Shown: piece by piece, positions 1 to 64,000 of the stretch
Layout of the letters: the number at the start of each line of letters is the position of its first letter
Position numbering within the stretch: position 1 is the first letter of the stretch
Source: Candidatus Methanorbis basalitermitum
GTDB lineage: Archaea > Halobacteriota > Methanomicrobia > Methanomicrobiales > Methanocorpusculaceae
Reading direction: 5' to 3'
NCBI GenBank assembly: GCA_031287415.1
Contig: JAITSY010000019.1
Span: 1-64,000, forward strand
Length of the DNA stretch: 64,000 bases
Made by a program: the position numbers and the translations under genes
The notes under the pieces: model-generated
Seen by the model: only the letters and a program-made list of their open reading frames with translations
Told to the model about the DNA's origin: nothing
The model's database searches: none

Positions 1-45
1 CATTGTTCCCAATACTTCTGATGTTTTTACATTTACCTCGCCCCT

Positions 46-98
46 TTTTTCAAGTAGGCCGAGAGAGAAAGTAGGTTAACCTAAGATATACATCTTAG
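46..98 (+). repeat. Family B repeat copy 1
   Basis: ttttttcaagtaggccgagagagaaagtaggttaacctaagatatacatctta. Confidence 0.7.
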
Positions 99-139
99 TT
101 AGTTATGGTATCATTCCGAAGAAAAATATTCCCAAAATA

Positions 140-1069
140 CTACTCCTCAAGGATCGCACGAATTGCCCGCCGAACGCTATCCTCCGAGGTAAACCCTGGT
201 TCCCAGCCAAGTAACCTCAGTTTCGCCACATCAAGTCGCATCATCGGCACATCCCCAACCCAACCGCGGTCGCCGCCCGTGAAACTGAACGAAACATTGG
301 CGAGGTCCATTTCCTCCACAATCAGCTCCGCAATTCTTTGGACGCTCACCCAGTCCTCAGATCCAATATTAAACACATTAACCGCCGCATCAGAAACCGT
401 CGGCGCATACATCATCGCCGCCACACAGCTCTCCACCGCAAGATATGACTTGCTCTGTCGACCATCACCGAGGATCTCCAGTTCGCTTGGGTTCTTCCGC
501 AACTTCTGCACGAAATCGTAAATAATTCCATGGGTACTCCGTGAACCCGTGATATTGGCGAACCGATAGATCCAGGCCTTCATCCCGCAGGTCGCCGCAT
601 ACGCCGAAATCATCGCCTCACACGCAAGCTTGCTTGCCCCGTAGACCGATATCGGTTCCATCGGTGCATACCCCTCCGGCGTTGGAATCACCTCCGCCTC
701 GCCGTATACCGTTGAGGTCGACGTGAACACCATCTCCCGGACACCGTGCTCCTTCATCGCCTCAAGAACCCGGACTGTTGCCGTCACATTGTTATTGTAC
801 ACCTCAAATGACTTGCGAGCCGACCCCCGGACATCCGGATCTGCCGCAATATGATACACACGGTCAACATCGGCAAACAGCCCCTGCCATCCATCATCCA
901 GCAGATTCGCATGTTTGAAGGCCGCAAGGGCACCAATATTGTGTTCAAGATTCATCATCCTGCCAGTAACCATCGAGTCGATGACAGTGACCAAATCCCC
1001 ACGAGAAAGAAGAATATCCACCAGATGCGAGCCGATAAAACCAGCTCCGCCGGTAACAATACAGTGCAT
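140..1069 (-). CDS. NAD-dependent epimerase/dehydratase (UDP-glucose 4-epimerase-like)
   Basis: MHCIVTGGAGFIGSHLVDILLSRGD Rossmann motif and YGASK catalytic motif; start trimmed from the ORF-track start to MHCIVTGG. Confidence 0.9.
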   Translation of the reverse strand: MHCIVTGGAGFIGSHLVDILLSRGDLVTVIDSMVTGRMMNLEHNIGALAAFKHANLLDDGWQGLFADVDRVYHIAADPDVRGSARKSFEVYNNNVTATVRVLEAMKEHGVREMVFTSTSTVYGEAEVIPTPEGYAPMEPISVYGASKLACEAMISAYAATCGMKAWIYRFANITGSRSTHGIIYDFVQKLRKNPSELEILGDGRQSKSYLAVESCVAAMMYAPTVSDAAVNVFNIGSEDWVSVQRIAELIVEEMDLANVSFSFTGGDRGWVGDVPMMRLDVAKLRLLGWEPGFTSEDSVRRAIRAILEE

Positions 1070-1146
1070 ATACACATGTTGGTGCTGACAAATGATGAAT
1101 GCCGCGTTTACCCTGCAAACCCCAGGCAAAACTCATGCCGTACGAA

Positions 1147-2229
1147 TCAGGTTTTGGTAACAACAACTCCCTTGTTGTCAACCTTTGTTGCAACCGCAAT
1201 CTCCAGACTTAACGGATCTAAAATCAGCTGAACTTCAGCTGCAGACTTTTCCGTAACGATGCAGACTGACGGACCGACCGAACTCATTGCCACAAACTCA
1301 AGACCTGCATGCCTCAGGGAGTTCATGTACTGGTAAAGAAAGAACGTGTGGTGCTGCACCTCAGCGCGCTTGGAGCCGCGGAACTCGATCTCCTCCATGA
1401 TGTCGCCCATCTCTTTCAGATTGCCCCTAGCAAGCGACGGAATCAGGTCCATCATCAGCAGGTAGGCTTTGAGTTCACGGTCACGGTAGTCGAGGATTCT
1501 CGCCCGGTTCATCAGCAGCGTGAACTCTTCGTGGCCTGCGTTGGCATCTATATCATGGGTGTGCGGGATGACGACGAAGACATTCCTGCTCTCGGCAAAG
1601 GGATGATTGTAGACACGGATCAGCTGGTCACCGACAATTGTCATTCCACCATAGATGCTTGCGGCCGACCCGACACCGGTTTCAAACCCGAATGCGACTT
1701 TCCCCTCCTCTTCAGTCTCTTCCACATAGTTGTGACCGATGAGCATGCGGACACTCTCCAGACTCAGAGGACAGCAGGTGGCCTCATTCATGGCGGTGAC
1801 CACCGCTGTTGCGATGGTGCAGGTCGAACCAAGACCAACGTGTTCCTTGCCATAGTCAACAGTTTTGACAGTAAAGCCACCTGAATAGCCAGTGACTGCT
1901 TTAAACGCTGCAACAAGGTGTTCGATGAGATGCATGCGGGGCGAGTCGACGACGACAGCCCCGGGTGTACAGGTGACCGTCGCTTCGCAGTAGATCTGGA
2001 TAGCGAATCCGAATCCGCCGCCACCGGGGGTCCCAGGGCTGAACCGGTTCATGTCAAGAACAGAAAGGTGGATACGCGCAGGAACACGGACTGTTATGGT
2101 ATTTCCTGCCGAGTGCGGCTCATGGGAGACGATGATATCGTCGATGTGCAAACATTCACCCGGGTAAAAGGAACAGAACTCGTACTCAACCAGATCGAGG
2201 TCTCCCCCCCGGATCTTCATGATGGTCAT
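1147..2229 (-). CDS. GHMP-family protein, beta-ribofuranosylaminobenzene 5'-phosphate synthase-like
   Basis: RVPARIHLSVLDMNR, HVGLGSTCTIATAV, VVIPHTHD motifs typical of beta-RFAP synthase-like GHMP proteins; exact start uncertain. Confidence 0.7.
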   Translation of the reverse strand: MTIMKIRGGDLDLVEYEFCSFYPGECLHIDDIIVSHEPHSAGNTITVRVPARIHLSVLDMNRFSPGTPGGGGFGFAIQIYCEATVTCTPGAVVVDSPRMHLIEHLVAAFKAVTGYSGGFTVKTVDYGKEHVGLGSTCTIATAVVTAMNEATCCPLSLESVRMLIGHNYVEETEEEGKVAFGFETGVGSAASIYGGMTIVGDQLIRVYNHPFAESRNVFVVIPHTHDIDANAGHEEFTLLMNRARILDYRDRELKAYLLMMDLIPSLARGNLKEMGDIMEEIEFRGSKRAEVQHHTFFLYQYMNSLRHAGLEFVAMSSVGPSVCIVTEKSAAEVQLILDPLSLEIAVATKVDNKGVVVTKT

Positions 2230-2373
2230 AATTTTTCCGGGTGTTACGTGGCCTCTGAAAAAATATAATGGTTTGGTTTACCGTAGTGTTGTCTATATTT
2301 ATACCTGCTTCCCCAAAGTAGACATATCTGCCGTCAGCTGCCAAACGCAAAAAATCCCGATGCCTCTTAGGCA

Positions 2374-2500
2374 TGATGGGCTTTTGTTTTATTACATATA
2401 AATTACGAGTGTTAGACACACATACCATATATATCTAATTATATAGACAGTTATATTTCATATTTGAAAAATTGGGCCCATTCAAACAGATAATTCGGTT
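2374..2500 (+). repeat. Family A dispersed repeat copy 1 (divergent)
   Basis: tatagacagttatatttcatatttgaaaaattgggcccattcaaacagataattcgg. Confidence 0.8.
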
Positions 2501-3409
2501 TGTTTTAGGATAAAACTGCACCGTTCTCTCTTTCATAAAGGATAGGAGGAGCTGCAAAGCCTTTGGCTTTGCAGCCCGCGGCAGGGTTCTGTTGCCTTTT
2601 CAGGCTTGGCTCTTTTTTAGGGGCTGTCTGCTGCTGCCTTGTTTGCCTTTATGGATGACAAAACTCTACACGTTATTGCCTGCGTGCATAATGCTGCTTG
2701 CAGTGGCAGTAAAGCATCGGCATTTTGCTTGGAAATTCGAAGGTTTCCAATACAGAATGTACCGAACGCAGAAGAATAATGAGAAACAGCATACATCCAG
2801 CGGCGATTTTTCCTGTGAAGAACAGCCCTGACATGAAAAAAGAGGAAAATTTTAGCCGAAGTAGGGTGATTCAAGACTACCGTACGTGATCGTTTTGCCG
2901 TCGCGAAGCGCTGCGATGACATCATCCATATTGGCATCAACATAAGCGAGGACAGGCTCCATACGGCCGAATACCCGAAACAACATTCGCTCCTAGCTGC
3001 CAAGCTCCAGATCAAGCCCATACCAGCTGTGGTCACCAAAATCATTGACGCCCTTCCTCGCAGGAAAGGGAAAACGTAGTGTCGGACCCAGCTCATATCC
3101 GGGCCGGGTAACATACCGGCGGAAGATTCCAGATCGACAGGTGTACTAATTTGTGCCCTCGCATGACTTATTCTGCACAATCACTGCAATGTACTTCACC
3201 TCTGTGAGGACACCGGAAAGATCGATCTTTGGCAAAATGTTGCAGCCGGAGAACATACGTGAAGGAGTGATGCTGTTCGCTCCAAGGTGGATGGTAAGCT
3301 ACTGCATATAATACACTTTCCCGAAAACCAGATAGATGTATAGGCTGGGGAACAACATCCATGAGATGAGACCTCAACAATAAATAGTGGGAAAGGCAAC
3401 AAAACTGGC

Positions 3410-3862
3410 ATGGACGCTCTGACCATATACACTGACGGCGCCAGCCGCGGAAACCCAGGGCAAGCCGCATCTGCATGGCTGATTCTCCGGGGAACCGAAG
3501 TATTGGAGTCCGAGGTTCGCGTTCTTGGCATACAGACCAACAACGCGGCTGAGTACACCGCACTCGCCAGTGCCCTCATCGCCGCAACGAATTACTCTAA
3601 TCCAAACACCACGAAACTCGCGGTGTTTTCCGACAGCGAACTCATGATCTCGCAGATGAACGGAACATATGCCGTCCGCTCCAAGACCCTCCGACCCCTC
3701 TATGATGAGGCGGTGAAGAATGCATCTGTGTTTGCGGAGGTATCCTACATGCATCTTCCGCGGGAAAACGCGTACATCGGGTCCTGCGACTGGCTGTGCA
3801 ACCATGTTCTTGACACGCTCGTGGCAGCAGAGGATGCGGTCAAGTCGCGGAAAAAAATGTAG
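3410..3862 (+). CDS. ribonuclease HI family protein
   Basis: IYTDGASRGNPGQA, NNAAEYTAL, FSDSELMISQMNG motifs. Confidence 0.9.
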   Translation: MDALTIYTDGASRGNPGQAASAWLILRGTEVLESEVRVLGIQTNNAAEYTALASALIAATNYSNPNTTKLAVFSDSELMISQMNGTYAVRSKTLRPLYDEAVKNASVFAEVSYMHLPRENAYIGSCDWLCNHVLDTLVAAEDAVKSRKKM

Positions 3863-3868
3863 CCGTTT

Positions 3869-4046
3869 GTGTGTCTACCCATTGGCATCGTCCAGTCTCA
3901 CTTTCAGGTGTGCAAAGACGTACCCAATCAGGGAAAAAACACTGACAAGCTCATTACCATTGAGATCTATCCTGAGTATTCCGACGGATTGTTAGGCCTT
4001 GCCAAGGGGGACGCGATATTCATCCCCTACTGGTTTGCGTGGAATT
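3869..4046 (+). pseudogene. Truncated TrmO/TsaA-like (UPF0066) fragment
   Basis: PIGIVQSHFQ...ITIEIYPEYSDGLLGLAKGDAIFIPYWF matches the N-terminal half of TsaA/TrmO, then runs into a repeat (family C). Confidence 0.7.
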
Positions 4047-4124
4047 GTTGCATGGCAGCGAAACCCGCTGACCTGCAACGCTGCATACCGTCGACTGGGT
4101 CGGCGTAATCTCTAAGGCGTGCAG
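4047..4124 (+). repeat. Family C REP-like GC-rich repeat
   Basis: ttgcatggcagcgaaacccgctg...gtcggcgtaatctctaaggcgtgcagc. Confidence 0.65.
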
Positions 4125-4217
4125 CTATTTCCATGCTAAATACGCAAAAGATATACTCTCCACAGTATAACAGAGTACGCAATAAGTTATATAAACTTAT
4201 ATTATAGGTGAGATTAA

Positions 4218-5084
4218 ATGTTAGACAAACCCAAAGAGTGTGACAGACACAGTGATGGATGCACACAGAAGACCGATACCTGCCAGCAGCCGAAAAAAGC
4301 AGACATCAGCGTAAGACATGTAATCCTAGTTCTCTCCGGCAAGGGTGGAGTCGGTAAGAGCACGGTCTCCGTCAACCTTGCCTACGCACTTGCAAATCAC
4401 GGCTATCAGACCGGCTTGCTTGACTTGGACCTTCACGGTCCGAGCATTGCAAAGATGCTTGGCATTGAGGATCTGAAACTGCAGGCTCTCGGCAACAAAA
4501 TCGTGCCGGTCAAGGTTACCGGTTCCCTGAAAGTCATCTCAATGGCCCTTCTCTTAAACACCACCGACAGCCCCATTGTCTGGCGCGGACCGATGAAAGC
4601 TGCGGCAATCCAGCAGCTCCTCAGCGATGTTGACTGGGGAGACCTTGACTACCTCGTCGTTGACCTGCCACCGGGAACCGGAGATGAGGCGCTGAATATT
4701 GTGCAGTTCGCACCAAACGTTGAGGGTGCCGTAGTCGTTACTACCCCACAGGATGTTGCTGTGCTTGACTCCACGAAGGCGATCAAGTTTGTCGAGATGA
4801 TGGATCTGCCTGTTCTCGGCATCGTGGAGAACATGTCCGGAATGATCTGCCCACATTGCGGTGAAGTAATCGATCTCTTTGGCAGAGGTGGTGGCGAAAA
4901 AGCGGCAAAGGAGTACAATGTGCCTTATCTTGGCGACATCCCAATAGACATTGAGATGCGCAAAGCTGGTGACGAGGGACGACCATTCATCGTCAAAAAA
5001 CCGGGCCAGACGAACCCAACATGGGATGCAGTTGACAAGGTTATGGAAAGCCTGATCGCCGAAATCGAAAAACGGGACGAATGA
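4218..5084 (+). CDS. Mrp/NBP35 family ATP-binding Fe-S carrier protein
   Basis: LSGKGGVGKSTVSVNLAYAL deviant Walker A; CPHCGEVIDLFG. Confidence 0.92.
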   Translation: MLDKPKECDRHSDGCTQKTDTCQQPKKADISVRHVILVLSGKGGVGKSTVSVNLAYALANHGYQTGLLDLDLHGPSIAKMLGIEDLKLQALGNKIVPVKVTGSLKVISMALLLNTTDSPIVWRGPMKAAAIQQLLSDVDWGDLDYLVVDLPPGTGDEALNIVQFAPNVEGAVVVTTPQDVAVLDSTKAIKFVEMMDLPVLGIVENMSGMICPHCGEVIDLFGRGGGEKAAKEYNVPYLGDIPIDIEMRKAGDEGRPFIVKKPGQTNPTWDAVDKVMESLIAEIEKRDE

Positions 5085-5190
5085 TCACACCACTTTTTTT
5101 AAACAGTCAGCCGGCATCAGCTCCTGCGTCATCATAACCATGCGATTCAGCGGGGGTAACTATCATCATCTGCCTGCTGCTTAGAAATAC

Positions 5191-5300
5191 GGACTTATTG
5201 GTTTTAGTGAAAAAATATAATTGTTTCGCCGTTCTCTGCCAATATAGACAGCTATATTTCAGATTTGAAGAACTGTTCCCATTCAAACAGATAATTCCGA
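5191..5300 (+). repeat. Family A copy 2
   Basis: ggacttattggttttagtg...atagacagctatatttcagatttgaagaactgttcccattcaaacagataattccg. Confidence 0.9.
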
Positions 5301-5306
5301 AATATT

Positions 5307-5921
5307 TTAGAGAATTTTCTGGGTGAAGGCGACTGAGCCGGAGATTCGGGTGATCCGCACCTTGATGTTCTGTCCAGCTTTGGTTCCGGAGACATACAGA
5401 ATATACTTTCCAACGTGGGCAACACCGTCACCTTTTTTGCTGATAGAGTCTATGTGGACCTCAAGTTCTTTGCCTTCCTCAATTACCGGTCTCTGTATTT
5501 CTGTTTTTACTTTACGTTTTCTGATTGGACGCTTCGATCCGCATGCCTCGCAGAGAAGCATCAGGACGCGGTCATCTTTGACAAGTTTGGTGTCCGGACG
5601 GCTGCACTCGGAACAAATCACGTAATCATTCACGTATGTGGTGACAATCGCTTCAAACTGCGTCTCTTCAAATTTGCCGTTGAAGACCGCACGGCTACCG
5701 TCGATCTTTCCGGCAGTTCCAAGTTCGCCTAAGATGAACTTCATGAAGTGATCTGGATCGCGATTGAGCGAATCGGCAATGTCCGCGAAATTATCCAAAA
5801 CCGTCGTTTTTCCCTCGAAATAGATCTTGGCTTTGGGCATGACAAATCGTTCACCAGTGTCCGTCGGCTCGGACATCCCTGCGTATGCTGACTTCAGCAT
5901 ATTCTCGTATGAGTCAACCAT
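5307..5921 (-). CDS. translation initiation factor aIF-2 subunit beta with C-terminal TRAM domain
   Basis: eIF2B/5 zinc ribbon CSEC..C..C and C-terminal GKELEVHIDSISKKGDGVAHVGKYILYV TRAM-like segment. Confidence 0.9.
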   Translation of the reverse strand: MVDSYENMLKSAYAGMSEPTDTGERFVMPKAKIYFEGKTTVLDNFADIADSLNRDPDHFMKFILGELGTAGKIDGSRAVFNGKFEETQFEAIVTTYVNDYVICSECSRPDTKLVKDDRVLMLLCEACGSKRPIRKRKVKTEIQRPVIEEGKELEVHIDSISKKGDGVAHVGKYILYVSGTKAGQNIKVRITRISGSVAFTQKIL

Positions 5922-6117
5922 AGGTTATACTTTGGTGCCGAGACCATAAAATTCTGGTGTTGTAAAGCGTATGCTGCTGTTCTCCAAAAAAGTTAGCTCG
6001 TTTTTCAAAACATCTTGCATCGCCAAGAGAAATCCACTAAGAATCAGATGAATCGTTGCCATGCAACTCCAAAAAAGATATGAGGGCAGAAATTTCAAGG
6101 TTCTGTCTGCTGGAAAC

Positions 6118-7374
6118 CTACTCTTTGAACACATTATCAAAGATCATGTCAGATCCCGTGGCGTTCAGACGTGCCCGTTCTTCCCCCTCTTCGGCATAAG
6201 AAAGCACCGGCAGGGTCATGTCGTAGCCAGGTTTGTGACCGAACATCTTCTCCAGCTCCACCTGCTGAGCATGCATGAAAAGCGCATTTGGAATGTCCAT
6301 CGGACACAGTTCCTGACACTGGCCGCAGTTGATGCAGGAGTCTGCGATATGGGCAAACCGGATTAAGTGGAACATGAAGTCTGGCGGGACCTGATCGGGC
6401 CGCACCAGATGTGGTTTTGCCGTGGAACATTCCACACAGTAGCAGACAGGACAGTTTTCGATACAGGCGCGACAGGCAATGCAGCGGGACGACAGCTTCA
6501 TGATCTTCTCCAGCCGCTCACGGCCGGTTCCAAGCTCTGCAAACTGATGGGCACGGTAACGCTCACCAAGTTTCAGCATCGCATTTTCCACTTTACCGCG
6601 GATCTCAAGACCCTTCGGTTCCGGGACACAGGTCGCAACCGCTCCGACGCTGACCGCCGAGTCAAGAAGAGCCGCACCCTTCTCGGAACAGATCTCGACA
6701 AACGTTGCCTTGCCTGCCTTCTCGCCGAACACCCCCCAGTTTCCGCAGGCGAGATCCGCCTGCCGAGGGACCTTGCATTTGCAACGCTGGCAGTTTAGAC
6801 GGCGGCCATAGCCCTCCGGTTCCTCTTCAAGTTTTTCGATGGAAATGCCCTTGTGCTGGTGGGCACCGTTTTCATCGGTGTACTCAATGATGAATTGTCC
6901 CTTGTCAATCTCCTCTTTAAAGACTGCGTCCGGGCTGACCCCATACTTTTCTGCAATCATCTCGCGGGCGATAATTGGCGAGACGGTTCCTCCGCAGTTA
7001 AGGCCAATCAGAATCACATTGTCAAGGTTGATCTGCTGGCGTTTCGCAAGCTCATAGAACGCCATCGCATCGCAGCCTTTTACGGGGACTGCAACTTTCA
7101 TTTCCTTTGCACCACCGAGATATTTCTTCACCATCTTCGCGGACAACAAAGTTCCGCAGTGCAACGAACCCGCGGATTTGGGCATTTCGGCAGGATCAGT
7201 GATCAGTTTGAGTTTTGCGTCGTAAAGATCTGCACCACGGCAGACCGCAAGAACTCCGTCAACCATACCACTTGCAAGCGCATGCTGCAGAAGGGAGGTA
7301 ACCGCTCCGCCGCATTCGCCTTTAATGTCGCAGGACGTGGTCCATGCATATACCATATCGCCTTTTGATGTCAT
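6118..7374 (-). CDS. fdhB: formate dehydrogenase beta subunit (FdhB / FrhB-type with ferredoxin domain)
   Basis: FrhB/FdhB domain and two C-terminal 4Fe-4S motifs (CIACRACIENCP, CINCGQCQELCP). Confidence 0.88.
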   Translation of the reverse strand: MTSKGDMVYAWTTSCDIKGECGGAVTSLLQHALASGMVDGVLAVCRGADLYDAKLKLITDPAEMPKSAGSLHCGTLLSAKMVKKYLGGAKEMKVAVPVKGCDAMAFYELAKRQQINLDNVILIGLNCGGTVSPIIAREMIAEKYGVSPDAVFKEEIDKGQFIIEYTDENGAHQHKGISIEKLEEEPEGYGRRLNCQRCKCKVPRQADLACGNWGVFGEKAGKATFVEICSEKGAALLDSAVSVGAVATCVPEPKGLEIRGKVENAMLKLGERYRAHQFAELGTGRERLEKIMKLSSRCIACRACIENCPVCYCVECSTAKPHLVRPDQVPPDFMFHLIRFAHIADSCINCGQCQELCPMDIPNALFMHAQQVELEKMFGHKPGYDMTLPVLSYAEEGEERARLNATGSDMIFDNVFKE

Positions 7375-7376
7375 GT

Positions 7377-8546
7377 TCAGGCCTCCTTGATGAATGCGCC
7401 CTCGGGCTTTTCTATCTCTTCATAAACGATTTGGCCATAAGCTGGAACGGCTGCTACAAGATCGGCAAAGATCTTTGCCTTGTCCTCCCAGGCGTATTTG
7501 CCATCTGCGAGCAGGCTGATGATCTCACACGGGCATTTGGCCCCCCCCGGTGCGGCGGAGGCCGCACGAACCTTCTGTACGCGACCTTCCCAGCTGGTGA
7601 CGGTACCAGGATACTCATTTGAGGCAGCTGCCGGAAGCACGACGGTCGCGGCATCGGATATATAGGTCGCGTTACTGGCGACGGCCACGATCAGTTCAAG
7701 GTTTGCGAGTGACGGCATGAGGGTAGCGTAGATGTCCTCCTCCATCTCTGGGGTTTCAGTGATGATAAACAGAGCTTTGGTCTTTTCACCAAGCACAAAC
7801 GAACCGAGGCCAAGGGCGGTAGCGGCGCGGCCATTGTTGGTATCATACAGGATGGCTGTCTTTGCTGAAAGTCTTGCAGCGATCGCGGAGGCAGCCGCAT
7901 CATTTGCGAGATAGGCGACGACCGGGTTTTTCGCTGCCGCAATCGCATCGGCAAGCTCGGTCGGGAGTTCAGTATACTCATCGGCAATCACGACAACGTC
8001 AGCCTGAACCGCCGTATAGGACTGCGGGCCGAGGTAGAGCAGTTTGCCCCCGTTTTTCTGCACGTGATAGAGTTTGTTGCCGGTTATCGGGAGCTTTTTC
8101 ATGACATCGCCGATGAGAAGCACGACATCGGCTTTGCCGAAATCGACGATCTTTGCGGTGGACGCGCCAGTACCGCCATAAACAATGCCAATATTTGCCG
8201 CACCAAGGATCTCGCGAGCGAAGCTTGCCACAAGGAACATTGCCTCATTTGTCAGGCGTGAAGAGATCGCAACGGCAATCTCATCGCCCTGGTAATTTGC
8301 AATTTTTTTCGCCTCGGCAATTGCCGCATCCCATTCCACCGGCTGACCACCGATAAGAGGTTCTTCGATCCGCCACTCGGCAAGCGCTGCTGCTGCGTGC
8401 AAGCCGCGGGTACAAAGTTTGCCAGATCCAACCGGGGAGCGGTGGTACGGGGCAACACCAACGGCTTTGCCATCCATCACAATGAGATTGAGGCCACATC
8501 CCGTCCCGCAGTAGGGACAGATAGTCGTTACATATTTCAGTTCCAT
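7377..8546 (-). CDS. short FdhA-like molybdopterin oxidoreductase (389 aa)
   Basis: N-terminal CPYCGTGCGLNL...KLCTRG [4Fe-4S] motif; adjacent to fdhB; much shorter than canonical FdhA. Confidence 0.8.
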   Translation of the reverse strand: MELKYVTTICPYCGTGCGLNLIVMDGKAVGVAPYHRSPVGSGKLCTRGLHAAAALAEWRIEEPLIGGQPVEWDAAIAEAKKIANYQGDEIAVAISSRLTNEAMFLVASFAREILGAANIGIVYGGTGASTAKIVDFGKADVVLLIGDVMKKLPITGNKLYHVQKNGGKLLYLGPQSYTAVQADVVVIADEYTELPTELADAIAAAKNPVVAYLANDAAASAIAARLSAKTAILYDTNNGRAATALGLGSFVLGEKTKALFIITETPEMEEDIYATLMPSLANLELIVAVASNATYISDAATVVLPAAASNEYPGTVTSWEGRVQKVRAASAAPGGAKCPCEIISLLADGKYAWEDKAKIFADLVAAVPAYGQIVYEEIEKPEGAFIKEA

Positions 8547-8749
8547 GATTATCCATAGAAATTTCGATGACGTCAGTATATAATAATGATGTTAAATTAA
8601 CTCAGATAACATGTGTTTTTGATGATTATCAGTGGATTTGTAAACACCATGCAGTTTACCCGGATTTATTGATTGTTGGTGACAGCTTACGGCGCGCATT
8701 TCGCACATTTGCTGCAGGCCCCGTGGGGAAGGCTGCAGACGGAACGTTT

Positions 8750-8873
8750 GCAGCGTTGCACATGTTCTACGTGCAACCACTGCACACCGCCCCGGCACCC
8801 CAAGGCCAAGCCTTGCTTGCTGTTTGCACAGATATGCCGACGTGACCTCTAATCAGAGGCATGCAGCATCAGC
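8750..8873 (+). repeat. Family C REP-like repeat
   Basis: gcagcgttgcacatgttctacgtgcaaccactgcacacc...aaggccaagccttgcttgctgtttgcacagatatgccgacgtgacctctaatcagaggcatgcagc. Confidence 0.7.
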
Positions 8874-9098
8874 AGAGGCACGGAGGCCGCGTCATCAAAG
8901 CGGGACACGCCGGGGCTTTGCCGTGTTTCTGACACCTGCCTTGCTACTTTAGGACGATACATTCCTATATATCTAAGCACGACAAATAAGAGTGGTGCAG
9001 TTTCGTCTGCATGAGTTATCTGTGCAATCAGCTTCAATAACTGATATGTGCAGACTCATGGACACGGGACTTTATCCCGGGTTCATGGAGCTATCAAC

Positions 9099-9284
9099 AT
9101 GGAAAGAAGAAATTCATACGGCGGATCCCGCCACTACAACGACGCGCCCCACGAAATGACCAAGGCAATCTGTTCAGATTGCGGGAAAGAGTGCGAAGTT
9201 CCGTTCAAACCAACCGAGGGAAGACCGGTTTACTGCCGCGACTGCCTCCCAAAGTACAGAGCGCCGCGTACGCCTCGGTACTAA
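9099..9284 (+). CDS. small CXXC zinc-ribbon protein
   Basis: MERRNSYGGSRHYNDAPHEMTKAICSDCGKECEVPFKPTEGRPVYCRDCLPKYR; paired CxxC. Confidence 0.8.
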   Translation: MERRNSYGGSRHYNDAPHEMTKAICSDCGKECEVPFKPTEGRPVYCRDCLPKYRAPRTPRY

Positions 9285-9330
9285 AGAAATAATGCAGCGG
9301 AGAAAATTCCGCTTTGATCTTTTTTGATAA

Positions 9331-9398
9331 GGCTAAGCCTTGTCTGCTGCTTGCGCAAATGTGCTGGCATAACCTCTACCAAAGAGGCGTGCAGCAAT
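9331..9398 (+). repeat. Family C REP-like repeat
   Basis: aaggctaagccttgtctgctgcttgcgcaaatgtgctggcataacctctaccaaagaggcgtgcagc. Confidence 0.7.
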
Positions 9399-9522
9399 AG
9401 AAAATGGACTTATGATTAAGTAGAAATATATAAATACATCTTAATCCACCATAGATAGAGATAATTGATATTTCAGGTTTGAAGAATAGTTCCCACTCAA
9501 ACTGATAATTCCGATGGAAAAT
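9397..9522 (+). mobile_element. Family A copy 3 with near-perfect flanking repeat (atagaaaat / atggaaaat)
   Basis: ggacttatgattaag...tttcaggtttgaagaatagttcccactcaaactgataattccg. Confidence 0.75.
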
Positions 9523-9561
9523 AGCATATATCATCTGTAGAGACTAATACAAGAAATAACG

Positions 9562-10200
9562 ATGTACTTCCACGCCCTGATCCCTTATAAACCGATCAAC
9601 CCCAAAACCCGCCTCTCTTCCGTCATGACCCAGGGGGAACGTGAGGAGTTTGCAGAGGTAATGCTTGGCGATGTCATTTCTGCCGTCCGCAAAACAGGTT
9701 GTGAGGCAACTCTTCTCTGTACCACCAGATACGCCTGCATCGAAACACGCGTCGCCATCCGCAAAGAGGGGCTGAATGAAGCAATCAATTGGGCACTTCC
9801 GCAGTTCCGTTGCCCAGCACTCATCATTATGTCCGACCTGCCCCTGATCACACCCGAAAGCCTGCGGAGGATACTCTCCACCAAGGCGGACATGGCAATC
9901 GTTCCGGGACTAGGTGGCGGAACCAATGTCATCTTTGTCAAGCACCCAGAGACGTTCCATGTGGAATACTATGGGTTCTCGTTTCGCAGACATCTGCAGA
10001 TTGCAGATGAACTCGGCCTCAACGTTGATATCGTCGATTCCATGCGGATGGCAACTGATATAGACGAACCCGTCGATCTCGTCGAACTGATGATTCACGG
10101 CCGCGGCAACGCCCGGGAATGGCTTTACGAACATGGATTTTCCCTCTCAATCGAAAATGGCCGCACAAGCGTTACCCGCAACGGCGAAAAACTCTCCTGA
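9562..10200 (+). CDS. cofC: 2-phospho-L-lactate guanylyltransferase (coenzyme F420 biosynthesis)
   Basis: MYFHALIPYKPINPKTRLSSVM...LIIMSDLPLI...GLGGGTNVIF. Confidence 0.9.
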   Translation: MYFHALIPYKPINPKTRLSSVMTQGEREEFAEVMLGDVISAVRKTGCEATLLCTTRYACIETRVAIRKEGLNEAINWALPQFRCPALIIMSDLPLITPESLRRILSTKADMAIVPGLGGGTNVIFVKHPETFHVEYYGFSFRRHLQIADELGLNVDIVDSMRMATDIDEPVDLVELMIHGRGNAREWLYEHGFSLSIENGRTSVTRNGEKLS

Positions 10201-10361
10201 AACGAGAGCGGGGAACAGAACACTCGCCATCTTAAAGGTCACGGCCTTCGATGATATTGATGGAGTACGGAGATATCACATTTAAATAATAGAATAAAAG
10301 ATACTGGGTTTGATCAGAGCCACAACCATGCCTTAAACCAGATATCTTACCCGGTATTGCC

Positions 10362-11100
10362 TCACCTCAACGTCAGTTCATGGGATCCAAGTCCGCTGCC
10401 AGAGAGAACCGCACATATCCCTCTCGACCGAGGATGTTCTTCCATTGCCCCCCTCAATACGCGTACTTGTCTGCCCAGAGCCGTATGGGCCCGTATACGA
10501 CCGGACCCCGTCGCGCTTGCCTTTGCCACGATCATAGCTCTCCGTTGAAAAAGGGATGGTATCGCTATTTTCCAGGAAGCCCTGGGACTAATATGCCATA
10601 TATGATGATACGCATCCCCCTTCCCCGAACGACCCCACATAGTCTATCTCCAAGCTTTAGCCAAAATATCCACTTGAATTTCTTTTGGATGGTCAGGATG
10701 CTAAATGGTTATCGTTCCGTACGTGTTCTTTGCACCAAGGTAAGTGTACATTTTCGTAGAGTCCCACAGCAACCAGGTATCATAGCGGATTTCCGATTTT
10801 GACAGAGCGTGCCATCCACCGACAACCTCTTTCCCATCGATTACGTCTATTTCGCGGTACTTGAGTCCATAAACAAAATAATAGGTATGATCTTTAGGCC
10901 CTAACCCCTGCCAAAAACCAAATTGCCAGGAGCTCCATATTTAGACTCACCCAGTCTCCAGCCCTCAATGTCGACGTGAATTTTATCTTTGAGAACAAGC
11001 TGCAGCTAGTAACTACAGCAATTAGGGAAGTAAGAAAGTAATTTCAGGATCGCTGGCTTGCCATCTGGCATGCGACAGGTAATAGTTGGTAGGTTGTGTC
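10362..11100 (-). pseudogene. Decayed gene remnants, unassigned
   Basis: Reverse strand gives protein-like pieces in changing frames (e.g. YYFVYGLKYREIDVIDGKEVVGGWHALSKSEIRYDTWLLWDSTKMYTYLGAKNTYGTI) with no intact ORF. Confidence 0.45.
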
Positions 11101-11103
11101 TGG

Positions 11104-11233
11104 TAATAATATTTCGAAACAATCAGTCTGAATGGGAACTGTTCTTCAAATCTAAAATATAACAGTCTATATTAATAGAACTGAGAAACACATATATATT
11201 ACCTATAAAACAAATAGGGCCATAATAATTTTC
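11104..11233 (-). mobile_element. Family A copy 4 with flanking repeat (taataatatttc / taataattttc)
   Basis: gaaacaatcagtctgaatgggaactgttcttcaaatctaaaatataacagtctatattaatag. Confidence 0.75.
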
Positions 11234-11285
11234 AAGTTTGTTGCGAGAGAAAGTAAGTTAAATCTAAGATACAGATCATCTTATT
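11228..11285 (+). repeat. Family B repeat copy 2
   Basis: attttcaagtttgttgcgagagaaagtaagttaaatctaagatacagatcatctta. Confidence 0.75.
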
Positions 11286-11674
11286 AAAAGACATAATTCC
11301 ATTTGATTACCAGCGTGTACTCTTGGTAAGCAGGGCTCATTCCGTATTAGACCTATCTTTCCATAATACAGCAGCATCCACGACATCTTCGATGGTCTTG
11401 TACTGCGTCAAGATAGTAAACTCCCGAAATGCAGGGAAGTTCTTCTTTGTAGAAAGCTGCGTTGATACCTCAATTGAGGTATCGCTACTCGGTGTTGTTC
11501 CTCTCCACGCATACCATGATGGCTGAAGCAGTAGTATTCCAATTGGCGGTCCCGTAACTCATGCCTATACTACATCTATTTATTGGAAATAATCAACCAT
11601 AAAATCGATGAAAAGATTATCAGACAATTCACGCTTCGAGAGAGGTGTTTCCAAAAAATGCGATTGAACGCCTC

Positions 11675-12676
11675 TCAGGGACAGTTCCTGTCCCTGCAGT
11701 CCGCACGTACATGCGGCGTACCCGCCAATGCCAGACCAGCACTGTTTTTTTTTGCAAACCGCCTGAGTACTGCGGTCACGCCACTCCCATACTGCATGGC
11801 TTTTTTTGGTTTCCACGCAAGATCATCCAGCAGATACATTTCGGCTACTTTTCTGAGGGCGATTTTTCTCCAATCGCCATTAACAAGTTCGCCGGCGGCG
11901 AATTTATGGGAGGCCAGCACAACGCGTTCATCCATGTAGGGCATGGAGTACCAGACACCGGAGAGTCCAGCGGCGACCGAATCACGGGCACGCTGGGCAG
12001 CAAGTCCGCGGAAGTCAACATCGAGATCGGCCCGGAGGTTTTGGCTTCTGCCATAGCGGGCGTAGCCGCCAAAGAGTTCGTCGGCTGCTTGTCCGGTGAG
12101 AACCTGCTTCGCCCCGCATCTGGCGGCGGCTTTGCCGATAAAATATCCAGCAAGGCCGATTTCGAGGTTCATCCTGGCTGTATCTGGAAGCGCTGCACGG
12201 AGAAGCGGAAGCGCTTCTTCGAGGTCTGCCTCGGTAATTTCGTACGTTGTGAGGGAAAGATCGAGCCGATCGGCGGCGTCTGTTGCGGCTTCGAGGTCAT
12301 GGAAGCCGGCGAGGCCGACGACGATGCAGGGAAGATCGGCAAGAACGGCAATGAGAGTGGAGTCAACGCCGCCAGAGAGGGCAACGACCGCAGATTCTCT
12401 GCGGCCGTCACATCGCAGCCGAACAGCATCCCGGATGGCGTCTTCGAGGCTGAGGTCAGGCACGTCCGGCATGATGGGAATCACCTGGCCACCGATGCGG
12501 ATGATGCCCGAAGGTGTCCCACCTGGCATGATGCCGTAGCGGTCGCGGGCAGTGAGATGATCGGTTGATAGACAGAACTCACCGCCGCAGCGGCTGAGTC
12601 GCTCCGGAGTAATGTTTTCGATCTCGGCTGGTGTGAGGAGATGACCGTTTTCCTCGATCCAGCCGCAAAGTTGCAT
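11675..12676 (-). CDS. asparagine synthase-like protein
   Basis: ALSGGVDSTLIAVLADLP PP-loop, TGQAADELFGGYARY; start placed at MQLCGWIEENG. Confidence 0.88.
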   Translation of the reverse strand: MQLCGWIEENGHLLTPAEIENITPERLSRCGGEFCLSTDHLTARDRYGIMPGGTPSGIIRIGGQVIPIMPDVPDLSLEDAIRDAVRLRCDGRRESAVVALSGGVDSTLIAVLADLPCIVVGLAGFHDLEAATDAADRLDLSLTTYEITEADLEEALPLLRAALPDTARMNLEIGLAGYFIGKAAARCGAKQVLTGQAADELFGGYARYGRSQNLRADLDVDFRGLAAQRARDSVAAGLSGVWYSMPYMDERVVLASHKFAAGELVNGDWRKIALRKVAEMYLLDDLAWKPKKAMQYGSGVTAVLRRFAKKNSAGLALAGTPHVRADCRDRNCP

Positions 12677-12677
12677 T

Positions 12678-13004
12678 TTAGGACCCCTGGGAGATGACGT
12701 CAAGCTCGTCCCGAATGTAACTGCGGACCATCTTTTCGAGTTGACCGAGGACTTTTGATGCGACCTGCTGTTTGGCGAGCCGTCCGTCATACAGAGACCA
12801 ACGTGCCGGATGCTCCGCATTCCACTTCTCAGCAATAACGGTCAGACCGCACTGTTTTGCGGCGCGTGCAACCTGTACAAGGCTCGACGAAACAATGGCA
12901 AGGACCTTTGTCACGCACCGTCCCTCGGGTCGCGTCAGTTCTGCATGAAAACAACAGGGGCAAAGAAAACGAATCGTCATTGGTAGAGCAACACTATTAA
13001 ACAT
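12678..13004 (-). CDS. conserved-looking hypothetical protein upstream of asnB-like gene (possible start MTIRFL at 12980)
   Basis: Intact ORF ending 1 nt before the asnB-like start; FLCPCCF cysteine motif. Confidence 0.6.
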   Translation of the reverse strand: MFNSVALPMTIRFLCPCCFHAELTRPEGRCVTKVLAIVSSSLVQVARAAKQCGLTVIAEKWNAEHPARWSLYDGRLAKQQVASKVLGQLEKMVRSYIRDELDVISQGS

Positions 13005-13143
13005 GAAAATTTATAAGGTAAGTGTACCTTTATAATCGCTATACAGCCCAGATGAATGGTTCACCCACATATGGACATCCTCCTTGTGTTAATCAAGAAC
13101 ATTGTGACCCACGAGCTCGCCTGAAATAACCGTAATCCCTTCT

Positions 13144-13742
13144 TTACACACCTCCTAAGATACTGTTTAACATTTGTGTATCTTCCAATCGCATATTCTG
13201 ATCATCCAGCTTTGTAACTACAGCGCGCACACGCCCCGATGAACGTTTCTTCACACCAACGACTGGGGCCTTCGTTGTCCCCCTGCCACGCTTCCGCTTC
13301 ATGTCTTTGTCTTTTGGTGGTTTTCCACCCAATACATTTCACCAATCTCTGCGATAGCTTCAAACATCTTTCTCTCTTGCTCATATCCCATTGCCGTTCT
13401 AATCAGCTTCAGCATTCTCCAAGCGCATTTATATGTAACGCCGGTCTCTCTCTGCAATTGCCGTCCAGAAATGCCTTTTTTTCCGTTTAACTTGGCATTG
13501 ATGGCATAAAACCACATCCTCATGCTGGTTGATGAGTTCTCGAAAATCGTCCCCCTCATCACAGAAAAGTGATTATTACACCGTTTGCAAGCATAATGTT
13601 TGGGTTTACCCAGTTCTTGATAAAGTAGATGCTTTTCCCCACAATGCGGGCATACCATACCATCGGGATACTGAATGTTGATGAAGTAAGCTATGGCCGC
13701 AGCGTCATTCGGGAAAAATTCCTCAAAATCTTTGTAAAGCAT
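13144..13742 (-). pseudogene. IS1595-family (ISXO2-like) transposase, frameshifted and 3'-truncated
   Basis: MLYKDFEEFFPNDAAAIAYFINIQYPDGMVCPHCGEKHLLYQ...; continues out of frame as MGGKPPKDKDMKRKRGRGTTKAPVVGVKKRSSGRVRAVV; DDE C-terminus missing. Confidence 0.85.
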
Positions 13743-13841
13743 TATACATTATTATTAGACTCCAAAGATATTAAAATATTACCCACAGGTGGGATCTTAC
13801 GGGTAATAATTTATCCTCAAAACACTAAATGACACAACTTT

Positions 13842-15215
13842 ATGGTCCGAAAGGGGAATGCTGTTACTGAGGGAAGTATCATCAAAGCCCTTCTCATCGT
13901 CGCCATCCCAATCGTCATCAGTAACATACTGCAGAGCGTTCTTGAAGTGGTGGACATGTACTTCATCGGCCAGCTTGGAGAGGATGCGATTGCCGGCGGG
14001 ACGATGAGTATCTCTATCATCATGTTTTTAACTACTGTACTGTTCGGGATAGGTGTCGCCTGCGCCGCACTTACATCCCATGCCTACGGTTCAGAGCGGT
14101 ATGAGCGGATTTCGGTAATCCTTGCGCATGCACTCTATCTATCCCTTATCGTCTCCGCCGCAATAGCAGTTATCGGATTTTTCTGGTCTGAAGACCTTCT
14201 CCTTCTTCTCGGAGCAGATCCAGGGGTTCTTACAGAAGGCAGCAAGTTCCTTCGCCCGACTCTCGTTGGTCTGTTTGTCATGATCATGTTATCGGTCCTT
14301 GTCATCGCGTTCCAGAGCAGCGGCGACTCGCGCACCCCTATGTATGCGATGGTTGCTGTAAATATCTTCAACATTGTTCTCAATCCGACCCTGATTCAGG
14401 GTATGGCAGGTCTTCCAGCATTCGGCATTGCGGGTTCTGCATATGCATCCATCATCTCACGGAGTATCGGCATAATTTTGTTGCTTGCGGTCATTTATCT
14501 TCACCCTGCATTCCGGAACACCCCAGTACGACTGCCGAAAAAATGGACGTTCGAACCGCAGCTCATCAAAGAGATTGTCTGCATTGCAGTCCCGAGTGCC
14601 ATTCAGGGTGGGGTTCGAAGTTTCGGATTTCTAATGATGACCTCGATTATCACCATCTTCTATGGCATGGCAGCAGTTGCCGCCTATGGCATCTCCATTC
14701 GTCTGGACATGCTTGGCTTCATCGTCGCGATGGGACTCTGTGCTGCAATCACTGTCATGGTCGGCCAGAACCTCGGTGCGGGAAAAGTTGAGCGTGCGGA
14801 ATTGTCCATCAAGTACGCGGTAATCCTCAACGCGATCTTTATGGCCTGCATTGCGATCAGTTACTACTCTCACGCAGGCGATTTGCTTGCATTCTTCGGT
14901 GCGGAGGGAGGCGCCCTCAATGACAGCATTCTCTTTATGCACATCATCCCCCCCTTCTCCTACGTTATCATTGCCGTGGCCATGACTCTCGGATTTGCCA
15001 TGAATGGGGCAGGCGTGACGAGACCGGGCATGTACTCGGCCATTGCCGGACAGATATTTACGCAGGTCGTTCTTGCGGCATTCTTCGCGCATCTTGGGTA
15101 TCCGATTGAGTACATCTGGTATGCCATCGTCTATGGTTCGGTGGTGACGTTCTTCTGCGACCTGTTCTTCTACCACAAAGGCGACTGGAAGAGGAAACAG
15201 CTGGACATTGGCTGA
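13842..15215 (+). CDS. MATE family efflux transporter
   Basis: 457 aa, 12-TM MATE-type sequence (PIVISNILQSVLEVVDMYFIGQLG). Confidence 0.9.
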   Translation: MVRKGNAVTEGSIIKALLIVAIPIVISNILQSVLEVVDMYFIGQLGEDAIAGGTMSISIIMFLTTVLFGIGVACAALTSHAYGSERYERISVILAHALYLSLIVSAAIAVIGFFWSEDLLLLLGADPGVLTEGSKFLRPTLVGLFVMIMLSVLVIAFQSSGDSRTPMYAMVAVNIFNIVLNPTLIQGMAGLPAFGIAGSAYASIISRSIGIILLLAVIYLHPAFRNTPVRLPKKWTFEPQLIKEIVCIAVPSAIQGGVRSFGFLMMTSIITIFYGMAAVAAYGISIRLDMLGFIVAMGLCAAITVMVGQNLGAGKVERAELSIKYAVILNAIFMACIAISYYSHAGDLLAFFGAEGGALNDSILFMHIIPPFSYVIIAVAMTLGFAMNGAGVTRPGMYSAIAGQIFTQVVLAAFFAHLGYPIEYIWYAIVYGSVVTFFCDLFFYHKGDWKRKQLDIG

Positions 15216-15385
15216 AATCTCAGAAAAAAGCACTAGATAATTTGCGTATAAGATTGGGGACGAGGTCACTGTTATGTTTGGCACCGGCAAATCATGCCTC
15301 GCTCGCAAAAAGTCAGCCTTGCAGGACACTAAGAAAAAAGGGATGAAGGTGTTCTTTGATATAGGTTCCCCCACCATACTGTTGC

Positions 15386-16381
15386 ATGCATAAGGCGCAG
15401 TTGTTCTCGTTCGATGGTGATGCGGTCATCTGCCGGGTCTGTTCGCAAAACTGCCGCATTACCAGGGGATCCAGAGGATTTTGTAACGTCCGGGAAAACG
15501 TAGACGGTACGCTGTATGCAAAAAGCTATGGCCGCCTGACTGCTGCAGGCGTGGATCCGATTGAAAAAAAACCGTTGTATCATTATTTACCGGGAACACA
15601 GACATTTTCGGTGAGCAGCTACGGCTGCAACTTCACCTGCCGCCACTGCCAAAACTATATGCTGTCACATGTTCGGGAGACGCCCGCACCGTTCATCCCT
15701 CCGGAATGGGTAATCGAAGAAGCAGAAGCAACGCGGTGCCGCAGCATCTCGTTTACGTACAATGAGCCATCTATCTCCTTTGAGTATGTTTTGGATACGC
15801 TCCGTCTAGCTGTTGCGGCGGGTCTTGGTTCGGCGTTTATTACCAATGGCTATCTGAGCGAGGAAGCATTTCGTGAACTCTCCCCGTATCTTGGTGCATT
15901 CCGTGTGGATCTGAAGGCGTTTTTCGATGCCTTTTATCAGAAGGTTTGTGGTGCACGGATTGCTCCGGTACTTGAGACGATTCTTCTTGCAAAAGACCTT
16001 GGGGTTCACCTGGAACTGGTGACGCTTGTCATCCCAGGTTATAATGACAGTGCCGAAGAGATCAACAGGATGCTTGCGTGGGAGACGGAGCATCTCGGCC
16101 CCACTGTTCCGCATCATTTCACGCAGTTTTCTCCGATGTATCAGATGGAACACGAAGAACCGACATCGAAAGCGACACTCAACCGAATTTTTGCCCAGGC
16201 AAAGCTGAACGGGCTGTACTATCCCTACATAGGGAACATCATGCATGCCGCAGGGTCGCAGACTCTGTGCCCCGCATGCGGGGAGCTGATCATCCTTCGG
16301 GTAGGGTATGTTGCAAAGACGCCGGGACTTTCCAAGGGACGGTGCAAAAACTGCGGCAGACCGTTTGACGGAGTTCTGTAG
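15386..16381 (+). CDS. amrS: AmmeMemoRadiSam-system radical SAM enzyme (AmrS-like)
   Basis: YGCNFTCRHCQNYMLSH CxxxCxxC radical SAM motif; GFCNVREN; C-terminal zinc ribbon. Confidence 0.85.
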   Translation: MHKAQLFSFDGDAVICRVCSQNCRITRGSRGFCNVRENVDGTLYAKSYGRLTAAGVDPIEKKPLYHYLPGTQTFSVSSYGCNFTCRHCQNYMLSHVRETPAPFIPPEWVIEEAEATRCRSISFTYNEPSISFEYVLDTLRLAVAAGLGSAFITNGYLSEEAFRELSPYLGAFRVDLKAFFDAFYQKVCGARIAPVLETILLAKDLGVHLELVTLVIPGYNDSAEEINRMLAWETEHLGPTVPHHFTQFSPMYQMEHEEPTSKATLNRIFAQAKLNGLYYPYIGNIMHAAGSQTLCPACGELIILRVGYVAKTPGLSKGRCKNCGRPFDGVL

Positions 16382-16514
16382 TTGCATGCCAGCGGGGGTT
16401 CCGTTGCCCTGCGAATGATAGCTGCGTTACTGTGCAGAATAGCGCCACAAAAAGCTCCTGAGAAGGTCCATGTATACACATCTTCCAAAAAAATTACAGA
16501 ATTATGCCATTTTG

Positions 16515-16575
16515 AGAGAGTATATGTATCTAATGTCAATCTACTTTTTTCTCGCAACACACTTGAAAAAAAGAC
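16515..16575 (-). repeat. Family B repeat copy 3
   Basis: Reverse complement ttttttcaagtgtgttgcgagaaaaaagtagattgacattagatacatatactc. Confidence 0.7.
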
Positions 16576-16631
16576 AATATGAACAATAAATAAACAACTC
16601 TTGGAAATAAGATAATCTAATGAATAGATTA

Positions 16632-16745
16632 CTGACGTATCGGTTTTGGGAATAATATATAAAATAGTTCGTGAGTCCCTATTGGTATAGATTGTTATAT
16701 TTCAGATTTGAAGAACAACCCCTATTCAAACAGATAGTTTTGTAG
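16632..16745 (+). repeat. Family A copy 5
   Basis: tattggtatagattgttatatttcagatttgaagaacaacccctattcaaacagatag. Confidence 0.85.
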
Positions 16746-16848
16746 GAAAATTATACTCTATTGGAAAAATAAAGTATGAGTCTTTCATTGTGTTGCACCG
16801 CGAGGATACACATCATTAATTCTGCAAAAAACTAACCATACTACTATT

Positions 16849-17385
16849 ATGTCAGAGAAGAGGACACTGACAATCGGCGTTGCAATCAATCTGGGCAATT
16901 ATGAAAGTCTCCGCCTTGAAGTAATTGACGAGGCACAGAGTGAGAAAGAGGCAGCTGAGCTTGCCGCATATCTGAGCAGGATTCTGGACGGATACGGGCA
17001 GAACGATCCGGCAACCCGTGCATCAATTGGCAAGTACCGTACCCGCGTGCTGGAAAAATATTCTGTGGTTGAAACCACAGCACCAGCGGCTGATCCGCTC
17101 GACGAACGGCTTGGTCCTGTTCCTGTCTATGGGGATTCGGTGAAAAAAAAGGGGAAAATAACGTCAGGATCGATGAGGGACGACCATTCACCGTCAGTTC
17201 CGGAATCGACTATTTCCACACCAGAACCAATCGACCCCACACCAGTAAAGGCTGAGCATACACCGTCAGTTCCGAAACCAACGGTCTACATCTGCGAAAA
17301 ATGTGGCGCAACCGTCTCCAAAGTTCAGCGTGATGTATCCAACCTCTTCATGGGTAAAACGCTCTGCAAAGCATGTATGAAATAA
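16849..17385 (+). CDS. hypothetical protein with C-terminal zinc ribbon, 13 nt upstream of orc1/cdc6
   Basis: Intact ORF; VYICEKCGATVSKVQ...KTLCKACMK. Confidence 0.75.
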   Translation: MSEKRTLTIGVAINLGNYESLRLEVIDEAQSEKEAAELAAYLSRILDGYGQNDPATRASIGKYRTRVLEKYSVVETTAPAADPLDERLGPVPVYGDSVKKKGKITSGSMRDDHSPSVPESTISTPEPIDPTPVKAEHTPSVPKPTVYICEKCGATVSKVQRDVSNLFMGKTLCKACMK

Positions 17386-17398
17386 GGAGACAAATCTC

Positions 17399-18538
17399 AT
17401 GAAAAAGAGTCGGCTCATGTGGGATCAGACCCTCTTCAAAGACATCGAAGTCTTCGACATCGATTATGTCCCAGAACAGTTTGAGTACCGCGACGAACAG
17501 ATTCAGGAACTTGCCTATGCCATCCGGCCTGCCCTTGCCGGAAGCCGCGTGTTAAGCACGATCTGCCGCGGGGTTCCAGGTACCGGCAAGACAACATCGG
17601 TAAAAAAACTTTTTGAAGAAATTGAAAGTACCACAAAAAAACTTGTCCCACTCCATATTAACTGCCAAATCGACAGTTCGGAGTACGCCATCTTCTCCCG
17701 CATCTACACCAAACTCACTAAAAATCGTCAGCCGCCAACTGGAACCTCCTTTAAGATGCTCTTTGACATGATCGCAAAGTACATCGAAAATGAGGCAGTT
17801 GTTCCAATTGTCTGCCTTGACGACGCCAACTATCTTATCTACGAAAAAGAGTTCAATAAAATCCTCTACACTCTTCTACGTTCCCACGAAACCTATGATC
17901 ACGTCAAAATCGGTGTTATTGTCATCATCAGTGACCCGGATGTCAATCTAGATGCCTCGCTTGACGCCCGCGTTGCCTCTGTTTTCCAACCACAAATCAT
18001 CCATTTTACACCCTACACCGCATCGGAGATTGCCGGGATTCTCTCGCAACGGGTGGTACAGGGCCTCTATCCGAATGTTCTTGGTGATGAACTCTTCGAC
18101 CGGATCGTCGACCGCACGATGATATGCGGAGATATCCGCGTCGGCCTTGATATAATCAAGCGTTCTGTCATGAAGGCCGAGACGGCCGCAAGAATGAACG
18201 TCTCTGAGGAGGATATTACCGCAGCATTTTCTATCTCCCGCGATATCCGTCTTGAAGAACTTGCCAGCGTCCTCTCCGAGGATGAGGCAGACGTGTTGTT
18301 CCAACTTGCCGAGATGACAAATAATGAAGACATCATCACCACAAAATCAGTCCATACCGCTCTTGGAAAACACGCAACTGGGTACACGAGATTTGTACAG
18401 ATCATTGAAAAACTCGATAACCTCAGACTGGTAACCCTTGCCTACCAGAACACCGGAAATGGCAGAACACGGATTATCAGCCTCAGACACGACCCAAAAC
18501 GCATTCTTGCCCACCAAAAAAAATCAAATCGGCTGTAA
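17399..18538 (+). CDS. Orc1/Cdc6-type DNA replication initiation AAA+ ATPase
   Basis: EQFEYRDEQIQEL, GVPGTGKTTSVKKL Walker A, VCLDDANYL Walker B, winged-helix C-terminus. Confidence 0.93.
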   Translation: MKKSRLMWDQTLFKDIEVFDIDYVPEQFEYRDEQIQELAYAIRPALAGSRVLSTICRGVPGTGKTTSVKKLFEEIESTTKKLVPLHINCQIDSSEYAIFSRIYTKLTKNRQPPTGTSFKMLFDMIAKYIENEAVVPIVCLDDANYLIYEKEFNKILYTLLRSHETYDHVKIGVIVIISDPDVNLDASLDARVASVFQPQIIHFTPYTASEIAGILSQRVVQGLYPNVLGDELFDRIVDRTMICGDIRVGLDIIKRSVMKAETAARMNVSEEDITAAFSISRDIRLEELASVLSEDEADVLFQLAEMTNNEDIITTKSVHTALGKHATGYTRFVQIIEKLDNLRLVTLAYQNTGNGRTRIISLRHDPKRILAHQKKSNRL

Positions 18539-18606
18539 AGCTAACTCACAACTCTTATCTATTTTCCTGATCCATATCTGAATTATATTCCTAAAGGGGG
18601 ATTATC

Positions 18607-19551
18607 TTGGTTAGCGTAAATGAACTAGGACTCGATCTCTTCGAAGAACTCGTTGAGAATGCAGATTTATTCAATGTAGCACATCATGAACTTGACAACG
18701 GCGCCCGTATTGTGGACTGTGGTGTGGCTGTTCCGGGAGGTTTCGGCGCTGGCGACTTCTTCACCCGCATCTGCATGGGTGGTCTCGGCGATATCGCCTT
18801 CCGCCAAGGTATGGTCAGCAAGTTCCCGATGACCTTCATTGATGTAAACACCGACTTCCCCGCAATCGCCTGCCTCGGGGCACAGAAAGCAGGGTGGACC
18901 GTGAAGCACGAAAATTTCTTTGCCATGGGTTCCGGCCCGGCGCGTGCTCTTTCACTCCAGCCGAAACACACCTACGAGGTCATCGGCTACGAGGACGAAT
19001 GCGACAACGCAGTCATCTGTCTTGAGGCGAATCACCTCCCAAACGGCGCTGTTTTGGATAAAATTGCAGAGAAATGTAAGGTTGACGTTGCAAATGTCTG
19101 CGCCCTTGTTGCACCGACCTCCTCCATCGTCGGCTCCATTCAGGTTGCCGGACGTTGTGTCGAGACTGCGGTTTACAAGCTGAACGAGCTCGGCTTTGAC
19201 ACCCGCAAAATCATAGCAGCAGCAGGAACTGCCCCTGTTCCACCGATCCGTGGCCCCAAGCTCGCCATGGGTGTCACCAACGACGCAACTATCTACCACG
19301 GCCAGATCAACCTGACGATGAACGCTCCGGAGATCGTCGACTATCTTGAAAAGATCCCAAGCTGTGCGTCCAACGGATACGGCAAGCCGTTCAATGATAT
19401 CTTCAAAGAAGCTGGCTACGACTTCTACAAGATCGATAAGAACCTCTTCGCCCCGGCCGAGGTCATCATCAATGAGGTCTCCACCGGCAAGACCTATCAG
19501 GTCGGCAAAGTTAACGCAGAGATCACACTGAAATCCTTCGGACTTGCATAA
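18607..19551 (+). CDS. mch: methenyltetrahydromethanopterin cyclohydrolase (TTG start)
   Basis: MVSVNELGLDLFEELVENADLFNVAHHELDNGARIVDCG; upstream aaaggggg SD-like sequence. Confidence 0.95.
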   Translation: MVSVNELGLDLFEELVENADLFNVAHHELDNGARIVDCGVAVPGGFGAGDFFTRICMGGLGDIAFRQGMVSKFPMTFIDVNTDFPAIACLGAQKAGWTVKHENFFAMGSGPARALSLQPKHTYEVIGYEDECDNAVICLEANHLPNGAVLDKIAEKCKVDVANVCALVAPTSSIVGSIQVAGRCVETAVYKLNELGFDTRKIIAAAGTAPVPPIRGPKLAMGVTNDATIYHGQINLTMNAPEIVDYLEKIPSCASNGYGKPFNDIFKEAGYDFYKIDKNLFAPAEVIINEVSTGKTYQVGKVNAEITLKSFGLA

Positions 19552-19640
19552 GCTGCACGCCTCTGATAGAGGTTACGCCGCCACATCAGCGCAAGCAGAA
19601 GGCAAGGCTTGGTCTTGTATCGTCTGCATAGGCATGGCCC
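19552..19640 (-). repeat. Family C REP-like repeat immediately after the mch stop
   Basis: gctgcacgcctctgatagaggttacgccgccacatcagcgcaagcagaaggcaaggcttgg. Confidence 0.7.
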
Positions 19641-19732
19641 AAAAACCATATGGTTTTTTCTCCCCCCAATCATTATTCTGCTGATTTTGCAGAGGTAATT
19701 ATTTTGTGGGGAGGGTAATGTAAAGCAGTATT

Positions 19733-19806
19733 GGACTCGTGGTCTAGGTGGTTATGACGCCAGCCTTACATGCTGGAGGTCAGGGGTTCGAATCCCCTCG
19801 AGTCCA
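19733..19806 (+). tRNA. tRNA-Val(TAC)
   Basis: Cloverleaf: acceptor GGACTCG/CGAGTCC, anticodon loop CTTACAT, T-arm GGGGTTCGAATCCCC. Confidence 0.93.
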
Positions 19807-20215
19807 CTTATTTTTGAACAGAAGGATCTGTTTATGCGAGAAGATCTATATAATCTCCGTCAGCAAATAAATTGCAAGGCAGTGGAGCGGCTGCGCATCT
19901 GGCGAGTCTGTTTGAGACTTCCTGCATCCTCTCTGCCTCCTCGCATAAAAACAGGTATCACCCCAGAGGGATTAATAGGTAGGCATTCCATATGAAAGTA
20001 GAAAATATGACGGAAGATAGCCATGGCACAGACAAAACAAAAGTTCGATCCGCTTTCAGGCCAGATCAGCGACGGGCTACGAAAGAACAAATCCAAAGGG
20101 AAATCATTTGATGTTCTGGGGGGTAGTTTTGGCAGAGAACACTCGATGGAAAAAAACAGTCGCTTGACAGCTCCTCAGATGCATTTTTCGTGGACTCATC
20201 CAATACACTGATGGA

Positions 20216-20928
20216 ACCTGGCAGCAGTTCGTCATCTCACTCCAGGCCGAAAAAAGGGACTCTTTGCCGCATTGTTTGGCGAAGGTGGAAAGAAAAAGAA
20301 GCGGCAGTCAAAGGAGAGCAAGCTTTTTGAGGCGGAAGAGAAAGAGGCCGAGTCTTATGTGCCAAAACATGTCCGCGATCAGGAATTCATCATCCGCGAC
20401 GAGAGTATGGAGACTGGCATTATTAATCGGATGATCGATCCCGAGCATGAATATAAGGAGGAGCCGAACGATTCGGTGTACGAAGAGCACAGAACACAGC
20501 CGCATTACCATCCTGCAGAGTACGCTACTCCAGCAAAAAGAGGAAATCTCTTCGAGAAAAAAGAATCCTCCTGCAGCTCTGGCACGAAAGCCGGCACAGA
20601 GGCCTTTCATCACACCAAGCACACCGATGAAGACAGGTGCCCAGCAACTGTCTCCTGCTGCAAAATACGCGCCTGCCAGGCTCCGGCGATGCAGGATTTT
20701 GTACATTTGCCATTTGTGCAGCGCTTCGCCAGCTGCAGAAATGCCACAGTTTGTATCCGGAGCGTTTGTACCGCTGTGCCGGATATGTTCCCACGCGGTA
20801 ACCACGCTGATCAAGCACCGCAGCCAGACAAACAAACGGGAGATCAAGGCCGAGTGGTACACCCTTTGTCCGAACCTTGATGCGGATCGTGTCGATGCAA
20901 TGATCCAAGATACCAGAAAAAACACCTA
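20216..20928 (+). pseudogene. Frameshifted unassigned gene remnant
   Basis: Protein-like text switches frame (MFGEGGKKKKRQSKESKLFEAEEKEAES... then CRILYICHLCSASPAAEMPQFVSGAFVPLCRICSHAVTTLI...YTLCPNLDADRVDAMIQDTRKNT). Confidence 0.5.
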
Positions 20929-20935
20929 ATTTTTT

Positions 20936-21046
20936 CGGAATTATCAGTTTGAATGGGAACTGTTCTTCAAATCTGAAATATAACTGTCTATATCAATAGA
21001 GAACTACGAAATAGATATATATCTCTATTAAGACAGGTGAGTCCAT
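20936..21046 (-). repeat. Family A copy 6
   Basis: ggaattatcagtttgaatgggaactgttcttcaaatctgaaatataactgtctatatcaatagag. Confidence 0.9.
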
Positions 21047-21235
21047 AAAAAATAAAACGGACAAAACGTCAGGATAAATAAGAACATCCTCTTATATAGA
21101 TCTCTGCTAAATGGAAAGGGATAGTTCACGCAGATATAGAGTTACACACTGTTTCAGGAGTGTATCAAACACCCTTTTATTTTCCGTGTTATTGAGCCGT
21201 GAACATAAGTGGGACTGATATTTTGTTGATACTGA

Positions 21236-21295
21236 TATTTTTCGAGTGTGTTATAAGAGAAAGTAGATTAACCTAAGAAATATACCCTCTTGCCA
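21236..21295 (+). repeat. Family B repeat copy 4
   Basis: atttttcgagtgtgttataagagaaagtagattaacctaagaaatataccctctt. Confidence 0.7.
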
Positions 21296-21470
21296 ATATA
21301 AAAAATCATTTCGATAATTATTCCAACAAAAGGAACCCAGCAACGGGACAAACATCTCGCCAAAGCTGCAAGCATTCCGCTTGCAGCGTTGCAGGGAATC
21401 GGGTTCCGCTACCATGCAACTATAGCAATTCGTCTGAAACTTCATATCTTGTGCCGCGAAATACGTATTT

Positions 21471-22139
21471 GTGATTGACATTGTATTTATGACAGATATA
21501 CACGGCAGATATGAAATAATCCCCAAAATATTTGAAGAAGAAGAACCGGACTATGTTTTGATCGGCGGCGATCTGACGGACTTCGGACCTCTCGAGGGGA
21601 TAATTCCGGCACTCGAAGAGATTCCAGCACCGACATTTGTAATTCCGGGCAACTGCGATCCAAAAGAAATTTTGCAGGTGATTGAGGCATCGGGTGCGAT
21701 CTCGCTACATAAGAAAAGCATTGATATTGGCAGGATTACGGTGACAGGACTTGGCGGATCGAACACAACACCCTTTAATACACTGTTTGAGATGGGTGAG
21801 GAGGAAATGGCCGCGGATATTTCCAAAGTTTTGGCAAAAACGAAGAAAAATCGATGGAATATTCTGCTGACACATGCACCACCGAAGGGAGCTCTTGACG
21901 ACATAGGCAGCGATGGGTCACTTCATGTCGGATCAGAGTCAGTGGCAGCATTTGCTCGCGAATTTGACATTATTTGCTGCGGACACATTCATGAGCAGAA
22001 GGGCATTGCAGTGTTTGAGCGAAGGATCTGTGTAAACCCAGGGCCTGCTTTTGAAGGGAACTATGCAGTGATCAGGCTCTTAAACGAGGAGGACCCGGTG
22101 ATCGAGTTACGAAACGTGAATGAGAGAACAGAAAAATAA
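21471..22139 (+). CDS. metallophosphoesterase (YfcE/MPP family)
   Basis: MTDIHGRYE, GGDLTDFG, PGNCDP, LTHAPP, CGHIHE motifs. Confidence 0.92.
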   Translation: MIDIVFMTDIHGRYEIIPKIFEEEEPDYVLIGGDLTDFGPLEGIIPALEEIPAPTFVIPGNCDPKEILQVIEASGAISLHKKSIDIGRITVTGLGGSNTTPFNTLFEMGEEEMAADISKVLAKTKKNRWNILLTHAPPKGALDDIGSDGSLHVGSESVAAFAREFDIICCGHIHEQKGIAVFERRICVNPGPAFEGNYAVIRLLNEEDPVIELRNVNERTEK

Positions 22140-22218
22140 GGGAGGGACTCGCTTGCAGCGTTGCACGTGTAACCATGACAGACAGCAGGCCCTGCATGGT
22201 TGCAATCCTCCAAACAAT

Positions 22219-22974
22219 CTAATGCTGCGCCCAGGCACCTTCCAAACCATCGCGATAGAGGCTCACCACCCCACCGATCACAATAATTGCTGGAGATCTC
22301 ACCCCTCTTCGAACTGCAACAGGACCAATGTCCGCAAGTGTTGCGCATGTCACCCGCTGATCTTTTCGGAGCCCGCGCTCGATCACCGCAATCTTCGTTT
22401 CTGGCGATTTTCCGTTTGCAATCAGAAGCTCTGCTATCACCGGCAGGTTCCGCACGCCCATAAAGATCACAATCGTCCCAGGACTGCCCGCAAGCCATTT
22501 CCAGTCAACCGAAGAAACTTCTTTCTCGGGATCCTCGTGCCCCGTCACAAACGTCACCTGACTTGCCCATGAGCGGTGCGTCACCGGAATACCCACACAT
22601 TCAGGAACTGCAATACCACTCGTCACCCCCGGCACAACCTCAACTGCAATCCCGTGCTCCCGCAGGGCCTCCATCTCCTCACCCCCCCGACCAAACATAA
22701 ACGGATCCCCACCCTTCAACCGCACAATATTGCCGCCAATTTTTGCTTTCTCCATCAGCAGTGCCTCCAAATCCGTCTGCCTCATCGTATGGCATCCGCC
22801 GTACTTCCCCACGTCAATCCTCTCCGCATGCACAGGAAGCGTTGCCAAAATCTCCTCTCCCGGAAGCTGATCGTAGAGGATCACATCCGCTGCATCGATC
22901 ACCTCCCGCGCCTTTGCCGTCAACAGCCCAAGACCCCCGGGTCCTGATCCCACTAAAAACACTTTACCAGTCAT
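22219..22974 (-). CDS. cobA: uroporphyrinogen-III C-methyltransferase
   Basis: VGSGPGGLGLLTAKA, LKGGDPFMFGRGGEE, VTGHEDPEK. Confidence 0.93.
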   Translation of the reverse strand: MTGKVFLVGSGPGGLGLLTAKAREVIDAADVILYDQLPGEEILATLPVHAERIDVGKYGGCHTMRQTDLEALLMEKAKIGGNIVRLKGGDPFMFGRGGEEMEALREHGIAVEVVPGVTSGIAVPECVGIPVTHRSWASQVTFVTGHEDPEKEVSSVDWKWLAGSPGTIVIFMGVRNLPVIAELLIANGKSPETKIAVIERGLRKDQRVTCATLADIGPVAVRRGVRSPAIIVIGGVVSLYRDGLEGAWAQH

Positions 22975-23867
22975 GATTTCAAACCAAAAACGGCCCTCGC
23001 CTCCTCAATCAACTCAGAGGCAACCTCACGGAACTGCTTCCCAATCTCCACAGCCTCCTCAATACTCCTGACACTTTCCACAACCCTATCACCGCGGCTG
23101 CCATCAAACGACAAAATTTCCGCAATCAGACGTCCATTTCGGCAGAAAATACCCTGCGGTGTAAAACAGCCCCCACCCATCTGCTCCATCACCGCACGCT
23201 CCACACCCGTATCAAATGCAGTCTGGGGATCATGTAAGACAGCAAACGCTTCCCGGAGCTCCGGTTTATCGCGGCATACCACCGCAATCGTCCCCTGGTT
23301 CGGAGATGGCACAAACTGATCCAGCGGCAGTCGCACCCCATTCACACGATATCCGAGCCGCACAAGACCCGCCTCCGCGAGCACAATCGCATCATACAGC
23401 CCGTCATTCAGCCTCGCAAGCCGCGTCTCCACATTCCCCCGCAGAGGCTCAACACGCACCTGCGGCATACATCGATAATATCGCAGAAGTTGTGCTCGGC
23501 GTCGCATGCTCGACGTCCCCACCGAGTAAATCTCCTCCACCGGCTTGTTGAACACAAAAAAATCAAACGGTGGATCGCGGGGAAGAACCGCCCCCGTGAT
23601 CAGGCCCTTTGGCCGATCCACTGGAATATCTTTCATGCTGTGAACCGCAGCGTCAATCTCGCCGCGCATAATCGCATTATCCAGCTCACGAGTAAACGCG
23701 CCCTGACCGCCGATCTGATGCAGATCGCAGTCAAGAACTCTGTCGCCTGACGTCGTAATAATCTCCAGCGCCACCGAAACCCCGATCTTCACAAGAAGCC
23801 CCTGCACCGTATTCGTCTGCGCAAGCGCAAGCTTGCTTCCGCGGGTACCTATTCTCACGTTCAGCAT
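22971..23867 (-). CDS. hemC: hydroxymethylbilane synthase
   Basis: [37 protein letters not shown]. Confidence 0.95.
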
Positions 23868-25099
23868 TGCGAGTACACCTGCACAAGCTTGGCCATCTCT
23901 GCTTCCCCGTGAGCCGTTGACAGGAAATTCGTCTCAAACTGCGACGGCGGCAGGAACACACCCTCGGAGATGGCTTTTTCCCAGAACATACAAAACGCCG
24001 CGGTATCGCACTCCTTCGCCTCTGTATAGTTGCGGGGTGCAGCAGACCGGAAGAAGTACTTAAACATCGACCCGAGTCTCACGAACGTTCCAGGAGCAGA
24101 TGAAGGAAGGCTTTCCGCAACTACACGTGTCTTCTCCTCAAGATCTGCATACATATCCTCATGCAGATGCAGGTACTTGCTTACCGCAATACCCGCGGCC
24201 ATCGTCGCCGGGTTGGCATTAAACGTACCTGCATTGTACACCGGCCCCTGTGGAGAGACCATCTCCATAATCTCGCGTTTTCCGCCGAACACCCCTATCG
24301 GAAGGCCACCTCCCACAATTTTGCCGAGCGTCGTCAAATCCGGTTTGATACCGAACTTCACCTGCGCACCGCCAATACCAATCCGGTATCCCGTAATCAC
24401 CTCATCGAAGATGAGGAGCACATCGTGCGCCGTCGTAATCTCGCGGACGGCCGCCAGATATCCATCATCAGGAAGAACTGGGCCGATGTTCCCCATCACA
24501 GGCTCAATAATGAACGCCGCGATGTTGTCGTTCTTCGACAGCAACGCCTCCAAATCCTCCGGATCATTATAGGAAACACGTCGAGTATGCGCTGCAAAGT
24601 CCGGCAGCACGCCGGCAGAATCCGGTATTCCGTACGTTGTTGCGCCCGAGCCAGCCGCAATCAGCATCGCATCATGTGCACCGTGGAAGCCGCCGTCAAC
24701 TTTAACGATGTCAGTTTTCCCGCTAAACCCACGTGCCAGTCGGATTGCGGCCATCGTTGCCTCCGTTCCCGTGGACACAAACCGCAGCATGTCTACCGAC
24801 GGATGATCGCCGGTGATCCGCCGCGCCAGATCTATCTCCAGCTCTGTTGGTACTCCATAGAGCCAACCGTTTTCCATCTGCGCGGCAATTGCCGCCGTGA
24901 TCGCCGGATGGGCGTGGCCAAGGATCAGCGGACCATATCCAAGACAACAATCCACCAGACTGCGACCATCGATCGTTTCAAGAACTGCACTTTTCGCGGA
25001 TTGTACATAAAACGGATACGGCTGAATCGCCCGCACCGGACTGGACACTCCACCTGGCAGCAGCGTTTTTGCCGCGGCAAACAGCTCTTCACTGTTCAT
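23861..25099 (-). CDS. hemL: glutamate-1-semialdehyde 2,1-aminomutase
   Basis: [37 protein letters not shown]. Confidence 0.95.
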
Positions 25100-26069
25100 G
25101 CAACCACCGTGCGACATCCTGTGCATAATAGGTAATGATGAGATCCGCCCCCGCGCGCTTGATGCTTACCATGGACTCCATCACAACCCGTTTCTCATCG
25201 ATCCACCCATTCTGTGCGGCAGCTTTGATCATCGAGTACTCACCCGACACCTGATAGGCAGCCACCGGCAGACCAAGCTCCTTCACCTTCGCCAGCACAT
25301 CCAGATAGATGCCCGCCGGCTTCACCATCAGAATATCCGCTCCTTCCTCCAGGTCCAGCTCCGATTCACGCACCGCCTCGCGGCCATTCGCTGGGTTCAT
25401 CTGATATGCCAATCGGTCGCCAAAGGCAAATCCGGAATCAGCCGCCTCGCGGAACGGACCATAAAGGGCAGAAGCAAATTTCGCTGAGTAGGACATGATC
25501 GGCACATTCCCGCATTTTGCCGCATCCAGCGCCTCGCGAATCGCCATGACCATGCCGTCCAGCATGCAGGACGGCGCAACGATGTCCGCTCCTGCCGACG
25601 CATGACTGACTGCAATCCTCTGCATCAGTTCGAGCGACGCATCGTTGTCGAGTTCCGGACCGTCACTACTCTCATGGAGAATGCCGCAGTGGCCATGGTC
25701 CGTGTACTCGCAGGCACAAAGATCGCTGATCACTACCATTCCAGGAACCGCCGCCTTAATGGCGCGGATCGCTTCCTGAATCACGCCATGCTTGGAAACT
25801 GCCGAGGATGCGGCTGCATCTTTGGTTTTTGGAATACCGAAGAGAAGAATCGCTTTAATGCCGTTGGTGGCAAGGTCTCCTGCAACCGCTCCGGCATATG
25901 CAAGCGGCCAGCGAAACTGACCGGGCATAGACGCTATCGGCACTTTTTTCGCTGCATCTTCCGCAAAGAAGAGCGGCATGATAAGGTCATTGGTCGTTAC
26001 TGCGGTCTCAGTAAACAGAGGACGAAGACTCTGCCTTCTTAGCCGTCTTAATCGTGTTTGAGGAAACAT
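25089..26069 (-). CDS. hemB: porphobilinogen synthase (delta-aminolevulinate dehydratase)
   Basis: [43 protein letters not shown]. Confidence 0.95.
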
Positions 26070-27325
26070 ACTTGTTCACCACGGGTTATTGCGTCAACCA
26101 GTTTCTTGGCTGTTGTGATATCGGTACACTCGGTACTCGCTCGGATGGAGAGAGTGGCATCGGCAAGGAGTTTTTTCACCATTACATGAGTCAGGTCATC
26201 GATCACCGCAAGCATGAGAGGATCGGAAGAACCCAGTTTTCCGATTGCCCGGTCACGTTCTCGCACACGAATTGATTCTGCCCAAGTATAAAGTTCTGCG
26301 ATCAGATCCCCTGCAGCCGTCCGGTTGTAGAGCCGGACGAACTCCGGCAGGAAGCTCGCAATCATCTCCTTGGCACGGGCTGCTTCATCTTTTCGGTGCT
26401 CCAGGTTTTCTTCCGAGATGGACCGGAGGTCGTCGATAGTGAAGAGATGAACACCCGGGATGCCGCGGCAGGCATCTTCCACATCACGAGGCTGGGCGAT
26501 ATCGATGAGGATGAGTTTCCGCGGCCCAGGATCGAGCGGCCAGAACCGCTTGTTCATGGTTGCGGCGAGCGACTCGACATTGATGATGGTATGCGGAGCC
26601 GCCGTGCAGGAGATGACTACATCCGACTGCACGATGCAGGGGTACAATTGGTCCATGTGCAGCGCCCGACCGCCGATCTCGTTGGCAAGTTCAACGGCGT
26701 GATCGTAGGTTCGGTTGGTGACGTAGATCGCCTGCAGTTCTTTCTCCGCAAGCGCCTGCGTTACCAGTCTGCCCATTTCACCTCCGCCAACGACGAGGAT
26801 GTTTCTGTTGCCAAGACTGCCGAGCAGTGTTTCTGCAAGCTGGACGGCAGCCGAACCAATAGAGACTGCTCCTTGGTTGATGTGGGTTGCGGACCGAATC
26901 TCAGCACCTGCACGGATTGCGGTGTTGATACAGATGCCAACAATCGGATCGGCAGTGCCGCATTTCATGGAGAAGAGAAGTGCATTCCTGAGCTGGCCGA
27001 GGATCTGATCCTCGCCGACGATCAGGGACTCGAGACCGGAGGCAATGGCCAGCAGATGGGAAAGGGCAGCCTTTCCTTCATAGATGGTAAAACCGCTCCT
27101 GCCAAGGCTGTGCATGTAGCCGGACAGCGCCGCTCCGTTGCCAGGGACGAGAATTTCGACGCGGTTGCAGGTTTGGAGAAGCACAGCTCCCTTGAAATGA
27201 ATACAGGCATCGGCAAGAAAGGCTGCCTCATCAGAAAACCGGTATTCGGCAAGCCGGATCTGATCAAGAGTGGTGTGATCGATGCCGGCAACAGCAACCG
27301 GCGTGAGGAGTTCGGTGTCCGGCAT
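26048..27325 (-). CDS. hemA: glutamyl-tRNA reductase
   Basis: LLQTCNRVEIL, LVVGGGEMGRLVTQAL, IDIAQPRDVE. Confidence 0.94.
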   Translation of the reverse strand: MPDTELLTPVAVAGIDHTTLDQIRLAEYRFSDEAAFLADACIHFKGAVLLQTCNRVEILVPGNGAALSGYMHSLGRSGFTIYEGKAALSHLLAIASGLESLIVGEDQILGQLRNALLFSMKCGTADPIVGICINTAIRAGAEIRSATHINQGAVSIGSAAVQLAETLLGSLGNRNILVVGGGEMGRLVTQALAEKELQAIYVTNRTYDHAVELANEIGGRALHMDQLYPCIVQSDVVISCTAAPHTIINVESLAATMNKRFWPLDPGPRKLILIDIAQPRDVEDACRGIPGVHLFTIDDLRSISEENLEHRKDEAARAKEMIASFLPEFVRLYNRTAAGDLIAELYTWAESIRVRERDRAIGKLGSSDPLMLAVIDDLTHVMVKKLLADATLSIRASTECTDITTAKKLVDAITRGEQVCFLKHD

Positions 27326-27939
27326 TACCTGTATCCTGCGACAAGACAGCCCGCATCTTTGTTTTCGCGGCAGGCCTGCCAAATTCGCTCGTCACGGAGA
27401 ACGGAACGAAAAATTTCTGCACGCATCTCCTGATCGGGGGCGTGCTCCTTAAGCTGCCCGCGCAGCCCATGCAGTAGCCGGATCATGTTGTCAAGGCCCG
27501 CATAACGTTCCTCAAGGTCTTCGCGAATGAAGCGCGGGACGGCGGGAGCAAAGCCCGAGGTGGAGACGGCAATGGTGTACTCCTCACCCCTGATCATTGA
27601 AGGGATGAGGATATTTGAATCGCTGCCTGTGGCGCTATTGTACCATTTTCCCGCAATTTTTGCCAGACGGACGATGCGGCCGTTCTGTTCCGTGTCGGAA
27701 AGCGCTGCTATCACGAAATCATGCGTTTCAACAAGTTTTGCAAGATCCTCGTCTTTGGCGTCAGCTACATTCATCTGTTTGATGGAGACCCGGGGAAAGG
27801 TAAAGATATCCGGGGAGAGGCTGCGGGAAACGACGGTCATTCGGCAGCCGGAAAAATGGCGGGCCTTGCGAACGCCGACCACTCCTGCGCCGAAGATGAG
27901 GATGCGCCTTGCGGAGAGATCAAGCATCAGCGGAATCAT
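27325..27939 (-). CDS. precorrin-2 dehydrogenase/sirohydrochlorin ferrochelatase-type NAD(P)-binding protein
   Basis: MIPLMLDLSARRILIFGAGVVGVRKARHF; TSGFAPAVPRFIREDLE; end of the heme/siroheme gene cluster. Confidence 0.88.
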   Translation of the reverse strand: MIPLMLDLSARRILIFGAGVVGVRKARHFSGCRMTVVSRSLSPDIFTFPRVSIKQMNVADAKDEDLAKLVETHDFVIAALSDTEQNGRIVRLAKIAGKWYNSATGSDSNILIPSMIRGEEYTIAVSTSGFAPAVPRFIREDLEERYAGLDNMIRLLHGLRGQLKEHAPDQEMRAEIFRSVLRDERIWQACRENKDAGCLVAGYR

Positions 27940-28045
27940 TGATATAATTTTGGTTTGCGTGTTACATTAAAGTTCTGTAATTTATACTCGGGCCAGACAG
28001 AAAAATCCATAGTATGAAATATATGAAGCCGCGTATGTTCTGTTA

Positions 28046-28435
28046 ATGTGTGATTCACAGAGAAGTCCGACAGAACTTACTGTTCTGCTGTATGATCCCG
28101 AAAAATGCGTCAGAAGTGCTGCTGCACAGGAACTGGGCCGCCTCGGACGCAGCGGGTTTGCGGCAGTGCGACCATTGCTTGCTGATGCATCATGGGTTGT
28201 CCGCTATCGTGCCTGCGAGGCTGTCGGCATGATAAAATTGCCAGAGGCATACCAGGTACTTCTAGAAACACTTGCCGATCCCCACGGCCATGTCCGCTAC
28301 ATGGCAGTCAAAGGCCTCGGCCTCCTTGGTGATGCCCGTGCTCTGCCGGATGTTCAGCAATTGCTGGAGGATGAAAATCCGTTTGTCCGCCGGATTGCGA
28401 AGAAGGTTGCCAGAGATCTTTCTGGCTCTCGATGA
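28046..28435 (+). CDS. HEAT-repeat protein
   Basis: Repeats AAAQELGRLGRSGFAAVRPLLADASWVVRYRACEAVG / HVRYMAVKGLGLLGDARALPDV. Confidence 0.85.
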   Translation: MCDSQRSPTELTVLLYDPEKCVRSAAAQELGRLGRSGFAAVRPLLADASWVVRYRACEAVGMIKLPEAYQVLLETLADPHGHVRYMAVKGLGLLGDARALPDVQQLLEDENPFVRRIAKKVARDLSGSR

Positions 28436-28507
28436 TCTCCGTAGTGCATCTTCGGAAATGATGCTGCGGAGAACTGCAGGGCAGCTATGGACAGCACCGC
28501 TGGGGGA

Positions 28508-30004
28508 TCACTTTCGCCGCGAGCCGCTACCAGGCGGCTGCCATTCGAACCCTCGGAAGAGACCCCAGATCAGAATGATGACCGGAATGATCTCAAGTCT
28601 GCCGATCCACATGGCAAAATACAGAATGATTTTGGCGTAGTCTGGCATACCGGGACCGATAACACCGGTGCCGATATTGCTGCCGTTGTTACCGAGACAG
28701 CTGAGGACGTTGTACAGAGTCCCCATGACGTCGTTGGAGAAGTACGGATCATGCAGGATGATGACGAGTATCCCCACGATCGTGAGGATATAGAGGATAA
28801 TCAGCAGCAGGGACTTTGCTATCAGCATATCGGCATCCTGTCCGGAAAGGGTTTTGCCGTCATGGCGCATGAGGGTACAGGAATGGGGGCTGATAATAGT
28901 TTTTTTGAACCACCAGGCCATGGCTTCAAATAGGACCAGAATGCGGTCAAGTTTGAGACCTCCAGAGGTACTGCCGGATCCTCCCTCAATGAGGACAAAA
29001 ACGGAGAGGAAGAGGATGGTTGCAGCACCCCAGCCAGCAATGGAGGTGTTCTGAAATCCAGTAGAGCTGATGACAGAGCCCGACATGAAAAGTCCTTCGC
29101 GGACAGCGTCTATCATAGTGCAGTTGCCGAAAACCGTCCGATCGATGATGAGGACAGCAGCAACGAAGAAGAAGATGGCAATCATGAGCTGGAGCACGCG
29201 GTCAGCGATGATCCTCTTGAAGGAGCGGCCGGTATAAACAAGATAATAGAGCCGGAACGGCAGGGCACCTGCAAGCATGATGGGGATCAGGACCATCTCC
29301 AACCCGAAGTTGCCGAAGTGGGAGATGCCTTCGGTATAAATGGACATACCGCCAGTGGAGATTGCGCAAAATACTACGTTGACCGCATCCCAGAGATCAA
29401 GGCCGGTCGCCATGACGGCAAGAATTGAGATGCTGGTAAGGACGACGTAGATTTTCCACATCTGAAAGGCGGTTGCAATGACACTTGGCATGAGGGCCTC
29501 AGAACGGCCTTCAGAACGATAGAGGCTGCGGGTAACAAGGCCCGAGCGGCTGGCAACAGTGAGCGTGAAGGCGATGATCCCAAGTCCGCCAATCCACTGC
29601 ATGAAAGAACGCCAGATAAGAAAGGTTTTCGGCCATGTGCCAAAGTCTACTATGAAGGTGAAGCCGGTTCCGGCCCAGGCGGACATGGATTCGAAGGCTG
29701 CATCAAGGACGGTCATGCCGGTGGACAGGAAGGGCAGGCATCCAATGAAACTGACGAAGATCCAGACGAGAGCAGCCGCTGCAATGGAGAGGCTGCTGCG
29801 TGCTGGCTTGTTTCCTCCAGGAAGAAGAAGGAGCACCCCGCCGAGGATGAGGAAGAGAAAGGTCGCCCCCCCCATGACAAAGAGAGCGGCCCATTCCTGA
29901 CAGTATGCCCCAACGCCGAGCGGCAGCAGGGTTGCAAGACCTATAAAGAGGAAAACCGATCCGAGGTCGCGCCCGACACTGACAAGTTCATGAAGGATGC
30001 CCAT
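28508..30004 (-). CDS. trkH: TrkH-family potassium uptake protein
   Basis: WAGTGFTFIVDF, WRSFMQWIGGLGIIAFT, GGSGSTSGGLKLDRI selectivity-filter-type motifs. Confidence 0.9.
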   Translation of the reverse strand: MGILHELVSVGRDLGSVFLFIGLATLLPLGVGAYCQEWAALFVMGGATFLFLILGGVLLLLPGGNKPARSSLSIAAAALVWIFVSFIGCLPFLSTGMTVLDAAFESMSAWAGTGFTFIVDFGTWPKTFLIWRSFMQWIGGLGIIAFTLTVASRSGLVTRSLYRSEGRSEALMPSVIATAFQMWKIYVVLTSISILAVMATGLDLWDAVNVVFCAISTGGMSIYTEGISHFGNFGLEMVLIPIMLAGALPFRLYYLVYTGRSFKRIIADRVLQLMIAIFFFVAAVLIIDRTVFGNCTMIDAVREGLFMSGSVISSTGFQNTSIAGWGAATILFLSVFVLIEGGSGSTSGGLKLDRILVLFEAMAWWFKKTIISPHSCTLMRHDGKTLSGQDADMLIAKSLLLIILYILTIVGILVIILHDPYFSNDVMGTLYNVLSCLGNNGSNIGTGVIGPGMPDYAKIILYFAMWIGRLEIIPVIILIWGLFRGFEWQPPGSGSRRK

Positions 30005-30239
30005 TTGATATAAAGTGATCGAACCTGCTCAAATATAATGGTAGGGATCGCCCAAAGATTTTTCTGGAAAAACGGTTGAAACGGACAGCAGGGCATCTTT
30101 TTCCCCATGCCGGCCGATGAAAACGGAAGTGCTGCAAAGCCAAAAACTTGACAGCCTTGCGAGGCAGCGGAAGCCTCGCTTTGTGGCCGCCGCCCCACCT
30201 ACCAGTACTGGCAGACGAGGGTCTCCATTGCTTTGCAGG

Positions 30240-30623
30240 TTACTCGGTCTTGGACCACAGTCCATGTTTGTTGCAGTATTCGCAGGCTTTAACTGCTTTT
30301 GCAGGAGTCTTAACGGTGATTTCCGGTTTTTCTCCTGGTGCAAGGAATTTTTCATGAAAGATGCCGTCGTCGGTCTTGAGGGCTACCCAAGTAATGTAGT
30401 GATCTGCTTCCATCAGGTGGGGAACGGAGCCGACTGCGACCTTATATCCGCCGTCAACATTAGTTACGATCGGGACGTGCTTTTCTTGGGCGGTGCCGGT
30501 GGTATTCTCTACAAGTTTGTGCATGGGTTCGCCACAGCAAACAAGCTCACAAGTACCTTTGCTAATGACCAGGACGGTGTTTCCGCAGATGTTACATTTG
30601 CAGATATCATTTACTTCTGACAT
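30240..30623 (-). CDS. desulfoferrodoxin / superoxide reductase
   Basis: CNICGNTVLV...CCGEPM, HVP, HYITW, ACEYCNKHGLW. Confidence 0.93.
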   Translation of the reverse strand: MSEVNDICKCNICGNTVLVISKGTCELVCCGEPMHKLVENTTGTAQEKHVPIVTNVDGGYKVAVGSVPHLMEADHYITWVALKTDDGIFHEKFLAPGEKPEITVKTPAKAVKACEYCNKHGLWSKTE

Positions 30624-30696
30624 GATAGATATATTCGCGCAAGATCAATATATACATGAGTATCGGGGGAAAGCAGCAAAAAAGAGCGGAAAAGGA

Positions 30697-31881
30697 TTAC
30701 AATGTTTTGTGACGTTCCTCAATGGCATCCGCCATTGCACGGAGGGCAGAAATTGCATTCTCCTCCGGAAGACCTTTGATGTAGACCGGTTCAAGCATTT
30801 CGGCACCGAGAGGGCTGAGCATCTCTCCAAGATAATCGACGGCGTTGGTACCCCAGCCATAGGAACCGATGACGCCAAGGTGTTTAGCCTTGGGGCGGAT
30901 GGTGCGGATGAGGTAGGCGGTGTTGACTGCTACCGGGTGCGGGCCAAAAATCACAGTCGGGGTTGCCAAAATGATTGTTGCAGCGTCGACGACAGCACTG
31001 CCGAGAATACCGGTATCAGTTTCAAGCAGATTGTACTGCTGTACCGGGATTCCCCGCTGCACGAGGTCGTCGACGAGAAAGTTGGTCATGAATTTGGTAC
31101 TTCCGTGCATGGATACATAGGCAACGACGACAAGGTTCTGTGGTTTGTCGCTTGACCAGCGGCGGTAGAGGTCAATGATCTTTGCCGGCATGGAAAGCAC
31201 CGGCCCGTGGCCAGGGCAGATGAACTTGGGGGCAATCTCATCGATAAGCTTGAGATGATCCTGCACCGAGGATCGGAACGGCATCATGATTGCGGCATAG
31301 TACCGCTTTGCCGCTTCAAGGTAGGCAGAACTCTCGTCGTCCTGGAAGAGGGCCGAGGCAGCGTAATGAGTGCCAAGGAAATCGGTAGTGAAGAGTACTT
31401 TGTCTTCGACTACTTCGGTGAACATGGTGTCTGGCCAGTGAACCCATGGGGAAGGGTAAAATTTGAGGGTTTTATCGCCAAGGGAAAGGGTTTCGCGGTC
31501 GCCAATGATGATGAAGCGGTTCTCGGCCTCTTCGAAATGATGCATTACTGAAAGGAGACCTGCGCAGGTTTCATTGGTTACGATCTTAACTCCAGGATAC
31601 ACCTCAAGGAGCAGCGGCACAAGACCAGAGTGATCCTGCTCTGCGTGGTTGATAACGATATAGTCAAGTGAATGCTGCTCGAGGCGCATGAGGTTAGTTA
31701 TGAAGTCAGTTTCGTCGCTGGGTTTGCAGGTGTCTATCAATGCGGTTTTTTCGCTGCCTTTAATGAGGTAGGCGTTATAGCTGCTGCCCCAGGCAGTTGG
31801 CATGAGGGCATCAAAGTACCGAAGATCCCAGTCAATGGTCCCGACAGAGTAGACTCGGTCGGCAATCTCACGCGCTGCCAT
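30697..31881 (-). CDS. fprA: flavodiiron protein (F420H2 oxidase, FprA-like)
   Basis: HAEQDHSGLV metal motif, C-terminal flavodoxin domain VVAYVSMHGSTKFM. Confidence 0.92.
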   Translation of the reverse strand: MAAREIADRVYSVGTIDWDLRYFDALMPTAWGSSYNAYLIKGSEKTALIDTCKPSDETDFITNLMRLEQHSLDYIVINHAEQDHSGLVPLLLEVYPGVKIVTNETCAGLLSVMHHFEEAENRFIIIGDRETLSLGDKTLKFYPSPWVHWPDTMFTEVVEDKVLFTTDFLGTHYAASALFQDDESSAYLEAAKRYYAAIMMPFRSSVQDHLKLIDEIAPKFICPGHGPVLSMPAKIIDLYRRWSSDKPQNLVVVAYVSMHGSTKFMTNFLVDDLVQRGIPVQQYNLLETDTGILGSAVVDAATIILATPTVIFGPHPVAVNTAYLIRTIRPKAKHLGVIGSYGWGTNAVDYLGEMLSPLGAEMLEPVYIKGLPEENAISALRAMADAIEERHKTL

Positions 31882-31887
31882 TGACAG

Positions 31888-32043
31888 TTACACCATTTTG
31901 AACTGGCTTTTAGATACACCGCAGATGGGACATTTCCAAGTGTCTGGAAGGTCCTCAAACGGGGTACCAGAAGGGTACATGATGCCCGCTCCTTTTTCGG
32001 GGTCGTAAACATATCCACACATTGTACAGCGATATTTTTCCAT
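31888..32043 (-). CDS. rubredoxin (51 aa, below the ORF-track cutoff)
   Basis: Manual translation [51 protein letters not shown]. Confidence 0.95.
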
Positions 32044-32319
32044 TTGTGATTTTCTCCTTCCTTAATACTTAAGGCACAATAGTATTGGAAATCATGATTT
32101 ATATTTCATTGGGAGGGGATACCGAAGTTGGTACTTGCCTAAGTAAATATTTCCGGTATTTTCTGCTGCTTGCGATCAGGAACTGTTCATGGAAGGATGG
32201 GCCGAGGCAGCGCGGCTATTTATAACAGGCACACCAATAGAGATAGATTTGCAGGGTATGCATGGAGGAGAGCGCAAACCAAAAGATTCGCAGCATTATC
32301 TGCAAACATTTTTTTGATC

Positions 32320-32930
32320 GATATGCATTCATCGATGCTGTTACCGTTCCTGCCGCTGCTGACTGCGCAGACGGACCTTTCGCACTTCGGTATGGGGCTG
32401 ATTGTAACTGAGGTGTAACGTAACCTCGTCGGTGCTGCAGTCTTTTATCGAACCGGTATGGAGATCGGACAAGTGTGCCGCTGTGCCTGGCGATCGGTAG
32501 CGTGGGCATCGATCTCACAGCAGTTTCCGAGAACTATCTTCGTTTGCTGTTTTCTGCGGTGGGAGCAAGTATTGGCCATGCTCTATTCCACCCAACGACG
32601 ATGGATATATATATATATATTCAGCTAAGTCCGTCCGGAAAGTAGGGTATAATATAACACTACGAAATTATCAGTTTGAATGGGAACTGTTCTTCAAATC
32701 TGAAATATAACAGTCAATGTCAATAGAGATCGAAAAAAGATACACATTATCACTAAAACCGATAAATCCATAAGAGGATCTGATACAACGAGTGGAAGCA
32801 TCGGTTATGCGATTGGGTCAATGCTGACAGGTATCCGGATTTATGGCCGGAGGTTTTCCGGCGGCTACATGGCTGATGATTCCGAGTATTGTGGGGGAGG
32901 CATGGATGCACAAGAACAACCAGCGGTTCT
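32320..32930 (+). pseudogene. Decayed fosmidomycin-resistance-like MFS transporter, interrupted by a family A repeat
   Basis: MLLPFLPLLTAQTDLSHFGMGLIVTEV / SVLQSF / VGASIGHALFHPTT in shifting frames before, and SGSIGYAIGSMLTG after, the repeat at 32663-32771. Confidence 0.6.
32663..32771 (-). mobile_element. Family A copy 7, inside decayed MFS gene
   Basis: gaaattatcagtttgaatgggaactgttcttcaaatctgaaatataacagtc...cactaaaaccgataaatcc. Confidence 0.8.
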
Positions 32931-33094
32931 GGCAGTGAATTTATCGGTGGTTGGCCCAGATCCAAAACCACAGAATGCACAATAACGATGGCTTGAGTCC
33001 ATGGTACGGCGGATTCGCGAACAATCCTGTTGTCTGCGATAGCAGGGAAACGGGGCTTACTTCGTTGCTTGTGCAAGTCGTGCAGGTTTCCTCC

Positions 33095-33280
33095 ATAAGA
33101 CTAACAAGGCAGCGGATTTTCGCCTGCCGTATCAAGCAGGCGGGACAGCGGCAGCACGTCACGAACCGGTGTACCGAGACAGCTTCGCGGTGCAACTCGC
33201 GGAACGTGGAAGCACGGCACGGGGTGCAAGCTGTGAGGTGCAACTCCGCTACCTCTCAGGGCTCAGAGCCTTTGGCTTTA
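33095..33280 (-). repeat. Family D long GC-rich repeat
   Basis: Reverse complement shares gtgcttccacgttccgcgagttgcac...gctgtctcg...ggcaggcgaaaatccgctgcctt with 54590-54745. Confidence 0.65.
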
Positions 33281-33327
33281 ACAGCGAATCCTGTATCTAT
33301 AAACCGGACGCATGCCAACATACTCCT

Positions 33328-33975
33328 ATGCACCACGTGGATATCCAGATGGAGGCCGAGATCTACGGCGCCAATAACCGTCTCGCCGAGCACAACGCAG
33401 AACACTTCAAAATTCACGGGGTTCGCGCTTTCGATCTCCTTGGAGCCATCGGTTCAGGCAAGACCTCGCTGATAGAAAAAGCCGTACCAGATCTTCAAAA
33501 CCGCACTCTCAGAACCGCCGCAATTGTGGGCGACGTCTACGGCGACGACGACTTTCAGAGAATCATCGGGACCGGAATCTCTGCCTTCAACGCAAACACC
33601 GGAAAGGAGTGTCATCTCGACGCCAATCTCGTCCATCACGCGCTTGACCACCTGAACCTCGATGACATTGACATTGTCTTCATCGAAAATGTCGGGAACA
33701 TGGTCTGTACCACAGACTTCAAACTCGGTGCAGAGAAGCGTATCGTTGTCATATCCACCACAGAGGGCGATGACGTGGTCAACAAGCACCCGATGATCTT
33801 CCGCGACTGCCAGATTGCAGTCATCAATAAAGTAGATCTCGCTGAAGCTGTGGGCTGCAGCATCGACCGCATGATCACTGACATCAAGCGCTACAACCCT
33901 GAAATGGTCATTCTCAAAACCAACCTCCGGAAAGGCGAGGGTGTGAAGGAAGTTGTCGATGCGATCCTTGCCTGA
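33328..33975 (+). CDS. hypB: hydrogenase nickel incorporation GTPase
   Basis: FDLLGAIGSGKTSLIEK, IFIENVGNMVC, INKVDLAEA; start ATG at MHHVDIQ. Confidence 0.94.
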   Translation: MHHVDIQMEAEIYGANNRLAEHNAEHFKIHGVRAFDLLGAIGSGKTSLIEKAVPDLQNRTLRTAAIVGDVYGDDDFQRIIGTGISAFNANTGKECHLDANLVHHALDHLNLDDIDIVFIENVGNMVCTTDFKLGAEKRIVVISTTEGDDVVNKHPMIFRDCQIAVINKVDLAEAVGCSIDRMITDIKRYNPEMVILKTNLRKGEGVKEVVDAILA

Positions 33976-34149
33976 TGGCATGAAAATCACTCCCTCAACC
34001 CACAAAGATAAATACCTGCATCTCCTATGTATAAAGAACTCTGGAAAAAACTGAAATGACACGGATTTTTTTTGTGATCCGGACATCCGTCCGCAAGCTT
34101 ATGTTTCGGGCGTTCACTCAGAGAAACAAACTATAGGAGATATTCATTC

Positions 34150-34527
34150 ATGCTTTGGCAAGGAAGATCAGTAAGAAAGTCCACCGGTGGCCGTTATCAC
34201 GCAAACCGCGGCAAAAAGCGGTTTGAGATTGGCAGATACCCGGCCGATACCATCGTTGGAGAAACCCGGGTACGGACTATTAGAGTGACCGGCGGCAACA
34301 CGAAGGTTCGTGCACTCCGTTGTGAGTACGCAAACGTCAGCGACAGAAAGACCGGAAAGATCCAGATGACCAGGATCTATTCTGTCGCAGAGAATGCAGC
34401 AAACCCGAACTACGTTCGCCGGAATCTGATGACCAAGGGTGCAATCATTGCGACCGAACTTGGCAAAGCCCGCATCGTCAGTCGCCCGGGTCAGGATGGT
34501 GTAATCAACGCTGTTCTGATAGAATAA
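34150..34527 (+). CDS. 30S ribosomal protein S8e
   Basis: MLWQGRSVRKSTGGRYHANRGKKRFEIGR...NPNYVRRNLMTKGAII. Confidence 0.95.
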   Translation: MLWQGRSVRKSTGGRYHANRGKKRFEIGRYPADTIVGETRVRTIRVTGGNTKVRALRCEYANVSDRKTGKIQMTRIYSVAENAANPNYVRRNLMTKGAIIATELGKARIVSRPGQDGVINAVLIE

Positions 34528-34531
34528 ACAA

Positions 34532-34662
34532 AATATTTTTCCGATTTACCAATTTTAGTGATAAAATATAAACAGCTCTCCGATCTCTATTGATATAGAC
34601 AGTTATATTTCAGATTTGAAGAACAGTTCCCATTCAAACAGATAATTCCGAATATTTTTCCG
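34532..34662 (+). mobile_element. Family A copy 8 with perfect 12-bp direct repeats (aatatttttccg)
   Basis: Direct repeats at 34532-34543 and 34651-34662 flank a ~107-bp unit. Confidence 0.85.
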
Positions 34663-34720
34663 TCATCTTTCATTCGTAGAAAAAATATACTTATTTGTAT
34701 CAGCGCCAAATATCTGATAC

Positions 34721-35143
34721 ATGAGGAAAGTGTCCTATCAATTCCCAAATCGCTGTGATATTGAATTTGAAGCAGACGTCACATTTCCGACATTTCTCGA
34801 TGCCATGGTGTCGCTTGCCGACAGGCAGAACAACTTCAGAACCGCTGCAGGCCCTACCAAGTGCGAAATATCCATTTTTTTCGCCCATGATCATTTGGGT
34901 TTTGAAAAGGTAACCCCTGGCGCAGACATCAGCAAAACCACCACCGAGGCTGCTGACATTCTCGTAACGCTCACTGACACACTTCTGAAAGCATCAGGCA
35001 ACGTCCCCTTAAACGATCACCGGTTTATGATCCGCACTCCGGAAAAAGGCGATAGGACTGAGATCTTCATCACCAAATCCCCCATGATCAAGGGCTTTGA
35101 TGCAATGGACATGAAGATGATGATTCTTGGGGCACTTGCGTGA
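34721..35143 (+). CDS. hypothetical protein
   Basis: Intact 140 aa ORF overlapping the start of the DUF2240-like ORF by 4 nt. Confidence 0.7.
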   Translation: MRKVSYQFPNRCDIEFEADVTFPTFLDAMVSLADRQNNFRTAAGPTKCEISIFFAHDHLGFEKVTPGADISKTTTEAADILVTLTDTLLKASGNVPLNDHRFMIRTPEKGDRTEIFITKSPMIKGFDAMDMKMMILGALA

Positions 35144-35613
35144 ACGAGCTGGAAACAACCACCGCAGCACCTTTCAAGCACAGCAGAAAAGACCGGCTCA
35201 GCAAGATGGAACTTGTGTTCTACTATGTGCAGGACAAGCGATGGATGAGTCAGGATCATGCAAAAAAATTGATTGAACTTGCCACAAAGCGTGGCCTTCT
35301 GAGAAAAGAAGGAGAAGAAAACAGCTATCGTCATGCTGCATCGCTCGCCAGTGTAACCATTCCTTTAGGATTTCGCCCCAGTGATGAAATCTTTGCCGAG
35401 ACTGAAGCGGAAAAAGATCCCATTGAGGCGCTGCTCGAAGACGTTGCTACAACAACCGGCAAACCCAAGAGAGAGCTCGCTGCAGAACTCCAGGAGATCT
35501 CGGGACACTTTGACAATCTGTTGGAACCTGCGGCGGCTGCCACCCTTCTTGCAAAAAAATACCGCATCAACTACAAGCCTGCTCTTCGCGAAGCACTGCA
35601 GGGACGACAGTAA
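35140..35613 (+). CDS. DUF2240-like archaeal protein
   Basis: YYVQDKRWMSQDHAKKLIELATKRGLLRKEGE... DUF2240-like sequence. Confidence 0.7.
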   Translation: MNELETTTAAPFKHSRKDRLSKMELVFYYVQDKRWMSQDHAKKLIELATKRGLLRKEGEENSYRHAASLASVTIPLGFRPSDEIFAETEAEKDPIEALLEDVATTTGKPKRELAAELQEISGHFDNLLEPAAAATLLAKKYRINYKPALREALQGRQ

Positions 35614-35620
35614 CTGCTTT

Positions 35621-35670
35621 AGTTGCATGACAACGGAACCCGCTGCACACCTCTATCAGAGGCATGCAGC
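35621..35670 (+). repeat. Family C REP-like repeat
   Basis: agttgcatgacaacggaacccgctgcacacctctatcagaggcatgcagc. Confidence 0.7.
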
Positions 35671-35717
35671 TTTTGAAACGTTAGGACGAAGAGAAAAAGT
35701 ACTGGAGAGAGAGGGAT

Positions 35718-36122
35718 TTACTCTACTGAGGCTGCCACTTCTGCAGGGGCCATGATCTCTGTGATCGGCTTTTCACCGTAAATGGAGATTTTGGCATTTA
35801 CCTGAACAAAATCTGCGGCGATCTCGTTGCCGCGCTGGCCCTTACGTTCTCTCTGACCGTTGTGTTTTGCGTGGAAACCAAACCCATCGGAAAGGAGAAG
35901 GTTTCTTCTACCGTTGCCCGGAAGGTCCGGACGTGCTGGAGTTCCTGCTTTGTCCGAACCACCAGTAATAATAATCTTGTAACCATTCAGACCAAACGGG
36001 GAGCCGTCAACCTCAGTGCCAATCTTCTTTCCAAGAAGAGCACCTGCAGCTGCCCCCGTGGCAGCTATTTTGTACGAGAGACCGGTTTTCGGGTCTGACA
36101 GTACGACCTTAAAGTCTACCAT
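35718..36122 (-). CDS. 30S ribosomal protein S6e
   Basis: MVDFKVVLSDPKTGLSYKI...GGSDKAGTPARPDLPGNGRRNLLLSDG. Confidence 0.94.
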   Translation of the reverse strand: MVDFKVVLSDPKTGLSYKIAATGAAAGALLGKKIGTEVDGSPFGLNGYKIIITGGSDKAGTPARPDLPGNGRRNLLLSDGFGFHAKHNGQRERKGQRGNEIAADFVQVNAKISIYGEKPITEIMAPAEVAASVE

Positions 36123-36192
36123 TGTATAAGCACATCTCCTCGATATCAAAGGATGCCGAAGTACCTATATAGTTAGTCTCTTCCCATTTATA

Positions 36193-37968
36193 CTACTTCC
36201 CCCAAAAGGGCTTGCTCCTGCGGAAGATATGCGCATACTCTTCCAGCGCCTCCTGCGTGCCTGCGTTTAAATGAGATAGCATCTCTGTCTCCAGAATCTT
36301 CACATGCCGTTCAGGCACGGCAACATAGAGCGTATCGCCGGCATCGATTTGCCTCCCGATGATGACGTCGTCAATGGAAACCGCAACCTCGGCCCCCTCC
36401 TTTGCCTCCTGAATGGTTTCTTTGTTCAGCTTGATCTGCTTGATCTCGCCAATCACTTTGCCGTCGCGCGTTGCAACGCCCACGTGCGGTCGGAGAATAC
36501 CGCCCAAAATTCTCACGCCCACAACTGCCGGACCACTCTGGCGGAACACGCAGCCCGGGAGGATAGAAAACTTTGCCGGAAGGATAACGGTCTCAAACTG
36601 CCTTGTTTCCCGTGCACGGGTCAACTCGCCGCACCAGCCAATGTAATCATCAATGAGCTTATAGATGACGCGATTGGAAAAGATCTTCACATCAACCTCT
36701 CTGTCACGGATCATAGCTTCCGCATCCGGCAGCAAAGGAACGTTGAAGCAAAGCACCGTCTTGTACAGCTCATCTCTCATCACGCTGATCTCAATTAAGT
36801 CGCGGCGGCTGACCGGGCCAACTTCAGCACGCATGATCGGGATCTTCTTCCCCTCAAGTTCCTTTGAAAGTGCTTCAAGGGCACCGATCGTGTCTGCGCG
36901 GACAGTTATGCCTCTCTCAGAAAGCATCACATTGATCTCCTGCATCTCCTCCTCGATTTTAGCGAACGTCTCATCGCGATTACCGCGAATCACCCGGATG
37001 GGAGATCCGGCAATGATATTTTCCAGATTCGGCGCAGTGATCTTCACGCCGGCGGCCGCTGTCACAGATCTGGCGCGACGGAACTGATCCTCGATCAAGA
37101 TCTCCTTCATCGGCCTGGGCTGCAGAAGCGCCCGGACCTTTGTGGCAACCGGGCCGTCCTCTCCTGCAATTGCAATCTCATCGCCAACACAAATGATGCC
37201 GTCGTAAAGGATCACATCCAGCGTGGTTCCCATACCCTTCTCTTCCTTGACCTCAAGCACCGTACCTATGCCAGGGCCATCGGCCGTGGTTTTAAGGTCC
37301 CGGGTTAAAAACCGTTGTGCGAGACCGATCATCACCATCAGCAGATCGCCGATGCCTTCGCCGGTCATGCTGCTGACTGGAACGATCACCAGATTGTGCT
37401 GAAAATCCTTCACGCGATCGAATCGCTCAGAGTTGAATCCCATCTCGGCAAGTTTTCCAACCAGCTCGTACACACGGTTTTCGCACTCGGTCTGCACACG
37501 TTCGTTCTGGCTCTTGTATGACTGCAGAAACGAGGCATTTTCCACCGATCGCCAGCCAGGGATGCGATCGATCTTCGTTGCCGCAATAACGAACGGCGTC
37601 TTGCAGTTCCGCAGAATCTGGAGGGCTTCCACCGTCTGTTGCTTGAAGCCTTCGTTGACATCAACCACAAGAATGGCAATATCAGCAAGTGCACCACCGC
37701 GGGCGCGGAGTGTGGTAAATGCGTGGTGCCCCGGCGTGTCGATGAAGAGAAGACCGGGGATCTTTGTCTTCAGTCTCCCTAAATCACCGCTCATATTCAT
37801 AATCGAATCAATGGGGATCATCGTCGCGCCGATATGCTGGGTAATTGCTCCTGCTTCTCCTGCGGCAACACGCGACCCGCGAATCCAATCAAGAAGCGAT
37901 GTCTTCCCATGATCCACGTGACCCAGTACACAGACAATAGGGGTACGGATGTGTTGTTCATCTTCCAT
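36193..37968 (-). CDS. infB: translation initiation factor aIF-2 / IF5B
   Basis: TPIVCVLGHVDHGKTSLLDWIRG GTPase motif; start set to MEDEQHIRTP. Confidence 0.93.
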   Translation of the reverse strand: MEDEQHIRTPIVCVLGHVDHGKTSLLDWIRGSRVAAGEAGAITQHIGATMIPIDSIMNMSGDLGRLKTKIPGLLFIDTPGHHAFTTLRARGGALADIAILVVDVNEGFKQQTVEALQILRNCKTPFVIAATKIDRIPGWRSVENASFLQSYKSQNERVQTECENRVYELVGKLAEMGFNSERFDRVKDFQHNLVIVPVSSMTGEGIGDLLMVMIGLAQRFLTRDLKTTADGPGIGTVLEVKEEKGMGTTLDVILYDGIICVGDEIAIAGEDGPVATKVRALLQPRPMKEILIEDQFRRARSVTAAAGVKITAPNLENIIAGSPIRVIRGNRDETFAKIEEEMQEINVMLSERGITVRADTIGALEALSKELEGKKIPIMRAEVGPVSRRDLIEISVMRDELYKTVLCFNVPLLPDAEAMIRDREVDVKIFSNRVIYKLIDDYIGWCGELTRARETRQFETVILPAKFSILPGCVFRQSGPAVVGVRILGGILRPHVGVATRDGKVIGEIKQIKLNKETIQEAKEGAEVAVSIDDVIIGRQIDAGDTLYVAVPERHVKILETEMLSHLNAGTQEALEEYAHIFRRSKPFWGK

Positions 37969-38160
37969 TTTTCCCTCACACTCTGTATTTGCAAAACAGA
38001 GATCAAAACTACTTAAATATAGGTCATGGACAGTAATAAACGTGAATGGCAGTCCAGCCCCTCTACTAAAGGATATGTTAATATTTGGGAACACCCTATG
38101 TAGTAGAGTGTTTCTCACGGCAGTGTGAAACCGGATCTTTTCCAGATATACTGGATTTCA

Positions 38161-38234
38161 GGCTAAGGTAGGGTAGCTGGACATCCTATAGGACTGTGGA
38201 TCCTTTGACCCGGGTTCGAGTCCCGGCCTTGGCC
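38161..38234 (+). tRNA. tRNA-His(GTG) with encoded G-1
   Basis: G(-1):C73, acceptor GCTAAGG/CCTTGGC, anticodon loop CTGTGGA, T-arm CCGGGTTCGAGTCCCGG; U27-U43 mismatch in the anticodon stem. Confidence 0.85.
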
Positions 38235-38264
38235 CTTTCGCATGTTTAGAGTTGGCAGTATTAG

Positions 38265-38590
38265 CATTCCTGACTTTCGCAGGAGAGATTGCCGATCATC
38301 CACTTCAGTGTCCAGTATTTTATCCCATGCACAATATCCATCAGTTCTCTGCCGCTCTCGGTAAGCGTTGGACTCGGATTTTACCGGCACGACGTTTGTA
38401 TCAACGCTTTTTGACACCATCCCATCGATTTCCAGCTCTCGTGCAACCTCTCGGAAAGATCCTTTGCCGTAATCTCCGGCAACCGATCCTTTAGCTCAAA
38501 AAATCTGCGGGTATAGTTTTTTCCCCTTAAACAGCTCTAAAATCATCAGCAATGTCCATTTCTTTGTCAGATAGTTGACAGTGAGATTCA
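38265..38590 (-). pseudogene. Frameshifted HxlR-family winged-helix regulator
   Basis: Three frames read in order: LTKKWTLLMILELFKGKK / YRRFFELKDRLPEITAKDLSERLHE / LEIDGMVSKSVDTNVVPVK / LTESGRELMDIVHGIKYWTLKWMIGNLS. Confidence 0.75.
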
Positions 38591-38870
38591 CGGTGCAGAA
38601 CATATATAGACCGGAATGTATGAAGGCCATCTGTATCTATTTTTGTATCAGTTCCCTGCCGCACAAAAAAGAGAATAGTGCATCCCTTTCACAGGAAAAC
38701 ACAGCTTTTGACAGATTCATCACCCCTGATACCAGTATACAGTTTCTTTGTTGTCGGGGTTGCAGCCCGACCATGCAGGACGACGTCGGCGCTACGCCTA
38801 ACTCTTGACAGAGGGAACCGTGGCGTTCGGTCCATCATTGAACGCAAGGGATTTCGACGTGTTCGAGATG

Positions 38871-38980
38871 AGTTGTATGGTAGCGGAACCTGCTGGGTCA
38901 TGCAATGACTGCAAACGGACCCCGCTTGCAACCTGCCGCCGACCGCGTCGGCGTAACCTCTCTTTTTGAGGCATTCCAGC
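38871..38980 (+). repeat. Family C REP-like repeat
   Basis: agttgtatggtagcggaacctgctgg...gtcggcgtaacctctctttttgaggcattccagc. Confidence 0.6.
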
Positions 38981-39167
38981 ACCTGCTGAAACACGGCGTT
39001 CGCAACGAAAATTTCATGGAAAAAACAGCCTTTGCCAGGCAGATGACGCCAAAGAACACGACCCATCACATTTCACGGATATAAGATCTCCCATTTTCTC
39101 AACAGAACACCCAACACATACAGTAAAGAACTCAGCCGCAAACATACCTAAGAAACGAGGAAGCGAA

Positions 39168-40049
39168 GTGCGCTATCACTACAACAAGAATACCGTCTAC
39201 ATCCGGGGGAAGTTTCGGGCGGCAAGTACTGGCGTTGACGGCGGGCTGAGAACTATCTCAACCATCCTCAACCGTACCGTCCCTATTGGTTTTAACCACG
39301 CGGATCCATCTGGCTATATCCGGAAACTACTCGTGCAAAAAGTATACGGAACCGACGCCTTTGGCCTCTTAACGGCGGTATGCATGCAGCATCTCTGCGT
39401 TCTTCAGTACGACTACATCACCGTCTTTGTAACCGCAGGTGTCTCCAACCAAAATCCTGATCCTGCTAGGCAGCACACCATCAACATTATCGTCACCTCA
39501 GACGAAAGTCTCTCGGATGCGGCAACCCTTGAAACCATCATGACAACAACCGAGGCAAAAATTCATGCCCTCCGCAACCTCGGCCGCGATTTCACCGGCA
39601 CCACCTCCGATGCAGTGGTGGTAGCCGCAGTCCCTGAAGATGTGCCCAGGCATACCTGCGCCGGAACCCTCACCGAAACTGGACGGCGGGTGTATGATGC
39701 GGTGCTTACCGGCGTTGCGGCAGCTCTTGATCGCCACGAAGGCCGGATCTCTCGGACACAACCGTCATACTTCATCTATTCCCACTATGGCGAAAATCAT
39801 TGGGTGGAATGGCAGAAGAACGGCTGCCCCTACTATCCCTGCCACTTCAAAGACCAGGTCTGCGATTTCTGCTACTGCCCATTCTACCCCTGTTACGACA
39901 CCGAACTTGGAGAATTTGCGACTAGTTCGTCCGGCGGAAAGGTGTGGGCCTGTACCAGCTGTCTGCTTCTCCACAAACTGGAAGCAACAGCGTATCTGAA
40001 GGCACATCCCGATGCAACGCTTGAAGAACTGAAACAACAGCGGATGTAA
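39168..40049 (+). CDS. CbiZ/CobZ-type adenosylcobinamide amidohydrolase with C-terminal Cys-rich domain
   Basis: FVTAGVSNQNPD, GTTSDAVVVAA motifs; CPYYPCHFKDQVCDFCYCPFYPC...WACTSC tail. Confidence 0.8.
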   Translation: MRYHYNKNTVYIRGKFRAASTGVDGGLRTISTILNRTVPIGFNHADPSGYIRKLLVQKVYGTDAFGLLTAVCMQHLCVLQYDYITVFVTAGVSNQNPDPARQHTINIIVTSDESLSDAATLETIMTTTEAKIHALRNLGRDFTGTTSDAVVVAAVPEDVPRHTCAGTLTETGRRVYDAVLTGVAAALDRHEGRISRTQPSYFIYSHYGENHWVEWQKNGCPYYPCHFKDQVCDFCYCPFYPCYDTELGEFATSSSGGKVWACTSCLLLHKLEATAYLKAHPDATLEELKQQRM

Positions 40050-40056
40050 CCACCCC

Positions 40057-41226
40057 ATGCCTTCCCAGTGTTCTGTCTGCAAAGGAAAAGGCCTCTGCGA
40101 CCGGCCTGTCTGCCCCATTACTTGCCGGTTTCATGCATTAAAAGATGTAAGGCCAGTCAACGAGTATATGGGAGCGTCGCCGTCTGTCTTCATCGGAAGC
40201 CACGGTTATCCGCGTGTGGTCGGCGGCCCTCTTATGATCAGCGACTCGGACAATCCCCTGCAATGGGTGCGGAACGGGCTTTCCATCGATGACATTGTGG
40301 GCATCCGCTCGCGAACCATCCGCGGCGGAAAGGAACTGGAAATAAACGTCCCAGACGCCGAAAAAATTCAGGAGATTGCACTATCGGAACGGCCTCTCGA
40401 TGTTGAAGTGGTCTTCGCCAAACCAGTGCACTTCGATCTAAGCTTTGACGGAACTGTTGCACCGGTCGGCATGTCTGGTGCTATGAGAAGGCTGGATGTG
40501 ATTGATAACGCCCATGTTTCCCGAGTAGTGGATCGCTGCACCTCGGATACGGATCTCCGGGCAACGGATGCCGCACGCATTCTGTTTGAAAACGGAACGG
40601 ATGTGTACAAAATTACCAACCTCCTGTCCACAGGGCTTCTTGGTGTACAGCGGAAGGTAGTCCCAACCCGCTGGGCAATCACGGCAACCGACGATATGAT
40701 CTCATCCGGAATGAAGCACGATATCGTGCGGCTACCCGCACTGCCTGAGCATCAGGTGTTTTGTGCGACACTGCACGCAAACAGTCTCTGCTTCCTGCTG
40801 ATTCCGGCCGAGGAATGGAAGTTTGAGATGATCGAGCGCTGGCAGAAGCATTCGCTGTGGGCGGGAGACGAAGAGACGATAATCGAAGACAGTGAATCTG
40901 GACTCACAAAGAGCAAGTATTCGCCGCTCGCCGGGGCATACTACTCGGCGCGGCTGGCTGTGATTGAATATCTGAAATCGGTCGGCAGCTGCGCGAAGGT
41001 ACTCTGTATCAGGGATATTTCCGGGGAGTACTGGGCACCACTGGGGACCTGGGTGATCCGCGAGGCGTCGCATATATCACTCTCAACCGCGCCGATACGA
41101 ACGGAGACCCTCGCCGAGGCGATTGCGGCGGCAGTTGCAGCACTCAAAACAAATTTCTGGCTCCCTCATACAAAAATGCTGAGGGACATCAGACAACAGA
41201 AGACTCTCTCAAACTTCTTCTCATGA
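40057..41226 (+). CDS. Nre-family DNA repair protein with C-terminal PIP-like motif
   Basis: CSVCKGKGLCDRPVCPITCRF N-terminus; SGAMRRLDVIDN; C-terminal QKTLSNFFS PCNA-interaction-like motif. Confidence 0.85.
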   Translation: MPSQCSVCKGKGLCDRPVCPITCRFHALKDVRPVNEYMGASPSVFIGSHGYPRVVGGPLMISDSDNPLQWVRNGLSIDDIVGIRSRTIRGGKELEINVPDAEKIQEIALSERPLDVEVVFAKPVHFDLSFDGTVAPVGMSGAMRRLDVIDNAHVSRVVDRCTSDTDLRATDAARILFENGTDVYKITNLLSTGLLGVQRKVVPTRWAITATDDMISSGMKHDIVRLPALPEHQVFCATLHANSLCFLLIPAEEWKFEMIERWQKHSLWAGDEETIIEDSESGLTKSKYSPLAGAYYSARLAVIEYLKSVGSCAKVLCIRDISGEYWAPLGTWVIREASHISLSTAPIRTETLAEAIAAAVAALKTNFWLPHTKMLRDIRQQKTLSNFFS

Positions 41227-41358
41227 GTAATGACGAACCAACAGAAACAATACGGCTATGACACGCAAAATCCCGTTTGGCTGCAACCCTACAGCGGGTT
41301 GCAGCAGATAATCAACCCTCTAAAAGCAGAGGGCAAAGGATAAGTTATTGGAAGAGTT

Positions 41359-43036
41359 TCACTGATCTGCCGGTGTCAAAACCCGCAATACGAACATTGC
41401 CTGATGTTTTACTGATCGTGTACGGTGAGAATTGGGATGGTTGGTGGTTCCCCGCACCATTGAAACCGAAAAAGGGGGAAAACTTGCAGAATCGTCCGAA
41501 AAATACAGGTAGTTAGATGACTCCACACCTGCGTGTTCCAATTCCGTATAACCGAGGTGATACGGAACTGGAACACGCAGGCGGATAATTAAGGAAAGGA
41601 TCAGCACAAACACAACAAGAATGAAGGATGCAAGGAGTGCCAACTCAAATCTGTGGGTCGAGCACTGGTCTGCCTGCATGTTGCCTGCCCGGTGTCGTTG
41701 CGATACCCCCAAGCGGAAATGAAATTGTAGACTGCAATACAGATTGTCATCGGCGCAAGCTGCTCAAGACCGATGAGACTGGAAACCATACCCTGCCCCA
41801 TTTCGGCTACCGAAGGAAAGCACCATGTGCATAAGAGGTGACCTGAGCATGCCAAGACCGTGGCCCTATGACAAACTGCACGCTGATGAGTGTTCCGGTT
41901 TCTGTTAGGAGATTCATGTGCCAGAGCTGATAATAGCCGACAAGCAACAGAAGGGATCCGATGATACAGGGAGGATCTTGCCACCGATCTTATTGAACAA
42001 AAAGCCGAAGAAAATACCGGTGATCATCATGCCAATCGAAAGGGACGTCAAAATCATTCCGGCATCCGAGACAGTAAAGCCGCGGACATTCCACAAGAAA
42101 AACGGAAGGAGGTAGTTGACTCCAGCAAGACTTGCAATAACAAGGGAGATGGTCAGGTTCATCATGGAACACTGGGCTATTGAACAGCCGGAGATCGAGC
42201 ACCGGCTTGGCGTATCTGAGCTCGCGGATGATAAATTCGATAAGCGTTACTCTGGCAACCACAAAGCATTCGAGGATTGTCTGGTGTGTCTCCAGCCTAC
42301 GGACGGGGCCTTCCGATAATGTGTAGAGCGGAGATGCAAGTCCGAGGAAGATAAGCACCACCCCCCTTACTGTCAAACATTTTGCGAGGGACCATGCTTT
42401 TGTTCTGCACCGAAATTGCCTGGAATCCCAAGGCAATTACAATGATACCGAGAGGGACGTTGATGTAGAAGATCCACTCCCATGAAAAAACTTGGTCAGA
42501 AACCTTCGAGAACCTGGCAAAGAACAATTTTAGTGGCTGAAATGATCATCAGAATCCATAAGGATTTTTCCTTTCTGCTCGGCGATGAATGTGGGGATCA
42601 TTGCCAGACCAACTGTCATCAACATCGCGCAGTCGAGGTCTACAGAACGCGGGAGGCAAGAAGCGACGGATAAGAGTCAAGAAGTTCTGGAAAAACCGCA
42701 GGCAAACAATCCGGTGGTGAAGATGGCAACTCCTGCAAGGGAGGCCTTTTTGAACTCGATGATGTCGACGGCCTTTCCAGCAGTGAGAATACACCCAGCC
42801 ATAACCAACAGATAGATTGTTGCAATCCAGCTCAGCTAGGATGCTGAGAGATCGAATATCTCCAAGATGGTAGGGATTGCAATGTTAACGATGGTACCGT
42901 CAAACACTGACATGAACGCCGACAAAGCAACCACAAATATCAGTAGCCCCATCCATGCGGCTGCTACTTTATTAATATGCAGAATCCCCAATTCCACTGG
43001 CGGAAACAGCATGGAGCCCGCCTGGCCCTGATGCAA
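41359..43036 (-). pseudogene. Decayed DHA2/EmrB-type MFS drug transporter
   Basis: Pieces WMGLLIFVVALSAFMSVFDGTIVNIAIPTILEIF, WEWIFYINVPLGIIVIALGFQAI, MNLTISLVIASLAGVNYLLPFFLWNVRGFTVSDAGMILTSLSIGMMITG in different frames. Confidence 0.85.
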
Positions 43037-43180
43037 GAAAGCTGCGTTCCATTACTGCCCACTTGTCTGAAAACCCGAAATGCGTGTATCTGGGTTGAAT
43101 CCTGCAAAATGCAGGACAATACAGTGATAGTTGAAGAGATTTTGTGGTGTGTGTAGAATAGTAAACACCAATGAAGAAAA

Positions 43181-43244
43181 GTTGCATAGCAACGGAGCCC
43201 ACTGTCCTGCAATGCACGGCACACCTCCATCAGAGGTGTGCAGC
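43181..43244 (+). repeat. Family C REP-like repeat
   Basis: gttgcatagcaacggagcccactgtcctgcaatgcacggcacacctccatcagaggtgtgcagc. Confidence 0.7.
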
Positions 43245-43292
43245 AGATCCAAGATGATCCTAACGCACAGTGAAGCACTATCCAAAAAAAAG

Positions 43293-44192
43293 TTACGCAT
43301 ATCCAGCCGGATGTTCCTCTTTCCCACAGGATTTCTCCTCGGCCTGATCTTCGGTGGATTTTCCACCGTAGAATTTTTCGTAAAATATTCTCAGGTTCTC
43401 TCCGCACTTTTTCACCAGACCCGGATCCACATTTCTGACGGGAATATTCCTTCCAAGCTCTGCTGACAGAATTTCCACCAGCTGAAAGATCGAGTCCGGT
43501 GTCATTTTGATCCGTGTCTCCTTGCCTGAGTAGAGCATCATGCTCACGTTCACGATCCAGTACGGATTATCTCCTTCTCGTCGATAAGTGTTGACATCCA
43601 CTGTATGCCAATCTTCATCCATCGTTCCAGATGACAGCGTGTATGCCAGTTGCACCCGATTTCCATAGAGGGCCGTCAGATGCTGAATGGTCCCTACAGC
43701 CCCCCTGCTTTTTTCGTCTTTCACCGCGTACAGAAGATCCTCGAAGAATATCGCGGAATTTACGTGGCATGCCGTCATTACCACCATCGTCGCCGAAGGC
43801 CCGAACAGCATCGACACCGCATTTACCACTTTTGGGAATGTCTTGCGGTCGATCGGATCGATGAGATGATATTCGAACACTTCGCGTATCTGTTCCATCA
43901 CTGCAGGGTTCATTTCTAAGATATTGGCAAAGAGTGCAAGGTCTGCAAGGAATTGTTCCGGGACCTCCTTGTGCGGCCGCTCCTGCCGTATCGCCTGATC
44001 AGGTTTCTGGGAGACACAACCTCCAATTGGGGCTGCCGCCCCCTCAAGCAGGATCTTCTCTTCCACGGGATTAGCCTTTGCCAGGAGAGGGACTGATTCC
44101 GTATCTGCCTTTTTCTTTGCGATCCTCCGTCGTTTTGGAGAACTTGTTTTTTCTGGCACCTCGCCTGCAGGACGGCTCTTCTCCTCAGTCAT
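43293..44192 (-). CDS. hypothetical protein with basic N-terminal region
   Basis: Intact 299 aa ORF; EKTSSPKRRRIAKKKADTES. Confidence 0.7.
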   Translation of the reverse strand: MTEEKSRPAGEVPEKTSSPKRRRIAKKKADTESVPLLAKANPVEEKILLEGAAAPIGGCVSQKPDQAIRQERPHKEVPEQFLADLALFANILEMNPAVMEQIREVFEYHLIDPIDRKTFPKVVNAVSMLFGPSATMVVMTACHVNSAIFFEDLLYAVKDEKSRGAVGTIQHLTALYGNRVQLAYTLSSGTMDEDWHTVDVNTYRREGDNPYWIVNVSMMLYSGKETRIKMTPDSIFQLVEILSAELGRNIPVRNVDPGLVKKCGENLRIFYEKFYGGKSTEDQAEEKSCGKEEHPAGYA

Positions 44193-44312
44193 ACTAACTC
44201 ATTTGCACCGGAAGTACAAAAACATCATCGATACGCATGAATGAGCGGAGGATTTTTCAAAAAAAGGTTGTACCCGAGAGGAGTGGGTACCATGTACAAC
44301 CCTTTGACACGG

Positions 44313-45185
44313 TTAGATGTACGGGTTGCGCAGTGGTTTGAGTGCTGCATGTTCCGCGTGTTTGCGGTGTTCGAGGTACTTTTGGTTCTTTGTGATCTTC
44401 TCGGTTGCGAGTTTCGTGACGAGTTCAAGACCCGGCTTGACACCGTCCATCGACTCTGCAACAATCCATCCTGCCTCGACTGCCTTGTTGAAGGTTGCCT
44501 CTCCTGTTGCGGAGCGGACAAAGACCGTTGACCATCCGTCCGGTGTTCCAACGGACCCGGTAGAGACATCTGCGAGGTTTGCAACGTAGTCGAGACATAC
44601 GTGACATCCCGGCTGCTCGTACTTGTGAGTAACTTTCAGCGGGATCTGTGCGTTAATGCCGCGTTCGGTGTACACAGAGAACTTGCCCTTTCCGATATCC
44701 ATCTTAGTGACGTTATCGATCTTGGTTGCACAGTGGTCCTCAACCATCTGATAGAGACCCTGGTACGGGAAATTCTCCATGCAGAAGATGCCAAGTACAA
44801 GAGCGATCTTATCCGGGACATCGCGCAGACCAATCGGATAAAGCTGTGCTTTTCTGACTGCTTGAATTTGGCAGGGGGTTCCAACAATACCAACCTTGTC
44901 AAGACCGTAGCTCCGAGTGGCCTCCTTGATCAGGGACATGTTCGGGGAGATCGAGTATTTTGTTCCACGCGCTGCAAAAAGCTCTTCAACAGTTGTGGCA
45001 ATCATCGGTTCGGGTTTGTATGGTTCTTTTCCAGGTCCTGCAACGATTGCTCCGTCAATGATGCCTGCCTCAAGTGCATAAGCAAACATTGCGGTGACGA
45101 TTCCTCCGTCCTGGGCCTTTGAGAGAATGTCTTCACAGCCGGCTTTGGCTTTGTAGACTGCCTTGTATTTTCCAAGAAATTCCAT
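44313..45185 (-). CDS. frhB: coenzyme F420 hydrogenase beta subunit
   Basis: AQDGGIVTAMFAYALEAG, GTPCQIQAVRKAQ, GCHVCLDYVANLADVSTG. Confidence 0.94.
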   Translation of the reverse strand: MEFLGKYKAVYKAKAGCEDILSKAQDGGIVTAMFAYALEAGIIDGAIVAGPGKEPYKPEPMIATTVEELFAARGTKYSISPNMSLIKEATRSYGLDKVGIVGTPCQIQAVRKAQLYPIGLRDVPDKIALVLGIFCMENFPYQGLYQMVEDHCATKIDNVTKMDIGKGKFSVYTERGINAQIPLKVTHKYEQPGCHVCLDYVANLADVSTGSVGTPDGWSTVFVRSATGEATFNKAVEAGWIVAESMDGVKPGLELVTKLATEKITKNQKYLEHRKHAEHAALKPLRNPYI

Positions 45186-45204
45186 TTTTTCTCCTCCTGG
45201 ATCC

Positions 45205-46194
45205 TCAGGGCTTCATAACCTCTCCAATGAGGTGCGTGATCGACTCATACTGGCCGCACACGTCGAAGCTGAAGAAACTCCGTGGGCACTGGGCGGAACA
45301 TCCGCCACATTTAATACACAGATCACGCTCGATCTGCGGTTTGCCGTACTGCATCGTGATGGCACGGACAGAACATGCTGCAGCGCAACTGCCACATCCG
45401 CAACAGAGACCCTGATTGATGATTTCGGTCATCAGATCGCATCCACATGCACAGGTGTGCGAGCAGCCGCAGGTATCAGCTCCTCCTCCTGCAAGCCTCA
45501 TCAGTGGGGTAAGGTATGCAGCTGCAAGTGCCTTCTGTTCCTCGGTGCCCTTCAGCAACAGATATGCCATCAGGCACACATTGCGGATCTGCTGCGGGGT
45601 CGGTGCACATGAGGGAATGTACACATCGACTTTTATCAGGTCACCAATTGGCAGGAATGCCTCATGTTGGGGCTGATTTTGCTGGCCGCCACGGCAGAAA
45701 CGGGTGGTGTTGCCGTAACATGCACAGCCTCCAAGAGCAACGACAATTTTTGCTTTCTCACGAGTTTCCAGAATCTCTTCCATTGAGCACTCGTCATTTA
45801 AGCAGACAGAACCCTCGACCAGTGCGACATCCATTTCTGGAATGTGGCGCACATCAGCGAGCGTCAGGCAGTAGACGAGGTCAGCGTATTTGTCAAGGAT
45901 AGTAAGTAATCCTTCATAGTTATCTGCAAGGGACACGAGACATCCGGTACATCCGCTCATGTGTACGTGTCCTACAGTAATCTTGTCAGCCACTGGCTTC
46001 TCCTCCTTTGGTTTTTGAATAATTGGCTTTTGTTCGACCATCATGTCAGCCGGTTTTGCCTTGGTAACAGGTGCTTCATGCTTTGCGGACACAAGTTTTT
46101 CCTGTTTACTGGCAACAGGCTTTTCGTCCTGCGTTCCCTCGCTGACATCGCCTTTTCCAAACAGTAAGCTTTTGAGTTTTTCGAATAATCCCAT
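45205..46194 (-). CDS. frhG: coenzyme F420 hydrogenase gamma subunit with N-terminal extension
   Basis: VGHVHMSGCTGCLVSLADNY, C-terminal ferredoxin motifs CGCGSCAAACS / CIKCGGCSAQCP. Confidence 0.93.
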   Translation of the reverse strand: MGLFEKLKSLLFGKGDVSEGTQDEKPVASKQEKLVSAKHEAPVTKAKPADMMVEQKPIIQKPKEEKPVADKITVGHVHMSGCTGCLVSLADNYEGLLTILDKYADLVYCLTLADVRHIPEMDVALVEGSVCLNDECSMEEILETREKAKIVVALGGCACYGNTTRFCRGGQQNQPQHEAFLPIGDLIKVDVYIPSCAPTPQQIRNVCLMAYLLLKGTEEQKALAAAYLTPLMRLAGGGADTCGCSHTCACGCDLMTEIINQGLCCGCGSCAAACSVRAITMQYGKPQIERDLCIKCGGCSAQCPRSFFSFDVCGQYESITHLIGEVMKP

Positions 46195-46195
46195 T

Positions 46196-46690
46196 TTAGC
46201 TTCCTATCTCTTTCAAGATGATGTTCACAGTTTTGGGAATAGCTCTTTGTACATCCGGACTCAGCTCAAGCACAAAGTCTTCGCTGCCCGGTGCAGGTAT
46301 ATAGGCGGGCTGGCATCCGAGAATAATAATATCCATCTTCCCTTTCAGTCTGCCGATAGGATCCAGCAGATTTCCGGAATGGGCATCCATGTAACGTTCT
46401 TTTCTGCCTTCGGGCAGAAGGTCGGCGGGTATCTTTGTCAGGTCTCCGGGCTTTCCCCCGAAGTCCATGCTGTCCACAATGATCAGTTTTCTCGTCTCAT
46501 CCGGATCAATCATCGAAAAAACAAGGTGCGGGCCACCCAGGCCCACATCCATCGCTTTAATATTGTCAGGAAGTTTGCACTCGGAAAGTGCTCTGATTAC
46601 TGCGGGACCAAATCCGTCGTCACCAAAGAGTTCGTTACCGACACCGGCGATTATTATTTCAGGAAACTGTCCATCCATGTAGATACTCAT
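46196..46690 (-). CDS. frhD: coenzyme F420-reducing hydrogenase maturation protease
   Basis: IAGVGNELFGDDGFGPAVI, VDSMDFGG. Confidence 0.93.
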   Translation of the reverse strand: MSIYMDGQFPEIIIAGVGNELFGDDGFGPAVIRALSECKLPDNIKAMDVGLGGPHLVFSMIDPDETRKLIIVDSMDFGGKPGDLTKIPADLLPEGRKERYMDAHSGNLLDPIGRLKGKMDIIILGCQPAYIPAPGSEDFVLELSPDVQRAIPKTVNIILKEIGS

Positions 46691-48054
46691 TCAAGGAGCT
46701 TCTGTGCCACAAGCCGGTTGTCTTCATCCAGTACAATCATATGAGTTGCACAGGATACACAGGGGTCATATGCACGGACAATGACTTCTGCAAGTTCCCA
46801 CGGTGCGCCGATAAGTGCACGGCTACAGGTCGGGAAGTTCCAGGTAGTCGGGACAAGCATGGAGAACCACTCGACTTTGCCGTCACGGACCTTTGCGAGG
46901 TGAATGTCTGCGCCGCGAGGGGCTTCGTTTGCTGCCCATCCAAAGGATCCGTCTCCCTGCGGAATGACGTCTGCAACGACTTTTCCGGAGGCGTTGAGCG
47001 CATCAGTTGCTTCAATCATCTTGTAGACGGAGTCCATGTATTCCATTTCACGTGCAATGTTTTGCCCAATTGCTCCCTTGCGGTCGTAGTTTCTGTAGGT
47101 GGCAAGACGTGCACGCGGTCCAACCTCGACGGGCTGTCCGTCGTAGAGTGGGACACCGGTACATGCCTGCATCTGCGGCCAGGCCTTTGCGCCTGCTTTG
47201 GTGGTTCCACCAATCGGGTATGCGGGATCTTCCAGGGTGATGTCTTCTTCGCCCATGTACCAGTCCCAGGGTCTGACTTCAATCCAGCGTGCAGGATCCC
47301 ACGTTGGGTGTTCGTCAAGAGAGCTGCTTCCGTAACACGGATCAACTGCCATGTATCCCTGCTGATGGAAACCAAGGTCCTTCGGGATGGCAACTTCGCG
47401 ACCGCACATCTCTGCCCAGTCCCGCTTTGCATAGTTCTCGAAGATTGCAATCATGAACTCCATTTGCTCGCGTGCGAGCGGGAGCGCCTGCTTTGCAAGG
47501 TCATAAATCTTGGTTCTTGCACGGGGGGTGATATTCGTGTACATACCACCAACACGCGGGTTGGACGGATGTACTGCTTCTCCTCCTGCGATCTCGCCGA
47601 CGGTCTGGCCGATCATTCGCAGAGTCTGGATACGCTTTGCAACGGATCTGACCGGTTCTGCAGGAGAGAACGGATTGATCTTCGAGTCAGTGCCAGGCAG
47701 GTACATATCCGGCAATGCAAGAATGTCGTGCAGTGCGTGGGAGTGCAGTCTGTTTGCACACTGGAGAATAATACGCAGAAGATATGCATCTTCGGGGATC
47801 TCTACACCCATCGACGCTTCCATTGCCTCTGTTGCGGCAAGAGTGTGGGCAATTGGACAGATACCGCACACACGGGAAGCGATCTTGGGAACTTGCTCAT
47901 AGGTCTTACCGATGGCAAGTTTCTCTACACCACGAACCGGCGTGATGGAAAGCCAGTCTCCGCGCTCAACGATACCTTCATCGTTTACTTTTAAAACGAG
48001 CTTGGAGTGACCCTCATGCCTGGTGGTCGGGGAAATTTCTACTACTTTCGACAA
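46687..48054 (-). CDS. frhA: coenzyme F420 hydrogenase alpha subunit
   Basis: RVCGICPIAHTLAATEA and DPCVSCATH [NiFe] ligands. Confidence 0.95.
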   Translation of the reverse strand: MSKVVEISPTTRHEGHSKLVLKVNDEGIVERGDWLSITPVRGVEKLAIGKTYEQVPKIASRVCGICPIAHTLAATEAMEASMGVEIPEDAYLLRIILQCANRLHSHALHDILALPDMYLPGTDSKINPFSPAEPVRSVAKRIQTLRMIGQTVGEIAGGEAVHPSNPRVGGMYTNITPRARTKIYDLAKQALPLAREQMEFMIAIFENYAKRDWAEMCGREVAIPKDLGFHQQGYMAVDPCYGSSSLDEHPTWDPARWIEVRPWDWYMGEEDITLEDPAYPIGGTTKAGAKAWPQMQACTGVPLYDGQPVEVGPRARLATYRNYDRKGAIGQNIAREMEYMDSVYKMIEATDALNASGKVVADVIPQGDGSFGWAANEAPRGADIHLAKVRDGKVEWFSMLVPTTWNFPTCSRALIGAPWELAEVIVRAYDPCVSCATHMIVLDEDNRLVAQKLLE

Positions 48055-48390
48055 TGTTATCGCCTCATCCTAAATATTTTAGGTTGTTCAATCAGCTATA
48101 CAGGAAAAATTACCATTGTCCTTTTGGTTTATGACATGTACCGAAGTACACCATCTAAGTTTTCTTAGATTGAATCTATTAAAGATTTCTCTTTCACAGG
48201 ACGGAGTATTTTCCAAAGAGTTCCGGTTTTTTCCATAAAGATTACGTAAATCAAGGAAAATGATCTAAAGTATTACTAATTTCTTGCAACGTATTAATTT
48301 ATTGGAAGTTTCGTCAATTTCTCCTTTGTCTCTTGGATAACAGCCAGTATTTTTTGGAGTTGGCCCGAAACATTCATGCGCTCCGGGACA

Positions 48391-48517
48391 ATATGAAAAT
48401 GGACTTTTGATCTTAGTGAGAATATATGACTGATTCTTCGAGACTCTATTGATATAGACGGTTACATTTCAAATTTGAAGAACTGCTCCCATTCAACTAA
48501 TGATTCCATATGAAAAT
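48391..48517 (+). mobile_element. Family A copy 9 with perfect 10-bp direct repeats (atatgaaaat)
   Basis: Direct repeats at 48391-48400 and 48508-48517 flank a 107-bp unit. Confidence 0.85.
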
Positions 48518-48562
48518 TATTCTGAGAATATTCGGGAAACACAGAAAAAATATGTGTGTGTA

Positions 48563-49498
48563 TCATACATTCAGTTCTTCCCGCAATTCTGCAAGGGTTG
48601 CCTTGCGTTCTGCATAGGCATCATGCTGGTGAATACTTTCCTCGTTCGTCTGGCGAATGGTGATATGGGTATCACCAGGAAGATGCGGGAAGGTGTTGAC
48701 AATCCGGCGGGCCATCTCACGGACACAGTCCTCCACAAAACGTGCATTTTTGTGGGCCGCCATAACGACGTGGCTCTCATCACCGCGCTTGAGAAGTTCG
48801 TAGATTTCTGCACTCATAGACTCCTTGAGGACGGTGACTATCAGTTCTAACGGAACAATGACGTCATCGTCGGTTTCCACACAGAGGAAGCCGCGGCCAC
48901 GCTGATTGTGGCTTGCCATTGGAATTTCCCTAAAGATTGCATCAACCTTTTCCTCAGGAATTCCCAATTTCTGCATCACATGCATTGCGTGATCTTTCAT
49001 GATGTTCTGGGCGCATGGGCATGCGGTGATGCCAGTGACTTCTGCCCCCACACTCTTGCGGACAACCGGTGTTCCTTCGGATCTCTGAGCGATGGCATGG
49101 GCATAGACGTTCACGACCTCCTGGCAAGAGGTCTTGGAGACAGGTGTGTCGCGATTGATCATGTAGAAGCTCCGCATGAATACCTCGGTCCTGTCTGCAT
49201 ACTCATGATGATCAAGCAGTTTTCGTGAAACAATACCACACACATCTTCAATACCGCGGACATCGCCGGAGATTGCTTGCTGGAGCACCTCGTCGATAAC
49301 TTCGAAATTACGGGAAAGATTTGCGCCTTTCAGGTTACTGGGGAGATCAACAAAGACATCGAAGTCGGAGATGAAAATTGCCGGACGTGTTTTGCCAGGC
49401 CTTCCTACTTCAACAAGCTTTTTAACATTCTTCACGCCAACACGGGTCAGACTGATTCGTATGTCAGGAGCAGTGGACTGCACATCTGGTAATGACAT
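48563..49498 (-). CDS. mptA: GTP cyclohydrolase MptA (FolE2-type)
   Basis: MSLPDVQSTAPDIRISLTRVGVKNVKK; GITACPCAQ. Confidence 0.93.
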   Translation of the reverse strand: MSLPDVQSTAPDIRISLTRVGVKNVKKLVEVGRPGKTRPAIFISDFDVFVDLPSNLKGANLSRNFEVIDEVLQQAISGDVRGIEDVCGIVSRKLLDHHEYADRTEVFMRSFYMINRDTPVSKTSCQEVVNVYAHAIAQRSEGTPVVRKSVGAEVTGITACPCAQNIMKDHAMHVMQKLGIPEEKVDAIFREIPMASHNQRGRGFLCVETDDDVIVPLELIVTVLKESMSAEIYELLKRGDESHVVMAAHKNARFVEDCVREMARRIVNTFPHLPGDTHITIRQTNEESIHQHDAYAERKATLAELREELNV

Positions 49499-49780
49499 TA
49501 TACTGTAGCCTTCGTTATTTCCACCCAAAATATCACCGGAGAAACAGGCAGTTTAACACGTACCTATTCGTATAGCCATGAGGGTATATAATTTTAGGGA
49601 TTTATCTTCTATCATGATTTTTCCGGGACATATTATTTCACGCATCATGCCTCAGCTAGTTCCGACCCAACTCCCGTCCGGGACATCGGAGCTGCAGCAA
49701 AATGCAATAGATGGGAGCAAAAATGTTGTTCCTGTCTACAGGGGGGCCGTAACAGAGCCAGCCCCACCTGCTTGTTTCAT

Positions 49781-50671
49781 TTATTCGATGTCAATGCCGT
49801 ATTTTGCAGCATTGGCGTCTGCGATAGCCTGAATTTTTGCAAGCTCTGCCTCGTTTCTTGTAGGCTTGAAGAGGTGGCGAAACCGCTTCTGGGCTTTGAG
49901 GTACTCGTCAACCGGCACACGCTTGATCTTCTTGGCAGAAGCAAGCTTGCCATCAACGATGTCATAACAAGGCCAAAGACCGCATTCAACCGCCATTCTA
50001 CCGATTACCATCGTCTTGGCACCGTCGAATCCCCATCCCGTGCAACAGGGTGTGTGTACTTGAATATAGCAGGAACCTGGTGTGTTCATGGCTTTTTCAA
50101 CTTTTTTCATGAGATCCATCGGGTATGCCATCGAGGTAGTTGCCACATACGGGGAACCATGAGCGGCGAGAATCTGCGGAAGATCCTTCTTTGGCCGGTT
50201 GTTTCCATAGGAGCAGGTGCCAGATGGCGAAGTAGTGGTATCCGCATCGTACGGGGTTGCACCGGAACGCTGAATACCGGTGTTCATGTATGCCTCGTTA
50301 TCATAACAGATATAGGTGAAATCATGACCACGCTCAAATGCACCAGAAAGGCAAAGCATGCCGATATCGACGGTCGCACCGTCTCCACCAATGACGAGGA
50401 CCTTTTCTTCCCCAAGCCGCCCCTGCTTTTTGAGGGCTGCCTCAATACCAGATGCAACGGCTGACGCGTTTTCAAATAGAGAATGAATCCAAGGAATCTT
50501 CCATGCAGTCTCCGGATATGGAGTGGAGAACACCTCAAGACATCCGGTCGGACTCACGACGATTGTGTTTCCGCCAGTACCCTTGAGGATCATCCGTACC
50601 GCGGATGATGCCCCACAGCCACCACATGCACGGTGGCCGCAGTCAAAGTTTTCAATTGTACGATCTACCAT
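49781..50671 (-). CDS. porB: pyruvate:ferredoxin oxidoreductase beta subunit
   Basis: [36 protein letters not shown]. Confidence 0.94.
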
Positions 50672-51829
50672 TTATAACAGCTCCTCGCGCAGCCCGTAGA
50701 ACATATCCCCAGTGCCTTTCTCGGCAAGCTCTACGATCTTTTTGATATCTTGTTTGCACACGTCGCGACCACCGAGACCAAGGATGTAGTCATAGACTGG
50801 AATACAGGAGCCGTAACAGGCTTCCTTGACTTCAATGGCAACGGCACCCTTTGCACCAAGACTCACATTTTTGTCAAGGACGGCAATGGTGTTTACATGA
50901 GCAAGCGCTTTTGCGATGTCTGTGGACGGGAACGGGCGGAAACAGCGGATCTTTAGCAGACCGACCCTCTTGCCCTCCGCACGCATCTCATCAATTGCGT
51001 CCTTGGTTGTTCCACAGATGGAACCCATTGCAACGATGGCAACATCTGCATCCTCAAGTTTGTATCCCTCGACAAGTGCGGCATAGTCGCGGCCGAACAT
51101 CTCACCGAAGGCTTTACCATAGCGGCTGACAGCGTCTGCAGCCCGGTAAACAGCCAGGTCGTGTTCGTAGCGGAACTCCAGATAGTACTCGGGCGTTGCG
51201 TACATGCCGAACGAGATCGGATCCTTGACGTCAAGCCGCTGATACGGTGCAAAGGGACCAAGGAACTTGTCGACCTCGTCCGATGAGGGGATATCGACCG
51301 GCTCAAACACATGCGAGAGAATGAATCCGTCAAAGCAGACGAATGCCGGAAGCAGGATGTCGTGGTCCTCGCAAATTTTGTATGCGAGAATATGGAGGTC
51401 AACAGCTTCCTGATTGTCCTCTGCATAGAACTGCAGCCAGCCGGAGTCGCGCATCATGATGGAGTCCTGCTGATCGTTCCAGATAGATAACGGTGCGCCG
51501 ATTGCGCGGTTAGCGATACTCATCACAATCGGGAGCCGCATACCAGCTGCGTTAAAGACGACCTCCCCCATGAGGGCGAGGCCCTGTGAGGTGGTTGCGG
51601 AGTAAACTCGGCTTCCCGCAGCAGATGCACCGATGCAACAGGAGAGTGCGGAGAATTCCGAATCCACACAGATGTACTCGGCATCAAGCCTGCCGTCTGC
51701 AACGATTGAGGCGAGGCCTTCCACTATGTGAGTCTGTGGAGTGATTGGGTATGCGGAGATCACCTGTGGACGGCAGAGCCGGACGGTCTCTGCAACAGCA
51801 ATTGATCCCTCCATTATCTGAAGAGTCAT
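50672..51829 (-). CDS. porA: pyruvate:ferredoxin oxidoreductase alpha subunit
   Basis: VISAYPITPQTHIVE, ATTSQGLALMGEV. Confidence 0.94.
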   Translation of the reverse strand: MTLQIMEGSIAVAETVRLCRPQVISAYPITPQTHIVEGLASIVADGRLDAEYICVDSEFSALSCCIGASAAGSRVYSATTSQGLALMGEVVFNAAGMRLPIVMSIANRAIGAPLSIWNDQQDSIMMRDSGWLQFYAEDNQEAVDLHILAYKICEDHDILLPAFVCFDGFILSHVFEPVDIPSSDEVDKFLGPFAPYQRLDVKDPISFGMYATPEYYLEFRYEHDLAVYRAADAVSRYGKAFGEMFGRDYAALVEGYKLEDADVAIVAMGSICGTTKDAIDEMRAEGKRVGLLKIRCFRPFPSTDIAKALAHVNTIAVLDKNVSLGAKGAVAIEVKEACYGSCIPVYDYILGLGGRDVCKQDIKKIVELAEKGTGDMFYGLREELL

Positions 51830-52096
51830 TTATTTTTCCTCCTTGTGCATGGTTATTGCCTTAACTTTGTCTGGGCACTCTTCAGCACACATGCCGCAGC
51901 CCTTGCAAAAATCGAGATCAATCTCATAGCTTTTGTCGGGCAGCTGGCTGATGCAGCCTTCGGGGCAAATTAGCTGGCATGTTCCGCATTTGGTACACTT
52001 TGTCTTGTCGAGAGTCGGATAGAAAACCCGCCAGGATCCAGTTTTGTTGTTTTTTGACAGTCCGGGTCTCGCTGTGCACCCTATTCCAAGCGGCAT
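51830..52096 (-). CDS. porD: pyruvate:ferredoxin oxidoreductase delta subunit
   Basis: CTKCGTCQLICPEG...CKGCGMCAEECP. Confidence 0.94.
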   Translation of the reverse strand: MPLGIGCTARPGLSKNNKTGSWRVFYPTLDKTKCTKCGTCQLICPEGCISQLPDKSYEIDLDFCKGCGMCAEECPDKVKAITMHKEEK

Positions 52097-52641
52097 TATA
52101 CTGCTCCCTCCGCCACCATACTGTATGCCCTTTTTGCTGCGGCGAAGTTTGTCTCAGCAAGCTTTCCGGGGAATCGCTCCTCAATTGCACCTTTGAGGGC
52201 TTCAAGCGTGATTTCCTCACTGGCCGCAGCGAATGCCCCCATCAGCGCAGTATTGGTGATAGGAAGTCCAATCTCTTCAAGGGCTATCTGCGTTGCATCG
52301 ATGACAATCAGTTTGGCGCCTGCGGGCAGATCGTAATTTTTCTTCCTTTCTGTGTTGATGATTGCAATTCCTTCACCGGACATTCCAGAAAATACGTTGA
52401 CGCTGTGAATGAGGGTACTATCCTGTACAATAATATAATCTGGCTCGTAGATCTGGCTTCTCAGCCGGATTTTTTCGTTGCTGAACCGCACAAATGCCTG
52501 AACGGGTGCCCCGCGGCGCTCAACACCAAATGCTGGAAACGCTTGGGCGTATGATCCACCTGCGAAGGCTGCGGTTGCAATGAGTTCTGCAGCGGTGACG
52601 GACCCTTGTCCACCTCTTCCATGAATGCGTAACTCCTTCAT
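52096..52641 (-). CDS. porC: pyruvate:ferredoxin oxidoreductase gamma subunit
   Basis: ELRIHGRGGQGSVTAAELIATAAF. Confidence 0.94.
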   Translation of the reverse strand: MKELRIHGRGGQGSVTAAELIATAAFAGGSYAQAFPAFGVERRGAPVQAFVRFSNEKIRLRSQIYEPDYIIVQDSTLIHSVNVFSGMSGEGIAIINTERKKNYDLPAGAKLIVIDATQIALEEIGLPITNTALMGAFAAASEEITLEALKGAIEERFPGKLAETNFAAAKRAYSMVAEGAV

Positions 52642-52781
52642 GTAAATTCCTCCCTTTGAGGTATCTTTCTCATTTCATCCATATAAATATATTTGTTGGT
52701 ACTTATTGAGATTTTATCAGCAATGTTCGTTTATTTTTAAAACAAATCGTCTATGGTTGGCATTTTTGAAAATAGGGATTT

Positions 52782-53723
52782 TTATTTCTGCATATTCATT
52801 TTTTCGTTGAAATTGTGTTCGACAATGCCCGAACTGCACACTATTGGTATCGAGGAAACGGGGATGCCAAGAATCTGTTTTGCTCCGTTAAAGACGTCTT
52901 TGGCAATTTGAGCAAGTCCATCGGATGCTGCCCACTCATCATAGACGATCACTGGCTTTTGCAGAAGCGCGGAGATCTCCTCAGCCAACACCGGTGCAAG
53001 ATTTCCAGCAAGCGCCACGGATGCAGTGGGGGCCAGAAGTGTGAGCGAGGCGCATTCCATTGCAGCCCACATGGCAACGGTCGAGTACTGATATTTTTCT
53101 TCCATGTGGTAGATCACGCCTGCGGCTGCGAACGCTTGATTTGCAGTGAGGTCTCCTGCATCAATTTTTCTGATGGCCTCCACGTCAAGAGCGCCGTGGC
53201 AAGTTCCGGGGGCAAACACGCAGGCATCGAATGCACCGATGATTTTGCTGCCTGCAACGAGCAGGGAAACCGTGTTCGAGCTGATGTCAGAGACAATGAA
53301 GGTGTCACCAAGAATTTGGCCCGCTAGATAGGCTATGCCAAGCTTTTCCGGACTTGCTTGATGGGAGTAGATCTTGAATCGCGGATCGGTGTCTGAGTCA
53401 CGGTGAATGCCGGGGATAGCGACTGCCGGAATACCTGACTCCTTCACCACATCAAATACCCGGGTTCCGCCACCGATGTGCTCGCCAGCACCGGCATGGG
53501 TAATGATGCCGCGGTTTTTAAGCTGGCTGACCGGCGTTATTTCAGTGAAGTTGTCGCCCATTGAGTAGCATAGAGCGATGCCTTCGATCTCGTCAATCGG
53601 ACAGAGTTGGTTCAGGTCCTCAATAACAAACCCCTTTGCGGCCTCACGGGATAACTTGAACTGTCTTCCGGTACCGGCAGAAAAACGCAGGGCGGTTGTT
53701 CCGTGATCAATCCCGATATACAT
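52782..53723 (-). CDS. methanogenesis marker protein 12-like (ASKHA fold)
   Basis: MYIGIDHGTTALRFS; matches remembered MMP12 sequence pattern. Confidence 0.8.
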   Translation of the reverse strand: MYIGIDHGTTALRFSAGTGRQFKLSREAAKGFVIEDLNQLCPIDEIEGIALCYSMGDNFTEITPVSQLKNRGIITHAGAGEHIGGGTRVFDVVKESGIPAVAIPGIHRDSDTDPRFKIYSHQASPEKLGIAYLAGQILGDTFIVSDISSNTVSLLVAGSKIIGAFDACVFAPGTCHGALDVEAIRKIDAGDLTANQAFAAAGVIYHMEEKYQYSTVAMWAAMECASLTLLAPTASVALAGNLAPVLAEEISALLQKPVIVYDEWAASDGLAQIAKDVFNGAKQILGIPVSSIPIVCSSGIVEHNFNEKMNMQK

Positions 53724-53965
53724 GGAGAATTGTATTTGCAGGAAACCATGATTAATAGTTGGTCTGCTATCTATGGAGCGAGGGGCTGGCCGCAGCTGAC
53801 AAACAAAGGGAACCCGTACCGCGGCGAATTTTTATCAGGACCTCCTTTACAGGTTTGATGTGGCGCCACAAGCGGCGCTTCTATCCCTGGGGAACGTCCC
53901 GGCAAAAAGGATGGTTCACAGATTTTCGTTCTCGGGGTTCCGTGCGGGACAGCGTCCCAAAAAAA

Positions 53966-54424
53966 TTAGAGGAGGGTTGCCTTCTTAATGACAACCTCTT
54001 TCAGCGGCTTGTCGGAGGAGTCGGTCTTCACCTTGCCGACTGCATCAGCCACTTCCATCCCCTCAACAACTCTGCCGAAGGCCGGGTGGGCCTTGTCTAG
54101 GTAGTTGTTGTTGACGAGGTTGATAAAGAACTGGCTGCCGCCAGTGTTTGGGCCTGCATTCGCCATCGAGATGGCGCCGCGGTTGTTTTTGTTGCCTGGC
54201 GCAAATTCATCTTTGATGGTGTAGCCAGGTCCGCTGCGACCAGTACCGGTCGGGTCGCCACCCTGAATCATGAATCCATCGATCACGCGATGGAAGATGA
54301 CGCCATCATAAAATCCCTTTTTGGCAAGATCGGCAAAGTTTCCAGCAGTGATTGGCATATCCTCGCGGAGTTCTATCACAATGTTGCCCATTGTTGTTTC
54401 CAGTTTCACTAACTGTGCTGTCAT
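53966..54424 (-). CDS. peptidyl-prolyl cis-trans isomerase (cyclophilin type)
   Basis: GVIFHRVIDGFMIQGGDPTGTGRSGPG, NTGGSQFFINL. Confidence 0.95.
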   Translation of the reverse strand: MTAQLVKLETTMGNIVIELREDMPITAGNFADLAKKGFYDGVIFHRVIDGFMIQGGDPTGTGRSGPGYTIKDEFAPGNKNNRGAISMANAGPNTGGSQFFINLVNNNYLDKAHPAFGRVVEGMEVADAVGKVKTDSSDKPLKEVVIKKATLL

Positions 54425-54489
54425 ATGAATAAACGTTGTGATGATATTGGCAATAAACATGAATGCCAGTTCCCCTGCACTGGTTTACA

Positions 54490-54554
54490 AGTTGTATGGC
54501 AGCGGAACCCGCTGCCATGCAATGCACGGCACACACCTATCAGAGGCGTGCAGC
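54490..54554 (+). repeat. Family C REP-like repeat
   Basis: gttgtatggcagcggaacccgctgccatgcaatgcacggcacacacctatcagaggcgtgcagc. Confidence 0.7.
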
Positions 54555-54589
54555 AACTCCCAAGTGGGAAGCGTTAACAACCCAGCGAA

Positions 54590-54745
54590 GAGGCGAAGTC
54601 GCACGGTACGACTTGCAATTCGTGTAGTGCTTCCGTGTTCCGCGAGTTGCACAGCTCCTGCTGTCTCGACACGCGGCGTGTGGTCGTTGCTCCGCCTACC
54701 TGCAACAGGCAGGTGAGGGTCCGTTGCCTTACTAGTTTTAGAGAG
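54590..54745 (+). repeat. Family D long GC-rich repeat
   Basis: gtgcttccgtgttccgcgagttgcacagctcctgctgtctcgacacgcggcgtgtggtcgttgctccgcctacctgcaacaggcaggtgagggtccgttgcctt. Confidence 0.65.
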
Positions 54746-54892
54746 TTCCTGCCAGATGACTTTGTCTCTCTCCAGATTCAAATTTCGAATCTGATCTTCC
54801 TGTGGTTGCACCCTGCACCCATTTTAAAAATACATTTATTATCTTCCCTCTCTAACCTTTAGATGATTCTCACAAAGGAAGAGTGAACCAGT

Positions 54893-55465
54893 ATGGCAGG
54901 ACAAAAGGTCATCATCACCGGTGTCCCCGGTGCCGGCAAAACCACGGTAATTAACGCCTCCATGGAAAAAATCGCTGCGGAAAGGATTCCATACCAATAC
55001 ATCAACTTCGGCAGTTTTATGTTCGAAGTTGCAGTTGCAGATGGTCTCATTCAGGACCGCGACCAGATGAGAAAGCTTGATCGCACCGCCCAGAAACATC
55101 TGCAAAAGCTCATCGCAGAAAAACTCGCTGCAATCGATGGAAACATCATCATCGATACCCACGCCTCCGTCAAAACACCGAGCGGCTATCTTGCAGGCCT
55201 GCCTGCATGGGTCATTACCACAATCATGCCCGATGTTATCATTCTCGTTGAGACAGACAACGATCAGATCCTCGTCCGCAGACTCTCCGATGAGTCCCGT
55301 GTCCGCGATGTGGAAGGTGCAAAAGCCATTGCGGAACACCAAGAAATGAACCGCGCATTTGCTGCATCCTGTGCGATGCTCACCGGCTGTACCATCAAAA
55401 TTATTGTCAACGCTGACTCCCTCCTTGACAAAGCCGTCGAGGAGCTTACTGCAACCCTGAGGTAA
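54893..55465 (+). CDS. adkA: archaeal adenylate kinase
   Basis: VIITGVPGAGKTTVINASM; followed by DUF106 and cmk. Confidence 0.92.
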   Translation: MAGQKVIITGVPGAGKTTVINASMEKIAAERIPYQYINFGSFMFEVAVADGLIQDRDQMRKLDRTAQKHLQKLIAEKLAAIDGNIIIDTHASVKTPSGYLAGLPAWVITTIMPDVIILVETDNDQILVRRLSDESRVRDVEGAKAIAEHQEMNRAFAASCAMLTGCTIKIIVNADSLLDKAVEELTATLR

Positions 55466-55471
55466 CCTCCC

Positions 55472-56098
55472 ATGGAAATCGGTAAAAAGTACGGAATGTA
55501 CATCGCCCTCGCCGTCGTGTTCGGCATGATACCCCTCTATGGATGGCAAGAAGCTCGTGCTGTAATCTCTGGCATCGTAAACATCGTTATCGGTCCGTTC
55601 GCTGCCCTTGGTCTGCCGTTCTTTGCCCTCGTCTTGATTCTTGCAACCCTCACAGGTCTGTACTCCTCTCTCATCCAAAAGTACACTATTGACTACGAGA
55701 AAATGCGAGAAAATCAGGTAAAGTTCAAGGATTTCAGCGCCAAGTTCCGGGAAGCCCAGCTCTCTGGTGATGAAAAAGCCATAAAAAAGATGCAGGTACG
55801 CCAGCAGGCAATGATGGCAGACCAGATGGAGATGGGTCAGCAACAGTTCAAACCCATGGCTTACATCCTTGTTCTGACCGTCCCCATCTTTTTTTGGCTG
55901 ATTGAGCACATTCCCAAAGATCCGGTCACTATAGCAACTGCAGATCTCAGCAACGCCATAATCATTCCATTTGCAGGTCTCTCCAGTTATTCTAACGTTT
56001 TTTTCGGATTTTTCCCTCTCTGGATTCTCTGGTACATGCTTTGTTCCCTTACTGTCAGTCAGGTGATCAGAAAAACCCTCAACATTGGAGGCCTGTAA
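55472..56098 (+). CDS. EMC3/TMCO1 (DUF106) family membrane protein
   Basis: TM segments plus coiled-coil KFKDFSAKFREAQLSGDEKAIKKMQVRQQAMM; position between adkA and cmk. Confidence 0.9.
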   Translation: MEIGKKYGMYIALAVVFGMIPLYGWQEARAVISGIVNIVIGPFAALGLPFFALVLILATLTGLYSSLIQKYTIDYEKMRENQVKFKDFSAKFREAQLSGDEKAIKKMQVRQQAMMADQMEMGQQQFKPMAYILVLTVPIFFWLIEHIPKDPVTIATADLSNAIIIPFAGLSSYSNVFFGFFPLWILWYMLCSLTVSQVIRKTLNIGGL

Positions 56099-56101
56099 GC
56101 G

Positions 56102-56644
56102 ATGCGTATCACGATCAGCGGATCTCCTGGTTCGGGCACCACTTCACTCGGGAAAATCCTCGCTGAGAGACATAATTTCCGTTATCTCTCTGCAGGTGAG
56201 GTTTTCCGCAGCCTTGCTAAAGAACAGGGAATGGATCTTGCTGCTTTTGGCAAATTTGCTGAGGAAAATCCAAAGATCGATGTTCAGATCGACGCCGGGC
56301 AGAAGGAGATTGGCGAGGCAGATGACAATATTGTTCTGGAAGGGCGTCTTGCCGGCTGGATGGTCGAAAACGCTGATCTGAAAATATTGCTCTATGCATC
56401 TCCCGACTGCCGGTCCGAACGCATTGCGGAACGGGAGAACCTCACACCCGAAGAAGCCTATTCTGCAACCGTTAAACGCGAAGCATGTGAAGCAGCACGA
56501 TACATGGAATACTATGAGATCGACATCGCAGACCCTTCCCCCTATGATCTCATCATCAACTCTGAGACCTTCAATCAGGAAGAGGTCATTACCATTACGG
56601 AATCTGCCATGGCAATTGTCTCCACAAAACAAAAAGAACAGTAA
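56102..56644 (+). CDS. cmk: cytidylate kinase
   Basis: MRITISGSPGSGTTSLGKILAERHNFRYLSAGEVFR. Confidence 0.93.
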   Translation: MRITISGSPGSGTTSLGKILAERHNFRYLSAGEVFRSLAKEQGMDLAAFGKFAEENPKIDVQIDAGQKEIGEADDNIVLEGRLAGWMVENADLKILLYASPDCRSERIAERENLTPEEAYSATVKREACEAARYMEYYEIDIADPSPYDLIINSETFNQEEVITITESAMAIVSTKQKEQ

Positions 56645-56653
56645 ATATTATAC

Positions 56654-56695
56654 CGGACTTACCAATTTTGATAGTAATATATATAATATCGGATT
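56654..56695 (+). repeat. Family A left-end fragment next to IS1595-type remnant
   Basis: ggacttaccaattttgatagtaatatatataatatcgg resembles the left part of copy 8. Confidence 0.5.
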
Positions 56696-56741
56696 GACAC
56701 CTTAAAACGCTAATAATAGATACATTTGAAGTTCAATATTA

Positions 56742-57580
56742 ATGGAGAATATTATACAAAGAATTTGAGGCAATGTTTCCCACGGATGAAGATGCAATTA
56801 ACCACTTCATCGATATCCCATACCCGGATGGCATTGTATGCCCACATTGCAGTGCAACGAAGAAGGTGTACCGCAGGAAAGGTAAACCCCAAAGATCTTC
56901 GTATGCATGAATTGCAAAAATACGTTTTTGGTGTTTAAAGGCACCATTTGAAGACTCGCAAACATCAATGAAAATGTGGTTTTACGCTATTAATGCGATG
57001 TTGAACGGAAAGAAGAGGATTTCCAACAGGCAGTTACAAAGAGAGACCGATGTCAGATATAAATGTTCTTGGAGAATGCTAAATCGAATCCGTACGGCTA
57101 TGGGGAATGAACAAAAGAGAGAGATGTTTGAGGCTATCGTAGAGGTAGATGAAACATATGTGGGTGGAAAACCATCCATAGACAAAGATAAGAAAAGAAA
57201 GCGAGGAAGAGGGACGATGAAAATTCCCGTAGTTGGTGTAAAGGAGCGTTCTTCGGGGCGTATGCGCGCTGTGGTAGCTAAGAAAGACAGTCAGAATAAA
57301 ACGTTGACCGGTCGACAACTGATTGGGATAATTCGGCAGGCGTGCAAAGCAAAGACTACGGTTATCGCTGACGAGTTTCCAGGATATAGAATTCTTGATA
57401 AACATAAGGAGTGTGCCCATCTGTAGGTGAATCACTCATTAGGGCAGTACAGCGATCACAAGAAAACACACACCAATGGTATAGAATCTGTATGGGCACT
57501 AATAAAAAAGGCGTTTATGGAGTGTATCACTACATTTCAGTGAAGTATATGAAGAAGTATATTGAGGAGTTCTGCTTTTG
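56742..57580 (+). pseudogene. IS1595-family (ISXO2-like) transposase, multiply disrupted
   Basis: LYKEFEAMFPTDEDAINHFIDIPYPDGIVCPHCSATKKVYRRKGKPQRSS, frameshift, then MKMWFYAINAMLNGKK...ADEFPGYRILDKHKECAHL*, stop, then VNHSLGQYSDHKKTHTNGIESVWALIKKAF. Confidence 0.88.
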
Positions 57581-58109
57581 ACTAATAATAGGGAAAACGG
57601 GGGTGTATTTGATACGCTGTTAAGACAATGTATCCTGACTCAGATATCATCTGCATTTTAGATGTTAAAGAATAGCGATTGGAATAATTTTAAAAACAAA
57701 TCATCTCATTCATTTATAACTCTTCCAAATGCATGCAATGCAATATTATATATGATGTTATTTTAATTGTGACACGATTAAATTCCTTGATTGGTTTGAA
57801 TAATTTAAAAAGGCTAAATTCTAGCTTATTTCACTAATACTGATATCACTATATCATCACACGGAAACGCACGCGGTGTTTCCGTGTGATAAATTGTGTG
57901 TTCTTATTTCACTCAGTATTTAGAATGCAGTTCTCAGGATACATTTACCAATGAACTTAAACTCACGGAGCAACTCGCGTTCATCGTGATGATAGTCCAT
58001 TGTGTGTTCAATCGTGCGCTTGCTTAATCCCGCATGGGGATCATCAGTCTTTGCTGCGTTCACCCATGCAATACTGTCTGCGCAGTCAAGCTGCGCTGCC
58101 GCTTCTGGT

Positions 58110-59621
58110 TCAGGGGTTGCGGCTCCAGCGAACTCTCTCCGGATGCGTGTACGCCGTGAACCGTGGTTGCCGAGCAAAACATATCAACGTCACTCCGCAG
58201 TTTTTAGCAATTTCAATACCCGCAGTTGTCGCCGCCGCCCGCGAGACGACGATAGGAACACCCGCATTCGCCGCCTTGGTCACCATACCTGCGGGCTGCC
58301 TGCCAGTACTGCCAATAATACACTCTTCTGGCAAAAAACCGTTCAGAATCATATAGCCGACGGCCTTGTCCACTGCATTATGCCTGCCGATATCGGACGC
58401 GAGGAACACCACCTTGTGATTGTGGAACAGTACTGCACAATGCAGCCCGCCGGTAGCATCCCACACCTCGGCGTTGATAGCCTCACGAATGACGAAGACC
58501 TCCTCGGGCGTGATGCTACCTTTCGCTGCCGCCCGGCCCTGCGGTGCAAACGGGGCGAACCCCCCGGCAGACTCCATACCACCGGCCGCACAGACTGTGC
58601 AGCTCGCCTCTACGAAAACCGAAGACCCGTCAGCCGTCACGGATGTAAGATCGGCTGCATTACGGACAAGACCAGCCCCCACAAAAAATCCTGCGGCAAA
58701 CTCCCGGAGATGTTCGCGGCTCGCCACCGTTTTGATAAACTCACTGCCGTTCAGATACAAAGTTACCAGATCCTCGGCAACCGCCGCGTCCTCAACCGCC
58801 GCCACTTTTCCATCGCAATAACGGAGCCCTCGCAGAGGAGCTGCAAGTACGCCGCAGTTCTGGGCAGGTTCCGGCTCCCCGACCACATGGTTCAGACCGA
58901 TGATATGTTCGGGATGGGTGTACACCGTGAACCCTCTCTCGCCGGCAAACCCGATCAGCGTAACACCCGCGGCCTCTGCCAGTCCAGCTCCCTTCTTGGT
59001 CACTGCTGCCCGGGCGACAATGATCGGAACACCCGCGTTTACCACTTTTGTCACCATCCCTGCCGGCTGCCGACCGGTACTGCCTATCATACATTCCTCA
59101 GGAGGAACGTGATGGAGCATCATGTATCCGATCACTTTGTCAACCGCGTTGTGCCTGCCAATGTCGCTTGCCGTAGCAATACATCGGTGATTGTGCCATA
59201 GTGCCGCACAATGCAGCCCGCCGGTTTTCTCCCAGACCTCTGCGTTCAGGGCTTTGCGGAGGGCAAAGATCTCCTCCGGTGAAACCGCGGTGCCTTCCGC
59301 AGCGATCTGCCGACCAGCCTTTGCCGGAGCAAATCCCGAGGGGGCAATCTCACTCTTGAGAACAGCATCCACAAAAACATCCGTATTTTCAACACGCACC
59401 GAAAGATTTTTCTCCGCAATTCCTGCCGCAATAAAAAATCCAGTTCCAAGTTCGGTGAGCATGTCACAGTTTGTAATGATTTTGAGATACTCCTTACCGT
59501 TGAGGTGCAGCGTGACAATATCCTCACGAACCACCGCATCATCTATCTCAACAATGTCTCCATCCTGATACCGGTAGCCATGGCAGAATGTAATAAGGTT
59601 CTCGTTCATTTCCGTCCCCAC
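58110..59621 (-). CDS. fdhD: tandem-fused FdhD (formate dehydrogenase accessory sulfurtransferase), two FdhD domains
   Basis: Each half carries LNAEVW..TGGLHCAAL..., SDIGRHNAVDKVIGYM, GSTGRQPAGMVTK. Confidence 0.9.
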   Translation of the reverse strand: MGTEMNENLITFCHGYRYQDGDIVEIDDAVVREDIVTLHLNGKEYLKIITNCDMLTELGTGFFIAAGIAEKNLSVRVENTDVFVDAVLKSEIAPSGFAPAKAGRQIAAEGTAVSPEEIFALRKALNAEVWEKTGGLHCAALWHNHRCIATASDIGRHNAVDKVIGYMMLHHVPPEECMIGSTGRQPAGMVTKVVNAGVPIIVARAAVTKKGAGLAEAAGVTLIGFAGERGFTVYTHPEHIIGLNHVVGEPEPAQNCGVLAAPLRGLRYCDGKVAAVEDAAVAEDLVTLYLNGSEFIKTVASREHLREFAAGFFVGAGLVRNAADLTSVTADGSSVFVEASCTVCAAGGMESAGGFAPFAPQGRAAAKGSITPEEVFVIREAINAEVWDATGGLHCAVLFHNHKVVFLASDIGRHNAVDKAVGYMILNGFLPEECIIGSTGRQPAGMVTKAANAGVPIVVSRAAATTAGIEIAKNCGVTLICFARQPRFTAYTHPERVRWSRNP

Positions 59622-59716
59622 ATATCACAGTGTGAATGTTTATCTGTTCACATAGATAACATATAATACTATGTGAATGCTGTTAGCGAAAGCCTCAATA
59701 GCGTTCCCGCACGAGT

Positions 59717-60943
59717 ATGAATATAATGATAAGGCTCCGGTCGTCTCCCAAAATCTACTGCAGCCAGACAGAGCGAAGTAAAACTCCTGAGGATACGCTT
59801 GCGTTCGTCAAACAACTGACGCAGACTGCGGGCATCACCCGTGTGGCCGATATCACCGATCTTGATCGGATAAAAATCCCTGTCTACTCCTGTATCCGTC
59901 CGACCGCAGCAGATGGAGCTATCTCTGTATACAACGGCAAAGGCGGGACTGAGGTGGAAGCACGGGTTGCAGGCATCATGGAAGGAATCGAGCGCTACTC
60001 GGCAGAGGCAGTGCCCCACAATCTTTCGCTGGTCTCCTATGCTGCAATCGCCCGTGTGGAAAACGCGATTGACCCCGTTGATCTGATCCTTCCTCAAAGG
60101 GCCGATCCCAAGATGGAGCTGCCGTGGATGGATACATGGGACATCGCAAACAACTGTCCCTCCAAGGTTCCTCTGTGTGCAGTGATTCACCCAAACCCCC
60201 AGTATCTGCCGTCGCTGTTCCGTTCCAGTTCAAATGGCATTGCCTCAGGCAACACTATGGAAGAGGCAATCTTCTATGCACTGACCGAGGTGATCGAACG
60301 CGACTCCTGGTCACTTGCGGAGGCAGCACGAGACACGGGACCGGCAATTACCAACCTCACTGGAGCTGCCGCCAAGATGCTTGCCAAGTTCACCAAGGCA
60401 GGCATTGAGGTAACGTTGAAAGATATCACCTCAGATATCGGAATTCCGACAGTTGCTGCGGTTGCGGATGACGTGCTGCTTCAGGATCCGCGGCTGCTAA
60501 CAATTGGTATGGGGACACACACAAATCCGGAAATTGCGGTGATTCGTGCGTTATCCGAGGCTGCCCAGAGCCGGGCGACACAGATTCACGGTGCCCGCGA
60601 GGATGCAACGATTGCGGCGTTTCGCGAAGTCATGGGCTACGATCGGGTAAAACGGATGAACGCTTACTGGTTCCGCGTGGAAAAGACAAAGGCTTTCTCC
60701 GAAATTGCCGGATGTGCCACACCAGACTTTAGAACCGACATTTTTGCGATTATCGACCAGCTGAAGGCTGCCGGCCTTGAACGGGTGCTGATCACTGATC
60801 TCACCGATTCGGAGCTTGGCGTGCCGGTAGTTCGTGTGATTGTGCCAGGTCTTGAATGCTTTACGATTGACAATGAACGCAGAGGAAAGAGGTGCATTAA
60901 TGCCGAACACCGTCGTCTTCATCGGTCCAAGCCTTCCACTTGA
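59717..60943 (+). CDS. ycaO: YcaO-type protein (McrA-glycine thioamidation)
   Basis: EGIERYSAE, EVIERDSWSLAE, ALSEAAQSRATQIHGARED motifs. Confidence 0.9.
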   Translation: MNIMIRLRSSPKIYCSQTERSKTPEDTLAFVKQLTQTAGITRVADITDLDRIKIPVYSCIRPTAADGAISVYNGKGGTEVEARVAGIMEGIERYSAEAVPHNLSLVSYAAIARVENAIDPVDLILPQRADPKMELPWMDTWDIANNCPSKVPLCAVIHPNPQYLPSLFRSSSNGIASGNTMEEAIFYALTEVIERDSWSLAEAARDTGPAITNLTGAAAKMLAKFTKAGIEVTLKDITSDIGIPTVAAVADDVLLQDPRLLTIGMGTHTNPEIAVIRALSEAAQSRATQIHGAREDATIAAFREVMGYDRVKRMNAYWFRVEKTKAFSEIAGCATPDFRTDIFAIIDQLKAAGLERVLITDLTDSELGVPVVRVIVPGLECFTIDNERRGKRCINAEHRRLHRSKPST

Positions 60944-61538
60944 GGAGGCAAAGAAAATTCTGCCGACAGCAGAGTTCCTGCCGCCGGCAACGCGCGGAGA
61001 TTTAACCAACGCAGTTGCAGCCGGGGCAAAGACAATTGCCCTAATTGACGGGGTGTTCTTTCAGGACCGAGCGGTTGGTCACCGAGAGATTCTTGCAGCA
61101 GTCAGGTCAGGTGTTTCGGTGTTTGGATCGTCCTCGATGGGGGCGCTCCGGGCATCCGAGATGGACACGCTCGGTATGACTGGTGTTGGCGAGATTTATC
61201 ACTGGTACAAAGATGGAAAGATCATTGCCGACGATGAGGTGGGGCTTGTGTATGATTCAGTGACGCATACTGCTCTTTCCGAGCCGATGGTAAACATCCG
61301 GGCAAGTTTTGCCGCGGCAAAAGCCGCTGGGGTTCTTGATGAGGCAGACGAAACAAAACTGCTTTGCGCCTGCAAAGCGATCTATTACCCGGACCGCACC
61401 TATCGGCGGGTGATCCGCGAGGCAAGTATCACTAAAGAGAAGAAGTCGGCGCTTGCCGCATGGCTGGAGACGAATGCCGTGGATCAAAAGCGTCTGGATG
61501 CAGTAGAGTGCCTGACATGTGTGAGGGATGCCCTATGA
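60900..61538 (+). CDS. tfuA: TfuA-related protein (McrA-glycine thioamidation partner)
   Basis: IDGVFFQDRAVGHREILAAVRSGVSVFGSSSMGALRASEM. Confidence 0.9.
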   Translation: MPNTVVFIGPSLPLEEAKKILPTAEFLPPATRGDLTNAVAAGAKTIALIDGVFFQDRAVGHREILAAVRSGVSVFGSSSMGALRASEMDTLGMTGVGEIYHWYKDGKIIADDEVGLVYDSVTHTALSEPMVNIRASFAAAKAAGVLDEADETKLLCACKAIYYPDRTYRRVIREASITKEKKSALAAWLETNAVDQKRLDAVECLTCVRDAL

Positions 61539-62269
61539 GCAGCCGCTACGTTCGGCAAATTCCGATCATCGGCGCAGACGGCCAGAAGAAACTCTCCGAG
61601 GCAACAGTGTTTCTCGCCGGTGCAGGGGGCCTCGGATCGCCGGCTGCCTTCTATCTGGCTGCGGCAGGCATCGGCCATATCCGCATTGCCGACGTCGATG
61701 TGGTGGAGGAGACGAACCTCAACCGCCAGATTCTGCACCGGTCAGACCGCATCGGGATGCAGAAAGCGGCATCCGCAAAGCTGACGCTTGAGGCGTTCAA
61801 CCCCGAGACAGAAGTGACGGCTTTTACCTCGTTTATCGATGAAGAGACAGCTCCACTTCTAATCGGGGACGCGGACATCATTGTGGATGCGATGGACAAC
61901 TTCGCGGCACGCTATGTACTGAATAAAATGTCTCAAATGCTTGAAATCCCAATGATGCACGGGGGGGTTGCCGGTCTTTCAGGCCAGGCAGCCCTGATCA
62001 TTCCAGGAAAAACGGCATGTCTCTCCTGCATTTTCCCGGATGCGATGACAACAACTGGTACTCCCATCATCGGTGTTACGGCAGCCATCATCGGAACGAT
62101 TGAAGCGCAGGAGACGATCAAATACCTTGCAGGGACTGGCGAAACACTCGCCGGAAAACTTCTGCTCTGGGATGGGGCGGTGAACAAAATCGAGGTTTTC
62201 ACGGTGAAAAAAAATCGTCACTGCCCAGTCTGTGCAGGAACAAAGCAGGATGAGGAACAGCATGAGTGA
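61535..62269 (+). CDS. HesA/MoeB/ThiF family E1-like adenylyltransferase
   Basis: RYVRQIPIIGADGQKKL, AGAGGLGSPAAFYLAAAGIG, NLNRQILH, C-terminal CPVC. Confidence 0.93.
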   Translation: MSSRYVRQIPIIGADGQKKLSEATVFLAGAGGLGSPAAFYLAAAGIGHIRIADVDVVEETNLNRQILHRSDRIGMQKAASAKLTLEAFNPETEVTAFTSFIDEETAPLLIGDADIIVDAMDNFAARYVLNKMSQMLEIPMMHGGVAGLSGQAALIIPGKTACLSCIFPDAMTTTGTPIIGVTAAIIGTIEAQETIKYLAGTGETLAGKLLLWDGAVNKIEVFTVKKNRHCPVCAGTKQDEEQHE

Positions 62270-62540
62270 GATAACGATACGGGCATTTGCAGGATTTCGT
62301 GAGCGATTCGGCGAAAAAAATACCGTTTTTGTGGAGACCGGTACAACGGTCCTGTCAGTTCTGGAAAGGTTTGCAGAGAACATTCCCGCAGCGCACGAAG
62401 AGCTGTTTATGGACGGTAAACTTCGTAGCCACGTGATCCTGATGTACAACCGCGAGCGAATTGATGCCAAAGAAACGGAGGAGACCGCCGTCTGCGATGG
62501 GGATGAGATCGTACTCTACCCACCAGTTTCGGGAGGATAA
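62262..62540 (+). CDS. MoaD/ThiS-like sulfur carrier protein
   Basis: Beta-grasp-like ORF ending VLYPPVSGG (C-terminal GG). Confidence 0.9.
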   Translation: MSEITIRAFAGFRERFGEKNTVFVETGTTVLSVLERFAENIPAAHEELFMDGKLRSHVILMYNRERIDAKETEETAVCDGDEIVLYPPVSGG

Positions 62541-62545
62541 CACTA

Positions 62546-62938
62546 ATGGTTCTGTCAGTACAGAAAGATGACATTGATTATCGGTGCACTGATAGTTGAC
62601 TCGCGGACGGGGCGCAGCTGGTGTTCATCGGGTGCGTCCATGACGATGGTATGGATGCTCTGAAGATCGAGTCATTTGTGCCAATCGCGGAAAAGGATTG
62701 TGCAGAGATTGCCGCAGAAGCAAAAGAAAAATTCCACTTGAACTCGGTGGATATTGTGCACCGGTACGGCCGCCTCGTTCTTGGCGAGACGATTGTGGTG
62801 ATCATTGTGGGCGCAGGTCACCGATCCGAGGCCTACGCTGGGTCGCGTCATATCATTGAGCGGCTCAAAAAACAGGTGCTAATTTGGAAGCAGGAGATTA
62901 CCAGCGACAAGAACGGCGCATGGGTACACAGTGCATGA
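62546..62938 (+). pseudogene. MoaE-like molybdopterin synthase catalytic subunit with in-frame TGA in its N-terminus (or a shortened CDS from GTG 62621)
   Basis: MVLSVQKDDIDYRCTDS*LADGAQLVFIGCVHDDGMDALKIES...HRYGRLVLGETIVVIIVGAGHRSEAY...KQEITSDKNGAWV. Confidence 0.75.
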
Positions 62939-62948
62939 GGACCAGTAA

Positions 62949-63007
62949 GGCAGCGTTGCACGTGTTCCACGTGCAACCACTGCACACCTCTATCTGAGGT
63001 GTGCAGC
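62949..63007 (+). repeat. Family C REP-like double hairpin
   Basis: ttgcacgtgTTCcacgtgcaa and ctgcacacctcTATCTgaggtgtgcag perfect stems. Confidence 0.75.
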
Positions 63008-63100
63008 TCGCCAAACAATCAGCAGCCCCAATATGCATTCCCCGCGCCTGCTGCATCCCACATACTAATACATTTCTGCACCAACATCACTAACTAATAG

Positions 63101-64000
63101 ATGTCAGGCAAATTTGAGCTCACTTCTTCCTTTGCACCCTGTGGTTCACAACCAGATGCAATTGCTGAACTGACCACAGGCATTCAGGGCGGTGAACAGT
63201 ATCAGACCCTGCTTGGTGTAACGGGATCGGGCAAGACGTTCACCATCGCAAACGTTATTGCAAATGTTCAGAAACCGACACTTGTCCTCGCTCACAATAA
63301 GACACTTGCTGCCCAGCTCTACAATGAGTTCAAAGAGTTTTTTCCCAACAACCATGTCGAGTATTTCATCTCCTATTATGACTACTATCAACCAGAATCC
63401 TATATTGCCAAAAGGGATCAGTACATCGAAAAGGACGCCCAGATAAACCCTAAGATTGAGATGATGCGGCTTGCGGCGACGGCATCGCTTCTTTCCCATC
63501 GCGATACGATAATTGTGGCTTCCGTCTCCTGCATCTACGGTCTTGGCAATCCAGAAAATTTCAAAAACCTCGGATTCGAACTGCGAACCGGTCAAAAGAT
63601 CGGCAGGAACGAAATACTGGAGAAATTGATCGCAATTCTGTTCGAGCGAAACGATCTCGAACTGATGCCGAGACGTTTTCGCGTGAATGGCGACACGATT
63701 GATATCATCCCAGGCTACTTCAACAATATCATCCGCATCGAGCTGTTCGGTGACGAGATCAACCGCATAGCAGAAATTGACAAAAACACCGGTAAGGAAA
63801 AGGAACGACTTGAGTACTTCTATGTCTATCCGGCCCGCCACTTCGTCGCGCCCGAGTCCGAGATACAGCGAAGTCTTGCCTCAATTCGCATGGAACTTGC
63901 TGAAGTGCTTGCCGCAGAAAAACTTGACGATCTCTCCGCTCACCGGCTACGCCAGAGAACGCAGTATGATCTGGAGATGATCGCAGAGACCGGATCCTGC
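63101..64000 (+). CDS. uvrB: excinuclease ABC subunit UvrB (partial, runs off window)
   Basis: LLGVTGSGKTFTIANVIA, HNKTLAAQLYNEFKEFFPNN, YFISYYDYYQPESYI. Confidence 0.96.
   Translation, partial: MSGKFELTSSFAPCGSQPDAIAELTTGIQGGEQYQTLLGVTGSGKTFTIANVIANVQKPTLVLAHNKTLAAQLYNEFKEFFPNNHVEYFISYYDYYQPESYIAKRDQYIEKDAQINPKIEMMRLAATASLLSHRDTIIVASVSCIYGLGNPENFKNLGFELRTGQKIGRNEILEKLIAILFERNDLELMPRRFRVNGDTIDIIPGYFNNIIRIELFGDEINRIAEIDKNTGKEKERLEYFYVYPARHFVAPESEIQRSLASIRMELAEVLAAEKLDDLSAHRLRQRTQYDLEMIAETGSC

Follow-up and report, generated by a model that had tools for sequence, protein, structure and literature searches.

A dispersed MITE family in Candidatus Methanorbis basalitermitum, its probable IS1595-family source and the uneven decay of its two halves

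The genome of the gut methanogen Candidatus Methanorbis basalitermitum carries a dispersed, non-coding repeat of ~110 bp that has no gene of its own. The repeats very probably constitute a MITE family that arose by internal deletion of an IS1595-family insertion sequence (IS) and was moved by the IS transposase into A|WWnnnnWW|T targets. This reading draws on (i) the ends of the repeat, (ii) its duplication and target, (iii) empty sites in relatives, (iv) collinearity with the IS and (v) confinement of both MITE and IS to this genome within the genus, all of them apparent from the sequence. A first-pass annotation of the window (the whole 64-kb stretch of DNA analyzed here) had already proposed a MITE, and the inverted-repeat ends, the duplications above control, the empty sites and the lineage-specific amplification bear this out. 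Its statement that no autonomous partner is visible needs correction, as an IS1595-family element is present in the form of decayed copies, and the window contains two of these.

Nine MITE copies and fragments lie in the window (Table 1), and the repeat was found at every place where it had been annotated. At 2374-2500, however, only the right part of the copy survives, and what had been taken for a fragment at 56654-56695 belongs to an IS1595-family IS, of which it forms the left end, and not to a MITE. A profile search of the window and ~400 kb of further stretches found ~40 copies in 464 kb, which extrapolates to ~100 in the 1.16 Mb of assembly sequence searched (74% complete); over this 1.16 Mb, the best query returned 107 candidates and, among them, 40 scored matches. 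With one mismatch allowed, the assembly contains 154 instances of a 14-base end motif, GGANTTATCNGTTT, compared with two of the reversed control motif. The genome-wide search advocated by the first-pass annotation gives ~100 copies here, and 24 further genomes of the genus contain none; by sequence search, the MITE is absent from all 40 relatives examined, and it has no match in viral contigs, plasmids or phages. The host belongs to the Methanocorpusculum group, its S8e protein being 91% identical to that of M. petauri, and the amplification is specific to its lineage.

Table 1. Positions of MITE copies, target duplications and IS1595-family remnants in the window
Feature	Position	Strand	Evidence
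Right-half remnant of MITE copy	2425-2496	+	
MITE copy, left end of relocated block	5190-5299	+	Synteny in relatives
MITE copy, duplication TAGAAAAT/TGGAAAAT	9405-9513	+	
MITE copy	11116-11222	-	
Second IS1595-family transposase remnant	13035-13800	-	
MITE copy, right end of same relocated block (5190-16742)	16632-16742	+	Synteny in relatives
MITE copy	20936-21046	-	
MITE copy	32663-32771	-	
Left target duplication AATATTTTT of 34541 copy	34532-34540	+	Empty site
MITE copy, 110 bp, between ribosomal protein S8e gene and SRP19-like gene	34541-34650	+	Empty site in four relatives
Right target duplication AATATTTTT of 34541 copy	34651-34659	+	Empty site
MITE copy, perfect 8-bp duplication TATGAAAA at 48392-48399 and 48509-48516, flanked by A and T	48400-48508	+	Gap-free empty site, four relatives
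Decayed IS1595-family insertion sequence	56654-57631	+	PF12762, NF033547 above cut-off; left end and 5' region collinear with MITE

All 36 copies usable for an analysis of gene context lie between genes as predicted by a simple script, one of them overlapping a doubtful short prediction. Such placement would be expected of an element that is purged from genes. These copies are balanced in orientation, with no preferred strand, and tandem, convergent and divergent spacers hold them approximately in proportion to their occurrence. The gene context shows no bias and gives no sign of a role towards neighboring genes.

An alignment of 48 copies with their flanks defines ends of the form YGGACTTATC...GATAATTCCR, or YGGACTTATCGGTTTTAGTG...CATTCAAACTGATAATTCCR when the ~110 bp are written end to end. 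The ends are inverted repeats, as had been noted, and match at 19 of 24 positions in the consensus. The flanks are A/T-rich over eight positions on each side and then fall to background; this richness is confined to the interval between an A at -10 (35 of 48 copies) and a T at +9 (34 of 48). A palindromic A|WWnnnnWW|T with an 8-bp duplication describes the target. Left and right 8-mers match at six or more of eight positions in 11 of the 48 copies, against 2.7 expected, and none of 2000 random re-pairings reached this number. When the register is allowed to move by one base, 11 copies match at seven or more positions, against 2.4 expected and a maximum of eight in 1000 re-pairings. The register was picked from the data, 24 having been tried, and was the sole strong one (z 4.3). 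Tabulated in this way, the flanking direct repeats stand well above the re-pairing control, although most copies have lost a recognizable duplication; the best copy (34541) retains 9 bp and the copy at 48400 exactly 8 bp. A few copies seemed on inspection to have inverted-repeat flanks, but the full set of copies gives no such signal.

The empty orthologous sites that the first-pass annotation had recommended looking for exist for two copies, the comparison being with four relatives rather than with conspecific strains. In the spacer between the S8e and SRP19-like genes, homology to the four relatives ends at 34540 and picks up again at 34682; their spacers measure 73-77 bp and, at the junction, read AAATATTTTTTTC or nearly so. 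At 48400, the window minus the element and one TATGAAAA aligns without a gap across the duplication to all four relatives. These empty sites confirm insertion at 34541 and 48400.

The partner transposase scores 79.8 bits against PF12762 (DDE_Tnp_IS1595; cut-off 27) and 143 bits against NF033547 (NCBIfam, IS1595 family transposase; cut-off 75). PF12762 has 15 matches in this genome and none in 24 congeners, the same distribution as the MITE. Every transposase copy seen in the 74%-complete assembly is broken, and no intact IS1595 copy was seen in it. Four IS copies carry MITE ends: the one at 56654 in the window, which begins at a left end common to the MITE, contains a transposase remnant at ~56740-57600 and yielded no clear right end, and those at loci L133, L139 and L141. 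The L133 copy is the only one with both ends; its right end lies ~600 bp past the transposase stop and matches the MITE in the outer ~14 bases only. The two transposase remnants in the window share ~70% DNA identity.

The MITE consensus aligns to the 5' regions of seven of nine IS copies, with z values of 4.4 to 8.3 above shuffles. At L133, the collinearity begins at the very first base of the end, extends for ~100 bp and crosses the transposase start, where ATG TTA TAC AAA AAA TTT GAG GCG TTG TTC CC in the IS corresponds to CNG TTA TAT TTC AGA TTT GAA GAA CNG TTC CC in the MITE. The MITE thus comprises the first ~90 bp of the IS, with the left end, a promoter-like region and the first ~11 transposase codons, followed by ~20 bp of the right end. 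The MITE is best read as the IS minus its middle portion. Two points count against this reading: every IS copy compared with the MITE is decayed, and at L133 the right end agrees with it only in the outermost bases.

The nearest transposase outside this genome, among the collections searched, is that of the Treponema succinifaciens plasmid pTRESU01, which is 53% identical across 97% of the query. The archaeal relatives found in the order and phylum are less similar, their matched segments showing 31-52% identity, and viral contigs contain no close relatives of the transposase. The pTRESU01 element is likewise from the gut and the closest found, but unlike the present IS it is bacterial; gain of the IS from a gut bacterium is possible. 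An end finder did not identify the ends of the Treponema and Megaera IS1595 elements.

A course consistent with these findings can be outlined. Internal deletion of an IS1595-family IS would have left the left end, the promoter-like region and ~11 codons joined to ~20 bp of the right end. The IS-encoded transposase would have recognized the MITE ends and moved copies in trans, with insertion into A|WWnnnnWW|T targets giving duplications of 8 bp and sometimes 9 bp. Decay of the transposase genes would then have ended the burst. The copies show little substructure and are nearly star-like in their relationships. With no two copies closer than 9% and every transposase seen broken, the burst is old and gives no sign of continuing.

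Recombination between MITE copies may later have rearranged the chromosome. The window up to 5189 and from 16743 onwards are neighbors in four relatives, whereas here the two points lie 11.3 kb apart, with a MITE in the same orientation at each end of the intervening block (5190-5299 and 16632-16742). The outer flanks of these two copies pair as TAGAAATA/TAGGAAAA at six of eight positions, compared with three of eight for each copy's own flank pair. The block from 5190 to 16742 fits recombination between MITE copies. Its inner sequences lie on other contigs in the relatives, which makes its history more complex than one event.

Several other repeats were noticed. At locus L125 (G000:C13:21975-22025), a palindrome of ~50 bp consists of two MITE right ends face to face, TGGAATTATCAGTTTGAATAG...ATTCAAACTGATAATTCCG, a still shorter derivative; the end motifs at G000:C15:23223-23268 have a similar spacing. 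A short repeat, GGAATGATACCATAACTA, occurs at L118 (G000:C27:83990-84045), at L120 (G000:C30:102) and at position 100 of the window, once as an inverted pair, and in several cases directly adjoins MITE or IS1595 copies. A G+C-richer dispersed family, AAGTTGCATAGCAACGGAGCCCACTG...GGCACACCTC, is unrelated to the MITE and is found in the window at 4044-4085, 21382-21423, 43179-43250 and 54489-54560.

Two other origins for the family have to be weighed against deletion of an IS1595-family element. Duplications of 9-12 bp, as read in the first-pass annotation, would suit a MITE of some other IS family, for example of the IS4 or IS231 type, and one perfect 12-bp repeat (34532-34543 and 34651-34662) does bracket the copy at 34541. 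That repeat exists as described, but its target portion is limited to the first 9 bp, AATATTTTT, as the AAATATTTTTTTC of the empty site indicates; the extra three bases belong to the element's own end. The register over 48 copies is 8 bp, or 9 at most, in an A/T-rich target, and a matching IS1595 partner exists, which makes another IS family a very improbable source. The annotation had set IS1595 aside on the ground that its duplications are usually ~8 bp; the duplications are in fact 8 bp, the ends are common to MITE and IS, and the MITE interior comes from the start of the transposase gene. More improbable still is a regulatory or non-coding RNA family that belongs to the host, is fixed and was never mobile, even though all copies are intergenic and the + strand consensus folds strongly (z -3.3). 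The fold follows from the inverted-repeat ends; a structured RNA was rejected, as covariation is absent and G.U pairs are in excess only at two fixed columns, and Rfam finds nothing but tRNAs in the window, with no match to the MITE. A host RNA is also at odds with the absence of the family from 24 congeners and with ends and an interior common to an IS1595 element, and it is already refuted by the base-accurate empty sites with duplications. The first-pass annotation would have favored such an element had copies kept a conserved syntenic position with no duplications beyond chance; instead, duplications exceed chance and sites are empty in relatives.

The two halves of the MITE have decayed unequally, which raises a different question, namely whether part of a dead element has since been kept. 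Divergence from the consensus is 22% in the left 44 bp and 6% in the right 66 bp (three variable sites being left out of the latter figure), and the direction holds in 46 of 48 copies. The step falls near position 44, and the two inverted ends are affected unequally; divergence in the right half, even with its end counted in, is 3.5 times lower than in the left. Plain decay of a dead MITE does not explain the low divergence of the right half. Search ascertainment was rejected as the cause, since 27 of 29 matches found with the left half only carry a right half as well, the other two being an IS end and one other place. Given nearly star-like copies whose closest pair is 9% apart, the difference would have arisen after insertion, and the target duplications are eroded at least as much as the left half. 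Halves of equal age together with eroded duplications point to a putative constraint on the right half after insertion. Within the left half, a TATA-like stretch (positions 23-30) diverges by 11%, against 25% for the rest. In the right half, three sites at the centers of AACNGTT-like motifs vary freely and their surroundings do not, as expected of putative protein-binding sites.

These observations argue for an element that began as a MITE and had its right 66 bp later kept by selection in most copies, for example as a place where a chromosomal protein binds or as the source of a small RNA transcribed from the former transposase promoter. Set against them are the absence of any preferred orientation or position relative to genes and an arm pairing that lacks compensatory changes: RNAalifold gives six pairs, none compensatory, and, leaving aside two fixed G.T columns, A.C mismatches occur as often as G.U. 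There is also no Rfam match, and congeners live without the MITE. On balance, we regard such retention as unlikely. Slightly less likely again is the fuller proposal, in which the host would have kept the right 66 bp of most of the ~100 copies by purifying selection and so turned a promoter-proximal region and gene start into putative binding sites or small transcripts throughout the genome of one methanogen species.

Deletion of an IS1595-family element, the preferred origin, can be compared with known systems. The bacterial ERIC and REP repeats are palindromic, intergenic, ~100 bp long and present in many copies, and the MITE resembles them in all four respects. It differs from them in its 8-bp duplications and IS1595 partner, whereas ERIC and REP repeats are associated with other partners or with none known. 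A closer parallel is the ISHwa6 (IS1595) MITE of Haloquadratum walsbyi, with 165 bp, seven copies and 8-bp duplications (PMC3852290). Both are archaeal, non-coding and multi-copy, with an IS1595-family partner, inverted-repeat ends and 8-bp duplications, but the present family is shorter (~110 bp) and has ~100 old, diverged copies. A/T-rich 8-bp duplications are also reported for the IS1595 element ISApl4 (PMC12561309), which shares short inverted repeats and, by annotation, the transposase family. ISApl4 ends in GGGGCTGTACTAGA, in contrast to CGGAATTATCNGTT here, and encodes a transposase, which the MITE does not.

IS1595-type MITEs are already known in archaea as a kind, and the present family is a further member. 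It is archaeal, old, dense and specific to one lineage; its IS1595 partner has been identified, two of its insertions have empty sites placed to the base, and two copies mark the boundary of a rearrangement. The uneven decay of the two halves is what deserves a specialist's attention, and it offers a way to test whether the host has adopted a dead transposon.
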